Part shown: piece by piece, positions 1 through 64,000 of the stretch
How the letters are laid out: every line of letters begins with the position of its first letter
How positions within the stretch are numbered: the stretch's first letter is position 1
Source of the DNA: Deltaproteobacteria bacterium
GTDB taxonomy: Bacteria; Desulfobacterota; Syntrophia; Syntrophales; UBA8958
Direction: 5' to 3'
NCBI GenBank assembly: GCA_029553375.1
Contig: JAKPCH010000039.1
Span: forward strand, 1 to 64,000
DNA length: 64,000 bases
Notes under the pieces: generated by a model
What the model saw: only the letters and a program-made list of their open reading frames with translations
Databases searched by the model: none
What the model was told of the DNA's origin: nothing
Position numbers and translations under genes: made by a program

Positions 1-13
1 GGGTGATCGGCAC

Positions 14-36
14 GGGCAAAACGGTCCGTTTTGCCC
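14..36. repeat. Perfect 11-bp inverted repeat
   Basis: GGGCAAAACGG (14-24) is followed by a single T and its exact complement (26-36). Part of the right arm is repeated directly at 36-45. No poly-T follows, so it is not an obvious terminator. Confidence 0.6.
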
Positions 37-97
37 CGTTTTGCCTCTCGGGGGGAAAAAAACGGGCCATTTTGGCCCAAAAAATTTCCCCCCTCCC

Positions 98-123
98 AAA
101 ACGGGCCGAAAGCGGCCGTTTTT
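98..123 (+). terminator. Terminator-like hairpin with T run
   Basis: AAAACGGGCCG (98-108), loop AAAG, then CGGCCGTTTTT (113-123). The arms pair with one bulged G and end in five T. It could end transcription entering from before the window; the A run on the left would also let it act in the other direction. Confidence 0.4.
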
Positions 124-199
124 GAGGGAAATTTCGACCGAATTTGTTAGTATAATATGGGCGCTATATTAGAACAAAAACGGCCGACCGCGGGGGTAT

Positions 200-268
200 G
201 TCGGCGCGCCGACGTAGGTAGACTACCTGAAATCATTGAGGAATCGGCGATCGACAAAAAATTTCCCC
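200..268 (+). repeat. Repeat family A, copy 1
   Basis: A perfect 14-bp palindrome (200-213, core TCGGCGCGCCGA) is followed by a second small hairpin (AGGTAG-A-CTACCT, 216-228), then ATCATTGAGGAATCGG (232-247) and an A-rich/C-rich tail. The same order occurs in two other copies, one inverted at 536-603 and one at 7432-7497. Confidence 0.65.
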
Positions 269-336
269 CCCCGAATTTTTCTTCCCTCACCAAAAGCACC
301 GCCGGGGAGAAGCCCCTAAAAGCCTAACAACTTTTG

Positions 337-360
337 GGGGTCAGACCTCAAAAATTAGCG
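337..360 (+). repeat. Repeat family B, copy 1
   Basis: GGGGTCAG, six variable bases, then AAAATTAGCG. The same 24-base layout, with the same ends, is found inverted at 57457-57480. From memory, GGGGTCAG-type ends are common near REP-associated tyrosine transposases, but no transposase is present here. Confidence 0.45.
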
Positions 361-535
361 TTTTGACCGCCTTGGTTCGTCCTGGCCCAAGAGGTGACAG
401 GGCCGGATGCAGGGCAAGGGACGACCCGGCTCCCCGGCGGCGGTTCCGAAGGGGGTGGTTCGCGGCGGTCCGGGGTTGACAAGGACATAGGACAAGCCAG
501 GGGGATACCCTTGGAGGGGGGCATTTTGGGGAGGG

Positions 536-603
536 AAAATTTTTTGTCTGTCGCTGATTGATCAATGATTCCATATAGTTTACCTATGCCGGAGCTCCGG
601 CAT
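536..603 (-). repeat. Repeat family A, copy 2 (inverted)
   Basis: Read on the minus strand, an 18-bp perfect palindrome (586-603, core CCGGAGCTCCGG) is followed by TAGGTAAACTAT, then ATCATTGATCAATCAG and a run of A. It matches copy 1 in order and spacing. Copies 1 and 2 face each other about 270 bases apart. Confidence 0.65.
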
Positions 604-874
604 ACCCTTGCGGAAGTCCCTTTTCAATCTGACATGGAAAGACCCTCCACAATTCCACGATCCGCCGAAAACCGCCCTTCCATTTCAATATGTTACGAAT
701 CGCTTATCACGGCTGTGGTTTTAGGTGTTGACCGCGGCGGGGTTTTTGTGCGTTATGGTGAACGTGCTCTTGTCTCCGGGTGAGCAGCCGACGGGGCCCG
801 CACTCGACCTTCTCACCAGGGCGGACACGCCCTTTCGAGAAGGCGGTAGTCGAGTGGAAAAACGGTGTATCTCC

Positions 875-3800
875 ATGAAAATCGGTGACTTCGTGAAAAG
901 GTTCGTCCCCCGCACCTTCAGGGGCCGTCTCGTTCTCTTCGCCGTGGTGGCGGGTTTGATCCCCACGGTGATCTTCACCCTCCTCATCGCCTTCCAATGC
1001 CCCCTCCTCATCGGAGGGATCGGGGAGACCGTCGCCCGTTCTCAGGCCGAGGCCCTGGTCAAGACCCAGGAGATCATCAGGAGGGAAGCGGAAGAGCGGA
1101 TCCGACAGAAGGCCGTGGACGTGGCCCGTCAGGTGGACCTCTTCCTGGCCGCCCACCCGAAGGCCACGGTCGCCTCCCTCCGCAGAAGCGGGGAGTTCCG
1201 CCGCATCGCCGTCCAGCCCGTGGGCATGACGGGTTACACGGCCCTCCACGAGGCCCGCGGCGGGGCCCGCAACCTCGTCCACCCCTCGCCGGCCGTGGAA
1301 AACCGGGAACTCGCCGACCTGGCGGAGACCATGCCGGAGTTCTGGGACATCATCGCCCGCGGCCGGGGGGGTGAAGCCGCCGATGGCTTCTACCGGTGGC
1401 GGGAAGGGGACGGCACAACCCGTGAGAAGTTCATGTACGTCATGCCCATCAAGCGCCGCACCGCCGACGGTGTCCCCCTGGCCGTCGCCGCCACGACCTA
1501 CGTGGACGAGTTCCTCCGGCCGATGGCGGAGATCGCCGCCATCTCCCGCCGCTCCACGGACGACATCCTCCGTTCCTCGGCGACACTCCTCCGTTCTTTG
1601 ACCCTCCAGGGGGCGGTCATCCTCGCCGTCACCGCCCTGTTGGTCGTACCGTGGGCCATGTTAGTGGGCCGCCGCCTTGCCCGTTTCATGAACGACCTCC
1701 GCCGGGCGACGGGAGAGATCAACCGGGGCAACTACTCCTTCCGCCTCCCCCCTCCCGCCCTCGGGGACACGGCGGAACTGGCGGCGGACTTCAACGCCAT
1801 GGCGGCGCACCTGGAGGCCACGACGGTCTCCAAGGAACGCCTCGAGGAGAGCGAAGGCAAGCTCACGGGGATCCTCGACTTTCTCCCCGACCCCACCTTC
1901 GCCGTCGACCGAGAGGGAAAGGTCATTTTCTGGAACCGGGCCATGGAGGAACTGACGGGCCGGAAAAGAGAGGAGATGTTGGGGAAGGGCGATGGTTGTT
2001 ACGCCCTGACCTTCTACGGGGCGAAACGGCCCATGCTCGTCGACTACATCCTCGACCGCACCCTGGATAAGGAATGGAATTACGAGAATTTTTGGTGGGA
2101 AGGGGATGTCCTCGTAGCCGAGGGCCCTGTGACGGGCCTGCCCGGAGGCGGTCGTGTCCTCTGGGGTAAGGCCACCCTCATCCGGGACACCCGGGGCATG
2201 GTCATAGGCGCCATCGAGACCGTCCGGGACATCACGGCGCAAAAGGAGGCGGAACATGTCCTGAAGGAAAGCGAGGAGCGTTTCTACAAGATATTCAAGC
2301 ACTCCCCCGCCGCCCTGGCCATCTCCGAGCTGGAGACGGGTCGATATCTCGAGGTGAATGATGCCTGCACCCGCTTGCTCGACTACGGCCGGGAGGAGAT
2401 GATCGGCCGCACCTCACGGGAGCTGGGTCTCTGGGTCGAGCCGTCCGACTGGGAGCGGTGGGTGGAGATGCTCAACACCCATGGTCTTTTCCACGACGAG
2501 CCCGCCACCTTCCGCTCCCGGACGGGGCGGCTGCTAAAAACCCGTGCCTCGGCGGTGAAGATGAATCTGGGCGGCCGGGAGGTCCTATTGACCATGGTGT
2601 ACGACGAGACCCAGCGATGGGAGGCGGAGGAGAGTCTCCGGCGTCTCAGCGCCGCCGTCGAGGAGGCGGCGGAGGCCATCGTCATCACGGATCCCAAAGG
2701 AATCATCCAGTACGTGAACCCCGCCTTCGAGAATATCACGGGCTACAGCCGGTCGGAGGCGGTGGGCCGGGAATACACTTTCTTGACCAGCGAATTGAAG
2801 GAGCCCGCAACCCACACCACTTTCCTCGAAGCCTTCATGGAAGGCCGCACCTGGCGGGGGCGCCTCACCGCCGGCCAGAAGGACGGGGAGGTGATCCACA
2901 TTGATTCCTCCATCAGCCCCATCCACGACGCCGGGGGCCGCATCACGGGCTACGTGTCCGTCCACCGGGATGTGACGGAAGGGGTGCGGATGGAGGCTCA
3001 GCTGCGCCAGGCCCAGAGGATGGAGGCCATCGGCGTTTTGGCCGGGGGGATCGCCCACGACTTCAACAACATCCTCGGGGCCCTTTTAGGTTTCGCCGAG
3101 CTGGCGAGGATCAAGACGACGGACCCGGCCGTCCTTCCCTACATCGACCAGATCGTCAAGGCCGCCGAACGGGGCCGAGATCTCGTGGGGCAGATCCTCT
3201 CCCTGAGCCGCCGCCGGGAAAAGGAGAAGCGGCCCCTCTCCGTGACGCCCATCGTCAAGGAGGCCCTGAAACTCATCCGATCCTCCGTTCCCTCCACCAT
3301 CGAGATCCGTCCTCGTTTCGAGACGGACCAGGACACAATCATAGGGGACCCGACGGAGATCCACCAGGTGGTGATGAACCTCTGCACCAATGCCGTTCAC
3401 GCCATGAGGGAGGGAGAGGGGGTTTTGGAGGTGACCCTGGGTCAAACGGAGAAGGGGCCCTCAGGGGGCACCGACGGCGGCCCTTCCCTGGAGATCGTCG
3501 TGAGGGACACGGGTGAGGGGATCGATACGGCCACCCTGGAGAAGATCTTCGATCCCTTCTTCACGACCAAAAAGCCCGGGGAGGGGACGGGTCTGGGGCT
3601 TTCCATCGTCTACGGCATCGTGCGGGACCACCAGGGAACCATCACCGTGGAGAGCGAGCGGGGCCGGGGATCGACCTTCACGGTCCGTCTCCCCCTTCTC
3701 ACCGTTCCACCCCCTCCGCAGGAACTGGAAACCCCAGCCATCCCCTATGGGCAAGGCCGTATCCTCTATGTCGATGACGAGGAACCCATAGCCGCCCTGG

Positions 3801-4111
3801 GAAAGGAGATGCTCACCTCCCTCGGTTACGAAGTAACGGTGTGCCACGGGGGCCCGGAGGCCCTGGAGGTGTTCAGGCGGGACCCCCAACGGTTCGACCT
3901 GGTCATCACCGACATGACCATGCCCCACATGACGGGCGCGGTCCTGGCGGCGGAACTGCTGAAGATACGCCCCGACCTCCCCGTGATCCTCATGACGGGC
4001 TTCAGTACCCAAATCGACGAGGAGGGTGCCAAACGGATCGGGATCCGATCCTTTCTCTTGAAGCCCGTCTCGTACCTCACCCTCGCCCGCACGGTGAAAG
4101 AGGCCCTGTAG
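875..4111 (+). CDS. Hybrid sensor histidine kinase (Cache-HAMP-PAS3-HisKA-HATPase-REC)
   Basis: A 1078-residue membrane-bound signal transducer. A transmembrane helix (about 18-41) and a second (about 244-264) bracket a periplasmic Cache-like sensor. HAMP (about 265-320) and three PAS domains (starting near 330, 469 and 588) follow. The HisKA domain has GGIAHDFNN with the phospho-accepting His at 728. The ATPase domain shows the N box, DTGEGID and [10 protein letters not shown]-terminal receiver (about 975-1078) carries the phospho-Asp at 1013 in [11 protein letters not shown] chose ATG 875 because the frame upstream (an ATG at 725) reads as low-complexity sequence before the first helix; the ribosome-binding site is weak. 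The receiver suggests an internal phosphorelay. There is no output regulator beside it, so the target is unknown. Confidence 0.88.
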
Positions 4112-4160
4112 ACGGCGCAAAACCCCAATTATATCCAGTAATTTCTGATATTTGGCACTC

Positions 4161-4179
4161 AAGGACTGCGTCCTTTTTT
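4161..4179 (+). terminator. Intrinsic terminator after the hybrid kinase
   Basis: AAGGAC, loop TGC, GTCCTT, then further T to 4179. It is a short perfect stem with a T run, 50 bases after the kinase stop codon and before the porin gene. Confidence 0.7.
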
Positions 4180-4304
4180 CGGTAAATTTAATCGTTTCTT
4201 CATCCCCCCTCAACGGCCCCTTAACAAACTTGTTCTATACGTACCGGCCGAGATCCCCACGTTCGTAGGGAATCAATCCATCGCGAGGGAAAGGAGAAAC
4301 GAGT

Positions 4305-5586
4305 ATGCATTGGAGAAAGATTACCTGTTGTCTGCTGATCGCTCTTTGCCTGTCCGCTTGGGGGGCAGGGGCGGAAGGGAAGACCACGGACCGGGAGCTG
4401 GTCGACCTCCTCCGTCAAAAGAACCTCATCTCCCAGGAAGAGGCGGACCGTTTGACCAAAAAGATCGAGGAGACGGAAAAGAAGGAAAAGGAAGACATCA
4501 AGAAAGAGGTCGCCAAGGGTGACTATCTGCCCGCGGCCCTGAAGGGGGTCAAACTCAGCTCGACGATCTACGCCTTCTGGGAGGGCAAGAGCAAATACGG
4601 AGGCAACGACGCCAACACCAACCAGTTCGTCCTGGATAGGGCCTATCTGACCCTGACCAAGGACTTCAACGAGCACCTCGCCATGAACTTCACGGCGGAC
4701 CTCTTCCGCTCCGCCGACGCCGACGAGGCCGCCAGCGGCCTCGAGTTGAGGATGAAGTACGCCTGCGCCGACCTGAAATTCTTCGGCACGGAGACCCTCG
4801 TCGGCATGGTGCCGACGCCTTCGGACGCCTACGACGGCTCCATCTGGCCCTTCCGCGTCCAGGGCAAGAACTACCTCGACGCCCTGGGCATCCAGTCCTC
4901 CGCCGACCTGGGGATCGTCAACCGGGGGGGTGTTCGGCGGCTACATGGATGAGGATTATCTCAAGTACGGCAACAAGACCTTCGGCGGCAAGTGGGGCGG
5001 CTATATGATCGGTCTCTACAACGGCGCCGGCTACGACCGCCAGGAGGCGAACAACAACAAGGTCGTCTCCGGTCTCCTCTACCTAAGGCCCCTGCCGACG
5101 ACGAACATCCTCAAGGGGCTCCAACTCGCCTACGTGGGGACCTACGGCCTCAGCAACCAAACCTACAACCCCGTGCCGGCAGGCAAAACGACCAACGCCT
5201 ACCCCGACTGGCGGACGAACATCATCCAGGCCTCCCTCGTCCATCCTTACTTCACCGTCATGGGCCAGTATTACTGGGGAACCTCTACCAAGACGGCCCG
5301 GGAGGACAAGGACCGCAAGGGTTACATCGCCTCCGCCTATGTCCGGGTGCCGTACGCAAACAAACTGCGGGTCTTCGGCAAGTACTATACCATCGACCCC
5401 GACACGGACCTCACGGCGTCGGCCAACCAGAAAAAAGATGAATACGCCGTTTACGCCGCGGGCCTGGCCTACGACTGGAGCAAGGAATTCATGCCCTTCT
5501 TCGCGTGGGAAAGGGAAGACAACAAGAAATTCTCCAATCGGACGGATTATGATAAGCACCAGATCGGCTTCCAGTTAAGGTTCTGA
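4305..5586 (+). pseudogene. Outer-membrane beta-barrel porin, frameshifted in a G7 tract
   Basis: The reading frame opens at ATG 4305 after a good Shine-Dalgarno (AAAGGAGAAA). It has a signal peptide (cut near residue 22), a short charged coiled-coil segment rich in E and K, then repeated amphipathic strands ending in a terminal phenylalanine (GFQLRF), all typical of Gram-negative porins. Within G7 at 4924-4930 the frame is lost: the first part runs to a stop at 4952 and the rest continues one frame over to 5586. One G fewer gives a continuous protein of about 426 residues (NRGVFGGYMDED across the joint). It may be a sequencing error, a true mutation or a slippage-switched gene. The substrate is unknown; the family resembles phosphate/oxyanion-selective porins. 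Confidence 0.75.
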
Positions 5587-5600
5587 TGGGGGACGGCGGC

Positions 5601-5624
5601 GGCGGGGCCCGCGGTGGCCCCGCC
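5601..5624 (+). other. GC-rich stem-loop without T run
   Basis: GGCGGGGCC, loop CGCGGT, GGCCCCGCC: a perfect 9-bp stem between the porin and arsC. There is no T tract, so it may stabilise the mRNA end or attenuate rather than be a standard intrinsic terminator. Confidence 0.4.
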
Positions 5625-5691
5625 CAGTCCCTCCCTTACCCTCTGTCTGCCGGCAACGGGAAAGAGACGACATTCGAGAGGTTGTGAAAAG

Positions 5692-6123
5692 ATGAAGAAA
5701 AAAGAAAGGGTCCTGTTCGTCTGCGTCCATAACAGCGCCAGGAGCCAGATGGCCGAGGCGTGGCTGAACCGGCTCTGCGGAGACCGTTTCGAGGGCCAAA
5801 GCGCCGGTCTGGAACCGGGGGTCCTCAACCCCCTGGCGGTGACCGTCATGGCCGAGGCGGGGATAGACATCTCGGCCAACCGGACGAAATCGGTCTTCGA
5901 GCTCGTTGAGGCGGGAACGACCTTTTCGTACGTCATAACGGTGTGCGACGAGACAAACGCCGAGAGATGCCCCGTCTTCCCCGGTTTCGCCAAACGCCTC
6001 CACTGGAGCTTCCCCGACCCCGCCTCCCTTAAGGGCGACTACGAAGAGCGACTCGCGGCCTGCCGCAAGATCCGCGACGCCATCAAAGACGCCGTCGTCG
6101 CCTGGTGCGCCTCTGTGCCGTGA
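5692..6123 (+). CDS. arsC: Arsenate reductase, thioredoxin-coupled ArsC type
   Basis: A 143-residue cytoplasmic enzyme of the low-molecular-weight protein tyrosine phosphatase fold that reduces arsenate to arsenite. The N-terminal loop has CVHNSARS, the CX5R motif (C11, R17). Two further cysteines, C85 and C93, sit where the resolving cysteines of Staphylococcus-type ArsC lie, so the thioredoxin-linked mechanism is likely and a plain tyrosine phosphatase is less likely. ATG 5692 follows a weak purine-rich stretch; the frame upstream has no family similarity. There is no arsR or arsenite pump beside it. An arsenite methyltransferase is encoded about 43 kb away. Confidence 0.85.
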
Positions 6124-6146
6124 GTCCCTCCTACCGGTAAACCCCG

Positions 6147-6164
6147 CCCGGCCCCTTGGCCGGG
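6147..6164 (+). terminator. Stem-loop after arsC
   Basis: CCCGGCC, loop CCTT, GGCCGGG: a perfect 7-bp stem 24 bases after the arsC stop. The bases that follow are not T-rich, so termination efficiency is uncertain. Confidence 0.4.
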
Positions 6165-6264
6165 AACAGTTGATTAGGCGCTTCTCACCCCTTGATTTGT
6201 CTCTTGCCATTTCACGGCCCTGCGCAGTAAGCATTGTGTCCCCCCATCAGAAAAGGAGGCAGCC

Positions 6265-6513
6265 GTGGAATTCCAAGAGACGAGGGTCTATTTCTACAGC
6301 GGCTACAAGGCCGTCGTCCGACCCCTGGCCTTCGACTACGAGGGCCGGCGCCGGGAGGTCGAGGAGATCCTGGACCGCTGGTACGAGGGAGACCGGGACG
6401 CCGCCCGGCCCGTGGTGAACTATTTCAAGGTCAAAACGGAGGAGGGCGGTGTCTTTCTCGTGCGCTACGACTCCTCCTCCGACACCTGGGCGGTACGTCC
6501 CCTGGGCGATTGA
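6265..6513 (+). CDS. Small conserved-looking protein of unknown function
   Basis: An 82-residue protein with no signal peptide or membrane segment. It starts at GTG 6265, decided by a strong AGGAGG at 6254-6259. The sequence is rich in aromatic and charged residues, with a central segment EVEEILDRWYEGD and a second half (YFKVKTEEG, FLVRYDSSSDTW) that looks like a small beta sheet. I do not recognise the family. It is separated by a short gap from arsC and is convergent with the Mut7-C gene, so context gives little. Compact composition and a strong ribosome-binding site support it being real. Confidence 0.7.
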   Translation: MEFQETRVYFYSGYKAVVRPLAFDYEGRRREVEEILDRWYEGDRDAARPVVNYFKVKTEEGGVFLVRYDSSSDTWAVRPLGD

Positions 6514-6531
6514 GGCCCCCCCGCGGCGGTC

Positions 6532-7020
6532 TTAAGGAGGAGATGGCGCTTCCCCGCGGCACGTGGACAGCCACCGCCCGATGCGCCCCTTCATGCCTTC
6601 GTAGTGGCTCCCCGGCCAGTAGACCCGGCCGCAGGTGGGGCACCGGCAGAACTCGTCCGTGACGGTGAAAACCCCCGGTGGCACGAGGTGCCGCACCGCC
6701 TCCGCCGCCGCCGGTCTCAGGGGGGTGTTGCACTCCAGGCAGCGGGTAAAGGGGCGAATCCGGCCCTCCAGGGAAAAGACCCGCAACAATTCCACGATCT
6801 GCTCGTCCGGGTCCGTCGAGGCGGGGCGGAAGCTGTTGATCCGCCCGTCGGCGAGGATACCCCCGTCCCGGGTCAGGACGATCCGCCCCTCTTTTCGGGC
6901 CGTGCGGACGATCTCCCCGTCCTCCAGGTCCCGGCGGTAAAGGGTGTCGAAACCCAGGAGGCGCAGCCAGCGGGCGAGCCTCCCCAAGTGGACGTCGCAG
7001 AGGAAACGCGGAACCGCCAT
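6532..7020 (-). CDS. Mut7-C RNase-like domain protein with zinc ribbon
   Basis: A 162-residue cytoplasmic protein of the Mut7-C family (PIN-like fold fused to a zinc ribbon), thought to act on RNA. The N-terminal part contains the characteristic FLCDVHLGRLARWLRLLGFD and VLTRDGG. The C-terminal ribbon has two cysteine pairs, CLEC and CPTC. ATG 7020 was chosen because AGGCGG lies about ten bases upstream; a GTG at 7044 in the same frame is an alternative. It is a stand-alone gene, convergent with the small gene at 6265-6513. The biological role in bacteria is not established. Confidence 0.85.
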   Translation of the reverse strand: MAVPRFLCDVHLGRLARWLRLLGFDTLYRRDLEDGEIVRTARKEGRIVLTRDGGILADGRINSFRPASTDPDEQIVELLRVFSLEGRIRPFTRCLECNTPLRPAAAEAVRHLVPPGVFTVTDEFCRCPTCGRVYWPGSHYEGMKGRIGRWLSTCRGEAPSPP

Positions 7021-7800
7021 AGCCGTTTTGCCGCCTAAAATCACCTTTTCCCCGGAATTTATGTCCCTACCTCAGCCGGGCACGGCACCTCGGGCAGCCA
7101 TGGGGAAGCCCGTTGCACCGAACGCAGCGATAATCGGAGGTCACGATCACCCCAAGGCACAAACAGGACCGTCACGGGGACGGGCATGACGAAGAAAGGG
7201 TATCCACATCAAAATTAAGCAAATCAACAGGGCCGACAAAAACGCCATGGCCATACGGAATGTTTTGCCCGCCGATTCGACCCGAAAATATAGAAAACGG
7301 CTACCTGGTGTCAACACGGCAAAGAGGCGGGGCCTCGCAAATCCCCCCCGTCCTCCCTTTGTCCCGCCGGGTCGTCCCTCTGGGGAGTCGGCGGCGCCGA
7401 CTCCGGGTTAAGGACCCGCCCGGAGGTGAGCATCGGAGTTCCGATACAGGTTAGCTATACGATATCATTGAGGAATCGGTCACGTTAAAAAAATCCCTGT
7501 CTGGGCGGGCCTTCCGGGCTCTTGAGAGACGGAAAGCCGCGTTGGACAATGGTTTATAGATCACGCCCCGGCGGAATTCTGCCGTCATCGGGGGGAACGG
7601 GAGGACACGACAAACCTTTTACCCTCATAAACAGTCAAATGAAAACGAGCCGTTACGAATCAGTCATGATGTCTACCGATTTTGGTTTTCCCACCAACGG
7701 GAAAATTGATATAGAAGCGGTGCCCGTAAAGCACGCCGTCACTTTCGACCGGCGAGGACGGCGCTTTGGGGCGGCTGAAAACCTTAAAGGGGGAAGGTTT
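7021..7800. other. Long gap with repeat copy, no clear gene
   Basis: No supported gene. It contains a perfect hairpin (GGAGTCGGC, loop GGC, GCCGACTCC, 7384-7404) and family A repeat copy 3. The open frame leading into the phasin-like gene from 7522 lacks a plausible start or protein-like content before 7801. The region is more AT-rich than its neighbours. Confidence 0.6.
7432..7497 (+). repeat. Repeat family A, copy 3
   Basis: ATCGGA-GT-TCCGAT (7432-7445), then CAGGTTAGCTATACG, then ATCATTGAGGAATCGG and an A run. The 16-base tag is identical to that of copy 1, about 7.2 kb away, while the palindrome sequence differs but its symmetry is kept. A second hairpin (7384-7404) lies just before it. 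Confidence 0.65.
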
Positions 7801-8067
7801 ATGGATCCGAGACAACTCTCCAGACAGATTTTCGATTTCCACAAGGCGGTCTTTGAGAGGTCCTTAGCCGCGGTGGTGATCATGCAGGACCAGGCGGAAA
7901 AGGTGTTCCACCTGTGGATGGACCAGAACCCCTGGTTCCCTGCCGAGGGCAGGAAGGCCATGGAGGAATGGATGAAGGGCTACAAGAAAAGCCGGGACGA
8001 ATTCAAAACCAGGGTCTTGGAGGGTTATGAAAGGATGGAGGCGTACCTGGCGCCGAAGGCGGATTGA
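7801..8067 (+). CDS. Phasin-like small helical protein
   Basis: An 88-residue, entirely helical-looking protein with no signal peptide. ATG 7801 follows GGGGGAAGG at good spacing. The pattern (DFHKAVFERSLAAVVIMQDQ, then WMDQNPWFPAEG, then a long charged helix) matches small phasin-like proteins that coat polyhydroxyalkanoate granules. A PHA synthase gene is in the same window at 25051-26781, which supports the idea. It is followed 22 bases later by the DsbA-like gene. The call rests on overall pattern rather than a diagnostic motif, so a general helical protein of other function is possible. Confidence 0.6.
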   Translation: MDPRQLSRQIFDFHKAVFERSLAAVVIMQDQAEKVFHLWMDQNPWFPAEGRKAMEEWMKGYKKSRDEFKTRVLEGYERMEAYLAPKAD

Positions 8068-8089
8068 CGGGAAAAGGGAGGACTTCTTC

Positions 8090-8692
8090 ATGGGTCTTGG
8101 AGTCGTGAAAGGGAAAACGGCCGCCGGTCGTTTGTCGGTGATATTGACCTTGACCGTCGCCCTATGGACGTTGACGGGAGGCGCCGCCCCGGCGTGGGGG
8201 GATTCCTTCCCCACCTACGGCACCGGGCCGGTACAGGTCAGGATCTATACGGATTACTTCTGCCCCCCCTGCCGGGCCATGGAGCCGGAGCTCGAACCCC
8301 TTTTGATAAGGCTCGTCGAGGGCGGCGTCATCACCGTCACCCTGGTCGACACCCCCTTCAGCAAACACACGGCCCTCTACGCGCGCTATTTTCTCTACGC
8401 CCTTGACCGGCATAACGCCTTCGGCCATGCCCTCCTCGTCCGCAACACCCTCTTCGAGGCGGCGGCGAACCGCCACGTCACGACGAAGGAGCGGATCGAA
8501 GAACTCTTCAAGGACAAGGGCATCTCCTTCCGGGAATTCGACACCGCCGGGGCCTTCCAACGTTACAACGCCCTGATCCGGGAGGATAACATCGACGCGA
8601 CACCGAGTTGCGTCATCATCCGGTCGGCGAAGAAGGAGAAGTTCGTCGGCGGCCCGGACATAATAAAGGCCCTGCGGGAGTTGCACCGTTAG
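8090..8692 (+). CDS. Exported DsbA-like thiol:disulfide protein
   Basis: A 200-residue protein with an N-terminal signal segment ending near AWG-DS and a thioredoxin-like domain. The active site is CPPC (C58, C61), and a cis-proline loop is suggested by DATPSCVII. It should act in the periplasm, forming or isomerising disulfides in exported proteins. ATG 8090 follows AAAGGGAGGA. The next gene, 43 bases on, encodes a VKOR/DsbB-like membrane protein, the expected partner that would reoxidise it and pass electrons to quinone. Multihaem cytochrome maturation and other exported cysteine proteins are possible clients, but this is inference. Confidence 0.82.
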   Translation: MGLGVVKGKTAAGRLSVILTLTVALWTLTGGAAPAWGDSFPTYGTGPVQVRIYTDYFCPPCRAMEPELEPLLIRLVEGGVITVTLVDTPFSKHTALYARYFLYALDRHNAFGHALLVRNTLFEAAANRHVTTKERIEELFKDKGISFREFDTAGAFQRYNALIREDNIDATPSCVIIRSAKKEKFVGGPDIIKALRELHR

Positions 8693-8735
8693 GGGGGTAC
8701 CGGTAAGGGGGCCCCTTCATAAGCCGGGAAGAACC

Positions 8736-9188
8736 ATGAAGGGGGAGACAATAAGAAAAGGGGCGAACCTCGCGCTCCCCGTCATCGCCGTGGGGCTGCT
8801 GATCTTCTACGAGCTGTGCGACACGGCCTGCTCCTCCCTGCGGGGGACTTTTTTGGGGATCGATCTGAAGATCGTGGGCGTCCTGTTCATGGCCGTGTTT
8901 CTGGGGACGCTGCCTTTCGGCAAAATGCCGTCCCTCGCCGGCCCAATGGAGCACCTGCGGACGATGATGCTCGCCGGTGCCGTGGGCGGCGAGGTCATCC
9001 TCGTCCGCTTCCAGGTCGTCAACGACACCTACTGCCCCCTCTGCCTGGCCTTCGGCCTCTGCGTCCTCGCCCTCTTCGCTGCCAACGTCCCGCGCATGAA
9101 CAGATATCTCGCCGCGGCCGCCTTCGTCGCCGGGGCCGCGGCCTTTGCCCTGTTCTTCCGGGGATCCGTCCTGCCCCTCTACTCATGA
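8736..9188 (+). CDS. VKOR/DsbB-like quinone-linked disulfide oxidase
   Basis: A 150-residue integral membrane protein with about four transmembrane helices. It has a loop cysteine pair C28 and C32 (CDTAC) and a CPLC motif (C100, C103) at the start of a later helix, plus a serine pair after the first cysteines. This is the arrangement of vitamin K epoxide reductase-like or DsbB-like enzymes that move disulfides from quinone to a periplasmic partner. The partner is most likely the DsbA-like protein encoded just upstream. The loop pair is spaced more tightly than I recall for classic VKOR, so a DsbB-type relative is possible. Confidence 0.7.
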   Translation: MKGETIRKGANLALPVIAVGLLIFYELCDTACSSLRGTFLGIDLKIVGVLFMAVFLGTLPFGKMPSLAGPMEHLRTMMLAGAVGGEVILVRFQVVNDTYCPLCLAFGLCVLALFAANVPRMNRYLAAAAFVAGAAAFALFFRGSVLPLYS

Positions 9189-9339
9189 GACCCGGAGAAT
9201 AAGGGACGGATCCCACCCCCCTTCCCGAGGTCGTGCAACGCAGACGCCCCGTGAAGGGCCTTACCGCCCCTTAAGCACCCATCCCGACCCGGCCCGGCCG
9301 GCAAGGGGGAAGATCTCCGCGGAACGGTTGATCGCCCCC

Positions 9340-10563
9340 CTACCGTCCCGGACCGCCTTGCTCCCAGGCCGCGACGGGACGGTCCATGCGGAAGTGTTGC
9401 AACACCCCGATAAAGGCGGGGTTTCGCAAGGGATCTTCCCGCATGTGGAAGAGATGGCCGGGACAGGAGCAGTCCGAGGAACCGAAACGGGCCACGCACC
9501 CGTCGGCGATGGCCCCCACGGCGGCGGCGAGGTCGCATTCCACGTCGTCCGCCGTCCGGACGGGTATGGCCGCGCACGACAACGAGGCCTCCCGCAGGTA
9601 GTCGATGTGCCAGTGCCGACTCTTTCCCCCCTTCCTCAGGTGCCGGGACAGACGGGCCGACAGGTCCTTGGCCGCCGCGCCGACGTAGAGGTACCAGCCC
9701 GCGGGAAAGGCCCTTTCCCCCAGGGAACCCACCCTCAGACGCAGCGCCTGGGGGAGTTTCAGGACCAGGACATAGGCGCCCCGGTCTCGGCCCTCCCCCT
9801 CCAGGACGTCCCAGGGGATCGCCGCCTCCCGGACAACCCCCTCCAGACGGAGATCCTCCGTCCAGGAGAGGCAGAGGGCCCGGTAGAAGACCTTTTCCCG
9901 ATATTCGGCAAAGGCCCGGGCGAAGGCGAAATCGGTGTGGTAATCGGGGAGGAAGAGAGAGGGGCGCGGGGAGTGGACGAGGAAGAGGACACCGCACCTG
10001 AGGCCCGTCGCAGCCGCCCCGGCCAGGACCTCGAGGTGGCGCCGCCCCCGTTCCGTCACGGCGTCGGGGAACATGGCGAGACGGCGGCCGAAGAGGGTGC
10101 ACGATTTCACCTCCAGGAGGATCTCCCCCCGTCCATCCCGGAGGAGGAAATCGAAGCGTCTCCCCCCGAGGGCCACCTCCCTCTTCAGCACCCGCGCCCC
10201 TTCCAGGCCCGGGACGAGGCGCCGATGGAGGAGAAAATAGGCGGCGTCGTTGGTCTTCTGGGTGTGGAGGGGGACCGTGACCCCCTCCCGGACGACGGCC
10301 ACGGCCGCATAGGGCAGCTTCCGACCCGGCGCGTCCCCCCCCGGGGCGAGGAGGACCCGCCGTCCCGGGAGGAGGAGCTCCCAAAGGCGGCCGGGGTTGG
10401 GGAGATGGGCCAAGACATACCGGCCGTCCACCTCCACCTCGACGACGAAACGATTGGGCCTTCTTGCAAAGAGACCGGCCGAGACCACGTCGACGAGGGG
10501 CGACGCGGCGAGGTCCCACGGCCTCTGTGCGGCGGCCTTGAGATTGCCTCTCGTCGCTCCCAT
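9340..10563 (-). CDS. sfsA: SfsA nuclease-like protein fused to DUF123 (GIY-YIG-like)
   Basis: A 407-residue two-domain protein. The first half matches SfsA: RPNRFVVEVEVDGRYVLAHL, LPNPGRLWELLLPG, FDFLL and EVKSCTL, the last being a PD-(D/E)XK-like nuclease core. The second half (from about residue 255) matches DUF123: GAYVLVLKLP, FPAGWYLYVGAA, RLSRHLRKGGKSRHWHIDYL and CxxH-type residues near the end, a family related to GIY-YIG nucleases. ATG 10563 follows a strong GGGAGAGGGGG. Both parts are usually separate proteins, so the fusion implies a shared role in nucleic-acid processing. The start was chosen because the frame upstream is shadowed by rplM on the other strand. Confidence 0.85.
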   Translation of the reverse strand: MGATRGNLKAAAQRPWDLAASPLVDVVSAGLFARRPNRFVVEVEVDGRYVLAHLPNPGRLWELLLPGRRVLLAPGGDAPGRKLPYAAVAVVREGVTVPLHTQKTNDAAYFLLHRRLVPGLEGARVLKREVALGGRRFDFLLRDGRGEILLEVKSCTLFGRRLAMFPDAVTERGRRHLEVLAGAAATGLRCGVLFLVHSPRPSLFLPDYHTDFAFARAFAEYREKVFYRALCLSWTEDLRLEGVVREAAIPWDVLEGEGRDRGAYVLVLKLPQALRLRVGSLGERAFPAGWYLYVGAAAKDLSARLSRHLRKGGKSRHWHIDYLREASLSCAAIPVRTADDVECDLAAAVGAIADGCVARFGSSDCSCPGHLFHMREDPLRNPAFIGVLQHFRMDRPVAAWEQGGPGR

Positions 10564-10734
10564 GGCTCCCCCTCTCCCATTTTTCGACGCCCCCGGCGCA
10601 CCCCGTTCTCGAATCGAGGGGGCCGCCGCCCCGCGTGACGGACCTCGGCCTTCATAACAAAAGGCATAGGCCGCCACAAGGGACAATGGCCGCCGGGCAA
10701 ACGTCTCCGCCCCAAAAAAACGGGCAGAATCCTC

Positions 10735-10763
10735 TTGACAAACAGGGGCAAATTGCGTAGGTT
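10735..10763 (+). promoter_or_regulatory. Sigma-70-like promoter for rplM-rpsI
   Basis: TTGACA (10735-10740), 17-base spacer, TAGGTT (10758-10763). The -35 is perfect and the -10 is weak. It lies 32 bases before the rplM start. Confidence 0.55.
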
Positions 10764-10795
10764 CGCTCTTCGATTTTTCGATGGCTGGTGAATCT

Positions 10796-11230
10796 ATGGA
10801 TAAGACAACGTATTGGGCCAAAAAGGGAGAGGTCCCCCGGGATTGGTACGTGGCGGACGCGTCGGGCCAGGTCCTCGGCCGCCTGGCGAGCGAGATCGCC
10901 CGGCGCCTGAGGGGAAAGCACAAGCCCGTCTACACCCCCCACACGGACACGGGGGATTTCATCATCGTCGTCAACGCCGACAAGATGATTCTCACGGGGA
11001 AAAAACTCACGGACAAGATCTATTACCATCACTCCCGTTACCCCGGCGGCCTGAAGGAGACGCCGGCGGGTAAACTGTTGAAAGAGAAACCCGAGGAGTT
11101 GCTCCGCATGGCCGTGCGCGGCATGCTGCCCAAGAACACCCTCGGTCGGGCCATGCTCAACAAACTCAAGGTCTATCGGGGGGGTGAACACCCCCACGAG
11201 GCTCAGTGCCCCAAGGTTCTTGAAATCTAA
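10796..11230 (+). CDS. rplM: 50S ribosomal protein L13
   Basis: A 144-residue ribosomal protein, normal length for L13. Clear family signatures are [35 protein letters not shown] and [18 protein letters not shown] 10796 is preceded by GGTGA six bases upstream and is a better start than the ATG at 10781. It forms the usual operon with rpsI, 27 bases downstream, and the intrinsic terminator after rpsI closes the unit. The protein is part of the large ribosomal subunit and helps nucleate its assembly. Confidence 0.97.
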
Positions 11231-11257
11231 ACGAAACAAGGAGTCTGACAAGGGAAA

Positions 11258-11656
11258 ATGGGCGCTTTAGAAAAACGTTTCTATGCGACGGGAAAGAGGA
11301 AGACGGCCATCGCCCGCGTTTACATGAAGAAGGGGACCGGTGTCCTCAAGGTCAACAAGCGGAACTTCGACGACTATTTCACCCGGGAAAGCCTGAAGAT
11401 GCTCATCCAGCAGCCCCTCGAGCTCGTCGGCCAGAAGGGCCAGTTCGACTTCTATATCAACGTGCGCGGCGGCGGCATCTCGGGACAGGCGGGGGCCATC
11501 AAGCACGGCATCTCCAAGGCCCTCGTCGAGTACAACGACGAGTACCGGTCCGTCCTGAAGAAGGCCGGCTTCCTCACCCGGGACTCCCGGATCAAGGAGA
11601 GAAAGAAGTACGGCCAGCCGGGGGCCAGGAAGAGGTTCCAATACTCCAAACGCTGA
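11258..11656 (+). CDS. rpsI: 30S ribosomal protein S9
   Basis: A 132-residue small-subunit ribosomal protein. The family features are [40 protein letters not shown], and the very basic tail [11 protein letters not shown] whose final KR enters the P-site region. It directly follows rplM, the standard bacterial order. The gene is intact, and a strong intrinsic terminator follows the stop codon by seven bases. Confidence 0.97.
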
Positions 11657-11663
11657 CGACCGA

Positions 11664-11687
11664 GGGAGGCACGGCCTCCCTTTTTGT
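11664..11687 (+). terminator. Intrinsic terminator after rpsI
   Basis: GGGAGGC, loop ACG, GCCTCCC, then TTTTTG. A perfect 7-bp GC stem with five T, placed between rpsI and argC. Confidence 0.85.
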
Positions 11688-11702
11688 TTTCCGGGGATTG
11701 TC

Positions 11703-12740
11703 ATGATCAAGGCGGCCATCTACGGTGCCAGCGGATACACGGGCCAGGAGCTCTTGAGGATCCTCCTCCGTCACGGGGGGGTGGAGGTCACGGCGGCCAC
11801 CTCCCGGCGCTACGCCGGGCGTCCCGTGGCGGACCTCTACCCGGCCTTCACGGGCCAGACGGACCTCCTTTTCGAGGAGGCCTCACCGGACCAGATCGCC
11901 GCGAGGTGCGACGTGGTCTTCCTCGCCCTGCCCCACGAGGTGTCCATGGCGGTGGCGGGCGCCTTCCTGGAGCGGGGGGTGAAGGTCGTGGACCTGAGCG
12001 CCGATTTCCGCCTCCGGGACGAGACGGTCTACGAGCGGTGGTACGCCCCCCACACGGCGCGGGAATACCTGCAGGAGGCCGTCTACGGCCTCACGGAGCT
12101 TTACCGCGACGCCGTGAGGAAGGCCCGCCTCGTGGCCAATCCCGGCTGCTACCCCACGAGCGTCATCCTCGGCCTCGCGCCCCTGCTGAGGATGAAGTGG
12201 ATCGACCCCGACAGCATCATCGCCGACTCCAAATCGGGGGTCAGCGGGGCGGGCCGCGAGCCCGTCGTGAACTCCCTCTTCTGCGAGGTCGACGAGGCCT
12301 TCAAGGCCTACAAGGTCGGCCAGCACCGCCACACCCCCGAGATCGAACAGGAGCTCGGCGCCCTGGCGGGAACGAAGGTGACCGTCTCTTTCACCCCCCA
12401 CCTCCTCCCCCTCTCCCGGGGGATCCTGAGCACCATCTACGCCACCCTCCGGGAAGAGGTGACGACGGCGGACGCCCTGGCCCTCTACGAGTCCTTCTAC
12501 CGCAACGAGACCTTCATCCGCGTCTACAAGGAGGGGGCGTTCCCCAACGTCTCCTCCGTCCGGGGCTCGAACTTCTGCGACATCGGCCTGACGGTGGACG
12601 GACGGACGGGCCGGGTGATCGTCGTCAGCGTCATCGACAACCTGATCAAGGGCGCCTCGGGCCAGGCGGTGCAGAACATGAATCTCATGTGCGGCCTTCC
12701 CGAAGACGAGGGCCTGCGCATGATGCCCCTCTACCCCTGA
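11703..12740 (+). CDS. argC: N-acetyl-gamma-glutamyl-phosphate reductase
   Basis: A 345-residue cytoplasmic enzyme of arginine synthesis that reduces N-acetylglutamyl phosphate to the semialdehyde with NADPH. The N-terminal Rossmann motif is [16 protein letters not shown]. The catalytic cysteine is in [10 protein letters not shown]. The C-terminal part contains [11 protein letters not shown] and [13 protein letters not shown], both characteristic. Length is normal. It starts 15 bases after the rpsI terminator, so it probably has its own promoter activity or receives readthrough, and it is followed by cysS after 27 bases. It contains an intact G7 tract (11775-11781). Confidence 0.96.
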
Positions 12741-12767
12741 CCAGGACGGCCTGTAGCGGGAGGACCC

Positions 12768-14231
12768 ATGAGCCTTCGGATCTACAACACCCTGACGAGG
12801 AGAAAAGACGAGTTCAGACCCCTCAACCCGGGTAAGATCGGCATCTACACCTGCGGGATCACGGCCTACGATTACTGTCACGTGGGACACGCCCGCTCGG
12901 CCGTCGTCTTCGACGTCATCACGAGATTCCTGCGCTACCGGGGTTTCGAGGTCACCTACGTCAAGAACTTCACGGACATCGACGACAAGATCATCGCCAA
13001 GGCCAACGACCTGGGGGTGAACACCGCCGCGATCTCGGAGCGTTTCATCGCCGAGCACGACCGGGACATGGACGCCCTGGGCATCGTGCGCCCCACGGTC
13101 ACGCCGCGGGCCACGGAGAACATCGACGGGATGATCGCCCTCATCGAGCGGCTCCTCGAGAAGGGCCACGCCTATGTCGTGGACGGGGACGTCTACTACG
13201 CCGTCGAGTCCTTCCCCGGCTACGGGAAGCTCTCCTGCCGCAACATCGACGAGATGATGGCCGGGGCCCGCGTGGACGTGGACGAGCGGAAACGCAACCC
13301 CCTGGACTTCGCCCTCTGGAAGGCCAGCAAACCCGGCGAGCCCTGGTGGGAGAGCCCCTGGGGGAGGGGCAGGCCGGGGTGGCACATCGAGTGCTCCGTC
13401 ATGAGCCAGCGCTACCTGGGGGAGACCTTCGACATCCACGGGGGGGGCGAAGACCTCATCTTCCCCCACCACGAGAACGAGATCGCCCAGTCCGAGGGCG
13501 CCACGGGTAAACCCCTGGCCCGCTGGTGGGTCCACAACGGCTTCGTCCGCGTCAACAGCGAGAAGATGTCCAAGTCCCTCGGCAATTTCGCCACCATCAG
13601 GGAGATGCTGAAGGACTGGCACCCCGAGGTCATGAGACTCTTCATGATCTCGAGCCATTACCGCAGCCCCGTCGACTTCTCCCCCTCCTCCCTCGCCGAG
13701 GCGAGGAGCGGCATGAACCGTTTTTACGCCACCCTCAAGCTCCTCAAGGACATGAAGGGGGCCATGGGGGAGGCCGCGCCGGAGGGGAGGGACACTGAGC
13801 TGGCGGCGCGTCTCGACGAACTGCGGGGGCGTTTCGTCGAGGCCATGGAGGACGATTTCAACACCGCCCGGGCCCTGGGTTACGTCTTCGAGGCCGCGCG
13901 GACCGTAAACGCCCATCTCGGCGAGGTCCGGCCCCCCGGGGGTGGCTCCGCCCCGGCCGCGGTCCGCGCCGCCGAGGGGTTCTTCTCCGAGATAGGGGGG
14001 GTCCTGGGGCTCTTCGGCGAGGATCCCGACGAGTATTTCCGCCTGGACCGGGAACGGGAGGCGGCCAAGAGGGGCCTGGAGACGGGGGAGATCGAGAGGT
14101 TGCTCCACGAGCGTCGGGAGGCCAGGGCGGCCAAGGACTGGCAGCGGGCCGACGAGATCCGCCGCCGTCTCGCCGCCTGGGGGATCGCCATCAAGGACGC
14201 CCCCGAGGGGACGACCTGGCACTTTGCCTGA
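12768..14231 (+). CDS. cysS: Cysteinyl-tRNA synthetase
   Basis: A 487-residue class I aminoacyl-tRNA synthetase that charges tRNA-Cys. It shows the zinc-ligand cysteine in YTCGITAYD, the HIGH-type motif HVGHARS, HIECSVMS and FPHHENEIAQ for the active-site zinc, and KMSKSLGNF. The C-terminal DALR-type helical domain ends with the expected DEIRRRLAAWGI. Length is normal. An intact G8 tract at 13440-13447 lies inside the gene, a useful control for the frameshifts seen elsewhere in G tracts. Confidence 0.97.
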   Translation: MSLRIYNTLTRRKDEFRPLNPGKIGIYTCGITAYDYCHVGHARSAVVFDVITRFLRYRGFEVTYVKNFTDIDDKIIAKANDLGVNTAAISERFIAEHDRDMDALGIVRPTVTPRATENIDGMIALIERLLEKGHAYVVDGDVYYAVESFPGYGKLSCRNIDEMMAGARVDVDERKRNPLDFALWKASKPGEPWWESPWGRGRPGWHIECSVMSQRYLGETFDIHGGGEDLIFPHHENEIAQSEGATGKPLARWWVHNGFVRVNSEKMSKSLGNFATIREMLKDWHPEVMRLFMISSHYRSPVDFSPSSLAEARSGMNRFYATLKLLKDMKGAMGEAAPEGRDTELAARLDELRGRFVEAMEDDFNTARALGYVFEAARTVNAHLGEVRPPGGGSAPAAVRAAEGFFSEIGGVLGLFGEDPDEYFRLDREREAAKRGLETGEIERLLHERREARAAKDWQRADEIRRRLAAWGIAIKDAPEGTTWHFA

Positions 14232-14403
14232 GGCCGGCGATTAAATTTTATTCAGGATCCGCCCGGTGATGGGTATTTTTTATCCTCCCAAGGGGGAAAA
14301 GAAGGGTGCCGTCTTTTCCCTCTTTTCCAAAATTTCCTTACGATCCCGAATCTTTAGCACGACGGGGACACCGGCGGCCCAGATCTTGCGTTTCCCACAG
14401 GAC

Positions 14404-15723
14404 ATGAAAGGTTTCGCCCGAAAAACCTTCCGGGGATCGGCGGTCTTACTGGCGGTCCTTTTGCTCTTCGTCTCCGCGCCCCGGCCGTCGGCCGCCCAGG
14501 AAACCCTCCGGGAAGGGGAGCTGGTGGACCTCGAACGCTGCCTCAAGATCGCCCTCTCCCGGCACCCCTCCCTCCAGGCGGCGGCGCAGGCGGTCAAGGC
14601 CGGAGAGAGCCGCGTCGGCCAGGCAAAAGCCGCCTATTTTCCCCAGGTCACCTGGTCCACCTCGGCCAGCCGTACGGACCCCTACACCACCCCCGTCGGG
14701 GCCGAGGCCGCCAAGGGCGGCGATATCACCAACCAGTACCTCTCCTCCCTCAACCTCAGCCAGACCCTCTACGATTTCCAGAAGACGGCCCGCCAGGTCA
14801 GGATTCAGGACCTGGGGGTCCTCTCCGCCCGGGGGGATCTCGACATGACCCGCCTGAGCGTCACCCTCGGGGTACGCAAGGCCTACTACGACCTCCTTAA
14901 GGCCCGCCGCCAGAGGGAGGTCGCGGCGGAGACGGTGGAACAGTTCCAAAGGCACCTCGAGCAGGCCCAGGCCTTCTTCCGGGCGGGGACGAAACCGAAA
15001 ATCGACGTCACCAAGGGGGAGGTCGACCTCGGCAACGCCCGCCTGAACCTGGTCAAGGCCCAAAACGCCCTGAGTCTGGCGGTGGCCGCCCTTAACAACG
15101 CCATGGGCTACCCCGGCGCGCCCCCCTTCGTCGTCGCGGACGATCCCTCAGAGCCGGGGCCCCTGACGGCCTTCGAGGAGGCCCTGGAGAAGGCCTACAA
15201 GAACCGGCCGGACTTGAAGGCCGCCGTCGCCAAGCGCCAATCGGCCGAAGAGTCCGTGAGATTGGCGAAGACGGGATACTTCCCCAGCCTCACGGGCTCC
15301 GCCGGCGTGGGCTACGGGGGCCAGCAATTCCCCGTCGATCGGGGATGGACCGTCGGCGCCACCCTGAGTGTCCCTATCTTCAGCGGCCTGTCCACGCGCT
15401 ACCAGGTGGAGGAGGCCCTCGCCAACCTCCAGGCGGCCCGGGCCAACGAGGAGAACCTCCGGCAGGCCATCCACCTGGAGGTCCGCCAGGCCTGGCTCAA
15501 CTGGACGGAGGCGAAGGAGCGGCTCTCGACGGCCATGCTCACGGTCCGACAGGCCGAGGAGAACCGTGACCTGGCCACCGGGCGTTACGAAGCCGGCGTC
15601 GGCAGCGCCATCGAGGTCACCGACGCCATCGTGGCGTTCAACAACGCCAAGATGGATTACCTGGGCGCCCTCTACGACCTGAAGACGGCCCAGGCGACCA
15701 TGGAAAAGGCGATGGGGTTATGA
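14404..15723 (+). CDS. TolC-family outer-membrane efflux protein
   Basis: A 439-residue outer-membrane channel protein. After a signal peptide (residues 1 to about 31, ending SAAQ) it has two repeats of the OEP family: long alpha-helical hairpins (e.g. LDMTRLSVTLGVRKAYYDLL and LRQAIHLEVRQAWLNWTEAK) separated by beta strands. ATG 14404 was chosen because it places the signal peptide at the N terminus; the upstream frame looks non-coding. Its stop overlaps the start of the adaptor gene (ATGA), so it is translationally coupled to the exporter. It would form the outer-membrane exit duct of the MacAB-like system. Confidence 0.9.
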   Translation: MKGFARKTFRGSAVLLAVLLLFVSAPRPSAAQETLREGELVDLERCLKIALSRHPSLQAAAQAVKAGESRVGQAKAAYFPQVTWSTSASRTDPYTTPVGAEAAKGGDITNQYLSSLNLSQTLYDFQKTARQVRIQDLGVLSARGDLDMTRLSVTLGVRKAYYDLLKARRQREVAAETVEQFQRHLEQAQAFFRAGTKPKIDVTKGEVDLGNARLNLVKAQNALSLAVAALNNAMGYPGAPPFVVADDPSEPGPLTAFEEALEKAYKNRPDLKAAVAKRQSAEESVRLAKTGYFPSLTGSAGVGYGGQQFPVDRGWTVGATLSVPIFSGLSTRYQVEEALANLQAARANEENLRQAIHLEVRQAWLNWTEAKERLSTAMLTVRQAEENRDLATGRYEAGVGSAIEVTDAIVAFNNAKMDYLGALYDLKTAQATMEKAMGL

Positions 15724-16919
15724 AAAAAATCTCCCTGCGGAAAGGTCTTTTCATCGCCGCGGCGGTCCTGCTCGTCGTCGGCGGTCTGTTTTTGTCATAC
15801 CGTTATCTCGGCAAAAAAGAGACGCGGTACCGCACCGAGAAGGTGACGAGGGGCGACATAGCGGCCGTGGTGACCGCCACGGGCAAGGTGGACGCCGTGA
15901 CCACCGTCATCGTCGGCGCCCAGCTCTCGGGCATGATCAAGGAACTCTACGTGGACTACAACAGCGTCGTGAAGAAGGGTCAGCTCCTGGCCAGGATCGA
16001 CCCCACCATCTACGCGGCCCAGGTGGACCAGGCCAGGGCGAACCTCCTCCTGGCCAGGGCCAATCACGAGAAGGCCAAGGCCCAGCTCCAGGACGCCCGG
16101 CGCACCCTGAAGCGCAACGAGCAGCTCGTTGCGAAGAACTTCATCGCCCAGAGCGACGTCGACACGGCCCGCACCAACGTGGAGACGGCCGAGGCCCAGG
16201 TCGCCGCGGCCAAGGCCCAGGTGGGACAGGCGGAGGCGGCCCTCAGACAGGCCGAGACCAACCTCCGCTACACCCGGATCCTCTCCCCCGTGGACGGGGT
16301 CGTCATCTCGCGCAACGTCGACATCGGCCAGACCGTGGCGGCCAGTTTCCAGACCCCCACCCTCTTCAGCATCGCCCAGGACCTCACGAACATGCAGGTC
16401 ATCACCAGCGTGGACGAGGCCGACATCGGCCGCGTCCGTCCGGGACAGGCCGTGACCTTCACCGTGGACGCCTACCCGAACCAGGTCTTCAAAGGAAGGA
16501 TCCACGATATCCGCAACGCCCCCGTCACCGTCCAGAACGTCGTCACCTACGAGGTCATCGTGAGGGTGGACAACCGCCAGAACCTCCTCAAGCCGGGCAT
16601 GACGGCCAACGTCTCCATCGTCACGGACATCAGGGAAGGGGTGTTGCGGGTCCCCAACAGCGCCCTGCGCTTCCGGCCCGACGACAGGGGGTCCAAGGGC
16701 GCGGACCAACAAGCCCAGCGGGTGGAAAAGGGCCAGGGGGTCTGGGTCCTCGCCGGCGGTAAGATGAAACGCGTTTCCGTAAAAACGGGCATCAGCGACG
16801 GCAGCTTCACGGAGATCAGGGAGGGCGACCTCCGGGAGGGGGACCTGGTGATCACGGAGGCGATGGGTCGCGACAACAAGGCGACGCAGCGCCAGGCGCC
16901 GCCGCCCTTCATCCGTTGA
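15720..16919 (+). CDS. MacA/HlyD-type periplasmic adaptor
   Basis: A 399-residue membrane-fusion protein with one N-terminal transmembrane helix (about 8-27). A lipoyl-like half (VVTATGKVDAVTTVIVGAQ, VKKGQLLARID) is followed by a long coiled-coil hairpin rich in A, Q, K and E (about 100-185), then the second lipoyl half and beta-barrel (ILSPVDGVVISRNVDIGQTV). It bridges the ABC transporter and the TolC-like protein. It overlaps the upstream gene by four bases and precedes the ATPase gene by ten. Confidence 0.92.
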   Translation: MKKISLRKGLFIAAAVLLVVGGLFLSYRYLGKKETRYRTEKVTRGDIAAVVTATGKVDAVTTVIVGAQLSGMIKELYVDYNSVVKKGQLLARIDPTIYAAQVDQARANLLLARANHEKAKAQLQDARRTLKRNEQLVAKNFIAQSDVDTARTNVETAEAQVAAAKAQVGQAEAALRQAETNLRYTRILSPVDGVVISRNVDIGQTVAASFQTPTLFSIAQDLTNMQVITSVDEADIGRVRPGQAVTFTVDAYPNQVFKGRIHDIRNAPVTVQNVVTYEVIVRVDNRQNLLKPGMTANVSIVTDIREGVLRVPNSALRFRPDDRGSKGADQQAQRVEKGQGVWVLAGGKMKRVSVKTGISDGSFTEIREGDLREGDLVITEAMGRDNKATQRQAPPPFIR

Positions 16920-16929
16920 GAAAAAACCG

Positions 16930-17625
16930 ATGCTCATCGAGACCCGAGACCTGAGGAAGATCTACCAGGTGGGCGACACCGTCGTCGTCGCCCTCGACGG
17001 GGTGAACGTCGCGGTGGAGAAGGGGGAATTCCTGGGTGTCATGGGCCCCTCGGGCTCGGGGAAGTCCACCTTCATGAACGTCGTCGGGTGCCTCGACCAG
17101 CCCACCTCCGGTCAATACCTCTTCGAGGGCCGGGACGTGAGCCGCCTGGATCCCGACACCCTGGCGGAGATCCGGAACCGCAAGATCGGCTTCGTCTTCC
17201 AGGGGTTCAACCTCCTGCCCCGGGCCACGGCCCAGGAGAACGTCGCCCTCCCCCTCCTCTACAGCCGCGTCCCCGCCAAGGAGCGGGCCGAGAGGGCCAT
17301 GGCGGCCCTCAAGGCCGTCGGCCTCGAGGGGAGGGAGCACCACCGCCCCACCCAGCTCTCCGGGGGCCAGCAGCAGCGGGTGGCCATCGCCCGGGCCCTC
17401 GTCAACGACGCCGCCATCATCTTCGCCGACGAGCCGACGGGCAATCTCGACACCCGCGCCAGCAGGGAGATCATGGAGCTCTTCGTGCGGCTCAACGAGG
17501 AGAAGGGGATCACCGTCATCGTGGTGACCCATGACCCGGACACGGCTTCCTTCAGTAAAAGGATCATCCGCTTCCTCGACGGCCGCATCGTGGCGGACGA
17601 CAGGAACGGGGGGCAAGGGGCGTGA
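16930..17625 (+). CDS. MacB/LolD-type ABC transporter ATPase
   Basis: A 231-residue ATPase subunit. Walker A is GPSGSGKSTF, the signature is LSGGQQQRVAIARAL, Walker B is AIIFADEP followed by TGNLD, and the H loop is VVTHDP. The sequence belongs to the group of MacB, LolD and FtsE, which power extrusion from the inner membrane or periplasm. Here the ATPase and permease are separate proteins, unlike single-chain E. coli MacB. The stop codon overlaps the GTG start of the permease. Confidence 0.94.
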   Translation: MLIETRDLRKIYQVGDTVVVALDGVNVAVEKGEFLGVMGPSGSGKSTFMNVVGCLDQPTSGQYLFEGRDVSRLDPDTLAEIRNRKIGFVFQGFNLLPRATAQENVALPLLYSRVPAKERAERAMAALKAVGLEGREHHRPTQLSGGQQQRVAIARALVNDAAIIFADEPTGNLDTRASREIMELFVRLNEEKGITVIVVTHDPDTASFSKRIIRFLDGRIVADDRNGGQGA

Positions 17626-18851
17626 ACGGTCTCGTCTCCACCTTCCGGATCGCCGTCGAGGCCCTGTGGGTCAACAAGATGCGGTCCTTCCTCACCATGC
17701 TGGGGATCATCATCGGTGTGGGGGCCGTGATCGCCATGCTCGCCGTGGGCGAAGGGGCCAGTCGGAAGATCAGCCAGCAGATCTCCACCCTGGGGAGCAA
17801 CCTCCTCATCGTCCTGCCGGGGTCCGTGACCTCCGGGGGGATACGCATGGGCAGCGGCACCCAGATGACCCTGAACATGGCCGATGCCGAGGCCATCGAA
17901 AAGGAATGCCCGGCCGTCGAGGCCGTATCGCCGATCCTCAACGGCGTGGCCCAGGTGGTTTACGGCAACGCCAACTGGTCCACGGGGGTTTACGGCGCCG
18001 GCGTCTCCATCCTCACCATCCGCGACCTCGCCCTCACGTCGGGGCGGCCTTTCACGGAACAGGACATCCGCAGCGCCGCCAAGGTCTGCCTCATCGGCCA
18101 AACGGTGGCGGACAACCTCTTCGGGGACATGGACCCGACGGGCCAGATCGTGCGCATCAAGAAGGTCCCCTTCACCGTCATCGGTCTGTTGGAGCCCAAG
18201 GGGCAGTCCCTCATGGGCCAGGATCAGGACGACGTCGTCTATATCCCCATCACCACGGCCCAGAAGCGGATCTTCGGGACCCACTTCGCCGGCATGGTCC
18301 GTTCCATCATGGTGAAGGCGAAAAGCGCCGACGACCTCCCGGCGGCGGAGTCCCAGGTAAACGCCCTCCTCAGGCAGAGGCACCGCATCGGTCCCAAGGG
18401 GGAGGCGGATTTCTCCGTCCGGAACCTGACCCAGATGCTCCAGGTGGCGGAACAATCGACGAAGGTCATGACCCTCCTGTTGGGGGCCATCGCCTCCGTC
18501 TCCCTTTTGGTGGGCGGGATCGGGATCATGAACATCATGCTCGTGTCCGTCACGGAAAGGACGCGGGAGATCGGGATCCGCATGGCCGTGGGCGCCAAGA
18601 TCAGGGACATCCGCTTCCAGTTCCTCGTGGAGGCCTTGACCCTCTCCTTCTTCGGGGGGATGATCGGCGTCATGGCGGGTGTGACCGCCTCGTGGGTCAT
18701 CACGGCCCTGGCGGGCTGGGCGACGGTGATCACCCCCCTATCCATAGGCCTGGCGGTGGGGTTCTCGGGACTCGTGGGGATCTTCTTCGGGTATTACCCC
18801 GCCTACAAGGCCTCCCTGTTGAATCCCATCGAGGCCCTGCGCCACGAGTGA
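17622..18851 (+). CDS. MacB-type ABC permease (FtsX fold)
   Basis: A 409-residue permease. An N-terminal membrane helix (LTMLGIIIGVGAVIAMLAVG) is followed by a large periplasmic domain, then three C-terminal helices with the FtsX pattern (LLLGAIASVSLLVGGIGIMN, TERTREIGIRMAVGA). It starts at GTG 17622 in a four-base overlap with the ATPase gene. With the preceding three genes it forms a complete tripartite efflux machine driven by ATP. Substrates could be macrolides, peptides, siderophores or lipopeptides; the sequence alone cannot decide. Confidence 0.93.
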   Translation: MNGLVSTFRIAVEALWVNKMRSFLTMLGIIIGVGAVIAMLAVGEGASRKISQQISTLGSNLLIVLPGSVTSGGIRMGSGTQMTLNMADAEAIEKECPAVEAVSPILNGVAQVVYGNANWSTGVYGAGVSILTIRDLALTSGRPFTEQDIRSAAKVCLIGQTVADNLFGDMDPTGQIVRIKKVPFTVIGLLEPKGQSLMGQDQDDVVYIPITTAQKRIFGTHFAGMVRSIMVKAKSADDLPAAESQVNALLRQRHRIGPKGEADFSVRNLTQMLQVAEQSTKVMTLLLGAIASVSLLVGGIGIMNIMLVSVTERTREIGIRMAVGAKIRDIRFQFLVEALTLSFFGGMIGVMAGVTASWVITALAGWATVITPLSIGLAVGFSGLVGIFFGYYPAYKASLLNPIEALRHE

Positions 18852-18864
18852 TGGGGAGAGAAGG

Positions 18865-19023
18865 CTAAGAAGCGGCCCTCTTGATCAGGTAGAGGGCCAC
18901 GATCAGACCGACGGCGACGAAGAGCCCGAAGAGGACCCCCGCCTGTTCCAGGAAGGTCAAGCCTCCGTACCAGGTGACGACCTTGTCGAGATATTCCTCC
19001 CAAAGACCCGTGATACGTTCCAT
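18865..19023 (-). CDS. 52-residue single-span membrane protein
   Basis: A very small protein: a short amphipathic N-terminal part (about 1-25, with several aromatic residues) and one hydrophobic helix (VLFGLFVAVGLIVALYLI) ending in KRAAS, so the C terminus is probably cytoplasmic. ATG 19023 follows GGGAGGTTGG at good spacing. A promoter-like TTGCCA/TATACT pair lies about 95 bases upstream. It is convergent with the exporter permease and divergent from the VanX-like gene. I do not recognise a family; a stress-response or accessory membrane peptide is possible. Confidence 0.65.
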   Translation of the reverse strand: MERITGLWEEYLDKVVTWYGGLTFLEQAGVLFGLFVAVGLIVALYLIKRAAS

Positions 19024-19116
19024 CGTCCAACCTCCCAAAGACATGATCGGCCCCCCGGGGCCGTCGCCGGGCTCGTCAGGGGAAGACCCCGCGCCCGATG
19101 CGGGTAAGTTTTCGGA

Positions 19117-19145
19117 AGTATAACAATCCCCGCCCGGTGTGGCAA
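19117..19145 (-). promoter_or_regulatory. Promoter of the small membrane protein
   Basis: On the minus strand, TTGCCA (19145-19140), 17-base spacer, TATACT (19122-19117). Five of six matches at each box and ideal spacing. It would give a leader of about 85 bases. Confidence 0.6.
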
Positions 19146-19168
19146 GATCGTTTCCAAAATGCACACCC

Positions 19169-19197
19169 TTGACTGACGGGGGAGCTCATGGTAGCGT
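19169..19197 (+). promoter_or_regulatory. Possible promoter of the VanX-like gene
   Basis: TTGACT (19169-19174), 17-base spacer, TAGCGT (19192-19197), then 22 bases to the start codon. The -10 is poor, so this is tentative. Confidence 0.3.
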
Positions 19198-19219
19198 CCT
19201 TGCGAAGGGGGACTAGCCC

Positions 19220-19981
19220 ATGAAAACCGACAAGACACGGATCCCTTTTCTCGCCCTGGTCCTTTTTTTCAGCCTGACGGCGTCGAGCGGGGCGGCTCAG
19301 CGCCCGTCCCAGTTCGTGGACATCACGGAGGTGATCCCCGACGTCCGCCTTGACATCCGCTACTTCGGGCCCCACAACTTCGTCGGCGCGCCCGTGGACG
19401 GCTACGGGGCCCCGAAATGCCTCCTCACCCGCCAGGCGGCGGCGGCCCTGGCGAAGGTCCAGGCGGACCTGAGGGAGTTCTCCCTCTCCCTCAAGATCTA
19501 CGACTGTTACCGGCCCCAGCGGGCGGTGGATCACTTCGTGAGGTGGGCGAAAGACGTCGACGACGTCAAGACGAAGGATGAGTTCTACCCCACCGTCGAC
19601 AAGAGAAACCTCTTCAAGGACGGATATATCGCCGCCCGCTCGGGCCACAGCCGGGGCAGTACGGTGGACCTGACGATCGTGGCGGTCCCCACCCCTCCCC
19701 AGGAGACCTACACCCCGGGTCAACCCCTCTTCGCCTGCCATCTGCCGGCGGAGAAACGCTTCCGGGACAACGGCATCGATATGGGGACGGGCTTCGACTG
19801 CTTCCACGAGCTATCCCACCCGGCGAACCCGAAACTGGGCCTCCAGCAGCGCCTCAACCGGCTCCTCCTGAAGACCATCATGGAGAAGCACGGCTTCAAG
19901 AACTACGACAAGGAGTGGTGGCACTTCACCCTGAAGGACGAGCCGTTCCCCGACACCTACTTCGACTTCCCCGTGGAGTGA
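19220..19981 (+). CDS. D-alanyl-D-alanine dipeptidase, VanX/DdpX family (exported)
   Basis: A 253-residue zinc peptidase with an N-terminal signal peptide (cut near SSGAA-Q). The zinc and catalytic residues of family M15D are visible: SGHSRGSTVD with H143 and D150, and EWWHF with E232 and H235. Such enzymes cleave D-Ala-D-Ala. With a signal peptide and no vanH/vanA neighbours, a role in periplasmic peptidoglycan recycling, as for DdpX, is more likely than vancomycin resistance. The last 25 bases overlap the 3' end of the photolyase gene on the other strand. Confidence 0.88.
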   Translation: MKTDKTRIPFLALVLFFSLTASSGAAQRPSQFVDITEVIPDVRLDIRYFGPHNFVGAPVDGYGAPKCLLTRQAAAALAKVQADLREFSLSLKIYDCYRPQRAVDHFVRWAKDVDDVKTKDEFYPTVDKRNLFKDGYIAARSGHSRGSTVDLTIVAVPTPPQETYTPGQPLFACHLPAEKRFRDNGIDMGTGFDCFHELSHPANPKLGLQQRLNRLLLKTIMEKHGFKNYDKEWWHFTLKDEPFPDTYFDFPVE

Positions 19982-21348
19982 ACCACGGGGAGCCCGCCGG
20001 TCCCAAACCGGTGAAGATAACCCTCCATGGGGAATTTCCTCCTCAGACCCGCGGCGTTCATCTGCCGCACCGTGCCGAAGACGGGACGGCGGGGCCAGGG
20101 TCGGTCGTGCTTGCCGAAACACCACGCCACGCCGGCGTAACTGTTGGGGTCCCGCCCGTCGAGGGCGTAGCGGTTGTTGAGGGCAAGGGCCCGGTAAAAG
20201 GCCTCCTCGGGGGACGGCGACCAGGCGAGGATCTGTTTCCCCCAGTACATGCGCATGTAGGGGTGCATGACGCCCGTCTCGACCAGTTCCCTCTGGGCGG
20301 CGTTCCAGTAAGGGTCGTGGGTCCGGGCCCCTTCCAGCTCCTCGAAGCGGTAGAGGTAGGGCCGGGGGTCGTGGCGGTGGGCCTCCAGGGTTTCCCGCGC
20401 CCAAGACGGAAGGGCCTCGTAGCGGTCGTAGAGGTCCTGGTAATAGACGAAATTCAGGCTGAGTTCCCGCCGGACGATGAGCTCCTCGAGAAAGGCCCCC
20501 CGGGCCTCCTCGGGGACCCCTCCCGCCCCCGTTACGGCCAGGGCGACACGGAGGGGGGAGATCTGGCCGAAATGGAGATAGGGACTCAAACGGGAGGTGC
20601 AGGGGGCGGCGGGGTTGTTCCTTTCCCGGCCGTAGCGGGCCAAACCATGTTCGATAAACCCCTCCAACAACCTCAGGGCCTCCCTCGCGCCCCCCTTGAG
20701 GCTCGTCACGGGACCCACGGAGGAATCGAGACGCAGGGGGGCGAGGAGTTCCCGAGCGGACGTCCCCGCCTCGCCATCCGTCAGGGGCGGGGTGAATTTC
20801 TTCCTCAGGGTTGTCTCCTTCAAGGGGAGGAGGTAGCGGGGAAGGAGCCTTTCCAACCTCGGCCTTAGGGCGGCGGCCGAGTACGCCTCCCGGCCGTAGG
20901 CCTCCGCCACGGGCACGACGGCGTCCGTCTCCACCTCCACGACCCGGCAGGGCGCCGCCGCGGCCAACCTCTCGCGCCAGAGACGCTGGTGGCGCAAATA
21001 GCCCCTGTCCGTAACCACCAACGCCGCCTTCCCGGCCGTCGCGGCGACCTCCCCATGCGGGTCCCCGTAGCGGATCATCATGGGGATGCCGCGCTTTTTC
21101 AGATCCGAGGCCGTCTCCACCAGGCCCTCCGCCATGAAGGCACAGTGGCGCAGATTGGCCTCGGGGTAGTCCCCCGTCAGGACGAAGACGACCAAGACGG
21201 GGAGATCGAGGTCATTGGCGGCCCCCACGGCGTACTCGAGGGCGTGGTTGTCCCCAGCCCGCTGGGCGGCCTGCATCCAGTAGAGGACATAGGAACCTCT
21301 CGCCGTAGCCTTGCCGTTCAAGTCGCGGATCCTCTCCTGCTGGATCAT
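19957..21348 (-). CDS. phr: Class II CPD photolyase
   Basis: A 463-residue flavoprotein that repairs cyclobutane pyrimidine dimers using light. The N-terminal alpha/beta domain (SYVLYWMQAAQRAGDNHALE) and the FAD-binding domain (SPYLHFGQISP, FLEELIVRRELSLNFVYY, YMRMYWGKQILAWS, NNRYALDGRDPNSYAG) match class II photolyases, including the characteristic DGRDPN. It lies nine bases after the response-regulator gene, so it is probably the last gene of a kinase-regulator-photolyase operon. That link suggests its expression is controlled by the adjacent two-component system. Confidence 0.94.
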   Translation of the reverse strand: MIQQERIRDLNGKATARGSYVLYWMQAAQRAGDNHALEYAVGAANDLDLPVLVVFVLTGDYPEANLRHCAFMAEGLVETASDLKKRGIPMMIRYGDPHGEVAATAGKAALVVTDRGYLRHQRLWRERLAAAAPCRVVEVETDAVVPVAEAYGREAYSAAALRPRLERLLPRYLLPLKETTLRKKFTPPLTDGEAGTSARELLAPLRLDSSVGPVTSLKGGAREALRLLEGFIEHGLARYGRERNNPAAPCTSRLSPYLHFGQISPLRVALAVTGAGGVPEEARGAFLEELIVRRELSLNFVYYQDLYDRYEALPSWARETLEAHRHDPRPYLYRFEELEGARTHDPYWNAAQRELVETGVMHPYMRMYWGKQILAWSPSPEEAFYRALALNNRYALDGRDPNSYAGVAWCFGKHDRPWPRRPVFGTVRQMNAAGLRRKFPMEGYLHRFGTGGLPVVHSTGKSK

Positions 21349-21357
21349 GCCACCCCC

Positions 21358-22092
21358 TCAATCGTGGTCGAAGACGTAACCGACGGAGCGGACGCTCTTG
21401 AAAAAACGCGGCCGGTGGGGATCTTCCTCGAAGTAGCGCCGGAAGCGCCCCACGAAGACGTCGAGGGTCCGCGTGGGCGTGTCGGGCGCGTATCCCCAGG
21501 CCTTTTCCAACAGCTCCGCCCGGGGCATGACCCGGCCCCGGTTGGCGACGAATACCTTCAGGAGGCGAACCTCCTGGTCCGTGAGGACGATCTCGCCCCC
21601 GCGCCCGTACGCGGTGAAAGAGTCGAAGCGGATGACATTGCCCCCGAAGGCGTACTCGCCCCCGAAGACAGACTTCTCTTCATCCTTTTCCTCCCCCCCC
21701 GTCCCCCAGGCGGCCCTCACCAGGAGACGCTCCACCCTCAGGAGGAACTCATCGAGATGAAAGGGCTTGGAGAGATAGTCGTCCACGCCGAAGGCCAGGC
21801 CCTTGACGCGGTACTCGGCCTCACCGCGGGCGGAAAGGATCAGGATGGGGAGCCTCTCGTCCTCCATGCGGATGTGCCGCAGGACGGACAGACCGTCGAG
21901 GAGGGGCAGCATGACATCCAAGACGATGAGGTGGGGTCCGTAGGACCGCCACTCCCTCAATCCCGCCATACCGTCGGCGGCGACGCGGACGTCGTGGCCC
22001 TTCAGGGAAAGGTTGAGACGCAGGGCCTCGGCGATGTGCCCGTCGTCCTCGATGACGAGGATCCTTTTCTTCCCGGCCGTCCCTTCCCCCAT
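21358..22092 (-). CDS. OmpR/PhoB-family response regulator
   Basis: A 244-residue transcription regulator. The receiver has the acidic pair (VIEDDGH), the phospho-Asp in LIVLDVMLPLLDG, and the conserved Lys in YLSKPF. The C-terminal winged helix contains VLTDQEVRLLKVFV and RTLDVFVGRFRRYF, ending with SVRSVGYVF. Its kinase is encoded immediately upstream. A linker of about 25 residues rich in E and K joins the domains. Family members bind tandem direct repeats; such a repeat (23137-23155) lies upstream of this operon. Confidence 0.93.
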   Translation of the reverse strand: MGEGTAGKKRILVIEDDGHIAEALRLNLSLKGHDVRVAADGMAGLREWRSYGPHLIVLDVMLPLLDGLSVLRHIRMEDERLPILILSARGEAEYRVKGLAFGVDDYLSKPFHLDEFLLRVERLLVRAAWGTGGEEKDEEKSVFGGEYAFGGNVIRFDSFTAYGRGGEIVLTDQEVRLLKVFVANRGRVMPRAELLEKAWGYAPDTPTRTLDVFVGRFRRYFEEDPHRPRFFKSVRSVGYVFDHD

Positions 22093-22106
22093 GTTCCTTT
22101 CCCTCC

Positions 22107-23066
22107 TCAGGCCGTCTCCGCCGGTTTCGGCATCTTCAGGATGAAGGCCGATCCCCTACCACGCCCCTCGCTCTCCACGGCGACGCCCATGCCGTGTATC
22201 TTCGCCACCTGCCGGACGAGGTACAAGCCCAGGCCCGTACCCCCGGCCCGGTTCTCCTCCCCCGCCGCCCGGTAGAACTTGCGGAAGATCTTCTTCCTCT
22301 CGCCCTTCTCCAAACCGACGCCGTTGTCCTCGAAGCGGAGGTCCCACCGGTCTCTCCGGGGGACGAGGCGGACGTCTATCCTGGGCCGCCCGGAGGTGTT
22401 GTGCTTGATGGCGTTGGTGAGGAGGTTCATGAGGAGCATCCTGAAGAGGGGCAGGTTGAGGTGGTAGCGGGGCCGCCGCCCCGAGGGGCCGTGGACGGCC
22501 ACGTCGCAACCCCTCAAGAGTTCTTGGTTTTCCGCGAAAAAGCCCTCGATGACTTCCAGGAGATCGACGAGGGTCACCTCCCGCTCGTAGGTCCCCGTCT
22601 CGATCCGCGCCAGGTCCAGGATGCGGTTGACATGCCCCAGGAGCCGCTCCACGTCGGCGAGCATGTACCGGACGTAGCGCAACTGCTCCTGTCTGTCCAT
22701 CTCGTGGCCCGCGAAGGTCTCCAGGTAGAGCCGCAGGGAGGCGAGGGGCGTCTTGAGTTCATGGGTGAAATTGTTGATGAAATCACGCTGGAGGCGATAG
22801 AGGCGCAGTGTCTTTTCGTGATAGACGAAGATGATCACCACCCCCGCCACGATGAGACCGAACAGGACGGACAGGACGACGATGACCACCCAGGTCTTGA
22901 CCTCGAACAACTGGGCGGAGTCGAGGCCGTACTTCCTGATCGTTTCCTGTAATCCGGAACTTACCTCGAGGTACCAGTAGATGTAGAGGAAGAGGGACCC
23001 CGTCAGGGCCGTCAGGGAGACGACGAAGATAAAGACGGGATGCAAAAACCACTTCAGGGGTTTCAT
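22107..23066 (-). CDS. Membrane sensor histidine kinase
   Basis: A 319-residue kinase with two transmembrane helices (about 10-31 and 58-81) around a very short periplasmic loop of about 25 residues. HisKA has FINNFTHELKTPLASL. The ATPase domain shows the N box (LLTNAIKHN), FEDNGVGL and GGTGLGLYLV. There is no HAMP or PAS, so sensing must be through the membrane region, the short loop or a partner protein. It is the first gene of the operon with the OmpR-type regulator (14-base gap) and photolyase. Confidence 0.93.
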   Translation of the reverse strand: MKPLKWFLHPVFIFVVSLTALTGSLFLYIYWYLEVSSGLQETIRKYGLDSAQLFEVKTWVVIVVLSVLFGLIVAGVVIIFVYHEKTLRLYRLQRDFINNFTHELKTPLASLRLYLETFAGHEMDRQEQLRYVRYMLADVERLLGHVNRILDLARIETGTYEREVTLVDLLEVIEGFFAENQELLRGCDVAVHGPSGRRPRYHLNLPLFRMLLMNLLTNAIKHNTSGRPRIDVRLVPRRDRWDLRFEDNGVGLEKGERKKIFRKFYRAAGEENRAGGTGLGLYLVRQVAKIHGMGVAVESEGRGRGSAFILKMPKPAETA

Positions 23067-23136
23067 GGCCTCGTGCCTTGCTATAACACCGCCGTGACCC
23101 CTGTCAACGACCCCGGGGGTACCGCCGGCCTTCCGA

Positions 23137-23155
23137 TTGTAAAACTATTGTAAAA
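23137..23155. promoter_or_regulatory. Tandem TTGTAAAA boxes, possible OmpR-type operator
   Basis: TTGTAAAA occurs at 23137-23144 and again at 23148-23155, exactly 11 bases start to start. That is the usual spacing of direct-repeat half-sites for OmpR/PhoB-family regulators. It sits between the divergent sensor kinase and radical SAM genes. A TATAGT (23193-23198) follows toward the radical SAM gene. Confidence 0.5.
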
Positions 23156-23232
23156 TCCATAACTAACGCTTCCATTTCCCGGCGGCGGGCCCTATAGTGT
23201 CGGCAACGACTGCAAAGGAGCGAAAAAGAACA

Positions 23233-24963
23233 ATGAAGAACCTCCACCATCCCCCCGTCCACCCCAAGCGGACGAGGGCCAATATCCTCCTGGCCGGCGT
23301 TTTCGGGCCCTACGCCCAAGACGACGAATACGGGAGCCGGAGAAACAACCCCATGGAACTGTACCACAACCAGGTGACGCGCCTCCAGGGGGGCTTCTCC
23401 CTGAGGATGTTCCACCGGACCTTCGGCCTCCTCATGATCCAGGCCAACCTCGACGCCCCCTGCACGGTCATGGATTTCCCGAAACGGGAGGACTTCGTCG
23501 CGGCCCTCGAAAAGGAGGACTACGACATCGTCGGGATAGGGGCCATCGTCACCAACATCGACAAGGTGAGGGAGATGTGCCGCCTCGTGAGGCTCCACCG
23601 CCCCGAGGCCCAGATCGTCGTCGGCGGCCATATCGCCGCCGTACCCGATCTCCACTTGAGGATCGACGCCGACTTCATCGTGCGGGGGGACGGCATCCGC
23701 TGGTTCCGCCTCTTCCTCGGCCAGGACGAAAAGGCCCCCATCCGCCACCCCATGGTCCTGTCCGGCTTCGGTTCCCGGATCATGGGCATCAACCTCCCCA
23801 ACCGCCGGGGACACACGGCGGCCATCCTCATCCCCTCCGTGGGTTGTCCCGTGGGGTGCAACTTCTGCTCCACCTCGGCCTTTTTCGGCGGCAAGGGCCG
23901 CTTCGTCAACTTCTACGAGACGGGTGACGAGCTCTACTCCGTCATGTGCCAGATGGAGGAGACCCTCGGCGTCCGTTCCTTCTTCGTCCTCGACGAGAAC
24001 TTTCTCCTCCACCGCCGCCGGGCCCTGCGTCTCCTGGAGCTCATGGAGGAAAACGGCAAGTCCTGGTCACTGGACGTCTTCAGCTCCGCCCGGGTCCTTC
24101 AGACCTACACCATGGACCAGCTCGTCCGGCTGGGGATCACGTGGGTGTGGATGGGCCTGGAGGGTGAGGACAGCGCCTACGTCAAACTCAGCGGCGTCTC
24201 CACCCACACCCTGGTGAAGAGGCTGCAGGACCACGGCATCCGGGTCCTCGGCTCGTCCATCATCGGCCTCGAGGAACACCGCCAGGCCGACATGGAGAGG
24301 GTCATAGACTACGCCGTCTCCCACGACACGGACTTCCACCAGTTCATGCTCTACACCCCCAACCCCGGCACGCCCCTCTACGAGGCCCACGAGCGGGAGG
24401 GGAACCTCCTCTCCGAGGAAGAGCTCCCCCTGGCGGACCGTCACGGCCAGTACCGCTTCAACTACCGCCACCGGGGAATCCCGGCGGGGTCGGAGGAGGG
24501 GATCCTTCTCGACGCCTTCCGGCGGGACTTCGAGGTGAACGGGCCGAGCCTCTACCGCCTCATCCGCACCATGCTCAAGGGCTGGAAACGCCACGGCCAC
24601 GATCCCGATCCCGCCGTCCGGGACCGCTACGCCTGGGACACGGCCCCCCTGAAGACGGCCTACGCCGGGGCCGTGTGGGCCATGAAGCGTTGGTACCATA
24701 ACGACACCGCCATGGCGTCCCGCCTGGAGGGCCTCCTTCGGGACCTGTACGGGACCTTCGGCCTGAAGACCCGCCTGGCGGCCCCCCTCTTCGGTCTCTT
24801 CGCCCTGGCGTCCCTCGCCCGCGAGGAGAGACGCCTCAAGAGGGGCTGGACCTACGAACCGCAAAGATTCGTCAACAAGAACGCCGCGGCCCTGGGACGC
24901 AAAAAGGAAAAGGCCTTCACCCTCCCCGTGGCGGTCCCCCAACCGGCGGGCGTCGCCCGTTAG
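23233..24963 (+). CDS. B12-binding-type radical SAM protein
   Basis: A 576-residue protein with an N-terminal B12-binding-like Rossmann domain (about 1-160, with IVVGGHIAAV) and a radical SAM core starting at C205-x3-C209-x2-C212 (SVGCPVGCNFCS). The downstream barrel contains FFVLDENFLL and a glycine-rich GLEGED. The C-terminal quarter is helical and basic. ATG 23233 follows AAAGGAG. Known relatives methylate or rearrange unactivated carbon, but the substrate here is unknown. The PHA synthase gene follows after 87 bases, and the divergent neighbour is a two-component/photolyase operon. The classic B12-ligand DxHxxG motif is not evident, so cobalamin binding is uncertain. Confidence 0.85.
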   Translation: MKNLHHPPVHPKRTRANILLAGVFGPYAQDDEYGSRRNNPMELYHNQVTRLQGGFSLRMFHRTFGLLMIQANLDAPCTVMDFPKREDFVAALEKEDYDIVGIGAIVTNIDKVREMCRLVRLHRPEAQIVVGGHIAAVPDLHLRIDADFIVRGDGIRWFRLFLGQDEKAPIRHPMVLSGFGSRIMGINLPNRRGHTAAILIPSVGCPVGCNFCSTSAFFGGKGRFVNFYETGDELYSVMCQMEETLGVRSFFVLDENFLLHRRRALRLLELMEENGKSWSLDVFSSARVLQTYTMDQLVRLGITWVWMGLEGEDSAYVKLSGVSTHTLVKRLQDHGIRVLGSSIIGLEEHRQADMERVIDYAVSHDTDFHQFMLYTPNPGTPLYEAHEREGNLLSEEELPLADRHGQYRFNYRHRGIPAGSEEGILLDAFRRDFEVNGPSLYRLIRTMLKGWKRHGHDPDPAVRDRYAWDTAPLKTAYAGAVWAMKRWYHNDTAMASRLEGLLRDLYGTFGLKTRLAAPLFGLFALASLAREERRLKRGWTYEPQRFVNKNAAALGRKKEKAFTLPVAVPQPAGVAR

Positions 24964-25050
24964 ACCCGCCGAAGACGGGACGACAAGGACCCCTTGCTTT
25001 TAGTGGTGAAATCTGCCATCCTTCGCAAAAAAACGGAGGAGACCGCCCCC

Positions 25051-26781
25051 ATGACGAATTATCTCTTCAAAGGAATGGCCAGCGTCGACCGTTTCATCCA
25101 CGCCCGTCAGGCCAAGTTCACCATGAGCATCTCGCCGGCGGCGATGATGCTCGCCTATCTCGACTGGCTGGTGAACATCCTCAACTCACCCGGCAAGCAG
25201 CTCCTGCTGCTGGAGGAATTCAACAACAGCCTCCAGAGGCTCATCGGCAACACCGCCCAGGAGATCTTCTACGGCAGACCACCCGAGGAGGCGAAGGACA
25301 CGGACCCCCGTTTCCGGGCCAAGGAGTGGCAGCTCTGGCCCTTCAACTTCATGTACAAATATTTTCTCCTCTACGAGAAGATGTGGCAGAGCGCCACGAC
25401 GGACACCCCCGGCGTCTCCAAACACCACCAGAACGTCATGTCCTTCATGGGCAGACAGCTCCTGGACATGTTCTCCCCCTCCAACTTCCTCTTCACCAAC
25501 CCCGTCCTCATCAGGACCACCATGGAGCAGGGGGGGGCCAACCTGATCCAGGGCTGGCAGAACTTCTGCGAGGACCAGATCAGGCGTCTGGCGGGGATGA
25601 GGCCCGTCGGGGCGGAAAACTACCAGGTAGGCAAGCAGGTGGCCGTCACGCCGGGGAAGGTGGTCTTCAGGAACCGTCTGTTGGAACTCATCCAGTACAC
25701 GCCGACGACGGAGAAGGTCTACGCCGAACCCGTCCTCATCGTGCCCGCCTGGATCATGAAGTACTACATCCTCGACCTCTCCCCCCACAACTCCCTCGTG
25801 AAGTTTCTCGTCGACCGGGGTCACACGGTCTTCATCATCTCCTGGAAAAACCCCCGGTCCGACTATCGCCAGACGGATCTGGAGGACTACCGCGTCGAGG
25901 GCGTCATGGCGGCCATCGACGCCGTCTCCGCCATCGTGCCGGGACGCCAGATCCACACCGTCGGCTACTGCCTCGGCGGCACCATCCTGAGCATCGCCGC
26001 GGCCACCATGGCCCGGGACGACGACCAGCGCCTCCGGTCCATGACCCTCTTCGCCGCCCAGACGGACTTCGAGGAGGCGGGGGAACTGATGCTCTTCATC
26101 GACGAGAACCAGGTCAACTTCCTCGAAGACATCATGTGGGACCAGGGGTACCTCGACGCGAAGCAGATGGCGGGGGCCTTCCAGGTCCTGCGCTCCAACG
26201 ACCTCTTCTGGTCGCAGATCATAAGGGACTACTTCATGGGCACCCGTCTCCCCATGAACGACCTGATGGCCTGGAACGCCGACACGACCCGCATGCCCTA
26301 TCGGATGCACAGCGAATATCTGCGGAAGCTCTTCCTCAACAACGACCTCTCCGAGGGGCGGTACAAGGTGGGGGGCCGGGAGATCACCATCCGGGACATC
26401 TGCGCCCCCGTGTTCATCGTCTCCACCATCCAGGACCACGTGGCCCCCTGGCGCTCCGTTTACAAGTTCAACCTCTACTCCAACCCCGTGGAACTCACCT
26501 TCGTCCTCTGCAGCGGCGGTCACAACGCGGGGATCATCAGCGAGCCCGCGAACACGAAACGGACCTACCGCATCTCCACCCGGAGGCGGGGTGACAAATA
26601 CATAGATCCCGACACCTGGCTCGATGAGACGCCGGAGCAGAGGGGTTCCTGGTGGATCCCCTGGCAGGAGTGGCTCGTCAATCATTCCTCGCCCGAGCAG
26701 GTCGATCCCCCCTCCATGGGCGCGGGCAAGCTCTACCGCGTCCGCATGGACGCCCCGGGATCCTACGTGTTCGAGGAGTGA
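25051..26781 (+). CDS. phaC: Polyhydroxyalkanoate synthase, class I type
   Basis: A 576-residue cytoplasmic enzyme that polymerises hydroxyacyl-CoA into PHA granules. The lipase-box-like HTVGYCLGGT holds catalytic C307. The catalytic Asp is D462 (DHVAPW) and the His is H491 (GGHNAGI). The N-terminal half matches the PhaC_N domain (WQNFCEDQIRRLAG, VVFRNRLLELIQY). ATG 25051 follows CGGAGGA. Length fits class I, which needs no PhaE or PhaR partner. It contains an intact G8 tract (25530-25537). A phasin-like protein is encoded at 7801-8067. The 3' end overlaps the hemerythrin gene by 19 bases. Confidence 0.95.
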   Translation: MTNYLFKGMASVDRFIHARQAKFTMSISPAAMMLAYLDWLVNILNSPGKQLLLLEEFNNSLQRLIGNTAQEIFYGRPPEEAKDTDPRFRAKEWQLWPFNFMYKYFLLYEKMWQSATTDTPGVSKHHQNVMSFMGRQLLDMFSPSNFLFTNPVLIRTTMEQGGANLIQGWQNFCEDQIRRLAGMRPVGAENYQVGKQVAVTPGKVVFRNRLLELIQYTPTTEKVYAEPVLIVPAWIMKYYILDLSPHNSLVKFLVDRGHTVFIISWKNPRSDYRQTDLEDYRVEGVMAAIDAVSAIVPGRQIHTVGYCLGGTILSIAAATMARDDDQRLRSMTLFAAQTDFEEAGELMLFIDENQVNFLEDIMWDQGYLDAKQMAGAFQVLRSNDLFWSQIIRDYFMGTRLPMNDLMAWNADTTRMPYRMHSEYLRKLFLNNDLSEGRYKVGGREITIRDICAPVFIVSTIQDHVAPWRSVYKFNLYSNPVELTFVLCSGGHNAGIISEPANTKRTYRISTRRRGDKYIDPDTWLDETPEQRGSWWIPWQEWLVNHSSPEQVDPPSMGAGKLYRVRMDAPGSYVFEE

Positions 26782-27198
26782 CCGCTCCGGCGTATGAAAT
26801 CGGCGTAGAACATGTCGGTCACCTGGGTGTGGGTCAGGAGCCATTCCCGGACATAGGCGAGCATGTCCCGGGTGAGACCTTCCCTGTTCTGCCGGTAGGA
26901 CGAGAGGAAGGAACGGAGGCGGTCGACGAAGCGGTCGTGTTCCTGGGCGTGCTCTCCGTAGCCGGGGAAACGGGCCTTCATCATGACGAGGTTCTCGGCG
27001 TGGAAGTGTTCCCCGGAGTAGGCGACGAGCTCTTCCAGGACGGGGAGGGGATCGGCCGAGGCGGTCTCGTGGAGATCGACGAGGCGGTTCAGGATGGCGA
27101 AGAGATGACGATGCTGCTCGTCCAGGTTTTCAAAACCCACGCTGAAGCGCGGGTTCCACGTGAGACGTTCGATCTTCCCCCCCCGTGTCGCTGGTCAT
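26763..27198 (-). pseudogene. Hemerythrin, out of frame at a G8 tract after the start
   Basis: An oxygen-binding four-helix protein. The frame up to GTG 27140 contains the di-iron ligands: LDEQHRHLF, HFHAEN, and HAQEHDRF. The family's conserved N-terminal Trp lies upstream (LTWNPRFSVGFENLDEQH) but that section has no start codon in frame. An ATG at 27198, behind an excellent AGGGAGGTAAGGGGAG, opens the adjacent frame. The two join if the eight G (27177-27184) were seven, giving MTSDTGGKIERLTWNP and a 144-residue protein of normal length. As written, translation from ATG 27198 stops after 22 codons. It may be a sequence error, a mutation or slippage-based switching. A shorter protein from GTG 27140 would lack the conserved Trp. 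Confidence 0.8.
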
Positions 27199-27341
27199 CT
27201 CCCCTTACCTCCCTTAGAAAAGGTCGCGGCGGCGAGGCCGCTTTTTCGCTATTTATCCTACCGTCCGCCCCTTGTCAAAGGCCTCCTCAGGGTGAGGTTG
27301 GATAACCGTACCGAAGGCGCGCAACCGCTCAGGAGAAAGCC

Positions 27342-27803
27342 ATGAAGAACCGAAGATCCTTATCATTGACCGCCGTGTTGCTCTGCATCTCCTTCTTTTT
27401 CCTCACGATCCCGCCCCGCGCGGGCGGCGAGGAATACGGGGGTGGGATACGCACGGAGGTCCTGACCAAATCGGGAACGGCGAGCAACGGCCAAGCCCTG
27501 AGGTACCCCTGCACGGAGAGGCCGGAGGTGACGGCCATGATCGTCCACATCCCCCCGGGGCAGGAAACGGGGCGTCACTACCACAAGATCCCCGTCCTCG
27601 CCTACGTCCTCGACGGCACCCTGACGGTGGAGATAGAAGGTGGACAAACCCTCATGTTCCGCCCGGGTCAGGTCATCCTCGAGGTCCAGGATACCATCCA
27701 CAACGGGATCAACAGAGGTACCGTCCCCGTGAAACTCGTCGTCTTCTACGTGGGCGAAGAGGGGAAACCCCTCGTTTACCGAGGCGAACCCTCCCGCCCA
27801 TAG
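27342..27803 (+). CDS. Exported cupin-domain protein
   Basis: A 153-residue protein with a signal peptide (cut near PRAGG-E) and a single cupin fold. Metal-ligand positions are visible in the first motif (PGQETGRHYHKIPVLAYVLDG) and second motif (PGQVILEVQDTIHNGIN). It should reside in the periplasm. The family includes enzymes and binding proteins, so no substrate can be named. ATG 27342 follows CAGGAGAAAG. It stands alone, convergent with the diguanylate cyclase gene and divergent from hemerythrin. Confidence 0.8.
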   Translation: MKNRRSLSLTAVLLCISFFFLTIPPRAGGEEYGGGIRTEVLTKSGTASNGQALRYPCTERPEVTAMIVHIPPGQETGRHYHKIPVLAYVLDGTLTVEIEGGQTLMFRPGQVILEVQDTIHNGINRGTVPVKLVVFYVGEEGKPLVYRGEPSRP

Positions 27804-27837
27804 GTCAGGGGCCGACGAGGACCCAAGGCCTGAGGTC

Positions 27838-28830
27838 TCAGGGGGGCAGGGCCACCCGGTCCCGCCCCTCCTCCTTGGCCCGCTTGACGGCGCCCCGGGC
27901 CGCCTGGAGGACGTCCCCGGCCGTCTCCCCGTGGAGGGGGGCGGCGGCCACACCGATGGAGAGGGTGACCCGCCTCAGGTGGCTGCCCCCTTCCTCCTGC
28001 GCCCGATCGCCGAGGAGCCCCCGGATGTTCTCGGCGTAGCGCCGGGCGTCGTCGAGGGAATACCCCGGGAGGATGACGACGAACTCGTCGGCCCCCCAAC
28101 GACAGACGATGTCCCTGTCCCGGGCCCGCTCGGCGAGGAACTGCCCCAGGTCCCTGATGATCCTCTCCCCCTCCTCGATTCCGTAGGTCTGGTTGATCCT
28201 GCCCAGGCGGTCGATATCGACGAACGCCACCCCCACCGACTGACCCTGGCGGAGGCCCTTCCTGATCTCCCGCTCCAAGGCGGGCTCGAGAAAACGGCGG
28301 TTTACCAGACCCGTGAGGAAATCGCGCTGGGAGAGGTCGGAGATCTGGCCGCGCAAGCCGATGTTCCAAAGGGCCAGACGGATCTGCTGGGCCGCCACGA
28401 GGGCCAGCTGCTTCGAAGTCTCCACGGTTCGGGGCGACGTCACGGCGGTCCCTTCGAAGCGGAGGTGGACCATCCCCATGAGTTCACCCTGGGACGAGAG
28501 AGGGACACAGAGGGAGGCCGCCTTTTCCCCTTCGGCCTCGATATGGCGGCACGGCAGACCCTTGGCCGTTCCGGCGACGAGGTGGGGGCGGTTCCTCCTT
28601 ACGGCGTGGCAGTCTTGAGGGACTATGACGCCTTCCCGGGGTTCCTGGCCCCACCACGCCCGGACCTCGAGGAGGCCCTTCGCCCGGTTGAAGCCGTAAT
28701 AGGCCCCGGCGGGGAAAAGGTGGGGCATCTCCCGGGCGATGACCCCGTAGGCCTCCTCGAGGGTGAAGGAGGCACACAACAGATCCCCCAGCTTGATGAG
28801 TTTTCTGATCTTTTCCTTAGGTACGGCCAT
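27838..28830 (-). CDS. GAF-GGDEF diguanylate cyclase with GADEF signature
   Basis: A 330-residue cytoplasmic protein. A GAF-like sensor (about 15-155) precedes a GGDEF domain (about 165-330) that would make cyclic di-GMP. The domain start is clear (RDFLTGLVNRRFLEPALERE) and the metal Asp lies in FVDIDRLG. The signature reads GADEF (246-250), with Ala for the second Gly. An RxxD inhibitory site (237-240) sits five residues before it. GADEF may retain activity, but this needs a test. Its start overlaps the 3' end of the metallophosphoesterase gene by 14 bases, so it is probably translated from the same mRNA. Confidence 0.88.
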   Translation of the reverse strand: MAVPKEKIRKLIKLGDLLCASFTLEEAYGVIAREMPHLFPAGAYYGFNRAKGLLEVRAWWGQEPREGVIVPQDCHAVRRNRPHLVAGTAKGLPCRHIEAEGEKAASLCVPLSSQGELMGMVHLRFEGTAVTSPRTVETSKQLALVAAQQIRLALWNIGLRGQISDLSQRDFLTGLVNRRFLEPALEREIRKGLRQGQSVGVAFVDIDRLGRINQTYGIEEGERIIRDLGQFLAERARDRDIVCRWGADEFVVILPGYSLDDARRYAENIRGLLGDRAQEEGGSHLRRVTLSIGVAAAPLHGETAGDVLQAARGAVKRAKEEGRDRVALPP

Positions 28831-30418
28831 GGATGAAACCCGCGATGCGGCGGCGGAACGCCTCGGGGGGCGTGATCCCGAGCTCCCTCATGACGGCGTC
28901 GAACTCCCCCAACCCCCCCACGGCGGCGGCGACGTTGAGGAAGATCTCCATGTAGGCCGAGCCGGTGCCCTCGATCTCGCCGCGAAAGACCGGATCAGAA
29001 GCCAGGTCCCCTTCCGCCTCCGGGACGCGGCCCGGCCGAACGAGGCGGCCCACGGCCCGGTAGGCGGCGAAACGCTGGAGGGCGTCGCATTCGTAATCCC
29101 CGGCGGCGATGCTCTCCCTGACCCGTGAGAGATGGATCACGTCCACGACGACGATCCCCGGCGTATTCGACAGGCCTTCCCTTACGGCCCCCAGGAGCCC
29201 CTCACGATCCCCGTCAGAAGAAGACACGTAGGCCACCACTTCCCCGACCCCGCCGGTCCCGCCCACAAGGTCCAACCCCACCTCCACGCCGAGCCGCCCC
29301 TCCAGGGCAGCGGCGGCAGAGAAGAGTCCCCCGAGGCCTTCCATACCCGCCCCGCCCGGGTAAAAACGCCTCATCAGGGAGAGGAGCCGTTCTCGAACTT
29401 TAGTTTTGGGCGGGGGGGCGTCGGCGGCGTAACCGACGGCCCGGAGGTGGGCCCCGTAGCGTTCCTGATCGAGGACCTCCCTGGACCAGGACCCCGGGCG
29501 CGGCTCGTGAACGACCAGGTCGTGGATCCCGTCGCCGACGATCTTCCGGAGGCACATCCTCACCAGGCGGCGCCCCTGGATCTCGACGCTGTAAAAAAAG
29601 CCTCCCTCCGAGAGGTCACCGCCGGGGGTCGTGATCGTACCGAAATTGGAGGGGTTGAGGTAAACGGTCCCGTCCACTTCCTGGAAACCCGCCTGGTCGT
29701 GGAGGTGGCCCGTAAGGCAGAGGATCACGCCGCTTTCGTCGCAAAAACGCCTCAGGTCGGGCGAGCCGCTCTCGCCGGTAGGCACGAGGTAATCGAGGAC
29801 GCCGTGGGCCGGTTTGTGGGTGACGACGACGTCGGGAGCCGCCTCCCGGAGGAACCTCACCATCTCGCTGACTCCCCGATCGGCCCGGTACTTCACGGTG
29901 TAACGCTCCGGGATGCCGGGGGTGAAGACATCGGCCCCGCCGTAGCCGGCGATGCGCACCTCCCCCAACTGGTGCCAGTGACGGTGGAGATCACGCTCGT
30001 GGAGGGAGGTGTACTGGAGGTCCATGTCGTAATTACCCGGGAGGCAAAGGACACGGCCTCTTTTCTTGCGGCGGAGGACGCTCTCGAGGATCTTGTATTT
30101 CTGCTGCATGACCCTCCGGCCCCTGATGGTCTCCTCCCGGAACTCCCTGGCCCGTTCCTTGACGTCCCCGGGAAGGTCGTCCCTGGACGTCACGGCCTCG
30201 ACGAACCCCTCCGCGTCGAGATCGGCGTAACCGAGGCGGCGGCGGAGACGGGCGAAAGCGGCCTGGTTCAGGCGGTAGCGGACGGCCATCTCCGTGGTGT
30301 AGAAGGGCTTGTCGATGAGGTCCCCCGAGATGACGTAAACGTCGGCGTCGGTCAAGGACAGGAGGTCCTTCACCCGATCGAAGTCGTCATGGACGTCGGA
30401 GAGATAGATGAGCTCCAT
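28817..30418 (-). CDS. Calcineurin-like metallophosphoesterase with extra C-terminal domain
   Basis: A 533-residue cytoplasmic protein. The first 320 residues or so carry the family motifs in order: DVHDDF, SGDLID, LPGNYD, THKP and TGHLHD, the ligands of a two-metal phosphoesterase. An insertion of about 80 residues with charged helices lies between the second and third motifs. The last 180 residues or so are a separate, unrecognised domain with a helical end. ATG 30418 overlaps the stop of the acetyltransferase gene (ATGA), so the pair is coupled. The substrate is unknown. Confidence 0.82.
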   Translation of the reverse strand: MELIYLSDVHDDFDRVKDLLSLTDADVYVISGDLIDKPFYTTEMAVRYRLNQAAFARLRRRLGYADLDAEGFVEAVTSRDDLPGDVKERAREFREETIRGRRVMQQKYKILESVLRRKKRGRVLCLPGNYDMDLQYTSLHERDLHRHWHQLGEVRIAGYGGADVFTPGIPERYTVKYRADRGVSEMVRFLREAAPDVVVTHKPAHGVLDYLVPTGESGSPDLRRFCDESGVILCLTGHLHDQAGFQEVDGTVYLNPSNFGTITTPGGDLSEGGFFYSVEIQGRRLVRMCLRKIVGDGIHDLVVHEPRPGSWSREVLDQERYGAHLRAVGYAADAPPPKTKVRERLLSLMRRFYPGGAGMEGLGGLFSAAAALEGRLGVEVGLDLVGGTGGVGEVVAYVSSSDGDREGLLGAVREGLSNTPGIVVVDVIHLSRVRESIAAGDYECDALQRFAAYRAVGRLVRPGRVPEAEGDLASDPVFRGEIEGTGSAYMEIFLNVAAAVGGLGEFDAVMRELGITPPEAFRRRIAGFIHGRT

Positions 30419-30942
30419 CACACCCCACCCCCATCGGGCCTTCCCAGGGAGAGTTCCATGAAGGTCACCCTGAAGGGGAGGCCATCGTAGGCCTTCGTCG
30501 CCGTCGGACGGAAGCCCAAGGACCCGTACCAGCGCCGCAGGCCTTCCTCCTCGTGGATGACGGCGATCCCCACTTTTCCCGCCCCCCACGAACGGGCCCT
30601 GTCCACGGCCTCCCTAAGGAGCAACGCACCCCAACCCCGTCCGCGGCAGGGGGGAAGAACGGCCAGACGGCGCAGGACGCACTTGTCTTCACGGGTCTTC
30701 TCCACGGACACGCACCCGACGGGTCGGCCCCGGGACTCGAGGACGAGGTAGAGGACGCCCTTCAGGATCTCGTCCCTGATCCCCTCCTCCCGGGTGTGGA
30801 CGGCGTGACGGGGGGCGTTGGCCTCGGTGACCCCGAAGCGCTCCGCCGATTCCCGAAAACAGACGCGGATCACCTCGGCGAGGACCCCCGCTTCCCCTTC
30901 CGCCGCCGGCCGGATGGTGGGTCCCTCCTCACGGAGCGACAT
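30418..30942 (-). CDS. GNAT-family N-acetyltransferase
   Basis: A 174-residue cytoplasmic acetyl-CoA-dependent transferase. The CoA-binding motif A is RRLAVLPPCRGRGWGALLL, and the C-terminal FYGSLGF-like segment is WYGSLGFRPT. The N-terminal part reads as the usual helix-strand entry (IRPAAEGEAGVLAEVI). The acceptor cannot be predicted. It is the first gene of a small minus-strand set with the metallophosphoesterase and the diguanylate cyclase. Confidence 0.88.
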   Translation of the reverse strand: MSLREEGPTIRPAAEGEAGVLAEVIRVCFRESAERFGVTEANAPRHAVHTREEGIRDEILKGVLYLVLESRGRPVGCVSVEKTREDKCVLRRLAVLPPCRGRGWGALLLREAVDRARSWGAGKVGIAVIHEEEGLRRWYGSLGFRPTATKAYDGLPFRVTFMELSLGRPDGGGV

Positions 30943-30991
30943 CGTCCCCCCCCGTCGCCGGGATGTCGAAAGACTTAAGACTTGGGTCCCC

Positions 30992-31534
30992 CTAAGCCGT
31001 CCCCTGACCGGTGACGAACCCCTTGGCGGGGGCGCCCGTGTCGGCGGGGGTACCGGCGATCTGGGCGAGATAGGCGGCGCCCAGTTCCTTGATGTGGTTT
31101 TCCACGTTGTCGAAGTAATTGAAGTGGACCTGTTCCTCGTCGGCGATGGCCTCGAAGAGCTTCATGCTCACGCTGTCGCCGTTCTCCCGGCACACGAGGA
31201 TGAACTGGTTGTAGACGTCGATGGTGTCGTCCTCCAGCTTGGCGTCGAAGGAGAAGATCACGTCGATCTTCTGGGCCTTGACGACCTTTTCCGCCGGCTC
31301 CGTCGTCGGCTCGCCGCCGAGCTCCTTGATCCGTTCGGCGAACATCTCCGCGTGGCGCATCTCGTCGATGGCGATGAGCTTCACCTTCGCCGCCAGGTCC
31401 CCGTAGTCCATATCGTCAAGGTTGTAGTGCTGGTTCATGTACTGGTGGATGGCCTGAAGCTCCATGGCCCGGGCCTTGTTCAGGACCTCGATCACCTTCT
31501 TGCGCCGCTGTTCCCTCGTGTCTTTCGCCGCCAT
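30992..31534 (-). CDS. bfr: Bacterioferritin-like iron storage protein
   Basis: A 180-residue four-helix ferritin-like protein that oxidises and stores iron and protects against peroxide. The ferroxidase ligands are seen in ELQAIHQYM, AIDEMRHAEMF and ADEEQVHFNYF, and the Met in DEMRHAE is placed like the haem-ligand Met of bacterioferritin. A tail of about 20 residues rich in G, A and T follows the fold. ATG 31534 follows AAAGGAGGTAAGG, a near-perfect ribosome-binding site, suggesting high expression. Hemerythrin nearby fits an oxygen and iron stress theme. Confidence 0.9.
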   Translation of the reverse strand: MAAKDTREQRRKKVIEVLNKARAMELQAIHQYMNQHYNLDDMDYGDLAAKVKLIAIDEMRHAEMFAERIKELGGEPTTEPAEKVVKAQKIDVIFSFDAKLEDDTIDVYNQFILVCRENGDSVSMKLFEAIADEEQVHFNYFDNVENHIKELGAAYLAQIAGTPADTGAPAKGFVTGQGTA

Positions 31535-31578
31535 ATCCTTACCTCCTTTTGTGAATTACCCATTTCTAACATCCCTGA

Positions 31579-31977
31579 TCACCCTTTGGCAACACCCTTC
31601 GGCAAGGGCGAGGGATCGACGTCCTCATAACAGTCGTCCCGGAACCGCGGCGAGCAGACGGCCAAGAAGACCAGATCTTCCCGTCCCGTGTTGGCGATAC
31701 GCTGTCGACATAAAGGCGGTATCAGGACGACGTCCCCCGGCGCGACGTCCTGGGGCGGCAGATCCCCGATCTCGACCCGGCCCCGCCCCTCCAGGATCAC
31801 GTAACGCTCCGCCACGCCCCGCAGGCGGTGCCAGCGGGTGGTGACGCCGGGGGCGACACGGGCCCGGGCGATGGAAACGTCCGGGTCATCCTCGATGTTG
31901 GACAACTCGTTGATGAAACACCCCTCGGCGGTGAAGGTTTCCCCCTCGGGCCTCCATTTCCTCACCCCTTCACGCAC
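31579..31977 (-). CDS. Cytoplasmic cupin-domain protein
   Basis: A 132-residue single-domain cupin with no signal peptide. Motif one reads APGVTTRWHRLRGVAERYVILEG (only one clear His, so metal binding may be incomplete), and motif two is APGDVVLIPPLCRQRIANTG. The C-terminal acidic stretch DDCYEDVDPS is typical of one group of such proteins encoded in anaerobes. It begins ten bases after the adenylate cyclase stop, so it is likely co-transcribed with it. Function is unknown. Confidence 0.82.
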   Translation of the reverse strand: MREGVRKWRPEGETFTAEGCFINELSNIEDDPDVSIARARVAPGVTTRWHRLRGVAERYVILEGRGRVEIGDLPPQDVAPGDVVLIPPLCRQRIANTGREDLVFLAVCSPRFRDDCYEDVDPSPLPKGVAKG

Positions 31978-31987
31978 ATGGACCTCC

Positions 31988-34606
31988 TCAAAGCTCTCCC
32001 CTTTTCGTATCTACCTCTGTTTTCCCCGGTGTCTCCTTTCTCCCCAAGACCCGGTAAACCTTCATCTCCCCCAGACCGCGCCCCGCCTCGAAGAGGCCTA
32101 TCTCCTCGAGCTCGAGGTCCCGTTGCCCAACGGCCTGGAGGGTCTTTTCCGTAACGAGGATGCCGTTGGGCCAGGCCTTGCACAGACCCTGAAGCCTGAA
32201 GACGAAATTGACGGGATCGCCGATGACGGTATAGTCCATCTTTTTCTCGAACCCGATGTTCCCCACCACCACCTCCCCCGTGTGGATACTGATCCCCATG
32301 GAAAGGGTGGTCTCGAACCTCTCGGAAAGGTAATCGTTTACCTCCCCCATGGCGCGCCGCATCTCCAGCGCGGCGTTGACGGCGTTGTCCGCGTCCCCGG
32401 GTCTCGAGACGGGGGCGCCGAAAACGGCCAGCAACCCGTCGCCCAGGTACTTGTCAACTATGCCGCCGTGGCGGAAGACGATCTCCCCCATGGTGGCGAA
32501 GAAATGGTTGACGAGGGCCACCGTCCTCTGGGGTCCCAGATTGCGGGAAAAGACGCTGAAACCGCGTAGGTCGATGTTCAGAAGGGTAAGGGTCTTGGAC
32601 TCGTCGATGGTCAGTTTTTCGCCCGCCTCCCCCAGGATGATCTTTTCCACGACCTCCTTCGGGACGAATTTCTGAAAGACCTTTCTTATGCCCCGCTCGC
32701 GTTCCGCCATGGCCAGGGTCTCGTTGTACAGCCGCGCGTTCTCCAGGGCGATGGTCACGGCCGAGGCGAGGGACTGGAGGAGATGGATGTCGTTCTCGTC
32801 GAACACCCCCTGCCGCTTGTTACGCACCTCGATGACCCCAGTGACCTTGCCGTGGGAGATCATGGGGACGCAAACGATGGACCGGGTCCTGAAACCCGTC
32901 AGGGCGTCGAATTCAGGGGAGTAACGGGGGTGCCCCGCCGCGTCGGCCGCCATGATCGTCACCCCCCGGGCAGCCGCGTGACCGGCGATATCCTGCCCCA
33001 TCCTGAGGCGGATACCCCTGAGGAGACCTATATCGATATTGAAGGCCACCTCGTAGAGCAACTCATCGCCGTCCCTCAGGAGGAGGGCCCCCGTTTCCAC
33101 GTTCAAAGAGGCCTGGATCATGTCCATGGTGTACATGAGGACCTTTTCCATATCGAAGGTGGATGAGGAAAGGGCGTCGCCCACCTGTCTGATGGTCTCC
33201 AACTCCTGGAGACTCTTGGCCGCCATGGAGAGCAGCCTCTCCCTCTCCAAGACCAGAGAGAAGAGGGCGGCGAAGACCTCGACGCGTTTGATGGTTTCCG
33301 GGGCGGATTCCAGGGGCACATCGACCAGGACCAGAAGGCCGATGATTCGGTCCTCGGAAGCCACGCGGGCGATGACGGCGTTCTTGCCGTTCAAGGCGGA
33401 AAGGAAGGATTGCTCCTCGGTCCCGGCGGGACCTCCGCCACCCTCGACGACGAGGGTCCCCTGCCTCTTGATGACGCGCTCGAAAATGGATTCCCTGGCG
33501 CTGAACTCCGCTCCCCTCTCCGGGGCCCCTCTGTCAAAAGACAAGGCATCGACGACGCGCAGGCGATACGGTTCCTCCCCCTCCCGGCTCAGCAGGATCA
33601 GGGAACCGCAGGGGACGATCCTTCTCAAGGCCCTAAAGAGGGAATGGAGAAGCTCACTCCCCCTGAGACTGGAATTGAGGTCCTCAAACACCTCGGCCAG
33701 GGCCTGGAAGAGTTCGTTCCTTTCTCTGTTTTCCCTCAAGAGACGGAGATTGTCGTAGGTGAACGCGGCGGTGCTGACGAGGGGCGTAAGGACATCCACG
33801 TCTTCGTGGGTGAAGACGGCCTCTTCGCGCCGGCGGGAGAGGGTGATCACGCCGATGACCTCTCTCGCCGTCTTCAAGGGCATGCAGATGAAGGACTTGG
33901 TCGCGTAGTGGGGACGGGAGGGACGGCCGAAACGGATATCCCGTTCGATGTCCTCCACGAGGAGGGGCGATTTATTGATGACGGCATACTTGGCGATACT
34001 CAGTTCGAAATCGACAAGATCACCCTTTTTCACAAACTCCTGCCCGATCGCCGCCTCGACGACGAAGTGGTCCCGCTTCACGTCGTCAACGACGAGGACG
34101 GAACCGATATCGGCGCCGACCATTTTCAGGGCCCGCTCCAACGTCACGTACAGGAGGTCCTCGGGGTTGAAGGTTACATAGCAAAGATCCGCCAGTTCCT
34201 TGAGGGTCAAGATCTCGGAGGTCTTTTTTTCGAGACACCGCAGGCTCGCCCGGAGTTCCCGCTGGAGATGCTGAAAGGACGTGACGATCCCCTGGAGTTC
34301 GTCCGTCACGGCGCCGGGGGGCGCCACCTTCAGCTCTTCCTCCACGGTCCGCCTGATACTGTTCGATAGATTTATGAGCCCGTCGAAGAGACGGCGCAGG
34401 ATGACGAAACCGAAGAAAGACATGGCCAAAAAGGCGAGAAAATACAGGGGCAGGTAGGAATCCCTAAAGAGGTCGTAGGTGAAGGCGAAGTAGAGGAACC
34501 CGAAGACGGGGGTGAGGAAAAAAAGGGCGAAAACCAAAAAGAGCTTGTAATAGAGGCCCTTGTTTTCCACGGAGAGGTCCTCCAATTTTTTCTTCAGAGA
34601 CTCCAT
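31988..34606 (-). CDS. Membrane-bound adenylate cyclase with three GAF domains
   Basis: An 872-residue protein. Two N-terminal transmembrane helices (about 20-42 and 52-70) and a HAMP-like linker are followed by three GAF domains (roughly 155-300, 325-480 and 495-640) and a class III nucleotide cyclase (about 680-850). The cyclase metal ligands appear in LLNIDLRGFSVFSRN and KYLGDGLLAVFGAP, and the C-terminal substrate region in SIHTGEVVVGNIG. It should make cyclic AMP in response to a small ligand or redox state bound by the GAF domains. Specificity for ATP rather than GTP is the family default and not proven. Confidence 0.9.
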   Translation of the reverse strand: MESLKKKLEDLSVENKGLYYKLFLVFALFFLTPVFGFLYFAFTYDLFRDSYLPLYFLAFLAMSFFGFVILRRLFDGLINLSNSIRRTVEEELKVAPPGAVTDELQGIVTSFQHLQRELRASLRCLEKKTSEILTLKELADLCYVTFNPEDLLYVTLERALKMVGADIGSVLVVDDVKRDHFVVEAAIGQEFVKKGDLVDFELSIAKYAVINKSPLLVEDIERDIRFGRPSRPHYATKSFICMPLKTAREVIGVITLSRRREEAVFTHEDVDVLTPLVSTAAFTYDNLRLLRENRERNELFQALAEVFEDLNSSLRGSELLHSLFRALRRIVPCGSLILLSREGEEPYRLRVVDALSFDRGAPERGAEFSARESIFERVIKRQGTLVVEGGGGPAGTEEQSFLSALNGKNAVIARVASEDRIIGLLVLVDVPLESAPETIKRVEVFAALFSLVLERERLLSMAAKSLQELETIRQVGDALSSSTFDMEKVLMYTMDMIQASLNVETGALLLRDGDELLYEVAFNIDIGLLRGIRLRMGQDIAGHAAARGVTIMAADAAGHPRYSPEFDALTGFRTRSIVCVPMISHGKVTGVIEVRNKRQGVFDENDIHLLQSLASAVTIALENARLYNETLAMAERERGIRKVFQKFVPKEVVEKIILGEAGEKLTIDESKTLTLLNIDLRGFSVFSRNLGPQRTVALVNHFFATMGEIVFRHGGIVDKYLGDGLLAVFGAPVSRPGDADNAVNAALEMRRAMGEVNDYLSERFETTLSMGISIHTGEVVVGNIGFEKKMDYTVIGDPVNFVFRLQGLCKAWPNGILVTEKTLQAVGQRDLELEEIGLFEAGRGLGEMKVYRVLGRKETPGKTEVDTKRGEL

Positions 34607-34705
34607 CCCTGCACCCCCTTCTCCGGCAACGGGCCTATGAAGTCATTTTACAGGATACGGGAAGAAAAAGACAGGGCGTCGGCGGTCAAGATCTTTATTT
34701 CCCTA

Positions 34706-34734
34706 TTGACGTCCAAGGCTTTTATTGGATACAA
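34706..34734 (+). promoter_or_regulatory. Possible promoter of the repeat-coil nuclease-like gene
   Basis: TTGACG (34706-34711), 17-base spacer, ATACAA (34729-34734), in an AT-rich patch 23 bases before the start codon. The -10 is imperfect; TACAAA one base on is an alternative. Confidence 0.4.
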
Positions 34735-34757
34735 ATTCACCGATGCGTGAGGTTTCC

Positions 34758-35639
34758 ATGATCAACACCATGAGGCTCTACGAAGAGCTTGCCGACGCCT
34801 TCGCTGATCCCCAGGCCCGGACCTTGACCCGGGTCATCGGGAAGGTCTACGAAGACCTCCAGAACGCGGTCACGAAGGAGGATTTCCGCGAGCTGAAAGG
34901 GGTGGTCCAGGAACTCGCCGAGGCCCAAAAAAAAACCGAACAACGTGTCGAGGAACTCGCCGAGGCCCAAAAGAGAACAGAACAACGTGTCGAAGAACTC
35001 GCCGAGGCCCAAAAGAGAACAGAACAGCGTGTCGAAGAACTCGCCGAGGCCCAAAAGAGAACAGAACAGCGTGTCGAAGAACTCGCCGAGGCCCAAAAGA
35101 GAACAGAACAGCGCGTCGAGGAACTCGCCGAGGCCCAAAAGAGAACCGAACAGCGCGTCGAAGAACTCGCCGAGGCCCAAAAGAGAACGGAGGAGGCCAT
35201 CTCCAAGCTCACCCGGCGCCTCGACGACACCAACCGTCAGCTCGGCGGGCTGGCCATGACCGTCGGCTATACCCTGGAAAACAAGGCCTACGTTCATCTC
35301 CCGGCCCTGTTGAGGGACGATTATGGAGTCGAGTGCGTCGGGAGGCTCTACCGGGACTACCTTACGGACAAGGGGGGCCGGGATGTAGAGGTGAACATCC
35401 TGGGCCGCGCCAGGCGCCAGGGCGAGGAAATCCTCATCGTGGGCGAAAGCAAGGCCCAACTCTCGAAAAACGAGATCAAGAGGTTCCTGGGGCGTGTCGC
35501 CCGCCTCGACACGGGCGGCCTCAAGGTCTTCCCCGTTATCGTGACCCACATGGTCGCCCAACGGGACGTGGTGGCCGAGGCGAAAAGATCGGGCGTTGCC
35601 GTCTACCTCTCCTATCAGTTCCATAATGCCGGTTCCTGA
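34758..35639 (+). CDS. Tandem-repeat coiled coil with PD-(D/E)XK nuclease-like domain
   Basis: A 293-residue cytoplasmic protein resembling DUF3782-type proteins. The N-terminal helical part (1-51) leads into seven copies of a 14-residue repeat (consensus [14 protein letters not shown], about 52-149) that should form a long coiled coil. The C-terminal domain (about 165-293) has the PD-(D/E)XK pattern: [11 protein letters not shown], then [11 protein letters not shown] with the E-x-K core. ATG 34758 follows GTGAGG and is preferred over upstream ATGs at 34725 and 34743. The fold suggests nucleic-acid binding or cleavage. No partner gene is adjacent. Confidence 0.8.
34911..35204 (+). repeat. Seven 42-bp tandem repeats inside a gene
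   Basis: Units begin at 34911, 34953, 34995, 35037, 35079, 35121 and 35163. The core is GAACTCGCCGAGGCCCAAAA. Inner units are almost identical at DNA level, while the first has an A run (AAAAAAAAA) and the last diverges at its end. The period is a multiple of three, so unit gain or loss would change only coil length. Confidence 0.95.
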
Positions 35640-35772
35640 TCGACCCCCCTCTCCCTCGGGGGGAAGAGACGAAACCGACCTTCGCCTCGATCTTTCCGGA
35701 CTGACCGCCCGTAACCGTTCGATATCGCAGCTTCTTCGGCCGTCCTCATCCCTTCCCCGCCGCCCCTGAAGA

Positions 35773-38025
35773 TCAGGTGCGGTTTTTCCATTTCCCCCGC
35801 AGGCGCAGGGAATTGGAGACGACGGAGAGGGAACTGAGGGCCATGGCGGCGGCACAGAGCCCGGGATTCAGGAGGATCCCGAAGGAGGGATACAAGGCCC
35901 CGGCCGCCACGGGGATCCCGACGGCGTTGTAGATCACGGCCCAGAAGAGGTTCTGCCGGATGATCCTCATGGTGTCCGCGGACAGTTCGATGGCGGCGGG
36001 GACGGCCGTGAGGTCGTTTCTCATCAAGGTGATGTCGCTCGCCTCCATGGCGATATCCGTACCGGCCCCCACGGCGATACCGATATCCGCCGCCGAGAGG
36101 GCCGGGGCGTCGTTGATGCCGTCACCCACCATGGCGACGACCTCCCCGCCCGCCCGCATCTCCCCGATGAGCCTCGCCTTCTCCCCGGGAAGCACGCCGG
36201 CGATGACCCGCTCTATCCCCGCTTCCCGGCCGACGGCCTCGGCGGCGTAAGGGTTGTCCCCCGTGATCATGGCGACCGCCAAACCCCTTTCTCTCAGGGC
36301 AAAGACGGCCTCCCGCGCCGATTCGCGCGGCCTGTCCGCCAAGGCGACGAGGCCGACGACCCGATCCCCACAGGCGATAAAGACGCAGGTCTTTCCCTCC
36401 TCGGCCAGCCTTCTCTCCCAAGGCGTAAGGGGATCGGCCTCGATACCCCCCTCCTCCAAAAACCGGCCGTTACCCAGAAGGACCCTTTCACCCCCCAGGA
36501 CCCCCCGGACCCCCAAGCCGGAGACGGCCTCGAAATCCGTAACCGGTCGCGGGGCGATCACCTCGTCCCTGCCCATGGCGACGATGGCCCGGGCCACGGG
36601 ATGCTCCGACGAGGCCTCCAGGGAGACGGCGATCTCGAGGACCCGCTGCCTCGTCTCCCCCGGTGCCGTGACGACGTCCGTCACCTCGAGCCTTCCCTTC
36701 GTTATGGTGCCCGTCTTGTCGAAGACGACCGTCGTGACGCGGCCTGCCTTTTCCAGGACCTCCCCGCCCTTGATGAGGATGCCCCTGTCGGCCCCTATGC
36801 CCGTGCCGACCATGACGGCCGTGGGGGTGGCGAGACCGAGGGCGCAGGGACAGGCGATGACCAGAACGGAGACGAAGTTGAGGAGGGCCCGTCCGAAAAG
36901 GGGCTCCGCCGGGAGCCAGTACCAGGCGAGGAAGGTGAGGGCCCCCAGGACAAAGACGACGGGGACGAAGACGGCGGCGACCCGGTCGGCCAGTCTCTGC
37001 ACCGGCGCCTTGGAGGCCTGGGCCTCCTCGACGAGGCGGATGATCCCCGCCAGGACCGTTTCGGACCCCACCTGTGTCGCCTGGAAAACGAAAGACCCCG
37101 TGTTGTTCATGGTGGCGCCGTAGACCTTGTCACCGGCCCCTTTCCGCACGGGCAGGGCCTCGCCCGTGAGCATGGATTCGTCGACCGTCGAAGAACCGGA
37201 CACGACGGTACCGTCCACGGGGATCTTTTCCCCCGGTCTCACCACGACGAGATCGCCCGCGACCACTTCCTCCACGGGCACCTCCCGTTCCTCGCCGCCG
37301 CGGAGGACCCGGGCCGTGTCAGGCCTCAGGTCCATGAGGCGGCGGATGGCGGCCGTGGTCCTCCCTTTCGCCCGGGCCTCCAGGAGGCGGCCCAGGAGGA
37401 TGAGGGTGACGAGGAAGGAGGCACTGTCGAAATAAACGTGGGGGGTCACGGCTGCGGCCTCGAAAAACGCCGGGGCGAAGGCGGCCAGGGTGGAATAGAG
37501 GTAGCTGGCGAGGGTCCCCACGGCGACGAGGGTGTTCATGTCCATGGTGAAACGGCGCGCCGCCCCCCAGGCCCCGGCCAAGAAACGCCCCCCCACCCAG
37601 AAGACGACGGGGGTGGTCAACACGAACAGGACACCATGGAGGACATCCGTCCTCACCCGGCCGAGGAAGGGGAACCAGTGGGGCATGGAACCGATGAAGA
37701 CCAGGACGCTCAAGACGGCCCCCACGGCGACCTTTCTCGTCAGGTCACGGATCTCCTCCTCCCTGGCCCTCGTTACGGGGTCCGCCTCCACCTCCCCCAC
37801 CGGCCCGAGGTATTCGTAGCCCCCGTCCGCCACGGCCTTCTTCACCTCTTCGAGGCCGGCCCAATCCTCCCTATGGATGAGGGTGGCACGACCCGTGACG
37901 AGGTTGACCGACACGGTCTCGACGCCCCCCAGGGCCTGCAGGGACCTCTCGACGCGCCTCACGCAGGCGGCGCAGGACATGCCCCCGATGGAGACCGTCA
38001 CCTGCCGCGTCTCTTTTTCAGCCAA
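35773..38025 (-). CDS. copA: Copper-exporting P1B-type ATPase
   Basis: A 750-residue P-type ATPase for Cu(I) export. One N-terminal metal-binding domain ([12 protein letters not shown]) is followed by eight helices with the CPC motif ([11 protein letters not shown]), the actuator TGEALP, the phosphorylation site [13 protein letters not shown], and the hinge [10 protein letters not shown]. Helices at the end include [11 protein letters not shown], typical of copper pumps. I chose TTG 38025, which overlaps the CopZ stop and has AAGGCGGG upstream; a GTG a few codons on is possible. It forms an operon with the chaperone gene. Confidence 0.94.
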
Positions 38026-38215
38026 GTTCGTAACCCGCCTTCTCGATCTGTCTCGCAAGGATGGACAGGGGCACGGGTCGGACCTCCTCGAAGGAGGCCT
38101 CGCCCTTCTTAAGATCTACCCTGATGTCGCTTACACCCTCGATCTCCCCCAAGGCCCCCTCGACGGCCTTCACGCAGTGGGAGCATTGCATACCCTTGAT
38201 CTTGATGGTCCTCAC
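38018..38215 (-). CDS. copZ: CopZ-like copper chaperone
   Basis: A 65-residue heavy-metal-associated domain protein. The metal site is MQCSHC near the N terminus, and the rest follows the small ferredoxin-like fold ([25 protein letters not shown]). It would carry Cu(I) to the CopA pump. GTG 38215 follows GGAGGTGGAGAC. The stop overlaps the copA start, so the two are translationally coupled. Confidence 0.9.
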
Positions 38216-38239
38216 GTCTCCACCTCCGATTTTTCCCTT

Positions 38240-38268
38240 AACCTATCCATCGGAGGCGGCCTTGGCAA
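38240..38268 (-). promoter_or_regulatory. Possible copZA promoter
   Basis: On the minus strand, TTGCCA (38268-38263), 17-base spacer, TAGGTT (38245-38240), 25 bases before the copZ start. The spacer is not the stretched 19-20 bases expected for CueR-type control, and I see no clear copper-regulator dyad. Confidence 0.4.
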
Positions 38269-38407
38269 GCGGCCATGGCTCTTGAAACGCCGGGGGCGGA
38301 TTTGGTTTGACAGACAAGGGACGGCTCCTGTACAGGGACCGGACAGGCGAAGTTGATCGACCAACCCGAACCCTAAGACCCCGCGAGTAATCGGGGTCCT
38401 CCCTGTC

Positions 38408-39625
38408 ATGGCCGAAGTCCCGAAAGACACAGCCCCCGCGACGGATCCCGAGACCTCGAGGAGAAGGAGGTCCCTGAGGTTCATCATCCTCATGGGTCTC
38501 GTCAGCCTCCTGGCCGACGTGACCTACGAGGGGGCCCGAAGCATCACCGGTCCGTTTCTCGGCCTCCTGGGGGCCAAGGCGGCGTGGATCGGCATCGTCG
38601 CCGGCGCCGGGGAGCTGGTGGGCTACGGCCTGAGATTCGTCTTCGGTTACCTGAGCGACCGCACGGGCCGTTACTGGGCCATCGCCATCCTCGGATACAC
38701 CGTCAACCTCCTGGCCGTGCCGGCCCTCGCCCTCTGCGACCGCTGGGACCTGGCGGCGGCCCTCATCGTCGCCGAACGTCTCGGAAAGGCCGTCAGGACC
38801 CCCGCCCGGGACGCCATGCTCTCCCATGCGACGGGGGAGGTGGGCCGGGGATGGGGTTTCGGCCTCCACGAGGCCCTGGATCAGACGGGGGCCGTCCTCG
38901 GACCCCTCCTCATGGGCCTCGTCCTCTTCATCAAGGGCGATTATCGCCTCGCCTTCGCCCTCCTGGCGATCCCGGCCGTGGCGGCCATCGCCCTCGTCCT
39001 CCTGGCCCGCCTCCTCTACCGATCGCCCCGGGACATGGAAAGGAGCCCGGCCCGGGAGAAGGGCCCCTTCCCCCGGGCGTTCTGGTTCTACCTCCCCGCC
39101 GTGGGCCTCATCGCGGCGGGCTACATCGATTATCCCCTCATCGCCTATCACTTCGGGACGGGACGGGACGTGGCCCCGCGCTGGATCCCCCTCTTCTACG
39201 CCCTCGCCATGGCCGCCGACGCCGTCGCCGCCCTCGTCTTCGGCCGCCTATTCGATAAGAAAGGCCTGGGGATCCTGGCCCTGTCCGTCGTCACCTCCTC
39301 TCTCTTCGCACCCCTGGTCATGCTGGGGGGATTCTGGGCCGCCGCCTTGGGCATGACCCTGTGGGGCATCGGCATGGGCGCCCAGGAATCGATCATGAGG
39401 GCCGCCGTCGCCGACATGGCGCCCCTCGAGCGGCGCGGCACGGCCTACGGGATCTTCAACGGCGTCTACGGCCTGTGCTGGTTCGCCGGCAGCGCCGCCA
39501 TGGGTTATCTTTACGATTTTTCGCCCCTGGCTGCGGCGTCCCTCTCCCTTGCCCTCCAGCTCTGCTCCCTGCCGTGGCTGATGGCCGTGGGGCGGGTTTC
39601 CCGGCGAGGATTCAAGAGAAGATGA
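38408..39625 (+). CDS. Major facilitator superfamily transporter
   Basis: A 405-residue inner-membrane protein with about 12 transmembrane helices. The MFS loop motif between helices 2 and 3 is seen as GYLSDRTGRYWA, and a related segment is GRLFDKKGLGIL in the second half. An N-terminal cytoplasmic tail of about 20 residues rich in P, T and R precedes helix 1. The substrate is unknown. It is divergent from the copper genes, so a link to metal stress is possible but unproven. The 3' end overlaps that of the cytochrome b/c hybrid gene by 14 bases. Confidence 0.88.
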   Translation: MAEVPKDTAPATDPETSRRRRSLRFIILMGLVSLLADVTYEGARSITGPFLGLLGAKAAWIGIVAGAGELVGYGLRFVFGYLSDRTGRYWAIAILGYTVNLLAVPALALCDRWDLAAALIVAERLGKAVRTPARDAMLSHATGEVGRGWGFGLHEALDQTGAVLGPLLMGLVLFIKGDYRLAFALLAIPAVAAIALVLLARLLYRSPRDMERSPAREKGPFPRAFWFYLPAVGLIAAGYIDYPLIAYHFGTGRDVAPRWIPLFYALAMAADAVAALVFGRLFDKKGLGILALSVVTSSLFAPLVMLGGFWAAALGMTLWGIGMGAQESIMRAAVADMAPLERRGTAYGIFNGVYGLCWFAGSAAMGYLYDFSPLAAASLSLALQLCSLPWLMAVGRVSRRGFKRR

Positions 39626-41468
39626 GGGACCAGAAGATATGGACCAACAGGGCCAGACCGAGGAGGAGGCTCAAGAGGCCGAAGGTGGAACCGAGCAGTT
39701 TGAGGAAGATGCCGGGGTAGGGGCGTTTCATCTCCTCAATGCCCCCCTCGGCCTGCAGGCGCTCGTAGTGTAGGGGACGCTGTTGCCTCAGGTCGGCCAG
39801 GGTGTAGGTGCCGGTGAAGATGATGCGGTCCATGGGGAACTTGTCCGGGATGAAGTGGGTGTTGAAGAAGTGGACCGTGAAGATGAAGAGGGCCGCCAGG
39901 AGGGCCTCCTCCGAATGGACCAGGGCGGCGACGTTCAGGACCCACCCCGGGAAGAGGTATGACGACCACTCCGGCATCCACAGGAGGATCCCCGAGCCCC
40001 CGATGGCGAACATCCCCCAGAAGACGGCCCAGAAATCGAATTTCTCCCAATAGGTCCAGCGTTCGAACCTCGGCATCTCCCCCCGGTCGAAGAACCAGAG
40101 GAACATGCCCTTCATGTCCTCCCAGTCTTTCCGGTTCGGGAAGAGGGAGTCGGGCCCCAGGAGCCGTTCCCGAAAACCGCGAAGACCCAGACCCTTCGGG
40201 AAGAGGTAACGCACCCCCACCCAGGCCACGTAGGCGACGACGGCCATGAGGACCAATGCCGCCCCGCGGTGGAAAAGTCCGGCCTGATGGGCCCCTCCCC
40301 AGAGGCGGATCACGATCTCCGCCCAGGGCGAGTCGTGGTACTTCAGGGGGAAACCCGTCATCACGAGGGTGAAGAAGGAGAGGATCAAGAGGACGTGGAG
40401 GAGTCTCTCCCGGGGCGTGAAACGCTGGATCTGCACCGTCTCCTCCCCCGCGGCGCAGACGGCCGGAGGCGCCAACCCCATCTTCTCCCGCCTATGGTTC
40501 TCCCAGTAGCTCTTGCGCCACCACAAAAAGGTGTGGATCCAGAAGAAGCACAGGGTGCCGGCGAGGAGGGCCGACATGAAGACGAAGGTCCAGAAGAGGG
40601 CGGGGTAGCGGCGGCGGTCCCGATAGTCGGGATGGGCCTTGTACTCGACGAAGCGGGGATGGAAGCCCCTGTGGCAGCGGCCGCAGTTCTCCGCGAGGTT
40701 GGCGCTGTGGATGCTGGAACGGGGGTCGCTCTTCGGCAGGATGTTGTGGGTCGTGTGGCAATCGGCGCACCCCGCCACGGCGGCGGGATAACCGATCCCC
40801 TGCACCTTGCCGTGATAGGTCTGCTCGTAGTAGGCGACGATCTCGGCCGAGAGGTTGTTCCGCTTCGTCAATTCGGGATCGGCGTGACAGCCCTTGCAGT
40901 TGCGGCTGTAGAAGGCCCGGGCCTCCTGGGGGTACCTGTCGAGGGAGACGTGGAAAACCCGCGTGTCATGGAGTCCGTGGCAGTCGGCGCAATCCGCCGC
41001 GTCCCGGTTCCCCCTCAAGACGGCCTCGGCATGGCCCGAGGAGACGTACTCTTCGTTGCCGTGACAGGCCGTGCACTTCTCGATGACCGCCCGTTTGTCC
41101 CTCCCCTTCCCGCCGGTGAGGGCGTGGATGTCCCTATGGCAGTCGCTGCAGCGGAAATCGAGCTGGAGGTAATGGAAATTCTGCCGGTACTGGGCGGCGA
41201 TCTGGGTGTGGCAGCGGCCGCAGTCCACCCGGGGAGGCTTCTTTTCGCCCCTCATGTGTCTCTTTGCGTCCGTGACCGCCCCGTGACAGCTTATGCAACC
41301 GTTGCCGCCGTGGACGGACTTCTTGAAGGCCCGGCTGTAGAGGTAATCGTCGTGACAGTCGAGACATTCCGGGGCGGCGCCCCGGGCCGCGGCGACGACC
41401 CCGAGGAGGACCGCCAAGACCAGGACCGCAACCACCGGCCAGGGGAGTTTGCCGCCTCTTTTCGTCAC
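39612..41468 (-). CDS. Nine-haem cytochrome c fused to a cytochrome b membrane domain
   Basis: A 618-residue hybrid. After a signal anchor (about 9-31) the periplasmic part has nine CXXCH sites (CLDCH, CISCH, CGRCH, CSDCH, CTACH, CADCH, CKGCH, CADCH, CGRCH). The second half has about five or six transmembrane helices with His residues in them (RLLHVLLILSFFTLVMTGFP, LVHSEEALLAALFIFTVHFF), as in b-type cytochromes of formate dehydrogenase and thiosulfate reductase. It would oxidise or reduce quinone at the membrane and exchange electrons with the soluble cytochromes of this operon. Its start overlaps the end of the rhodanese gene (ATGA). Confidence 0.92.
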   Translation of the reverse strand: MTKRGGKLPWPVVAVLVLAVLLGVVAAARGAAPECLDCHDDYLYSRAFKKSVHGGNGCISCHGAVTDAKRHMRGEKKPPRVDCGRCHTQIAAQYRQNFHYLQLDFRCSDCHRDIHALTGGKGRDKRAVIEKCTACHGNEEYVSSGHAEAVLRGNRDAADCADCHGLHDTRVFHVSLDRYPQEARAFYSRNCKGCHADPELTKRNNLSAEIVAYYEQTYHGKVQGIGYPAAVAGCADCHTTHNILPKSDPRSSIHSANLAENCGRCHRGFHPRFVEYKAHPDYRDRRRYPALFWTFVFMSALLAGTLCFFWIHTFLWWRKSYWENHRREKMGLAPPAVCAAGEETVQIQRFTPRERLLHVLLILSFFTLVMTGFPLKYHDSPWAEIVIRLWGGAHQAGLFHRGAALVLMAVVAYVAWVGVRYLFPKGLGLRGFRERLLGPDSLFPNRKDWEDMKGMFLWFFDRGEMPRFERWTYWEKFDFWAVFWGMFAIGGSGILLWMPEWSSYLFPGWVLNVAALVHSEEALLAALFIFTVHFFNTHFIPDKFPMDRIIFTGTYTLADLRQQRPLHYERLQAEGGIEEMKRPYPGIFLKLLGSTFGLLSLLLGLALLVHIFWSLIFS

Positions 41469-42220
41469 TTTCCCGCCTTTTTACTGCGGCCCTCTTTGGC
41501 CTTCATGGCCAGCCAGGCCCTCATGCCCCCGAAGAGGGGCGCCACCCTGTACCCCCTGCCGGCCAGGTAGCTGGCGGCCAGGTGGGAACGAAAGCCGCGG
41601 TTGTCCACCAGGATCAGGGTCCTGTCGAGGGGCAGTTCCCTCCAGCGCCGATGGAGCTGGTAAAGGGGCAGGTTCAGGGCCCCCGGGATATGTCCCTGGG
41701 CGAAGCGGTCCTCCGGGCGCAGATCGACGACCAGGAGGGGCTCCCTCAGATCCAGGCGCCTCTCGAGGGCCGCCGGCTTGAGGGAGGGGATCGCCAACCT
41801 CTCCACCCGCTGGACCGAAACCGTTTCGTACCCTTCCCTCTTCCAGGCCGGCAGTCCCCCCTCGAGGACGTAGACGGCCTTGTAGCCCTTCTTGACGGCC
41901 GTCTCGGCCGCCGTGCAACTCCTGTCCCCCCTCTCGCTCTCGCAGAAAAACACGACGGGGCGGTCCTTGTCGGGGGGAAGCTCGCCGATCCGCGCCGCGA
42001 ACTCCTCGGCGGGGATGCAGAGGGAACCGGCGATACTGTGATCGAGACACTCGATGAGGCTCATGTTGTTGATCACCACCGGGGGCCGGTCCTTGGCGGC
42101 CAAGGCCGCCGCCAACTCCCGGGGCGTGATGGGCTTCCAGTCCCCCGCCGCCGCCGGTACCGGGGAAAGGAGCGCCAGGAACACCAAGACGACGAAGAGG
42201 ATAACGGTCCTCTCATTCAT
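41465..42220 (-). CDS. Exported two-domain rhodanese
   Basis: A 251-residue protein with a signal peptide (cut near PAAAG-D) and two rhodanese folds. The first domain has a cysteine at the active-loop position (VFFCESERGDRSC). In the second, the loop reads LILVDNRGFRSH, with Asp where the cysteine belongs, so only the first is likely active. ATG 42220 follows AAGGAGAT and overlaps the end of the seven-haem cytochrome gene by eight bases. It probably handles sulfane sulfur or a related species in the periplasm for the cytochromes around it. Confidence 0.87.
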   Translation of the reverse strand: MNERTVILFVVLVFLALLSPVPAAAGDWKPITPRELAAALAAKDRPPVVINNMSLIECLDHSIAGSLCIPAEEFAARIGELPPDKDRPVVFFCESERGDRSCTAAETAVKKGYKAVYVLEGGLPAWKREGYETVSVQRVERLAIPSLKPAALERRLDLREPLLVVDLRPEDRFAQGHIPGALNLPLYQLHRRWRELPLDRTLILVDNRGFRSHLAASYLAGRGYRVAPLFGGMRAWLAMKAKEGRSKKAGK

Positions 42221-44471
42221 GGGCCGGTATCTCCTTGAGACCCCAGTCCTCCATCTGGGACGCCGCGTGGGGGGGGCGGGGGTCTGGGTACTGTTCCTTG
42301 AGGAAAGAACCGATACGGCGGATCTTCGCCTTGGCGAAGAAGGGGGACCCCTCGCGGTGACAATCCAGACAGCCCTGGGGGTGTCCCTTGGCCCCGTAGG
42401 TCTTTCCTCTCTCCAGGGGGGCCACGGCGTGGTGGGCGCCGAAGACCCTCTCCCGCGCCGGCGACACGAAGGTCGTCGCCACCACCCGACCGTCCCTGAG
42501 CTCATAGAGACGATCTCCCACCATCACCACCCTCTTGAAACCGGCCTTCGCGAGGGCCGCCAGGACCTCCCCGGCATCCCGGCGGCGGTCCGGGCGCGGG
42601 GATACCTTTTCCCCTTCGGTGCGCCCGGCCCCTTTCCCCTTGCCGGCCGACCGGTAGGCGGCCATGACGTCCAAAAGGGGGATGGGTCTGATGGAGCCGT
42701 CTTCCTGCCTCTCGCCGAACCAGGCGGCCTCCCTTCCCGCCGGGGGAAAGACGGGACCCGCCGTCCGGGGCCGCTCCGCCAGGGGGACGACCTTCCCCCC
42801 CCTGAGGGCCCAGACGCGGTCCGCCACGAAGACGACGGGGCCGAGGCCCTGGCGGGAAAGGGCCCTGATCATCCTCTCCACGTCGCCGGGCGTCGCCACG
42901 GTATGGATCCGCTCCCTCTTTCCCCCGACGGCCGCGACCTCGACGGCGGAAAGGCCGCCCGCCCTCTGAAACGCCCTCCGCACGGCCTCGGTCTCGATGG
43001 GTCTCACGGCGCCGTTCGGGAGGAGGCGGCCGAACCATTGGGTGACGAGGGGAACGGCGGGCGCGTAGACGGTCCCATGAGCCCCTTTTCGGCGGACGAT
43101 CCAGGGCCGCCACGGCTCCGCCGCCGGCCGGGTCCAGTCGACGCCCCCCGCGGCCAACTCCAGGCGGTCGGACGTGAAGACGTTTGCGACGCCCGTCGAC
43201 AAATCACGGAGGTAGGCGGCCCGCCCCGGCAGGGTCGGGACGTGGCAGGCCTGGCAGGAAATGACGGCGAAATGGAAAGAGGCCCGGGGAAACTTCTCCC
43301 GGTGCCGACGTTCGGGGTTGCGGGCCTGCCGGGGCATGCCGGGCCGGGGGGGACGGTATTGCCCCTCGACGTGACACTCGACACAACCCTTCATCCCCAC
43401 CCCGTCCAGGTCATCCCTCACGGTCCCGTCCGCGGAGAAACCCTTGGCGATCTGGTGCTGCAGGCGCCGCTCCTTCGTGTCCCCCGCCAGGGGGTGACAG
43501 TCGATGCACTCGAAACCGGCGGCGAGATGGACATCGAAGGCCGGTTCGTACAGGGTGCCCGAGCGACGGGCTTCCGGAGACCGGTGACACTGGAGGCAGG
43601 CGGCCGAAGACACCTCCCGGAGGATCCGCTCGCCCCGGAACATACCGTCCTTCGTGAACAGGGAGCGGTCCTGCCAGCGGTAGCGAACGACGGGACGGGA
43701 CTTCACGTTCCACCCCCCCGCCGAGAGGCCCGCCCCTCCACCGTCGGCCCGGGGGCCGGAGGCGGAAAAGACGGCGCCGTCTATGACCCCGAGGCCCGCC
43801 CCCGCCGTCGCGGCCCAGCGGTAGTTGCGCCGGCCCAGCTCGGCATTGCGCGCCCCCAGACGGTATCCCGGGAGGTGACATATCAGGCAGTCCCCCTCCA
43901 CGACGCCCGTGAGGCCGAAGCGGCTGCGGCCGTCGGGCGTGGACCGGGAGGTGTAATCCCCGTCGCCGGGATCCTTGTTTTCCACCTCCTTGTCGACATG
44001 GTTGCGGGAATAATCGGCCCTCCCATCGGGTCCCCTCCCGTACTCGAGGGGTCCGCCCCCGGGATGGGAGAGGGACCCGCCGAGGGCGATCCAGTCGAAG
44101 GTGGAGAGGGCCTCGCCCCTTGGCGGTCCCGGGTTTCTCTTGGGTGCCACGAGGGGTGAGGCGCCCTCGATGACGGCGTCGCGGCCGAAACGCCCGGGTG
44201 AGAGGACCCAGGGACGAAAGCGGTCGTAACCGTCCCTCATCTCGTCGAAACCCTGCTGGAAGTGGTACCCCCTGGTAATGGTCCCGTAGCCGTGACACCC
44301 GCCGCAGGTCCGCCTGGGGCTGTAGGGGTCGAGGGAGTTGACGGCGGGGGTGATCCTTTCCCCCCGCCCGTTCCTCAGCCATACATCCTGGTGCCGTCCC
44401 GCCGCGGCGGGCATGGCCAGGGCCGCCCCCAGGACGACCGACAGGACGGCAACGGAGACCTTCTTGGGCAC
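42213..44471 (-). CDS. Seven-haem periplasmic cytochrome c
   Basis: A 752-residue exported protein with seven CXXCH sites (CGGCH, CLICH, CLQCH, CIDCH, CVECH, CQACH, CLDCH) in a long chain with wide gaps between sites, plus extra His residues for second axial ligands. The signal peptide (cut near PAAAG-R) fits GTG 44471, which has AGGGGTGAG upstream; TTG starts lie seven codons earlier. Between sites six and seven is an insert of about 250 residues without haem sites that may bind a substrate or partner. It is co-transcribed with two rhodaneses and two other cytochromes. Confidence 0.85.
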   Translation of the reverse strand: MPKKVSVAVLSVVLGAALAMPAAAGRHQDVWLRNGRGERITPAVNSLDPYSPRRTCGGCHGYGTITRGYHFQQGFDEMRDGYDRFRPWVLSPGRFGRDAVIEGASPLVAPKRNPGPPRGEALSTFDWIALGGSLSHPGGGPLEYGRGPDGRADYSRNHVDKEVENKDPGDGDYTSRSTPDGRSRFGLTGVVEGDCLICHLPGYRLGARNAELGRRNYRWAATAGAGLGVIDGAVFSASGPRADGGGAGLSAGGWNVKSRPVVRYRWQDRSLFTKDGMFRGERILREVSSAACLQCHRSPEARRSGTLYEPAFDVHLAAGFECIDCHPLAGDTKERRLQHQIAKGFSADGTVRDDLDGVGMKGCVECHVEGQYRPPRPGMPRQARNPERRHREKFPRASFHFAVISCQACHVPTLPGRAAYLRDLSTGVANVFTSDRLELAAGGVDWTRPAAEPWRPWIVRRKGAHGTVYAPAVPLVTQWFGRLLPNGAVRPIETEAVRRAFQRAGGLSAVEVAAVGGKRERIHTVATPGDVERMIRALSRQGLGPVVFVADRVWALRGGKVVPLAERPRTAGPVFPPAGREAAWFGERQEDGSIRPIPLLDVMAAYRSAGKGKGAGRTEGEKVSPRPDRRRDAGEVLAALAKAGFKRVVMVGDRLYELRDGRVVATTFVSPARERVFGAHHAVAPLERGKTYGAKGHPQGCLDCHREGSPFFAKAKIRRIGSFLKEQYPDPRPPHAASQMEDWGLKEIPAHE

Positions 44472-44513
44472 CGTCTCACCCCTGTTCAACAAGACCCTTC
44501 CGAGACTCGGGCG

Positions 44514-45413
44514 TCAGGGCTCCATGGGGGCCGCCGGGTCCTTGGCCCACTCCATCATGGAGCCGTCGTAGACCTTGACGTTCTTGTATCCCAACAGCTC
44601 CCTCATCATGAACCACCAGGCGGTGCAGAACTTGCCCGTGTCGCAGTAGAGGATGATCTCCCTGTCCCTGTCGGCGCCGACGGCGGCGGCGGCTAGGGCG
44701 GCGAGGGCGTCCTTGGCCTTGTAAGTCCCGTCGGCCTCGTACATGGTCGAGGTCGGCAGGCTCACGGCCCCCTTGATGTGGCCGAGACGTTCGACGAAGG
44801 GCAGTTTTTTCTTCCCCTCATAGAAGTCCCTTTCCCGGACGTCGACGATGACGCCCTTGCCCAGGGCGGCCGCCACGGCGGCCTTTGTCACGACCAGGTC
44901 CTTGTGGAACCGACCGCGGTAGTCCTTGGCCCGCGGCCGAACGGCCTCGGTGGAGACGGCCTTGCCGTCGGCGACCCACTTGTCGTAGCCTCCCGAGAGG
45001 AGGGACACCTCCGACACCCCGGCGTAGATCAAGGTCCAGGCCACACGGGTGGCATCGACGCGGTCGGCGGGCGTGGCCGTCTTCCCCACCACGACGACCT
45101 TCGAAGCGGGTTCGATACCGGCGGAGCCGAGGACATCCCTCAGGTCGTCATCGGCGGGCAGTTCGTTGAGGAGCTCGCCGCGCTTGATCGCCCAGGACCC
45201 GTAGGCGACGTTGACGGCCCCGGGTATATGGCCGCCTCGATACTCCTCCACCTTGCGGACATCGAGGACGATGACCTTGTCGAGGTTCTTCTCGAGCCAG
45301 GCGGTGGTGACGACGGGCTCCAGCTCCCGGGCCGAAGCCGTCGCGGCCAGGGCGCCGACGAAGATCAGGCCCGCCAGGACGCTCAAAAATTTGCCCCTCT
45401 TTTTCATGATCAT
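44514..45413 (-). CDS. Exported thiosulfate sulfurtransferase-like rhodanese
   Basis: A 299-residue protein with a signal peptide (cut near ATASA-R) and two rhodanese domains. The first, structural domain has VVVVGKTATPADR with no cysteine in the loop. The second has the active cysteine in LYCDTGKFCTAWW. The loop CDTGKFC carries a second cysteine, unusual in rhodaneses, which might allow a trisulfide or a metalloid link. ATG 45413 follows AAAGGAGGT; a second ATG two codons on is equally good. It lies 18 bases after the selenocysteine-candidate cytochrome gene. Confidence 0.9.
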   Translation of the reverse strand: MIMKKRGKFLSVLAGLIFVGALAATASARELEPVVTTAWLEKNLDKVIVLDVRKVEEYRGGHIPGAVNVAYGSWAIKRGELLNELPADDDLRDVLGSAGIEPASKVVVVGKTATPADRVDATRVAWTLIYAGVSEVSLLSGGYDKWVADGKAVSTEAVRPRAKDYRGRFHKDLVVTKAAVAAALGKGVIVDVRERDFYEGKKKLPFVERLGHIKGAVSLPTSTMYEADGTYKAKDALAALAAAAVGADRDREIILYCDTGKFCTAWWFMMRELLGYKNVKVYDGSMMEWAKDPAAPMEP

Positions 45414-45431
45414 GTGACCTCCTTTCGTGGT

Positions 45432-46676
45432 TTAAGGCTTGGCCGGTATCGGTCGCGGTTCGTAGAGGACCCCCGCGTTGGACCGCGAACCGTTCTTGAT
45501 GAGCCGCTCCTTGACGATAAAACCCCTTTTTTCCTCATGACAGGCCTCGCAGGACCGGGTGCGGTCGGTCCGCTTGCGGATGTTGTGGACCGGCGCGTCC
45601 CAGTAGTTGGGCAAACGGTCGTAGTGGGTCATGGTGACGCCCTGTTTCTTGAAGGAGTCCCTGACCGTGGGGACGAGGCGCAGGGTCGTGACCGTGCGGT
45701 TGTTCTTCGGGCTCAGGCCCAGGACGAAATCGGCCTTGGACTGGGCGCCGCCCTCGTGGCACTCGAAGCAGTGGCGGTACTCCCCGGCGGAGTGACAACC
45801 GTAACAGCTCACCTTCCCCTCGTGGCGGAGATGGGCGATCCTCGTCGTGAGGCGCTCCTCGTTGCCCGGGCGGTGGCAGTCCCGGCAGGAGGGACGCCCC
45901 TTGACCTCCTCCTTGAAGCGGTAGGCCCTGCCGTCGCCGTGGAGGGCCCCGGCGCTGTGGCAGTCCATGCACATCATCCCCTTCTGGTAATGGACGTCCG
46001 CCTTTCCCCCGTAATCCCCCGTGTATTCCGGGTAGACCCGGCCGCCGTGGCAGAAGGCGCAGGTCTTCCCCTCGTCCCGCCTCACGAAACGGTGGCCCTT
46101 GATGAGACCGATACTGATCCCCCCCACGGCCGGGGCCTTGACGTGACAGGAGCCGCAAGTGGCGTGGCAGGACCGGCAGGACTGCTCGAAGACCCTCTCG
46201 TTGTAATCCCGCGCCTCCTTGTGGTTCATCCTCTTGGTGACGACGTGGCGGAAACCCGCCGTCGTGTAATGGAGGGCTTTGGAGTAGCGGGCGGCCGTCG
46301 CGCCGTGGCACTTGCCGCACAGGGAAAGGTCTTCCGAGGGGCGCTTCACCTTGCCCCGGTGGGCCAGGTCCTTGTCCGTTTGCGTGTCGTCCCCGCCGTG
46401 GCACGGGGTGCACCCCCCGGCAAAGTGGACATCGTCTTTCAGGAGGCCCGCGTCCACGAGAAAGCCCCTATGGTAGGTCTCCGCCGAGACCGGCGGAGGG
46501 GGGCCCGCTCACCCGCCCTCCTCGGCGTGGAGATCGGGCACCTTGCAGAGCCTCTTCAGGGCCCCTTCATCGGTGTGACAGGCGACGCAGGAACTCCGGC
46601 GGCCGGCGCCCCCGTCGGCTACCATGGTCAAAAGGGTCAGGAAAACTATCACCAACGCCCCTAAAGGATACCTCAT
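45432..46676 (-). CDS. Eleven-haem cytochrome c with in-frame UGA (candidate selenoprotein)
   Basis: Read through the UGA at 46511-46509 (codon 56), this is a 414-residue periplasmic cytochrome. The part before the UGA has a signal peptide (MRYPLGALVIVFLTLLT...), one haem site (CVACH) and DLHAEEGG. After the UGA the same frame goes on as AGPPPPVSAETYHRGF and holds ten more CXXCH sites: CTPCH, CGKCH, CRSCH, CGSCH, CAFCH, CMDCH, CRDCH, CYGCH, CFECH, CEACH. A SECIS-like hairpin follows the UGA and a good promoter precedes the gene, so selenocysteine is the best explanation. Alternatives are a true nonsense mutation or a separate gene from GTG 46457, which would lack a signal peptide and so could not mature its haems. 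It is the first gene of the operon. Confidence 0.75.
46479..46498 (-). promoter_or_regulatory. SECIS-like hairpin after the in-frame UGA
   Basis: On the minus strand, ten bases after the UGA, CTCCGCCG, loop GTCT, CGGCGGAG form a perfect 8-bp stem. The top reads GGUCU in RNA, the tip I recall for the E. coli fdhF SECIS, and the distance from UGA is similar. A lower GCCCC/GGGGC pairing could extend it. There is no bulged U as in E. coli. Confidence 0.65.
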
Positions 46677-46746
46677 CCCCCACCCGCCGAACCGGACAGT
46701 GAAAAACGCCTGAGACGTCCCGGAAAACAGCCGCCCTTCCGTCGGT

Positions 46747-46775
46747 ATTATAAAGGCTCCCGCCGCCGATCTCAA
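46747..46775 (-). promoter_or_regulatory. Promoter of the cytochrome-rhodanese operon
   Basis: On the minus strand, TTGAGA (46775-46770), exactly 17 bases, TATAAT (46752-46747). This is one of the best sigma-70-like promoters in the window. It would give a leader of about 64 bases before ATG 46676, which supports that start. Confidence 0.7.
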
Positions 46776-46876
46776 GGTTTATTTCGGGGGCGCGACATCG
46801 TCTCACCGCCGATTTGTCTTGCGGGGGGAATTCATAGCTGGTATGTCCTGGAGGACGAAAAGAACGGGGGAGAGGC

Positions 46877-49114
46877 ATGGGCGAATGGAGAAAGACGGCC
46901 TGCGTGCTCTGCGCTCAGAACTGCGGCCTCGAGGCCTATGTGGAGGGCGACACGATGGTCAAGGTCCGGGGCGACAGGGACAACCCCCGTTCCCGGGGCT
47001 ACGTGTGCCGCAAGGGCATGAACGTCGTCTTCCACCAGCACCACCGGGACCGCCTCACCCATCCCCTCAAGAGGGTCGGGTCCTCCTTCGTGAAGATCTC
47101 CTGGGAGGAGGCCGTCGGCGAGATCGCCTGGAAACTCAAGGAGATCGTCGAGCGGCACGGGCCCCGTTCCTTCGCCTACATGGGCGGCGGGGGCCAGGCC
47201 TGCCACTTCGAGGCGGCCTTCGGCGTCCGCCTGATGAGGAAACTCGGCTCCCGTTACCACTACAGCGCCCTCGGCCAGGAGCTGACGGGGATCTTCTGGG
47301 CCTCGGGGAGGTTCACGGGCCGCCAGTACCTCTTCACCATCGCCGACGAGGGGGAAGCGGACATGATCCTCGCCGTGGGCTGGAACGGCATGGAGAGCCA
47401 CCAGATGCCCCGGGCGCCGGTGGTGTTGCGGGAGTTTTCCCGTGACCCCGGCAAGCTCCTCGTCGTCATCGACCCCCGGAAATCGGAGACGGCCCGCATC
47501 GCCGACATCCACCTGGATCTCAGGCCCGGCACCGACGCCCTCCTGACCAGGGCCATGATCGCCGTCATCCTTCAGGAGGGTTGGGAGGACCGGGAGTACC
47601 TGGCCCGTCACACGGTGGGTCACGAGGAAATCAGGTCCCTCTTCGCCGGCTTCGACGCCCCCGAGGCGGTGAGGGTGTGCGGCCTGGATTTCCAGAGGGT
47701 CCGGGAGGTCTGCCGCCTCCTGACCACGAGGAGGTGGTGCATGCACACCGACCTGGGGGTGTACATGAACCGCCACAGCACCGCCGCCTCTTATCTCCAC
47801 CTCCTCCTGGCGGCCGTCTGCGGCCGCCTCTGCGTCCGGGGCGGCAACGTCATCCCCGGTCACCTCATGCCCATCGGCGCCCACACGGACGAGCGGGACC
47901 CGAAGACCTGGCGGACCGTCGCCACGGGTTTCCCCGCCCTCATGGGGGTCTTCCCGCCCAACGTCCTCCCCGAGGAGATCACCAGCGGCCACCCCGAGCG
48001 GGTGCGGGCCGTCCTCTGCTGTCAGTCCAACCCCCTGCGCTCCTACGCCGACACGACGGCCTACGAGGAGGCCTTCCGGGCCCTCGACCTCCTCGTGACC
48101 TGCGAGCTCGCCATGACGGAGACGGCGGCCCTGTCCCACTACGTCCTCCCCGCCCGGTCGGGCTACGAGTCCTGGGACGGGACGTTCTTCGCCTGGACCT
48201 TCCCGGAGGTCTATTTCCAGATGCGCCGCCCCGTCGTGGAGGCGAGGGGGGAACCCCTCGAGCTGGGGGAGATCCACGTGCGCCTCGCCGAGGCCCTGGG
48301 CTTCATACCCCCCCTGCCCGCCGATCTCCACGAGGCCGCCGCCAAGGACCGTCTGACCTTCGGCCTGGCCCTGATGGGGTTTCTCCGTGAAAACCCCCAG
48401 GCCCTCGCCGACATGCCCTTCATCCTGGCCAAGACCCTGGGACCGCGCCTCGGATCGGTCCACCTCGCGGCCCTCTGGGGCCTCCTCCAGGGGGCGCCGA
48501 AGGACTTCCGGAAGGCCGCCGCCCGCGCCGGTTTCAAGACCGGCCCCACCATGGGCGAGGAGTTGTTCCGGGCCGTCCTGGACCACCCCGAGGGCCTCAT
48601 CATCGCCGTGGCCGACGGCGAAGACAACTTCTCCCTCATCGCCCACGAGGACAAACGCCTCCATATCCACATCCCCGAGATGGACGACTGGGTGAGGGAG
48701 ATAGAGCCAGGGCGTGAAGAGGAGGCCCTGCGCCCCGATCCCCGCTTCCCCATGATCCTCCAGGCGGGACGCCACATGCGGATGAACGCCAACACCCTCA
48801 TGCGCGATCCCGCCTGGAACGAGGGCAAGCGGGCCTGCACGGTCCTCGTGAACCCCGCCGACGGCGAAAGGCTGGGCATCGGCGACGGCGACCAGGTACG
48901 GGTCGTCACGGCGGCCGGCGAGGCCGTCATCGAGGCGGAGGTGACGGAGGCGACGCGGGAGGGGCAGGTGATCATACCCCACGGCTTCGGTCTCGTCTAT
49001 CAGGGGGTCATCTACGGGGTGAACGTCAACCGCCTCACCAAGGCCGCCCACCGCGACCCCTTCGCGGCGACGCCCCTCCACCGGTACGTCCCCTGCCGTC
49101 TGGAAAAGGTCTGA
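46877..49114 (+). CDS. Molybdopterin oxidoreductase (DMSO reductase family)
   Basis: A 745-residue molybdenum or tungsten enzyme with no signal peptide, so probably cytoplasmic. The N-terminal [4Fe-4S] ligands are CVLCAQNC and YVCRKG. Further features are the pterin-binding ARSGYESWDG-like segment, CCQSNPLRSY, and the C-terminal dinucleotide-binding domain (RMNANTLMRDPAWNEG, ACTVLVNPADGERLGIGDGD). The family oxidises or reduces small molecules, or hydrates acetylene; the substrate cannot be named. No partner subunit is adjacent. It is divergent from the cytochrome operon, 200 bases apart, and may share its regulation. Confidence 0.9.
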   Translation: MGEWRKTACVLCAQNCGLEAYVEGDTMVKVRGDRDNPRSRGYVCRKGMNVVFHQHHRDRLTHPLKRVGSSFVKISWEEAVGEIAWKLKEIVERHGPRSFAYMGGGGQACHFEAAFGVRLMRKLGSRYHYSALGQELTGIFWASGRFTGRQYLFTIADEGEADMILAVGWNGMESHQMPRAPVVLREFSRDPGKLLVVIDPRKSETARIADIHLDLRPGTDALLTRAMIAVILQEGWEDREYLARHTVGHEEIRSLFAGFDAPEAVRVCGLDFQRVREVCRLLTTRRWCMHTDLGVYMNRHSTAASYLHLLLAAVCGRLCVRGGNVIPGHLMPIGAHTDERDPKTWRTVATGFPALMGVFPPNVLPEEITSGHPERVRAVLCCQSNPLRSYADTTAYEEAFRALDLLVTCELAMTETAALSHYVLPARSGYESWDGTFFAWTFPEVYFQMRRPVVEARGEPLELGEIHVRLAEALGFIPPLPADLHEAAAKDRLTFGLALMGFLRENPQALADMPFILAKTLGPRLGSVHLAALWGLLQGAPKDFRKAAARAGFKTGPTMGEELFRAVLDHPEGLIIAVADGEDNFSLIAHEDKRLHIHIPEMDDWVREIEPGREEEALRPDPRFPMILQAGRHMRMNANTLMRDPAWNEGKRACTVLVNPADGERLGIGDGDQVRVVTAAGEAVIEAEVTEATREGQVIIPHGFGLVYQGVIYGVNVNRLTKAAHRDPFAATPLHRYVPCRLEKV

Positions 49115-49466
49115 CCACCGGATCTCGCCCCTGAAGACCCGGCAGAGGGAGTGCACCAGCGCCTTCGAGGCCCCGGCCCTCATCGGGTTCGTCAGGGACA
49201 TGGCGGGGGGAAAAGGGGATTCCCCGTGACGATCCTCGTGGGCCTTTGCGCCGTCGGCAACGGCGGGTTCCGGGTCGTGGAGACGGGGCGTTTCGCCCTC
49301 GCCTTTTACGACAAGGAGACGGGGGAGGGATCCGCGTCGGCCTCGGACCCTGGCCGGCCTGCCGGGGCCTCGACCCCTATCGCGCCCCTTGACAAACCCG
49401 CCGGGGGAGCTATGTTAGCCCCGCCTTCCAAGGCACCTGAGGACATTTACGGGAGGATCATAGACC
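49115..49466. other. Gap with possible gene remnant and arsM promoter
   Basis: A 350-base gap. One frame (about 49226-49340) reads ILVGLCAVGNGGF, then GRFALAFYDKETGEG, which recalls the end of an FmdE-like domain, but no start or full domain is visible. It may be the worn remnant of a gene. The last part carries the arsM promoter. Confidence 0.35.
49389..49416 (+). promoter_or_regulatory. Promoter of arsM
   Basis: TTGACA (49389-49394), 16-base spacer, TATGTT (49411-49416), 50 bases before the arsM start. The -35 is perfect. No ArsR dyad is evident. Confidence 0.6.
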
Positions 49467-50228
49467 ATGGCCGACGATGGGAAGATCAAGAAGGTGGTGC
49501 GGGAAAGATACGGCGAACTGGCCCTCAGGGGCCTTTCCTGCTGTCAGTCCGCCTCGTGCTGTCCCGTGGAGATCGGTGAAAAGATCGGCTACACGGAGAC
49601 GGACCTCCAGGCCGCCCCCGAGGGGGCCAACCTGGGTCTCGGCTGCGGGAACCCCCTCGCCCTGGCCTCCCTGTCTCCGGGCGAAACGGTCCTCGACCTG
49701 GGCAGCGGGGCGGGTTTCGACTGTTTCCTCGCCGCCCGCAGGGTCGGCGCCACGGGCCGGGTGATCGGCGTGGACATGACGCCCGAGATGATCGAGAGGG
49801 CCCGCCGCAACGCCGAGACGGGGGGGTTCCAAAACGTGGAGTTCCGCCTCGGAGACATCGAGAACCTCCCCGTGGCGGAGGGAAGCGTCGACGTCGTCAT
49901 CTCCAACTGCGTCATCAACCTGGCCCCCGACAAGGAACGGGTCTTCAGGGAGGCCTTTCGCGTCCTGAAACCGGGGGGGAGGATCATGGTCTCCGACATC
50001 GTCCTGACGAGGCCCCTCCCGGAGGCCGTAAAAGATTCCGTCGCCGCCTACGTCGGCTGCATAGGCGGCGCCGTCCTCAAAGACGAGTACGTAGGCGCCC
50101 TGGCACGGGCTGGTTTCCAGGACATCACCGTCCGGTCCGAGACGCCCTACCCCCCCGAGGGGATGACGGCGGACCCCTCTCTCGTCGGGATCGCCCTCTC
50201 CCTCAACGTCACGGCGACGCGCCCGTAG
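49467..50228 (+). CDS. arsM: Arsenite methyltransferase
   Basis: A 253-residue SAM-dependent methyltransferase that methylates arsenite, possibly to volatile forms. The SAM site is [11 protein letters not shown], with GVDMTPEMI next. Arsenic-binding cysteines characteristic of ArsM are placed in GLGCGNP and ISNCVINL, and the N terminus carries extra cysteines ([14 protein letters not shown]). The start ATG 49467 is accepted though its ribosome-binding site (GGAGGATCAT upstream) is fairly distant. An intact G7 tract lies at 49973-49979. ArsC is encoded 43 kb away, so the arsenic genes are not clustered. Confidence 0.92.
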
Positions 50229-50230
50229 GT

Positions 50231-51037
50231 TCAGACGACCGTCTTCCCCTCCCTTCTCTGCCGGGCGACATTGAGGAGATACTGATCCATCCCCTCCGCC
50301 GCCTCGGGCCGGAAGGCGTTGATCGCCCCTTCGCGGTCGGCGTCCGTGACGATGATCACCCGCTCGTTGGCCGCCAATCCCCTGAGAATGCCCCGAGCGG
50401 ACTCCTGGGGCGTGATGGCCGACTCGGGGGCGCCCCCGGCCTTGTCCCAGATGGGGGTGGCGACGGTCCCCGGGATGACCGTGGAAAAACGGATGTTCTC
50501 GTCCCAGAACTCGTAGCGCAACGAGCCCGTGAGGCCCACAAGGGCCGCCTTCGTGGCGCTGTACATGCTCTGCAAGGCCATGGGCGCGAAGGCGATCCCC
50601 GAGGCCGTGTTGGCGATGTGCCCGCCCCCCTGGGAGCGCATGACGGGCAACACGGCCCTGATCCCGTACAGGGCCCCGTAGAAATTCACGTCGAAGGCGA
50701 ACTTCCAATCCTCGTCCGTCGTCTCGTCGAAGGGTTTCACCAGCGCCAACCCGGCGTTGTTGAAGAGGAAGTCGATCCGGCCGCCCCCGAACTCCGCCGC
50801 CTGGGCGATCATGGAGGCGACGCTGTGCTGTTTCGTCACGTCCGTCTGGATCCCCAGGACCTTGCCGGGGTAGGCCCCGTCGAGCCTCGCCGTCTCCGCC
50901 TTGAGTTTCTCGGCGTTGAGATCCGCCAGGACGACGGCCCCGGCACCGAGGGAGAGGAGCAGTTCGCACAACGCCAGGCCGATCCCCGACGCCCCGCCGG
51001 TGACGACGGCGACCTTGTCTTCGTAATATTCCTTCAT
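50231..51037 (-). CDS. Short-chain dehydrogenase/reductase
   Basis: A 268-residue cytoplasmic NAD(P)-dependent enzyme. The cofactor motif is TGGASGIGLAL, then LADLN at the end of strand two (Asp suggests NAD preference), FNNAGLAL, and the catalytic Ser and Tyr-x3-Lys in NTASGIAF and SMYSATKAAL. The substrate is unknown. It is the last of a minus-strand set with an acetoacetate decarboxylase-like protein and a membrane protein, so a ketone or beta-keto acid route is possible. It ends two bases from the arsM stop. Confidence 0.9.
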   Translation of the reverse strand: MKEYYEDKVAVVTGGASGIGLALCELLLSLGAGAVVLADLNAEKLKAETARLDGAYPGKVLGIQTDVTKQHSVASMIAQAAEFGGGRIDFLFNNAGLALVKPFDETTDEDWKFAFDVNFYGALYGIRAVLPVMRSQGGGHIANTASGIAFAPMALQSMYSATKAALVGLTGSLRYEFWDENIRFSTVIPGTVATPIWDKAGGAPESAITPQESARGILRGLAANERVIIVTDADREGAINAFRPEAAEGMDQYLLNVARQRREGKTVV

Positions 51038-51102
51038 CTCTCAAACCCCCCTTTTCGTTCTTGATTCTCCTTCTTTGCGGACCCGTCGGCGGCCGGGGAT
51101 CC

Positions 51103-51888
51103 CTACTCGAGGACCCTCCCCCGGTTCTCCATCAGGGTCATGCGGCCCTTGGTCATCACGACGGGGGCCGTCTCGATCACGGGCAAGTCGGCAAGGGCCG
51201 CGATGATGTGCCACTGCATGGGATTCTGGTCCCAGGTCAACTTAGTCCAGCGGATCGTCCCCTTGCCCGTCCAGGCCCTCTCGGGTTCGCTGCGCATGGG
51301 GAAGAGGACGAACTGGCTCAGATCCGCCCCCGGCCCGCCCACCTTCGGGATGTAACGCCACCCGAGGGAATTGATGTCCGTCGCCAGGCCCCTTACCTCC
51401 TCCTCGCCGAGGGGCTTCAGATCCGTCGTCTCCAGCTCCAGGAAGGTGCTCCCCTCGAAGCTGAGACGGGTACGGTAAGTGCCGGCGACGATGTGGAGGT
51501 CCTCGATGTCGGCGTAGATCTTGGGGACGCCCATCATGTTCCCCGTCTGGATGGGCGTGGCCTTGTTCTCCCACAGGACGAGGGCGTAGCCCCCCTCCAG
51601 ACGGTCCCTGCGGCCCTGGAACCGCACGGGGGCCGTGACGGAAACGAGGTTGTAATAAGACCCGGCCATCCACTCGACCTCCCGGCACTGCTGGTACTGG
51701 ACGACCAACTCCGGAGTGGTCACCTCGAAACCCTCCGGGATATAGTCGGCCAGTCTCTCCCCATCCGTCGTGTAACGGTAGATCAGGCTCACGACGTCGT
51801 TGTAGTCGGCCCTGGCGGCGGGATCGAAGACATACCCCCCGAAGTGGGCCGGCATCCGGTAAGTCTTGTCCTTTTCGATCTTAAACAT
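51103..51888 (-). CDS. Acetoacetate decarboxylase-family protein
   Basis: A 261-residue cytoplasmic enzyme of the ADC fold, which decarboxylates beta-keto acids through a Schiff-base lysine. The candidate lysine is in MMGVPKIYADIE; many ADCs have a pair of lysines here, but this one has a single Lys. Other family parts are YIPEGFEV at the start of the fold and GGYALVLWENKATPI. ATG 51888 follows GGAGGGATT. It begins ten bases after the membrane protein gene and is followed by the SDR gene after about 65 bases. The true substrate may not be acetoacetate. Confidence 0.85.
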   Translation of the reverse strand: MFKIEKDKTYRMPAHFGGYVFDPAARADYNDVVSLIYRYTTDGERLADYIPEGFEVTTPELVVQYQQCREVEWMAGSYYNLVSVTAPVRFQGRRDRLEGGYALVLWENKATPIQTGNMMGVPKIYADIEDLHIVAGTYRTRLSFEGSTFLELETTDLKPLGEEEVRGLATDINSLGWRYIPKVGGPGADLSQFVLFPMRSEPERAWTGKGTIRWTKLTWDQNPMQWHIIAALADLPVIETAPVVMTKGRMTLMENRGRVLE

Positions 51889-51898
51889 AATCCCTCCT

Positions 51899-53125
51899 TC
51901 ATGCAGTTTGATCGATAACCTCCATGCCCGCCCGGAGCCCGTCCAGGACCGTCAGGACATGGAGAAGATACAACAGAACACCCCCGTTGGCGGCCAGGAT
52001 GACACCGATGACCACGCCGGGGACCAGACCGGGGATGAGCATCGAGGCGCCGAACATGACGGCCAGGATATTCAACGTCAGTTGGGTGAGAAAGAGCCTT
52101 TCCAGCACGGGGGGAACGGTCGGGCGCGGCCCCTTTCGCCGTCTTGCGGCCTGGGACCACATCTGGGCCAGGGCCGCGGCACCCCCCAGGAGGTTGAGGA
52201 CCCCGACGAGGACCGTCAGGGGCGACACCAGGATCCCCGGCACGATGCAGGAGACGATCCCCAGGGCCGCGAAGAGGAGCCCGCAAACCACCATCAACCA
52301 CGACCGGGTGAAAGGACCCAGGGGCGTACTCCCGAAGGCCAGCATCTGGACGGCGAAAATCACCATCAGCAGGCCGAGCTGGGCGCTCGCCGAGAAGGGG
52401 AGCAAACCCAGGCTCACGGGGACGAGGAGGGAGCCGAGAATCATCATGAAGACCCCCACCAGGACGAGCATCGACCGCTCGGCCGAGAGACCGACCTCTC
52501 CGACGGGGCGTCTTTGGGCCTCGGGATAGGAGCCGTATATCCTCCGGAGCACCTCGGCGAGGTAAAGGATGGCGGCGCCGAAAAAAAGGACCACGAAGGC
52601 GATCTGCCGCGTCGTCATCAGCTCCCGCCACCAGATGACGAGGCCGATGAGGATGGACAGGAGATAGACGGAGGCGCAGGCGAAGATCAGGTGCCTGAAG
52701 ATCCCCCCGTATTGCGCCCAATTCCTGAACTTGTCCGCGGCGAGAAACATCTGCAGAAGGAGGAGCAGACCCCCCGGGCCGAAGCAGATAAAGAGCAAGA
52801 CCCGGGGAAGGGGGGTCGCGAGGGGGAGGAAACAGGTCGTCATGCCCAGGGCGGCGATCAGGATACCCAGGGCGAAGAGGGGCCGCGACCGGGGCAGGTC
52901 GCCCAGGGGCGTCCGCCCGAGGGTGATGATCTGGAGGGCGAAGGTGATGAGGAGCAGCCCGTAGAGGCCGTTTTCGTAATAGGGGAGCGCCCCCCGCTCC
53001 ACGGGGAAGAGCAGGAGGCCCGCGATGACCATGGTCATGCCGCCGATGATCAGCATCACCGACTCCAAGGGGAGATCGGCCTCCCTCAGGATGGCGGTTC
53101 CCGGCCCGCCCGTCTTCCCCGTCAC
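51899..53125 (-). CDS. Polytopic membrane protein with internal duplication
   Basis: A 408-residue protein with about ten or more transmembrane helices and no recognised family. It consists of two related halves: MLIIGGMTMVIAGLLLFPVE with LGRTPLGDL in the first and MLVLVGVFMMILGSLLVPVS with FGSTPLGPF in the second, each followed by a helix pattern ALGIL or ALGIV and a Cys before FLP or VPG. GTG 53125 follows GAGGGA. It lies between a sugar-kinase-like gene and the ADC gene on the same strand. It could be a transporter or a membrane partner of the metabolic enzymes. Confidence 0.8.
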   Translation of the reverse strand: MTGKTGGPGTAILREADLPLESVMLIIGGMTMVIAGLLLFPVERGALPYYENGLYGLLLITFALQIITLGRTPLGDLPRSRPLFALGILIAALGMTTCFLPLATPLPRVLLFICFGPGGLLLLLQMFLAADKFRNWAQYGGIFRHLIFACASVYLLSILIGLVIWWRELMTTRQIAFVVLFFGAAILYLAEVLRRIYGSYPEAQRRPVGEVGLSAERSMLVLVGVFMMILGSLLVPVSLGLLPFSASAQLGLLMVIFAVQMLAFGSTPLGPFTRSWLMVVCGLLFAALGIVSCIVPGILVSPLTVLVGVLNLLGGAAALAQMWSQAARRRKGPRPTVPPVLERLFLTQLTLNILAVMFGASMLIPGLVPGVVIGVILAANGGVLLYLLHVLTVLDGLRAGMEVIDQTA

Positions 53126-53166
53126 GAAACGTCCCTCACGGCCCTAACCGGCAACGATCTCCCCCC

Positions 53167-54084
53167 TCATAACTTTGTTGATGATCTCTCGGCCCACGAC
53201 AACATCTCGTCCCCCGACGGTATGGCCGACCTGCCCCCCGGGCGGGTGGCGACGCGGGCGGCGGCCCGGTTGGCCAGGTCGAGACAGCGCCTCGCCTCCC
53301 AGCCCCGCAGGAGGCCATAGGCGACGGCGGCGTGAAAGACGTCGCCGCAGCCCGTCGTGTCCACGACCCTGACCTCGTGGGCCGGGGAACTGATCACCTC
53401 GCCGTCGGCGAGGGCCACATAACCCCTCGCCCCCAGGGTGACCCCCGTCAGGGACGGTCCCAGGGCGGCCAGTCTCCGACAGGCCTCGAGGGGGGCGTCT
53501 CCCCCGACGAGGGCCCGACAGAAGGTCTCGGAGACGATGAAGACATCGGAGAGGGCCGCCAGATCGAGCATGCCGTCCCTCAGGGTCCCGGCGTCGACGA
53601 CGACGGCCCGTCCCGCCCGGCGGGCGACGGCGGCGGCATGGAGGGAGGCCTCGATGAAGAGGCCGTCGGTGTAGAAGGTCCTCGCCGCCTCGATCCACGC
53701 CGTGTCTACCTCCGCCGGGGCGACGGCCCTGCCCGTGGGTCGCCTCCACAGGATCGTCCTTCTCCCCGTAACCGGCTCGGCGATGACGAAGGCGAACTGG
53801 GAACCCTCCCCCGCCCTCACCAAGAGGCCCCTCGTATCGACCCCTTCCGCCTCCAGGGAGGCCCGGATCTGCTCCCCGAACCCGTCATCCCCGACGACGC
53901 CGCAGAAAAGGCAGCGCCGACCCCACCGGGAGAGGGCGACGAGGGCCGTGGCCACGGGGCCTCCCCCCTGGACGATCATCCGTCGGAACTCGTGTTTCGT
54001 GTCCGGTGACGGGTAGGAGTCGAAGACGCCGACGTAGTCGAGGGAACACTGCCCCAGGCCGAAGACGTCGAAATCGGATGACAC
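53167..54084 (-). CDS. PfkB-family carbohydrate kinase
   Basis: A 305-residue cytoplasmic kinase that would phosphorylate a sugar or nucleoside with ATP. The first motif is QGGGPVATALVALSRWG and the C-terminal motif is VVDTTGCGDVFHAAVAYG, holding the catalytic Asp; the usual GAGD reads GCGD here, a mild variant. I chose GTG 54084, nine bases after GAGGA, over TTG 54093. It is close to the small Cys-rich protein gene and the membrane protein gene on the same strand. The substrate cannot be named. Confidence 0.88.
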   Translation of the reverse strand: MSSDFDVFGLGQCSLDYVGVFDSYPSPDTKHEFRRMIVQGGGPVATALVALSRWGRRCLFCGVVGDDGFGEQIRASLEAEGVDTRGLLVRAGEGSQFAFVIAEPVTGRRTILWRRPTGRAVAPAEVDTAWIEAARTFYTDGLFIEASLHAAAVARRAGRAVVVDAGTLRDGMLDLAALSDVFIVSETFCRALVGGDAPLEACRRLAALGPSLTGVTLGARGYVALADGEVISSPAHEVRVVDTTGCGDVFHAAVAYGLLRGWEARRCLDLANRAAARVATRPGGRSAIPSGDEMLSWAERSSTKL

Positions 54085-54127
54085 GATACCCAATCCTCAA
54101 GTGCCTGTATAAACGTCTTTTTCGTGT

Positions 54128-54319
54128 CTACGCCTCGTGGGCCTTCTTGCCGTAGACCCTCTCGTAGGCCGCGCAGTAGGGGCAGATGCCGTTCTCGACG
54201 TTCTTGACCAACCAGTAGGCGATGCCCCGCTGCTCCCTCCTGGCCCGTCGGCAAACGGGGCACTCCACGCAGCGCTGGGCCAGGCGCCGATCCCTTTCCT
54301 GCAGTGTCGAATCCCTCAT
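54128..54319 (-). CDS. Small cysteine-rich, zinc-ribbon-like protein
   Basis: A 63-residue basic protein with two cysteine knuckles, CVECPVC and CPYC, likely to bind one zinc. The middle (RGIAYWLVKNVENG) looks helical. It starts nine bases after the upstream reductase gene stop, which suggests co-translation with it, and precedes the PfkB-like gene by about 45 bases. The frame ends in KKAHEA. I do not recognise the family; small zinc-ribbon proteins often bind RNA, DNA or a partner enzyme. Confidence 0.65.
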   Translation of the reverse strand: MRDSTLQERDRRLAQRCVECPVCRRARREQRGIAYWLVKNVENGICPYCAAYERVYGKKAHEA

Positions 54320-54328
54320 CCCTTCCCC

Positions 54329-55234
54329 TCACCGCCCCCGGCCCCTCAGCTCCGCGTAGAGGCCCTCGTTGACCGGCGTCGGTACGCCGTGACGCCTCCC
54401 GAGGTCGATCACCTTGCCGGCGAACATCTCCACCTCCGTCCTGCGTCCCGCCTCCACGTCCTGGAGCATGGAGGTCTTCCCGTCGGCGTCGAGGCGTCCC
54501 AGGACCCGGTACCACTGATCGATGTCGTCCTCGGAGAGATGGACGCCGACGGCCCCCGCCACGGCCATGACCTCCCTCATGGCCGCCTCCATGAGGGACC
54601 GCGCCCGGGGGGAGGTCCTCATGACGCCGTAGTTCGCCCCCAGGACCGCCGAGACCTGGTTGACCCCCACGTTGACCATGAATTTGAACCAGAGGGTGCG
54701 GATCATGTCGGGAGGCACGGCGTGGGGGATGCCTGCCCTCTCGAAGAGCCCGTGGAGAAGCTCCACGCGCCGGGTCATGGTAGGGTTCTTCGCCTCGCCG
54801 AAATAGACCGTCCCCGGGGTCGTGTAGCGCACGGCATTGCCCTCGCGGACGGCGTCGATGCCGAGGTTGACGGCGTAGACGACCCTTTCCATGCCGTAGA
54901 CGGACCCGATCAGCTCCTCGGAGTCGATGCCGTTCATGAGGGACATGATCGTCGTCCCGGGACCGACGGCCTGCGCCATGTCGGAGACGGCCCGTTTCAG
55001 GTCGTAATACTTGACGGCGACGATGAGGAGATCAGAGGGAGACGCCCCCTCGGGGGGCACGACGGGGATGAGGTATCGCTTCCCGTTGACCGCGACCCCT
55101 TCCCTCCGCAGCCGCTCGCCCCGCTCCCCCGCGGCGATGAAGAAAAGCCGCTCCAGGGGCGGGTCCATCTCGAGGAACATGGCCCCGTAGGCCGCCCCCA
55201 AGGCCCCGGCCCCGATGATACCGATACTTTCCAT
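54329..55234 (-). CDS. Ketopantoate reductase (PanE/ApbA) family protein
   Basis: A 301-residue NADPH-dependent reductase. The Rossmann motif is IGIIGAGALGAAYGAMF; the hinge and catalytic region shows IVAVKYYDL, SLMNGID, and the catalytic Lys in LWFKFMVNVGVNQVSA with the final DIDQW and EVEMFAGKVIDLG segments. The family default is 2-dehydropantoate to pantoate (coenzyme A route), though many paralogues act on other keto acids. I chose ATG 55234; an ATG three codons earlier is possible. Confidence 0.85.
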   Translation of the reverse strand: MESIGIIGAGALGAAYGAMFLEMDPPLERLFFIAAGERGERLRREGVAVNGKRYLIPVVPPEGASPSDLLIVAVKYYDLKRAVSDMAQAVGPGTTIMSLMNGIDSEELIGSVYGMERVVYAVNLGIDAVREGNAVRYTTPGTVYFGEAKNPTMTRRVELLHGLFERAGIPHAVPPDMIRTLWFKFMVNVGVNQVSAVLGANYGVMRTSPRARSLMEAAMREVMAVAGAVGVHLSEDDIDQWYRVLGRLDADGKTSMLQDVEAGRRTEVEMFAGKVIDLGRRHGVPTPVNEGLYAELRGRGR

Positions 55235-55383
55235 GCCCTTCATCCCGTCTTTGCGGCGAAAACAGCCCTTGCGACCCGGCGCAGGATAGTATCCCCCCCG
55301 GGGGGGGAAAGTAAAGACAAATTCGGGGATACCACCCATACTTATACCCCGGCCGGTCGTTCTTGACGTTGTCCCTCGCCGGG

Positions 55384-56196
55384 TCAAGCCAAATTGACGG
55401 GGGCCTTCTCTCCCTCGTCCGCTCCCTCTTCGACCCACCCCATGGCGTCGAGGAGGCCCGCCGCGGCCCGGCGGAGGCCGACGAGGGCGTTGGCCAGGTC
55501 CGTGCGGTCGTCCTCCGTCCAGTCCCCCCAGGGGAGATCCCTCAGGGTACCCGTCATCTCATCCACCTTCATGATGAGGACCCGCTCGGGGCCGGGGCGC
55601 GGGGGCCGCGCCTGGGGGCGACCCTGGGCGGCGGCACTTTTCATGTAGCGCTCGAACTTGCGGCGCATGGCCTCTTCCGATCTCAGGCGGGCGATGGACA
55701 ACAGGAGGCCCTTGGGTATTTCGGGGTTGGTGCGGCAGGCGTTGCGGATATCCTCGGGGAGGCGGTTGAGAGAGAGGGTCCGGGAGATGACCGCCTGGCT
55801 CTTCCCCAGGGCGTCGGCCAGCTGGTTCTGGCTGAATTTGTAATCCCTCATGAGGGCGTCCATCTGCTCCGCCTCGTCGATGGGGAGGAGGTCCTCCCGC
55901 TGGAGGTTCTCCACGAAGGCCTGGAGTCGCGCGTCCCCCTCCGTGTAGGTGCCGTAGATCTCCGTCAGACCCGCCTGGGCCGCCGCCCGGCAGCGGCGAT
56001 GACCGGAGACGATGACGAGGTTGCCCTCCTCGTCCCGGCGGAACTGGATGGGGACCAGGACACCCCAGCGGGCGATGGAGACCGCCAGCTCGTTGATGGC
56101 CATGGGATCCATGTAGACGCGGGCCTGGTGGGGGTCGGGCTTAAGATCGGCGATCTTGAGACGATAGAGACGCCCCTTGACGTATGTCGTGGTCAT
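55384..56196 (-). CDS. Solitary ParB/Spo0J-like DNA-binding protein
   Basis: A 270-residue protein with the ParB N-terminal domain (KIADLKPDPHQARVYMD, IVSGHRRCRAAAQAG, and FVENLQREDLLPIDEAEQM) and a helix-turn-helix (FSQNQLADALGKSQAVISRTL). The C-terminal part includes a P/R-rich linker and an acidic helix. No ParA gene and no parS-like 16-bp palindrome is seen nearby, so it may be a regulator or nucleoid-associated ParB relative and not the chromosome-partition protein. ATG 56196 follows GGAGGTTAAT. Confidence 0.87.
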   Translation of the reverse strand: MTTTYVKGRLYRLKIADLKPDPHQARVYMDPMAINELAVSIARWGVLVPIQFRRDEEGNLVIVSGHRRCRAAAQAGLTEIYGTYTEGDARLQAFVENLQREDLLPIDEAEQMDALMRDYKFSQNQLADALGKSQAVISRTLSLNRLPEDIRNACRTNPEIPKGLLLSIARLRSEEAMRRKFERYMKSAAAQGRPQARPPRPGPERVLIMKVDEMTGTLRDLPWGDWTEDDRTDLANALVGLRRAAAGLLDAMGWVEEGADEGEKAPVNLA

Positions 56197-56604
56197 GGTA
56201 GATTAACCTCCAGTGATTTGATGGTTTTAATAATACCATGCCAGCGCGGCACCGCCAAGGGTAAATATGAAAAAAGCCGTTCCTTTGATCCTCACGCCCG
56301 GCCGGCGCCGCGTCCTGACAGGAGGGATGGGAACGAGCCGTCCGCCCCTATCCGACCATGACCGGGCAAGGCCTTTCCCCGGCAGGCTGGTGTCTAATAA
56401 TTATCTCATGTTTTATGAGACAACGGCAATGGGGTCAAAGATAAATTATGCGCGTAGCATAAGGTCTAACCTTGTGATTTCATTCGGAGAAAACCTACGC
56501 TTAGGCAGCGATTGAGGAATTTGTAAGCTATTGATATCATGGAGGATACTCGACAAGAGGGGCGACAGGGGGATGGGCGGTCAAAAAGGCGAATTGTCTT
56601 AGTT
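56197..56604. other. AT-rich hairpin-dense divergent gap
   Basis: About 400 bases between divergent genes. It has several short perfect stem-loops: TCTCAT-GTTTT-ATGAGA (56403-56419), TTATGC-GCGTA-GCATAA (about 56446-56462), AAGGT-CTA-ACCTT (56461-56473) and CCTA-CGCT-TAGG (about 56494-56505). It also contains a family B-like end (56431-56453) and ATTGAGGAAT (56511-56520) shared with family A. No gene is supported. Confidence 0.55.
56431..56453 (+). repeat. Diverged repeat family B end
   Basis: GGGGTCA at 56431 with ATTATGCG at 56446-56453, similar in layout to the two clear copies at 337-360 and 57457-57480. The middle differs, so this may be a worn copy. With the inverted copy at 57457-57480 it brackets the phospholipase-like gene. 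Confidence 0.3.
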
Positions 56605-57462
56605 ATGACTGATATTATTATCAACCGAAGACGGGCCGTCGGGGCCATGGCGGCCGCGGCCGTCGCGGCGGTCCTCATCCTCACGGCGGGCGGTGCCTGG
56701 GCCTGGTCGTCCCGGACCCATGCCTTCATCGCCGAGCGAGCCGGCGTCCGTCACCCCTGGTACGTCAACTTCCCCGACCTGATCCGCCGGGAGAACCTCC
56801 CCCTCCTCGCCCCCCTCCACCACCACAACGCCGCCCCGAAGACGGTCGTGACGAGGGAATACGTCGACCGTTTCCGCGTCGAGGAGCGGGACCTCGTGGA
56901 CCCGGCGGCGGGGGGAGTCGTCCTGCGCGTCCCCGTACCCCACCCCGCGGGTGTCCTGTACCGGAAGATCGTGGATCTCTACGAGGCCGCGCAGGGAAAA
57001 ACGGGCTGGGAGTTCGACTATTACCTCTTCTGTATCGCCCACTATATCGGCGACCTCTCCCAACCCCTCCACAACTGCCCCTACGGTGACAAGGCCGCCG
57101 CCGACGGGAGGGTCTACCCCGAGATGGGCCGCTGGGCCCGGGAGATGCACGGGGAGTTCGACGGGGCCCTCGACCCCTACCTCCCCCTGGACGACGAGGG
57201 GGAAGGTCTGTTCCGCTCGTTTCTCAGGCGGGTCGTCATCCTCTCCGTCGACGACCTCAAGGAGGAGATCGCCCGGGTCGCCAACGACGCCATCGCCCTG
57301 GCCGCGACCTGCCACGGGGAGGGGAGGATCATGACGAAGAGGGAGGCCCTGCACCAGGCGGCCGCCTCCGTTTCCCTCCTCCGGGCCGTCCTCGCGTCCC
57401 TGAGCCGACCCGCCACCCCCCTGCCCGACAGACCGCCCGTGGGTCTCAGGGAAAAACGCTAA
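56605..57462 (+). CDS. Exported zinc-dependent phospholipase C / S1-P1 nuclease-like protein
   Basis: A 285-residue exported protein. The signal peptide ends AWA-WSS, leaving an N-terminal Trp, which in this fold binds zinc. Further ligands are seen in RTHAFIAERA, LHHHNAA, and IAHYIGDLSQPLHN, which matches the HxxxD..QPLH motif of phospholipase C and S1/P1 nucleases. The enzyme would cut phosphodiesters in the periplasm or outside. ATG 56605 was chosen for the signal peptide though its ribosome-binding site is weak. It converges with the small gene at 57466-57729, three bases apart. Confidence 0.85.
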   Translation: MTDIIINRRRAVGAMAAAAVAAVLILTAGGAWAWSSRTHAFIAERAGVRHPWYVNFPDLIRRENLPLLAPLHHHNAAPKTVVTREYVDRFRVEERDLVDPAAGGVVLRVPVPHPAGVLYRKIVDLYEAAQGKTGWEFDYYLFCIAHYIGDLSQPLHNCPYGDKAAADGRVYPEMGRWAREMHGEFDGALDPYLPLDDEGEGLFRSFLRRVVILSVDDLKEEIARVANDAIALAATCHGEGRIMTKREALHQAAASVSLLRAVLASLSRPATPLPDRPPVGLREKR

Positions 57463-57480
57463 TTTTCAAGACCTGACCCC
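57457..57480 (-). repeat. Repeat family B, copy 2
   Basis: On the minus strand GGGGTCAGGTCTTGAAAATT is followed by AGCG, the same layout as 337-360. It covers the last codons of the small protein gene below and the stop region of the phospholipase-like gene, so part of the similarity could be chance. Confidence 0.4.
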
Positions 57481-57729
57481 GAGGAGGAAGGGGTAGTGGA
57501 GGTCGCAGGGGATGCCCATGCGCAGCCAGGCGTTGCGCTCGTCGAGGACGGCGTTCATGAGGTCGCGGATCAGGGCGCTCCCGCCCCCGGGAACGGCGAT
57601 CTCCTCGTAAACGCTCAGGGTCTCGACGACGAGGGGCGCCTCCCGGCCCGTCTCGTCCCGGTAGAAGAGGCGGGCCTCCTCCTCCGTGTCGGCGGCGATG
57701 ATCCAAGCTCCGATCTTGAAGACCTCCAA
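57466..57729 (-). CDS. Small protein of unknown function
   Basis: An 87-residue protein starting at TTG 57729, decided by a strong CAGGAGGTG eight bases upstream. The N-terminal section (VFKIGAWIIAADTEEEARLFYRD) looks like a strand followed by a helix, and the rest has IRDLMNAVLDERNAWLRMG. No signal peptide or membrane segment. I do not recognise the family. It is convergent with the phospholipase-like gene and follows the lipoprotein gene on the other side. Its 3' end lies within a repeat-like sequence (57457-57480). Confidence 0.6.
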   Translation of the reverse strand: MEVFKIGAWIIAADTEEEARLFYRDETGREAPLVVETLSVYEEIAVPGGGSALIRDLMNAVLDERNAWLRMGIPCDLHYPFLLGVRS

Positions 57730-57816
57730 AGGGCACCTCCTGCGGACAGGCAATTGCCGATGCCTTCCGGGCGGACACGCCCGGCGTCGCCCGGGGGGCG
57801 GGATGAACGGCCGCCC

Positions 57817-58449
57817 CTAATCCCGGGGGATCCTCTTCTCCACGGCCCGGCCCGTGTCCCGGCCGAACTCCGTCATGAGGGCGGCGATGAGGCCGTCCAT
57901 GAGGGACCGCAGGTCCCGGCCCGGCCCCGAGGAGACGGCCTCGCCGTACCAGACGACCCCGTCCCTCCTCCCTTCCCTCGCGGCCGCCGCCTCCAGGAGG
58001 ATCAGACGCAGCCAGCGGTCGTATTCCGTGCGGACGACGGGGACGTAGTTTAAAAGGGGCGAAGGCGGGACATAGGCCTCCCCCTCCGTCCCCGTCCGGG
58101 GCGCCGTCAGGGGGAGACCGTCGATCCACGTCAGGCCCTGGCCGACGCCGTAGGAGAACCGCAGGGCGAACCGGGCCCCGCCGAGATCCGCGAGGAGATA
58201 CCCCTTCCTCTTGAGGGCCTCCCCGAGCTTGCCGGCGATCTCCCGGTCGAAGAGGGGGTTCTGGGCCCCCTCGTTGGGGAGGACGCAGATAGGGACGCCG
58301 GCCGTGAGGGCGCCCGCCCGGGCGGCGTCGGCAAAACCGTTGACCTGGACGTAACGGGCGGGGGTGCAGGCCGCCAGGATCGCCATGACTCCCATAACCA
58401 AGACGACGGCGAGGGTCTTTTTCACGGCTCCCATCTCCACGGCCGCCAT
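57817..58449 (-). CDS. Lipoprotein of unknown function
   Basis: A 210-residue lipoprotein. The signal peptide ends with the lipobox LAAC, so the mature protein is anchored by a lipidated Cys, most likely in the outer membrane. The mature part alternates strands and helices (PICVLPNEGAQNPLFDREIA, YLLADLGGARFALRFSYG) and loosely resembles DUF4136-type lipoproteins. I chose ATG 58449; an ATG five codons on fits as well. It is divergent from the UPF0182 gene. Confidence 0.75.
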   Translation of the reverse strand: MAAVEMGAVKKTLAVVLVMGVMAILAACTPARYVQVNGFADAARAGALTAGVPICVLPNEGAQNPLFDREIAGKLGEALKRKGYLLADLGGARFALRFSYGVGQGLTWIDGLPLTAPRTGTEGEAYVPPSPLLNYVPVVRTEYDRWLRLILLEAAAAREGRRDGVVWYGEAVSSGPGRDLRSLMDGLIAALMTEFGRDTGRAVEKRIPRD

Positions 58450-58558
58450 TATCCGACGGCCCCGGGACCTTTGCAAGACCTTTTCCCGCCCGCCGCCGCC
58501 TTGACACCCCGGCGACGTTACCCTATAGTCGGGCAAAACCCCTGCCCAGGAGAAGGCC

Positions 58559-61273
58559 ATGCCCCCCATCCCCCACATCAGGCTCCCCGACCGGATTCCC
58601 CGAGGCTTGATCGTCCTGGTCGTCCTCCTCTTGGCCCTCGGCGCCTCCTGGCAGGCCGTCGGTCTCGTCACCGACTGGCTCTGGTACCAAGAGACGGGGT
58701 ACGAACAGGTCTTCACCGTCACCCTGACGGCCAAGGCCCTCGCCGCTGCCCTCTTCGGCCTCCCCTACTTCCTCTTCCTCTTCCTCAACCTGATCCTCGC
58801 CGACCGCCTGGCCCCCCGCTTCCGCCTGACGGGGGTCGGAGGCACCATCGAACTCATACCCCGCCAGGGGCCCCTGAGGGCCGTCATCGCCGCCTTTTCC
58901 CTCGCCCTGGGCGTCATGGCCGCCGCGGCGGGCGCGAAGGAGTGGGAAGGCCTCCTCCTTTTCGTCAACGGCCTCCCCTTCGGGAAGACGGACCCCCTCT
59001 TCGGTAAGGACATCTCCTTCTACGTCTTTTCCCTCCCCCTGCTCCAGCGCCTCTTCTCCTGGTTCCTCGGTCTCAATCTCCTCACCCTGGCGTCCGTGGC
59101 GGCCCTCTACGCCGTCCGGGGGGCCCTCGTCGCCCGCCCGAACCTCTTCACCGTCGCCCCCCCGGCGAGGCGCCACCTCCTGATCCTCCTTTCCCTCCTG
59201 TTCTTCTGGGGGGTCTTCGGGTCCTGGCTATCCCTCAACGAGCTCCTCTTCACGAAACGGGGCGTCGTCTTCGGTCCCGGCTACACGGACGTCACGACCC
59301 AGGTGTGGGTGATAAAGGTCCTCATGGGCCTCAATTTCCTGGCGGGGGCGGCCTTGGTGGCCTACGCCTTCACGGGCAAATCCGTCCTGCCCCTGGCGGC
59401 CGTCGGTGTCCTGGCGGCCTTCTACGTCCTGGGACGGGGGGTCTATCCCTACGCCGTCCAGCGCTTCCAGGTCGTCCCCAACGAAATAGTCCGGGAGCGG
59501 CCCTACCTGGAGTGGAACATCAAGTACACGCGCCTGGCCTATCAGCTCGACAACATCGAGGAGCGGGACTTCCCCGCCGAAGAGAACCTAACGCGGGAGG
59601 ACCTCCGGAAAAACGACCTGACGATCAAGAACATCCGCCTCTGGAACGACGCCCCCCTCCTGAAGACCTACGGCCAGCTCCAGGAGATAAGGACCTATTA
59701 CAAATTCCTCGACGTGGACAACGACCGCTACGAGATCGACGGGGAGTACCGGCAGGTGATGATCTCCCCCCGGGAACTCCACTACCCCTCGTTGCCCTCC
59801 CGGACCTTCGTCAACGAGCGCCTGACATACACCCACGGCTACGGCGTCGTGGTGGGCCCCGTGAACCGCGTCACCGCCGAGGGTCTGCCGGAGTTCTTCA
59901 TCCGCGACATCCCCCCCGTCTCCACCCGGGGTCTGAAGGTGACGAGGCCCGAGATCTACTACGGCGAGACCTCCAACGACTACGTCTTCGTCCGCACAAA
60001 GGCCCCCGAGTTCGACTACCCCGTGGGGGACAAGAACGTCTATTCCCGCTACGAGGGCAAGGGCGGCGTGCCTCTGTCCTTCTTCAGGAAGATCCTCTTC
60101 GCCGCCCGCTTCGGGTCCCTGACGATCCTTCTGGCCAACGAGATCACCGACGAGAGCCGGATCATGTACTACCGGACCGTCCGGGAGAGGGTGGCCAAGA
60201 TCGCTCCCTTCGCCCGCCTCGAGAAGGACCCCTACCTCGTCATCACCCCCGAGGGGCGCCTGGTGTGGTTCGTCGACGCCTACACGGTGACGGACCGCTT
60301 CCCATACTCCGAACCCGTCAAGGGGGTGGGCAACTACATCCGCAACTCCCTCAAGGCCATCGTGGACGCCTACGACGGGACCGTCAAGATCTACGTCAGC
60401 GATCCTGGCGACCCTATCATCAAGACCTACCAGCGGATCTTCCCGGGGGTCTTCCTGCCCCTGGACAAAATGCCCCCGGAGCTGCAGCGGCATATCCGCT
60501 ACCCCGGGGGCATGCTGGGGATCCAGGCCCACATGTACCGGGCCTACCACATGCGGGACCCCCAGGTCTTCTACAACAAGGAGGACCTGTGGGCCATACC
60601 GGGGAAGCCGGGACGCGGCGGCGAGGAGGAGATGGACCCCTACTACACCGTCATGAAACTCCCCGGGGAGAAACGGGAGGAGTTCCTCATGCTGGTCCCC
60701 TTCACACCCAGCAGGAAGGACAACATGGCGGCATGGATGGCGGCGCGGTGCGACATGCCCCACTACGGCCAGATCATCGCCTACCAGTTCCCCAAACAGA
60801 AACTCATCTACGGGCCGCGCCAGATCGACGCCCGCATCGACCAGGACGCGGAGATCTCCAAACAGCTCTCCCTCTGGAACCAACGGGGCTCCCAGGCCCT
60901 CCGGGGCAACCTCCTGGCCATCCCCATCGAACGGTCCATCCTCTACGTCCAACCCCTCTACCTGGCGGCGGAGAAGGGACAGCTCCCGGAGCTCAAGAGG
61001 GTCATCGTCGCCTTCGGCAACACCATCGCCATGGAGGAGACCCTCGAGCTCTGTCTCCAGCGGATCTTCGGGGGCGAGCTGATCCGAGACGGTGCGGCGA
61101 GGGCGGAGGCGCCTCCGACGCCCCGGGAGAAGGGTGAGAGGGAGCTGGCCCTCGAGGCCCTCAAACACTACCGGAAGGCCCTGGAGCACTTGAAACAGGG
61201 CGACTGGGCGTCCTACGGCGAGGAGATGAGAAAACTGGGCGAGGCCCTGCGGGCCGTGGAGGCGAAACGGTAG
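58559..61273 (+). CDS. UPF0182 family membrane protein
   Basis: A 904-residue protein of the UPF0182 family. The first 300 residues hold about seven transmembrane helices. The large remaining part is soluble and probably periplasmic, with family motifs EWNIKYTRLAYQLDNI, EIYYGETSNDYVFV, IRNSLKAIVDAYDGTVKIY and AHMYRAYHMRDPQVFYN. The C-terminal 80 residues are charged and helical, with ALEHLKQGDW in the final section. ATG 58559 follows CAGGAGAAG. The biological role of the family is not known. It stands as a single gene between divergent and convergent neighbours. Confidence 0.92.
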   Translation: MPPIPHIRLPDRIPRGLIVLVVLLLALGASWQAVGLVTDWLWYQETGYEQVFTVTLTAKALAAALFGLPYFLFLFLNLILADRLAPRFRLTGVGGTIELIPRQGPLRAVIAAFSLALGVMAAAAGAKEWEGLLLFVNGLPFGKTDPLFGKDISFYVFSLPLLQRLFSWFLGLNLLTLASVAALYAVRGALVARPNLFTVAPPARRHLLILLSLLFFWGVFGSWLSLNELLFTKRGVVFGPGYTDVTTQVWVIKVLMGLNFLAGAALVAYAFTGKSVLPLAAVGVLAAFYVLGRGVYPYAVQRFQVVPNEIVRERPYLEWNIKYTRLAYQLDNIEERDFPAEENLTREDLRKNDLTIKNIRLWNDAPLLKTYGQLQEIRTYYKFLDVDNDRYEIDGEYRQVMISPRELHYPSLPSRTFVNERLTYTHGYGVVVGPVNRVTAEGLPEFFIRDIPPVSTRGLKVTRPEIYYGETSNDYVFVRTKAPEFDYPVGDKNVYSRYEGKGGVPLSFFRKILFAARFGSLTILLANEITDESRIMYYRTVRERVAKIAPFARLEKDPYLVITPEGRLVWFVDAYTVTDRFPYSEPVKGVGNYIRNSLKAIVDAYDGTVKIYVSDPGDPIIKTYQRIFPGVFLPLDKMPPELQRHIRYPGGMLGIQAHMYRAYHMRDPQVFYNKEDLWAIPGKPGRGGEEEMDPYYTVMKLPGEKREEFLMLVPFTPSRKDNMAAWMAARCDMPHYGQIIAYQFPKQKLIYGPRQIDARIDQDAEISKQLSLWNQRGSQALRGNLLAIPIERSILYVQPLYLAAEKGQLPELKRVIVAFGNTIAMEETLELCLQRIFGGELIRDGAARAEAPPTPREKGERELALEALKHYRKALEHLKQGDWASYGEEMRKLGEALRAVEAKR

Positions 61274-61289
61274 GGGAAGGGACCCGGGG

Positions 61290-62471
61290 CTACGGTGCGC
61301 CCGCCGGTTCGTCCCCCCGCCGTCGCCCGCCGTAGAGGTCGTACTCCAAAAGGCGGCACGGAAGGGGTCCGTTGTAGAAGGTGAGGCGCCTCTTCGTCCG
61401 CAGGCCCACCTTCTTCGCCAGCTCCAGGTTCCCCGTGAAGATGTAGCCCCGGTAGCCCGGGCAGCGCCTCTTGAAGAAGTCCCCGATCTCGCCGTAGAGG
61501 CCGGCGAGTCTCCGGATATCACCCATCCGCTCGCCGTAGGCGGGGTTGAGGACCACGATCCCTCCCCCCTCGGGCACGGGGGTCTTTCGGAAATCGCAGC
61601 AGCTAAAGGAGATGACCCTCTCGACGCCGGCCCGGGCGGCGTTCTCCCGGGCCGCCCGGACGGCCTCGGGACGGATGTCCGTGGCCACTATGAGACCCGG
61701 GGCCCTCGGGCGGGACACCGCGGCTGCGGACCTCCTGAGGGCTTCGAGCCTGCCCTCGTCGAAACCCCGCAGGTGTCGGAACCCGAAGTCCGTCCGCGTC
61801 AGGCCCGGCGCCCGGCCGAGGGCGATGAGGGCCCCCTCGATGGCAATGGTCCCGCTGCCGCACATGGGGTTGACGAGATTACCCTTCCCGTCCCAACCCG
61901 CGGCGAGGAGGACCGCCGCCGCCAGGGTCTCCTGCATGGGCGCCTCGAGGGGGACCTTGCGATAGCCCCGCCGGGAGAGGGGTTCACCCGACGTGTCGAG
62001 ATAGACGAGGCAACGCCGCCCCCTCCAGTGGAGGTGGACGACGACCCCCCTCCTCTCCGGGCCCGCATCGGGCCTCCTGCCGAACCTCCGGGCCAGGCGG
62101 TCCACGATGGCGTCCTTGGCCTTCATGTTGGCATAGCGGGCGTCGCGGATGGTCTCGTTGTCCACCGCCGAGGTGACGGTGAGGTAACCGTCGGGCTCGA
62201 GGACCTCTTCCCAGGGGATCGTCTTCAGGGCGAGGTAGAGCCCCTGGGGGTCGTGGGCCTCGCGGGAGGCCAAGAGGCAGAGGACGCGCTGGGCCGATCT
62301 CAGCGCCAGGTTGAGGCGCATGGCGTCATCGAGGGTCCCTTCCGTCTCCACCGCCGTCTCCGCCGCGGCGGTGACGGGGAGACCCAGGGCCGTGATCTCC
62401 CCCGCCAGGATGGAGGCCGCCCCCCGGGCGCAGGTGACGACGATTACGAACCTGTCCTCCCAGATCCTCAA
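61290..62471 (-). CDS. THUMP-domain RNA N2-guanine methyltransferase-like protein
   Basis: A 393-residue cytoplasmic enzyme. A THUMP-like RNA-binding half (about 1-165, with NLALRSAQRVLCLL) precedes a SAM-methyltransferase half: NLVNPMCGSGTIAIEGA, then ATDIRPEAVRAARENA, and the catalytic NPAYGERM. The family (UPF0020, like RlmL) makes m2G in rRNA or tRNA. The usual NPPY reads NPAY here. I chose TTG 62471 because GGGGAGG sits just before it and the frame beyond would run into the divergent acyltransferase gene. It is convergent with the UPF0182 gene. Confidence 0.85.
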   Translation of the reverse strand: MRIWEDRFVIVVTCARGAASILAGEITALGLPVTAAAETAVETEGTLDDAMRLNLALRSAQRVLCLLASREAHDPQGLYLALKTIPWEEVLEPDGYLTVTSAVDNETIRDARYANMKAKDAIVDRLARRFGRRPDAGPERRGVVVHLHWRGRRCLVYLDTSGEPLSRRGYRKVPLEAPMQETLAAAVLLAAGWDGKGNLVNPMCGSGTIAIEGALIALGRAPGLTRTDFGFRHLRGFDEGRLEALRRSAAAVSRPRAPGLIVATDIRPEAVRAARENAARAGVERVISFSCCDFRKTPVPEGGGIVVLNPAYGERMGDIRRLAGLYGEIGDFFKRRCPGYRGYIFTGNLELAKKVGLRTKRRLTFYNGPLPCRLLEYDLYGGRRRGDEPAGAP

Positions 62472-62555
62472 GGGGCCTCCCCGCGAAACGGGCCTTGCAA
62501 ATCCCCGGGCCTGTGATATGGAGACGCCGAAATACACCCCGATGAAAGGTTCATC

Positions 62556-63536
62556 GTGATCGATCTGGAACATCTCAACGGCATCAGGCTATCCCCGCAA
62601 CCCCTGGGTCAGAAGATCGTCGGCAGCGTCCTGTTGGCCCCCAACTACAATCTCTTCCAGCGCGTCGAGATCCGCATGGAGAACCTCGAACGCATCCCGA
62701 AGGGCGAGACGGTCATCTTCGCCATGAACCACACGGACCGCTACAACTACTGGCCCTTCCAGTACAAGCTCTGGCGCCTGGGCTACCCTTTCACCACCGT
62801 CTGGGCCAAGGGCAAGTACTACCGCAACAAGGCCGTGGGGAAATTCCTCGATTTGTGCAACGTCATCCCCGTCCCCTCCATGGGTTACCTCGTGGAGGAG
62901 TTTTACCGCCGTCACTTCAACAAGAAGATCACCCGGGAAGAGTACCGTGTCGTCAAAGACTGGATCGACGGGAAGATCGACGAGGCCGTCACGGCCGTCA
63001 AGCTCCGGGCCGAGACCTTCGCCCTCTTCCAGCAGGGTCTCATCGATCACCTGAAGGAGTACCATCAGACCCTGATGGAGAAGGTGGCGGAACTGAGCAC
63101 CAAGGCCCTCCTCGAGTGGGATCTGAGCCTGATCATCTTCCCCGAGGGGACCAGGTCCATCCGCCTGGGGACGGGCCGCGTCGGCCTGGCCCAGATCGCC
63201 CTCTACTCGGCCAAGAAGATCGTCCCCGTGGGGTGCAATAGCTCCGATCTCGTCTATCGGGGGCATTTGCCCTTCGCCAAGAGCGGCACGATCACCTACC
63301 GCATCGGCGAGCCCCTCTCCCTCCAGGACCGCCTCGCCGAGTTCCGGATCCCCGAGCCCTTTCGTCTCTTTTCCCGGGAATCCCAGGAAAAGTTCCGCGC
63401 CCAGTTCGAGGGGGTCACGAGGGTGGTGATGGACAGCATCAACGACCTCCTCGACGAACGGCACCGGCACCCGGCGCCTTCGGGGGCCCCGGAGGGACCT
63501 CCGAAAACCGAACCTCCGTCACGGAACCCTCAGTAG
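62556..63536 (+). CDS. PlsC-like acyltransferase with altered HX4D motif
   Basis: A 326-residue protein of the glycerolipid acyltransferase family. Block I is [11 protein letters not shown]: the usual HX4D reads HX4N, replacing the catalytic Asp by Asn. Block [10 protein letters not shown] is intact, as is PVGCNSSD beyond it. About 75 residues of charged helices (about 120-195) are inserted between the blocks, and the C-terminal tail is rich in P and E. GTG 62556 follows AAAGG. The enzyme would acylate a lysophospholipid or related acceptor at the inner membrane, if active. It is divergent from the RNA methylase gene, 84 bases apart. Confidence 0.82.
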
Positions 63537-64000
63537 CCCTCCCCCGCGCCGAGGATAAGACCCGCCACCTTCTTCCCCGACAGGAGCATCCCGCCGAAGA
63601 TGGGCCCCATGCGGGGCCCCCCGAAGGCGGCGTTCGCCGACATCCCCGCCACGTAGACCCCGGGGCAGATCTCCTTGGTGTTCTCGATGGTGAGGCGCTC
63701 GGCCTTCTCGGACCACATGGACCGCTCCCCGAGGATCTTGCCCGTGGGTGTGTTCAGGGTCACGTCGGCCTTGCGCTCGATGACCCTCAGGACCTCCGTG
63801 TCGTGACCCGTGGCGTCAATGACATGGCGGGCGTGGATGGTGAGGGGATCCACGTGGAGACCCGCCATCTCCACGGGGGACCAGGTGACGACGAGGCCCA
63901 TGACGCGGTTCTCGCGGATCACCACGTCTTCCACGGTGATGCAGTTGAAGACCTTGGCCCCGGCCTTCAGGGCCCGGGAACAGATGGTGGTCACGGCCTC
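63530..64000 (-). CDS. Thiazole synthase Thi4 family, C-terminal part (cut by window end)
   Basis: The visible 156 residues are the C-terminal part of a Thi4-type thiazole synthase (thiamine route): [36 protein letters not shown] and [20 protein letters not shown], the last being the FAD-binding end. The start lies beyond base 64000. The Cys that serves as sulfur donor in yeast and plant Thi4 (TCGHDG) is not present (ATGHDT), so the enzyme is likely the sulfide-using catalytic type found in anaerobes. It overlaps the 3' end of the acyltransferase gene by seven bases. Confidence 0.9.

Follow-up and report, generated by a model that had tools for sequence, protein, structure and literature searches.

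Selenocysteine-containing c-type cytochromes are already known. ExtKL of Geobacter (NF040886) was proposed as one in 2007 (PMC1914089), and both GSU2204 and a selenocysteine-containing octahaem type are listed in an inventory from 2026 that covers 119 selenoprotein families of prokaryotes (PMC13188914). Nearly all selenoproteins are said to have a cysteine homologue (PMC13188914); ExtKL is described as having no non-selenocysteine homologues and lies near a gene for an exported rhodanese, ExtH (PMC1914089, PMC5877670, PMC6148476). In both respects it resembles the cytochromes described here, and like them it is a multihaem c-type selenocytochrome of deltaproteobacterial anaerobes.

The window is the whole 64,000-nt stretch of DNA that was analysed, and its numbering is used for coordinates throughout. 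Positions 45432–46676 very probably encode one exported 11-haem c-type cytochrome with selenocysteine at a UGA codon (46511–46509). The 2026 inventory (PMC13188914) does not include the family to which this predicted protein belongs, none of the NCBIfam models scores it above cut-off, and no mention of this cytochrome was found in passages of three papers on selenoproteins of sulfate reducers (PMC2702500, PMC5109826, PMC8318568). It is apparently a new and undescribed selenoprotein family, built differently from the known selenocysteine cytochromes.

The reading frame and its relatives

The features of the gene are as follows.

45432..46676, minus strand: predicted selenocysteine-containing 11-haem c-type cytochrome gene, ATG at 46676 and TAA at 45434–45432 (from the frame, CXXCH count and homologues)
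46611..46676 (end approximate), minus strand: signal peptide, a hydrophobic N-terminus (from the sequence)
46509..46511, minus strand: in-frame UGA, predicted selenocysteine codon, residue 56 (column TGA in 89 of 92 distinct full-length members)
46747..46775, minus strand: sigma-70-like promoter, TTGAGA-17-TATAAT (consensus match)
46479..46498, minus strand: bSECIS-like hairpin, 8-bp stem, loop GUCU at 46490–46487 (from folding, a recoding test and the bSECIS criteria)

When TGA is translated as U, the frame runs for 415 codons and contains no stop other than a single TGA before its TAA. That sole in-frame TGA is codon 56, and the product would have 414 residues if selenocysteine is inserted. 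The initial annotation had described a signal-peptide section with one CXXCH, the UGA, and ten further CXXCH sites continuing to 45432, preceded by a promoter; all were found in place, giving 11 CXXCH sites in total, and the promoter, located at 46775–46747, has 11/12 matches to the consensus (0.3 expected per shuffle). The product has both features of the multihaem c-type class, CXXCH motifs and an export signal, with PF14522 and PF22113 above cut-off, and nearly all homologues likewise have a hydrophobic N-terminus upstream of the first CXXCH. When the window was screened coarsely, by composition, for joins across TGA codons, only two other sites came up, both resembling ordinary gene junctions. 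Transcribed divergently from the cytochrome gene is a molybdopterin oxidoreductase of the formate dehydrogenase/DMSO reductase superfamily (46877–49114, plus strand), which falls under every NCBIfam cut-off shown.

Relatives of the gene are widespread. A first search of 60 relatives gave matches in 28, and the full-length matches among these are 50–61% identical by the search's figures and contain exactly one in-frame TGA, the sole exception being that in genome G027 (36%). Of the 155 genomes of the class, 66 had members in a profile search (A1), as did 48 of a sample of 395 from the phylum. Two distant members come from metagenome-assembled genomes filed under Chloroflexi and Acidimicrobiaceae; the TGA is kept in both, and both genomes have selA. 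No match to the family was found among plasmids. Two variant forms were seen. The first is a fusion, present in one family of the order (L047:5164–6990; also G064, G077, G078, G080, G083, G085 and G086), in which the predicted selenocysteine cytochrome lies behind an extra haem-containing N-terminal part; its open frames are 604–610 codons long, and L047 has 17 CXXCH sites. The second is a divergent second copy (L137 in G098:C103 and L148 in G097:C122) that keeps the TGA within a motif approximating GxGU[AT]GPPPRV, in genomes that also contain an ordinary copy.

The TGA occupies the same column in 89 of the 92 distinct full-length members placed on the tree. The remaining three are continuous through the site with a sense codon, TGG (Trp) in L034, GCA (Ala) in L118 and TAC (Tyr) in L119, and these represent three separate changes on the tree; L034 and L118 are nested among TGA members on starred branches, and L119 is on a long branch of uncertain placement. 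The expectation that the UGA column would hold either UGA or cysteine in homologues is thus borne out in its first part and not in its second, as there is no cysteine homologue among those read and the alternatives are Trp, Ala and Tyr, once each. In the genome of the Ala member, which is 74% complete, no selA or selB scores above cut-off; the genomes of the Trp (G027) and Tyr (G481) members have both.

The surrounding residues are also conserved. The motif around the predicted selenocysteine is GG-U-AG in the window gene and GEG-U-[AG]G in the family, and in clade A it extends to GEG-U-AG-x-PP-x-V, in which the G before U, the G two after it, the PP and the V are invariant in 63 genes. The selenocysteine would sit on this Gly-rich loop between haems 1 and 2. 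An AlphaFold model has low confidence at the loop (about 54), which is probably flexible. Comparison of the model with folds in the PDB returned no usable match; at the level of sequence profiles, solved cytochromes match only weakly, over portions of the haem region.

The source genome (2.4 Mb in 96 contigs) contains all four of the genes selA, selB, selC and selD, whose presence had been proposed as a check on the selenocysteine reading. The profile scores are 601 bits for selA, 370 bits for selB and 389 bits for selD, and selD itself carries an in-frame TGA; the tRNA-Sec scores 75 bits, above its gathering score, and is called by ARAGORN as tRNA-SeC with anticodon TCA. Among member genomes, selA is present in 69 of 72 (67 above cut-off), as well as in the genomes of four further members that include those filed under Chloroflexi and Acidimicrobiaceae. 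Since selA is also present in 137 of the 155 genomes of the class, its co-occurrence with the cytochrome within the class is non-discriminating and was rejected as evidence. In two genomes selA and the cytochrome gene lie on the same strand about 1.26 kb apart, with selA first in G249:C1 (selA 13351–14706, cytochrome 15961–17172) and the cytochrome first in G372:C19 (22581–23795, selA 25058–26407).

The hairpin downstream of the UGA

The initial annotation had pointed to a perfect 8-bp stem capped by GUCU ten bases past the UGA, and this structure is present at 46498–46479. It consists of CUCCGCCG-GUCU-CGGCGGAG, with all 8 pairs formed and the stem beginning 10 nt past the UGA. Bacterial SECIS (bSECIS) elements are recognised by a loop of 3–9 nt, a stem of 4–16 bp, a G within the first two loop positions, a UGA-to-loop distance of 16–37 nt and a minimum free energy of -7.5 kcal/mol or below (PMC13188914). 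The window hairpin satisfies all of these, with a GUCU loop, 8 bp, a spacing of 18 nt and a centroid energy of -16.7 kcal/mol. A bSECIS-like hairpin is present in 91 of 96 genes, the loop being at least 16 nt from the UGA in 89 of these and 15 nt away in two, and the hairpins of the other 5 of 96 fail the bSECIS model. A search of Rfam returned nothing relevant at the hairpin.

Two further lines of evidence indicate that the structure itself is maintained. First, the region was recoded synonymously using each gene's own codon usage. For the window hairpin this gives a z of -4.4 (p 0.002), and for 96 homologues the mean z is -2.47, compared with -0.21 to +0.02 at six control positions in the same genes. 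(A dinucleotide shuffle of the window hairpin alone gives a z of about -0.8, which for a single GC-rich sequence is uninformative, and the synonymous-codon null was used instead.) Codon usage and protein sequence do not account for the hairpin, which is under selection in its own right. Second, in a second clade, with the motif U-G-G, the stem sequence differs from that of clade A and both halves still pair. Within this clade 95.2% of stem cells are paired (24 distinct rows), and the covariation score is 0.330, against 0.134 +/- 0.022 when shuffled (0/500) and at most 0.151 when slid; one divergent row, L120, with its hairpin in another register, was excluded from the count. Clade A has little two-sided covariation in the hairpin, because its proline-rich protein motif fixes most pairs, so the case for covariation is drawn from the second clade and from the contrast in stem between the clades.

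The second clade (L111–L150) also reveals an effect on the protein. VAPLEP, coded GGCTCC..GGAGCC, is found in some members and VEPLAP, coded GGAGCC..GGCTCC, in others. Two amino acids have been swapped together, as a paired stem would require, and the SECIS pairing is here shaping the protein sequence.

The proposal that the UGA is read as selenocysteine in an exported cytochrome is thus upheld on three counts, namely the selenocysteine machinery, the column-conserved TGA, and a hairpin that meets the bSECIS definition, is conserved and covaries. From these sequence data we place high confidence in selenocysteine insertion at 46511–46509, which would be directed by the hairpin following the UGA.

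Gene neighbourhood and possible function

Downstream of the cytochrome gene, on the same strand, lie four genes that recur at other loci.

44514..45413, minus strand: exported tandem-rhodanese protein, the next gene downstream (PF00581; next gene in 24 of 28 mapped loci)
42213..44492, minus strand: exported multihaem cytochrome (Cyt2) with no NCBIfam match (conserved in 13 loci)
41465..42220, minus strand: second exported tandem-rhodanese protein (PF00581; conserved in 14 loci)
39612..41468, minus strand: multihaem c-type domain fused to a formate-dehydrogenase-gamma/cytochrome-b561-like membrane domain (conserved in 17 loci)

For the second rhodanese gene the listed ORF extends to 42505, and its signal peptide indicates a start near 42220. 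In the product of 39612–41468, TIGR01583 and PF01292 are below cut-off and PF14522 is above; this membrane protein is likely the link to the quinone pool.

A rhodanese gene directly follows the cytochrome gene in 24 of the 28 loci mapped (L049 and L158 share one genome). In three further loci a multihaem cytochrome gene lies between the two, and in the Chloroflexi locus an upstream ORF belongs to the same BLAST cluster as a rhodanese, such that an exported rhodanese is found in every gene cluster mapped. The neighbouring rhodaneses vary in type, being either tandem or a single-domain 149-residue form, and the association has therefore been kept while the sequence changes. Other genes are found near the operon in particular branches: ResB-like and cytochrome c assembly (PF01578) genes in L152, L153, L157 and L158, and, in one branch, a gene for a DUF3034 protein that follows two rhodaneses beside the cytochrome (L163:9814–10740, L164 and L167).

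Because a rhodanese adjoins the cytochrome, we tentatively suggest, from the gene neighbourhood only, that the selenol handles a chalcogen, most likely sulfane sulfur, together with the rhodanese. The selenol would be a redox site binding a chalcogen species, most likely sulfane sulfur in the form of thiosulfate, polysulfide or persulfide, and the sulfane sulfur would be exchanged between the selenol and the exported rhodanese encoded alongside. Electrons could then travel along the haem chain, in one direction or the other, between the selenol and the operon's membrane cytochrome b-c protein, which would connect them to the quinone pool. A selenocysteine exposed on a Gly-rich loop, paired with a dedicated rhodanese, might form a perselenide site wired through the haems, by which sulfur chemistry in the periplasm is coupled to the quinone pool, in a family without cysteine homologues; this fuller picture is speculative.

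It is also conceivable, if unlikely, that the protein is a selenocysteine cytochrome whose selenocysteine acts not in sulfane sulfur chemistry but in the reduction of selenite or tellurite, a role proposed for the Geobacter ext cluster, or of extracellular metals. The Ext cluster likewise pairs a rhodanese (ExtH) with a selenocysteine cytochrome (ExtKL), and without ExtI the reduction of selenite and tellurite is impaired (PMC5877670, PMC6148476); the best NCBIfam matches of the present family are to ExtM, ExtN and ExtO, all far under cut-off. However, these sequence matches cover generic haem regions and omit the selenocysteine loop, and mapping of the operons, as distinct from a profile search, identified no ExtI-type porin.

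Other readings of the UGA and relation to known selenocytochromes

Three other explanations of the TGA were weighed against selenocysteine insertion. The first is that it is a true stop separating two translationally coupled genes, one for a short mono-haem peptide and one for a downstream 10-haem protein. A possible GTG start lies 17 codons past the UGA, and a conserved operon was the alternative offered for ExtKL in 2007 (PMC1914089). Nonetheless, this arrangement is very improbable. First, the frame is kept in 97 distinct cases, without any TAA or TAG at the site. Second, the protein sequence is conserved right after the UGA, ahead of any start codon, and the next in-frame ATG is far off (93 codons in the window gene, with a median of 45.5 in the family). 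Third, the downstream cytochrome would be left without a signal peptide. Fourth, the three members with a sense codon read straight through the site. Finally, a stop would not account for a conserved, covarying hairpin with SECIS geometry.

The second is that the UGA is read through as tryptophan or another ordinary residue, for which the TGG of L034 might seem a precedent. L034 is nested among TGA members, the remaining two sense codons specify Ala and Tyr, and the hairpin would go unexplained in genomes with full selenocysteine machinery, making such readthrough extremely doubtful. The third, a sequencing error or a decayed pseudogene in a draft assembly of 96 contigs, has a negligible likelihood, as genomes from several phyla, assembled independently, share the TGA at this column and keep the coding frame intact and conserved on both sides; sequencing error is refuted by these homologues.

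Read as a selenocysteine cytochrome, the protein may be compared with those already described. The best NCBIfam matches are to two proteins of the ext cluster, the 10-haem ExtN (NF040967) and the 12-haem ExtM (NF040943), which 12–14 of 15 members match at E 0.01 with 31–34 bits. These matches cover part of the haem region and not the selenocysteine region, and score 31.1 bits against a cut-off of 200 for ExtN and 34.4 against 800 for ExtM. Among the same 15 members there is no match at E 0.01 to the ExtKL model (NF040886), and none to TIGR04315, the tetrathionate-reductase-family octahaem type with selenocysteine, or to NF041027 (GSU2204), although both of these are likewise selenoproteins with haem motifs (PMC13188914). 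TsoB (NF045694), a selenoprotein resembling a rhodanese/DsbD fusion, joins rhodanese chemistry to selenocysteine but is not a cytochrome; its model has weak similarity to the neighbouring rhodanese genes only (42–48 bits against a cut-off of 805).

Two things may have kept the family from notice: many selenoprotein screens depend on cysteine homologues, which it lacks, and gene callers cut its genes at the UGA. In many Desulfobacterota genomes these genes are probably annotated, wrongly, as two fragments. The family would be a further way of building selenocysteine into a multihaem electron-transfer protein. ExtKL has five haems, the UGA and then a non-haem C-terminal part, whereas the 11-haem family has one haem, the UGA and then ten haems, and no SECIS was recognised in ExtKL in 2007, in contrast to the clear SECIS here. 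In this family, as in the ext cluster of Geobacter, a selenocysteine cytochrome is paired with an exported rhodanese, and the recurrence of this pairing suggests chemistry common to both.
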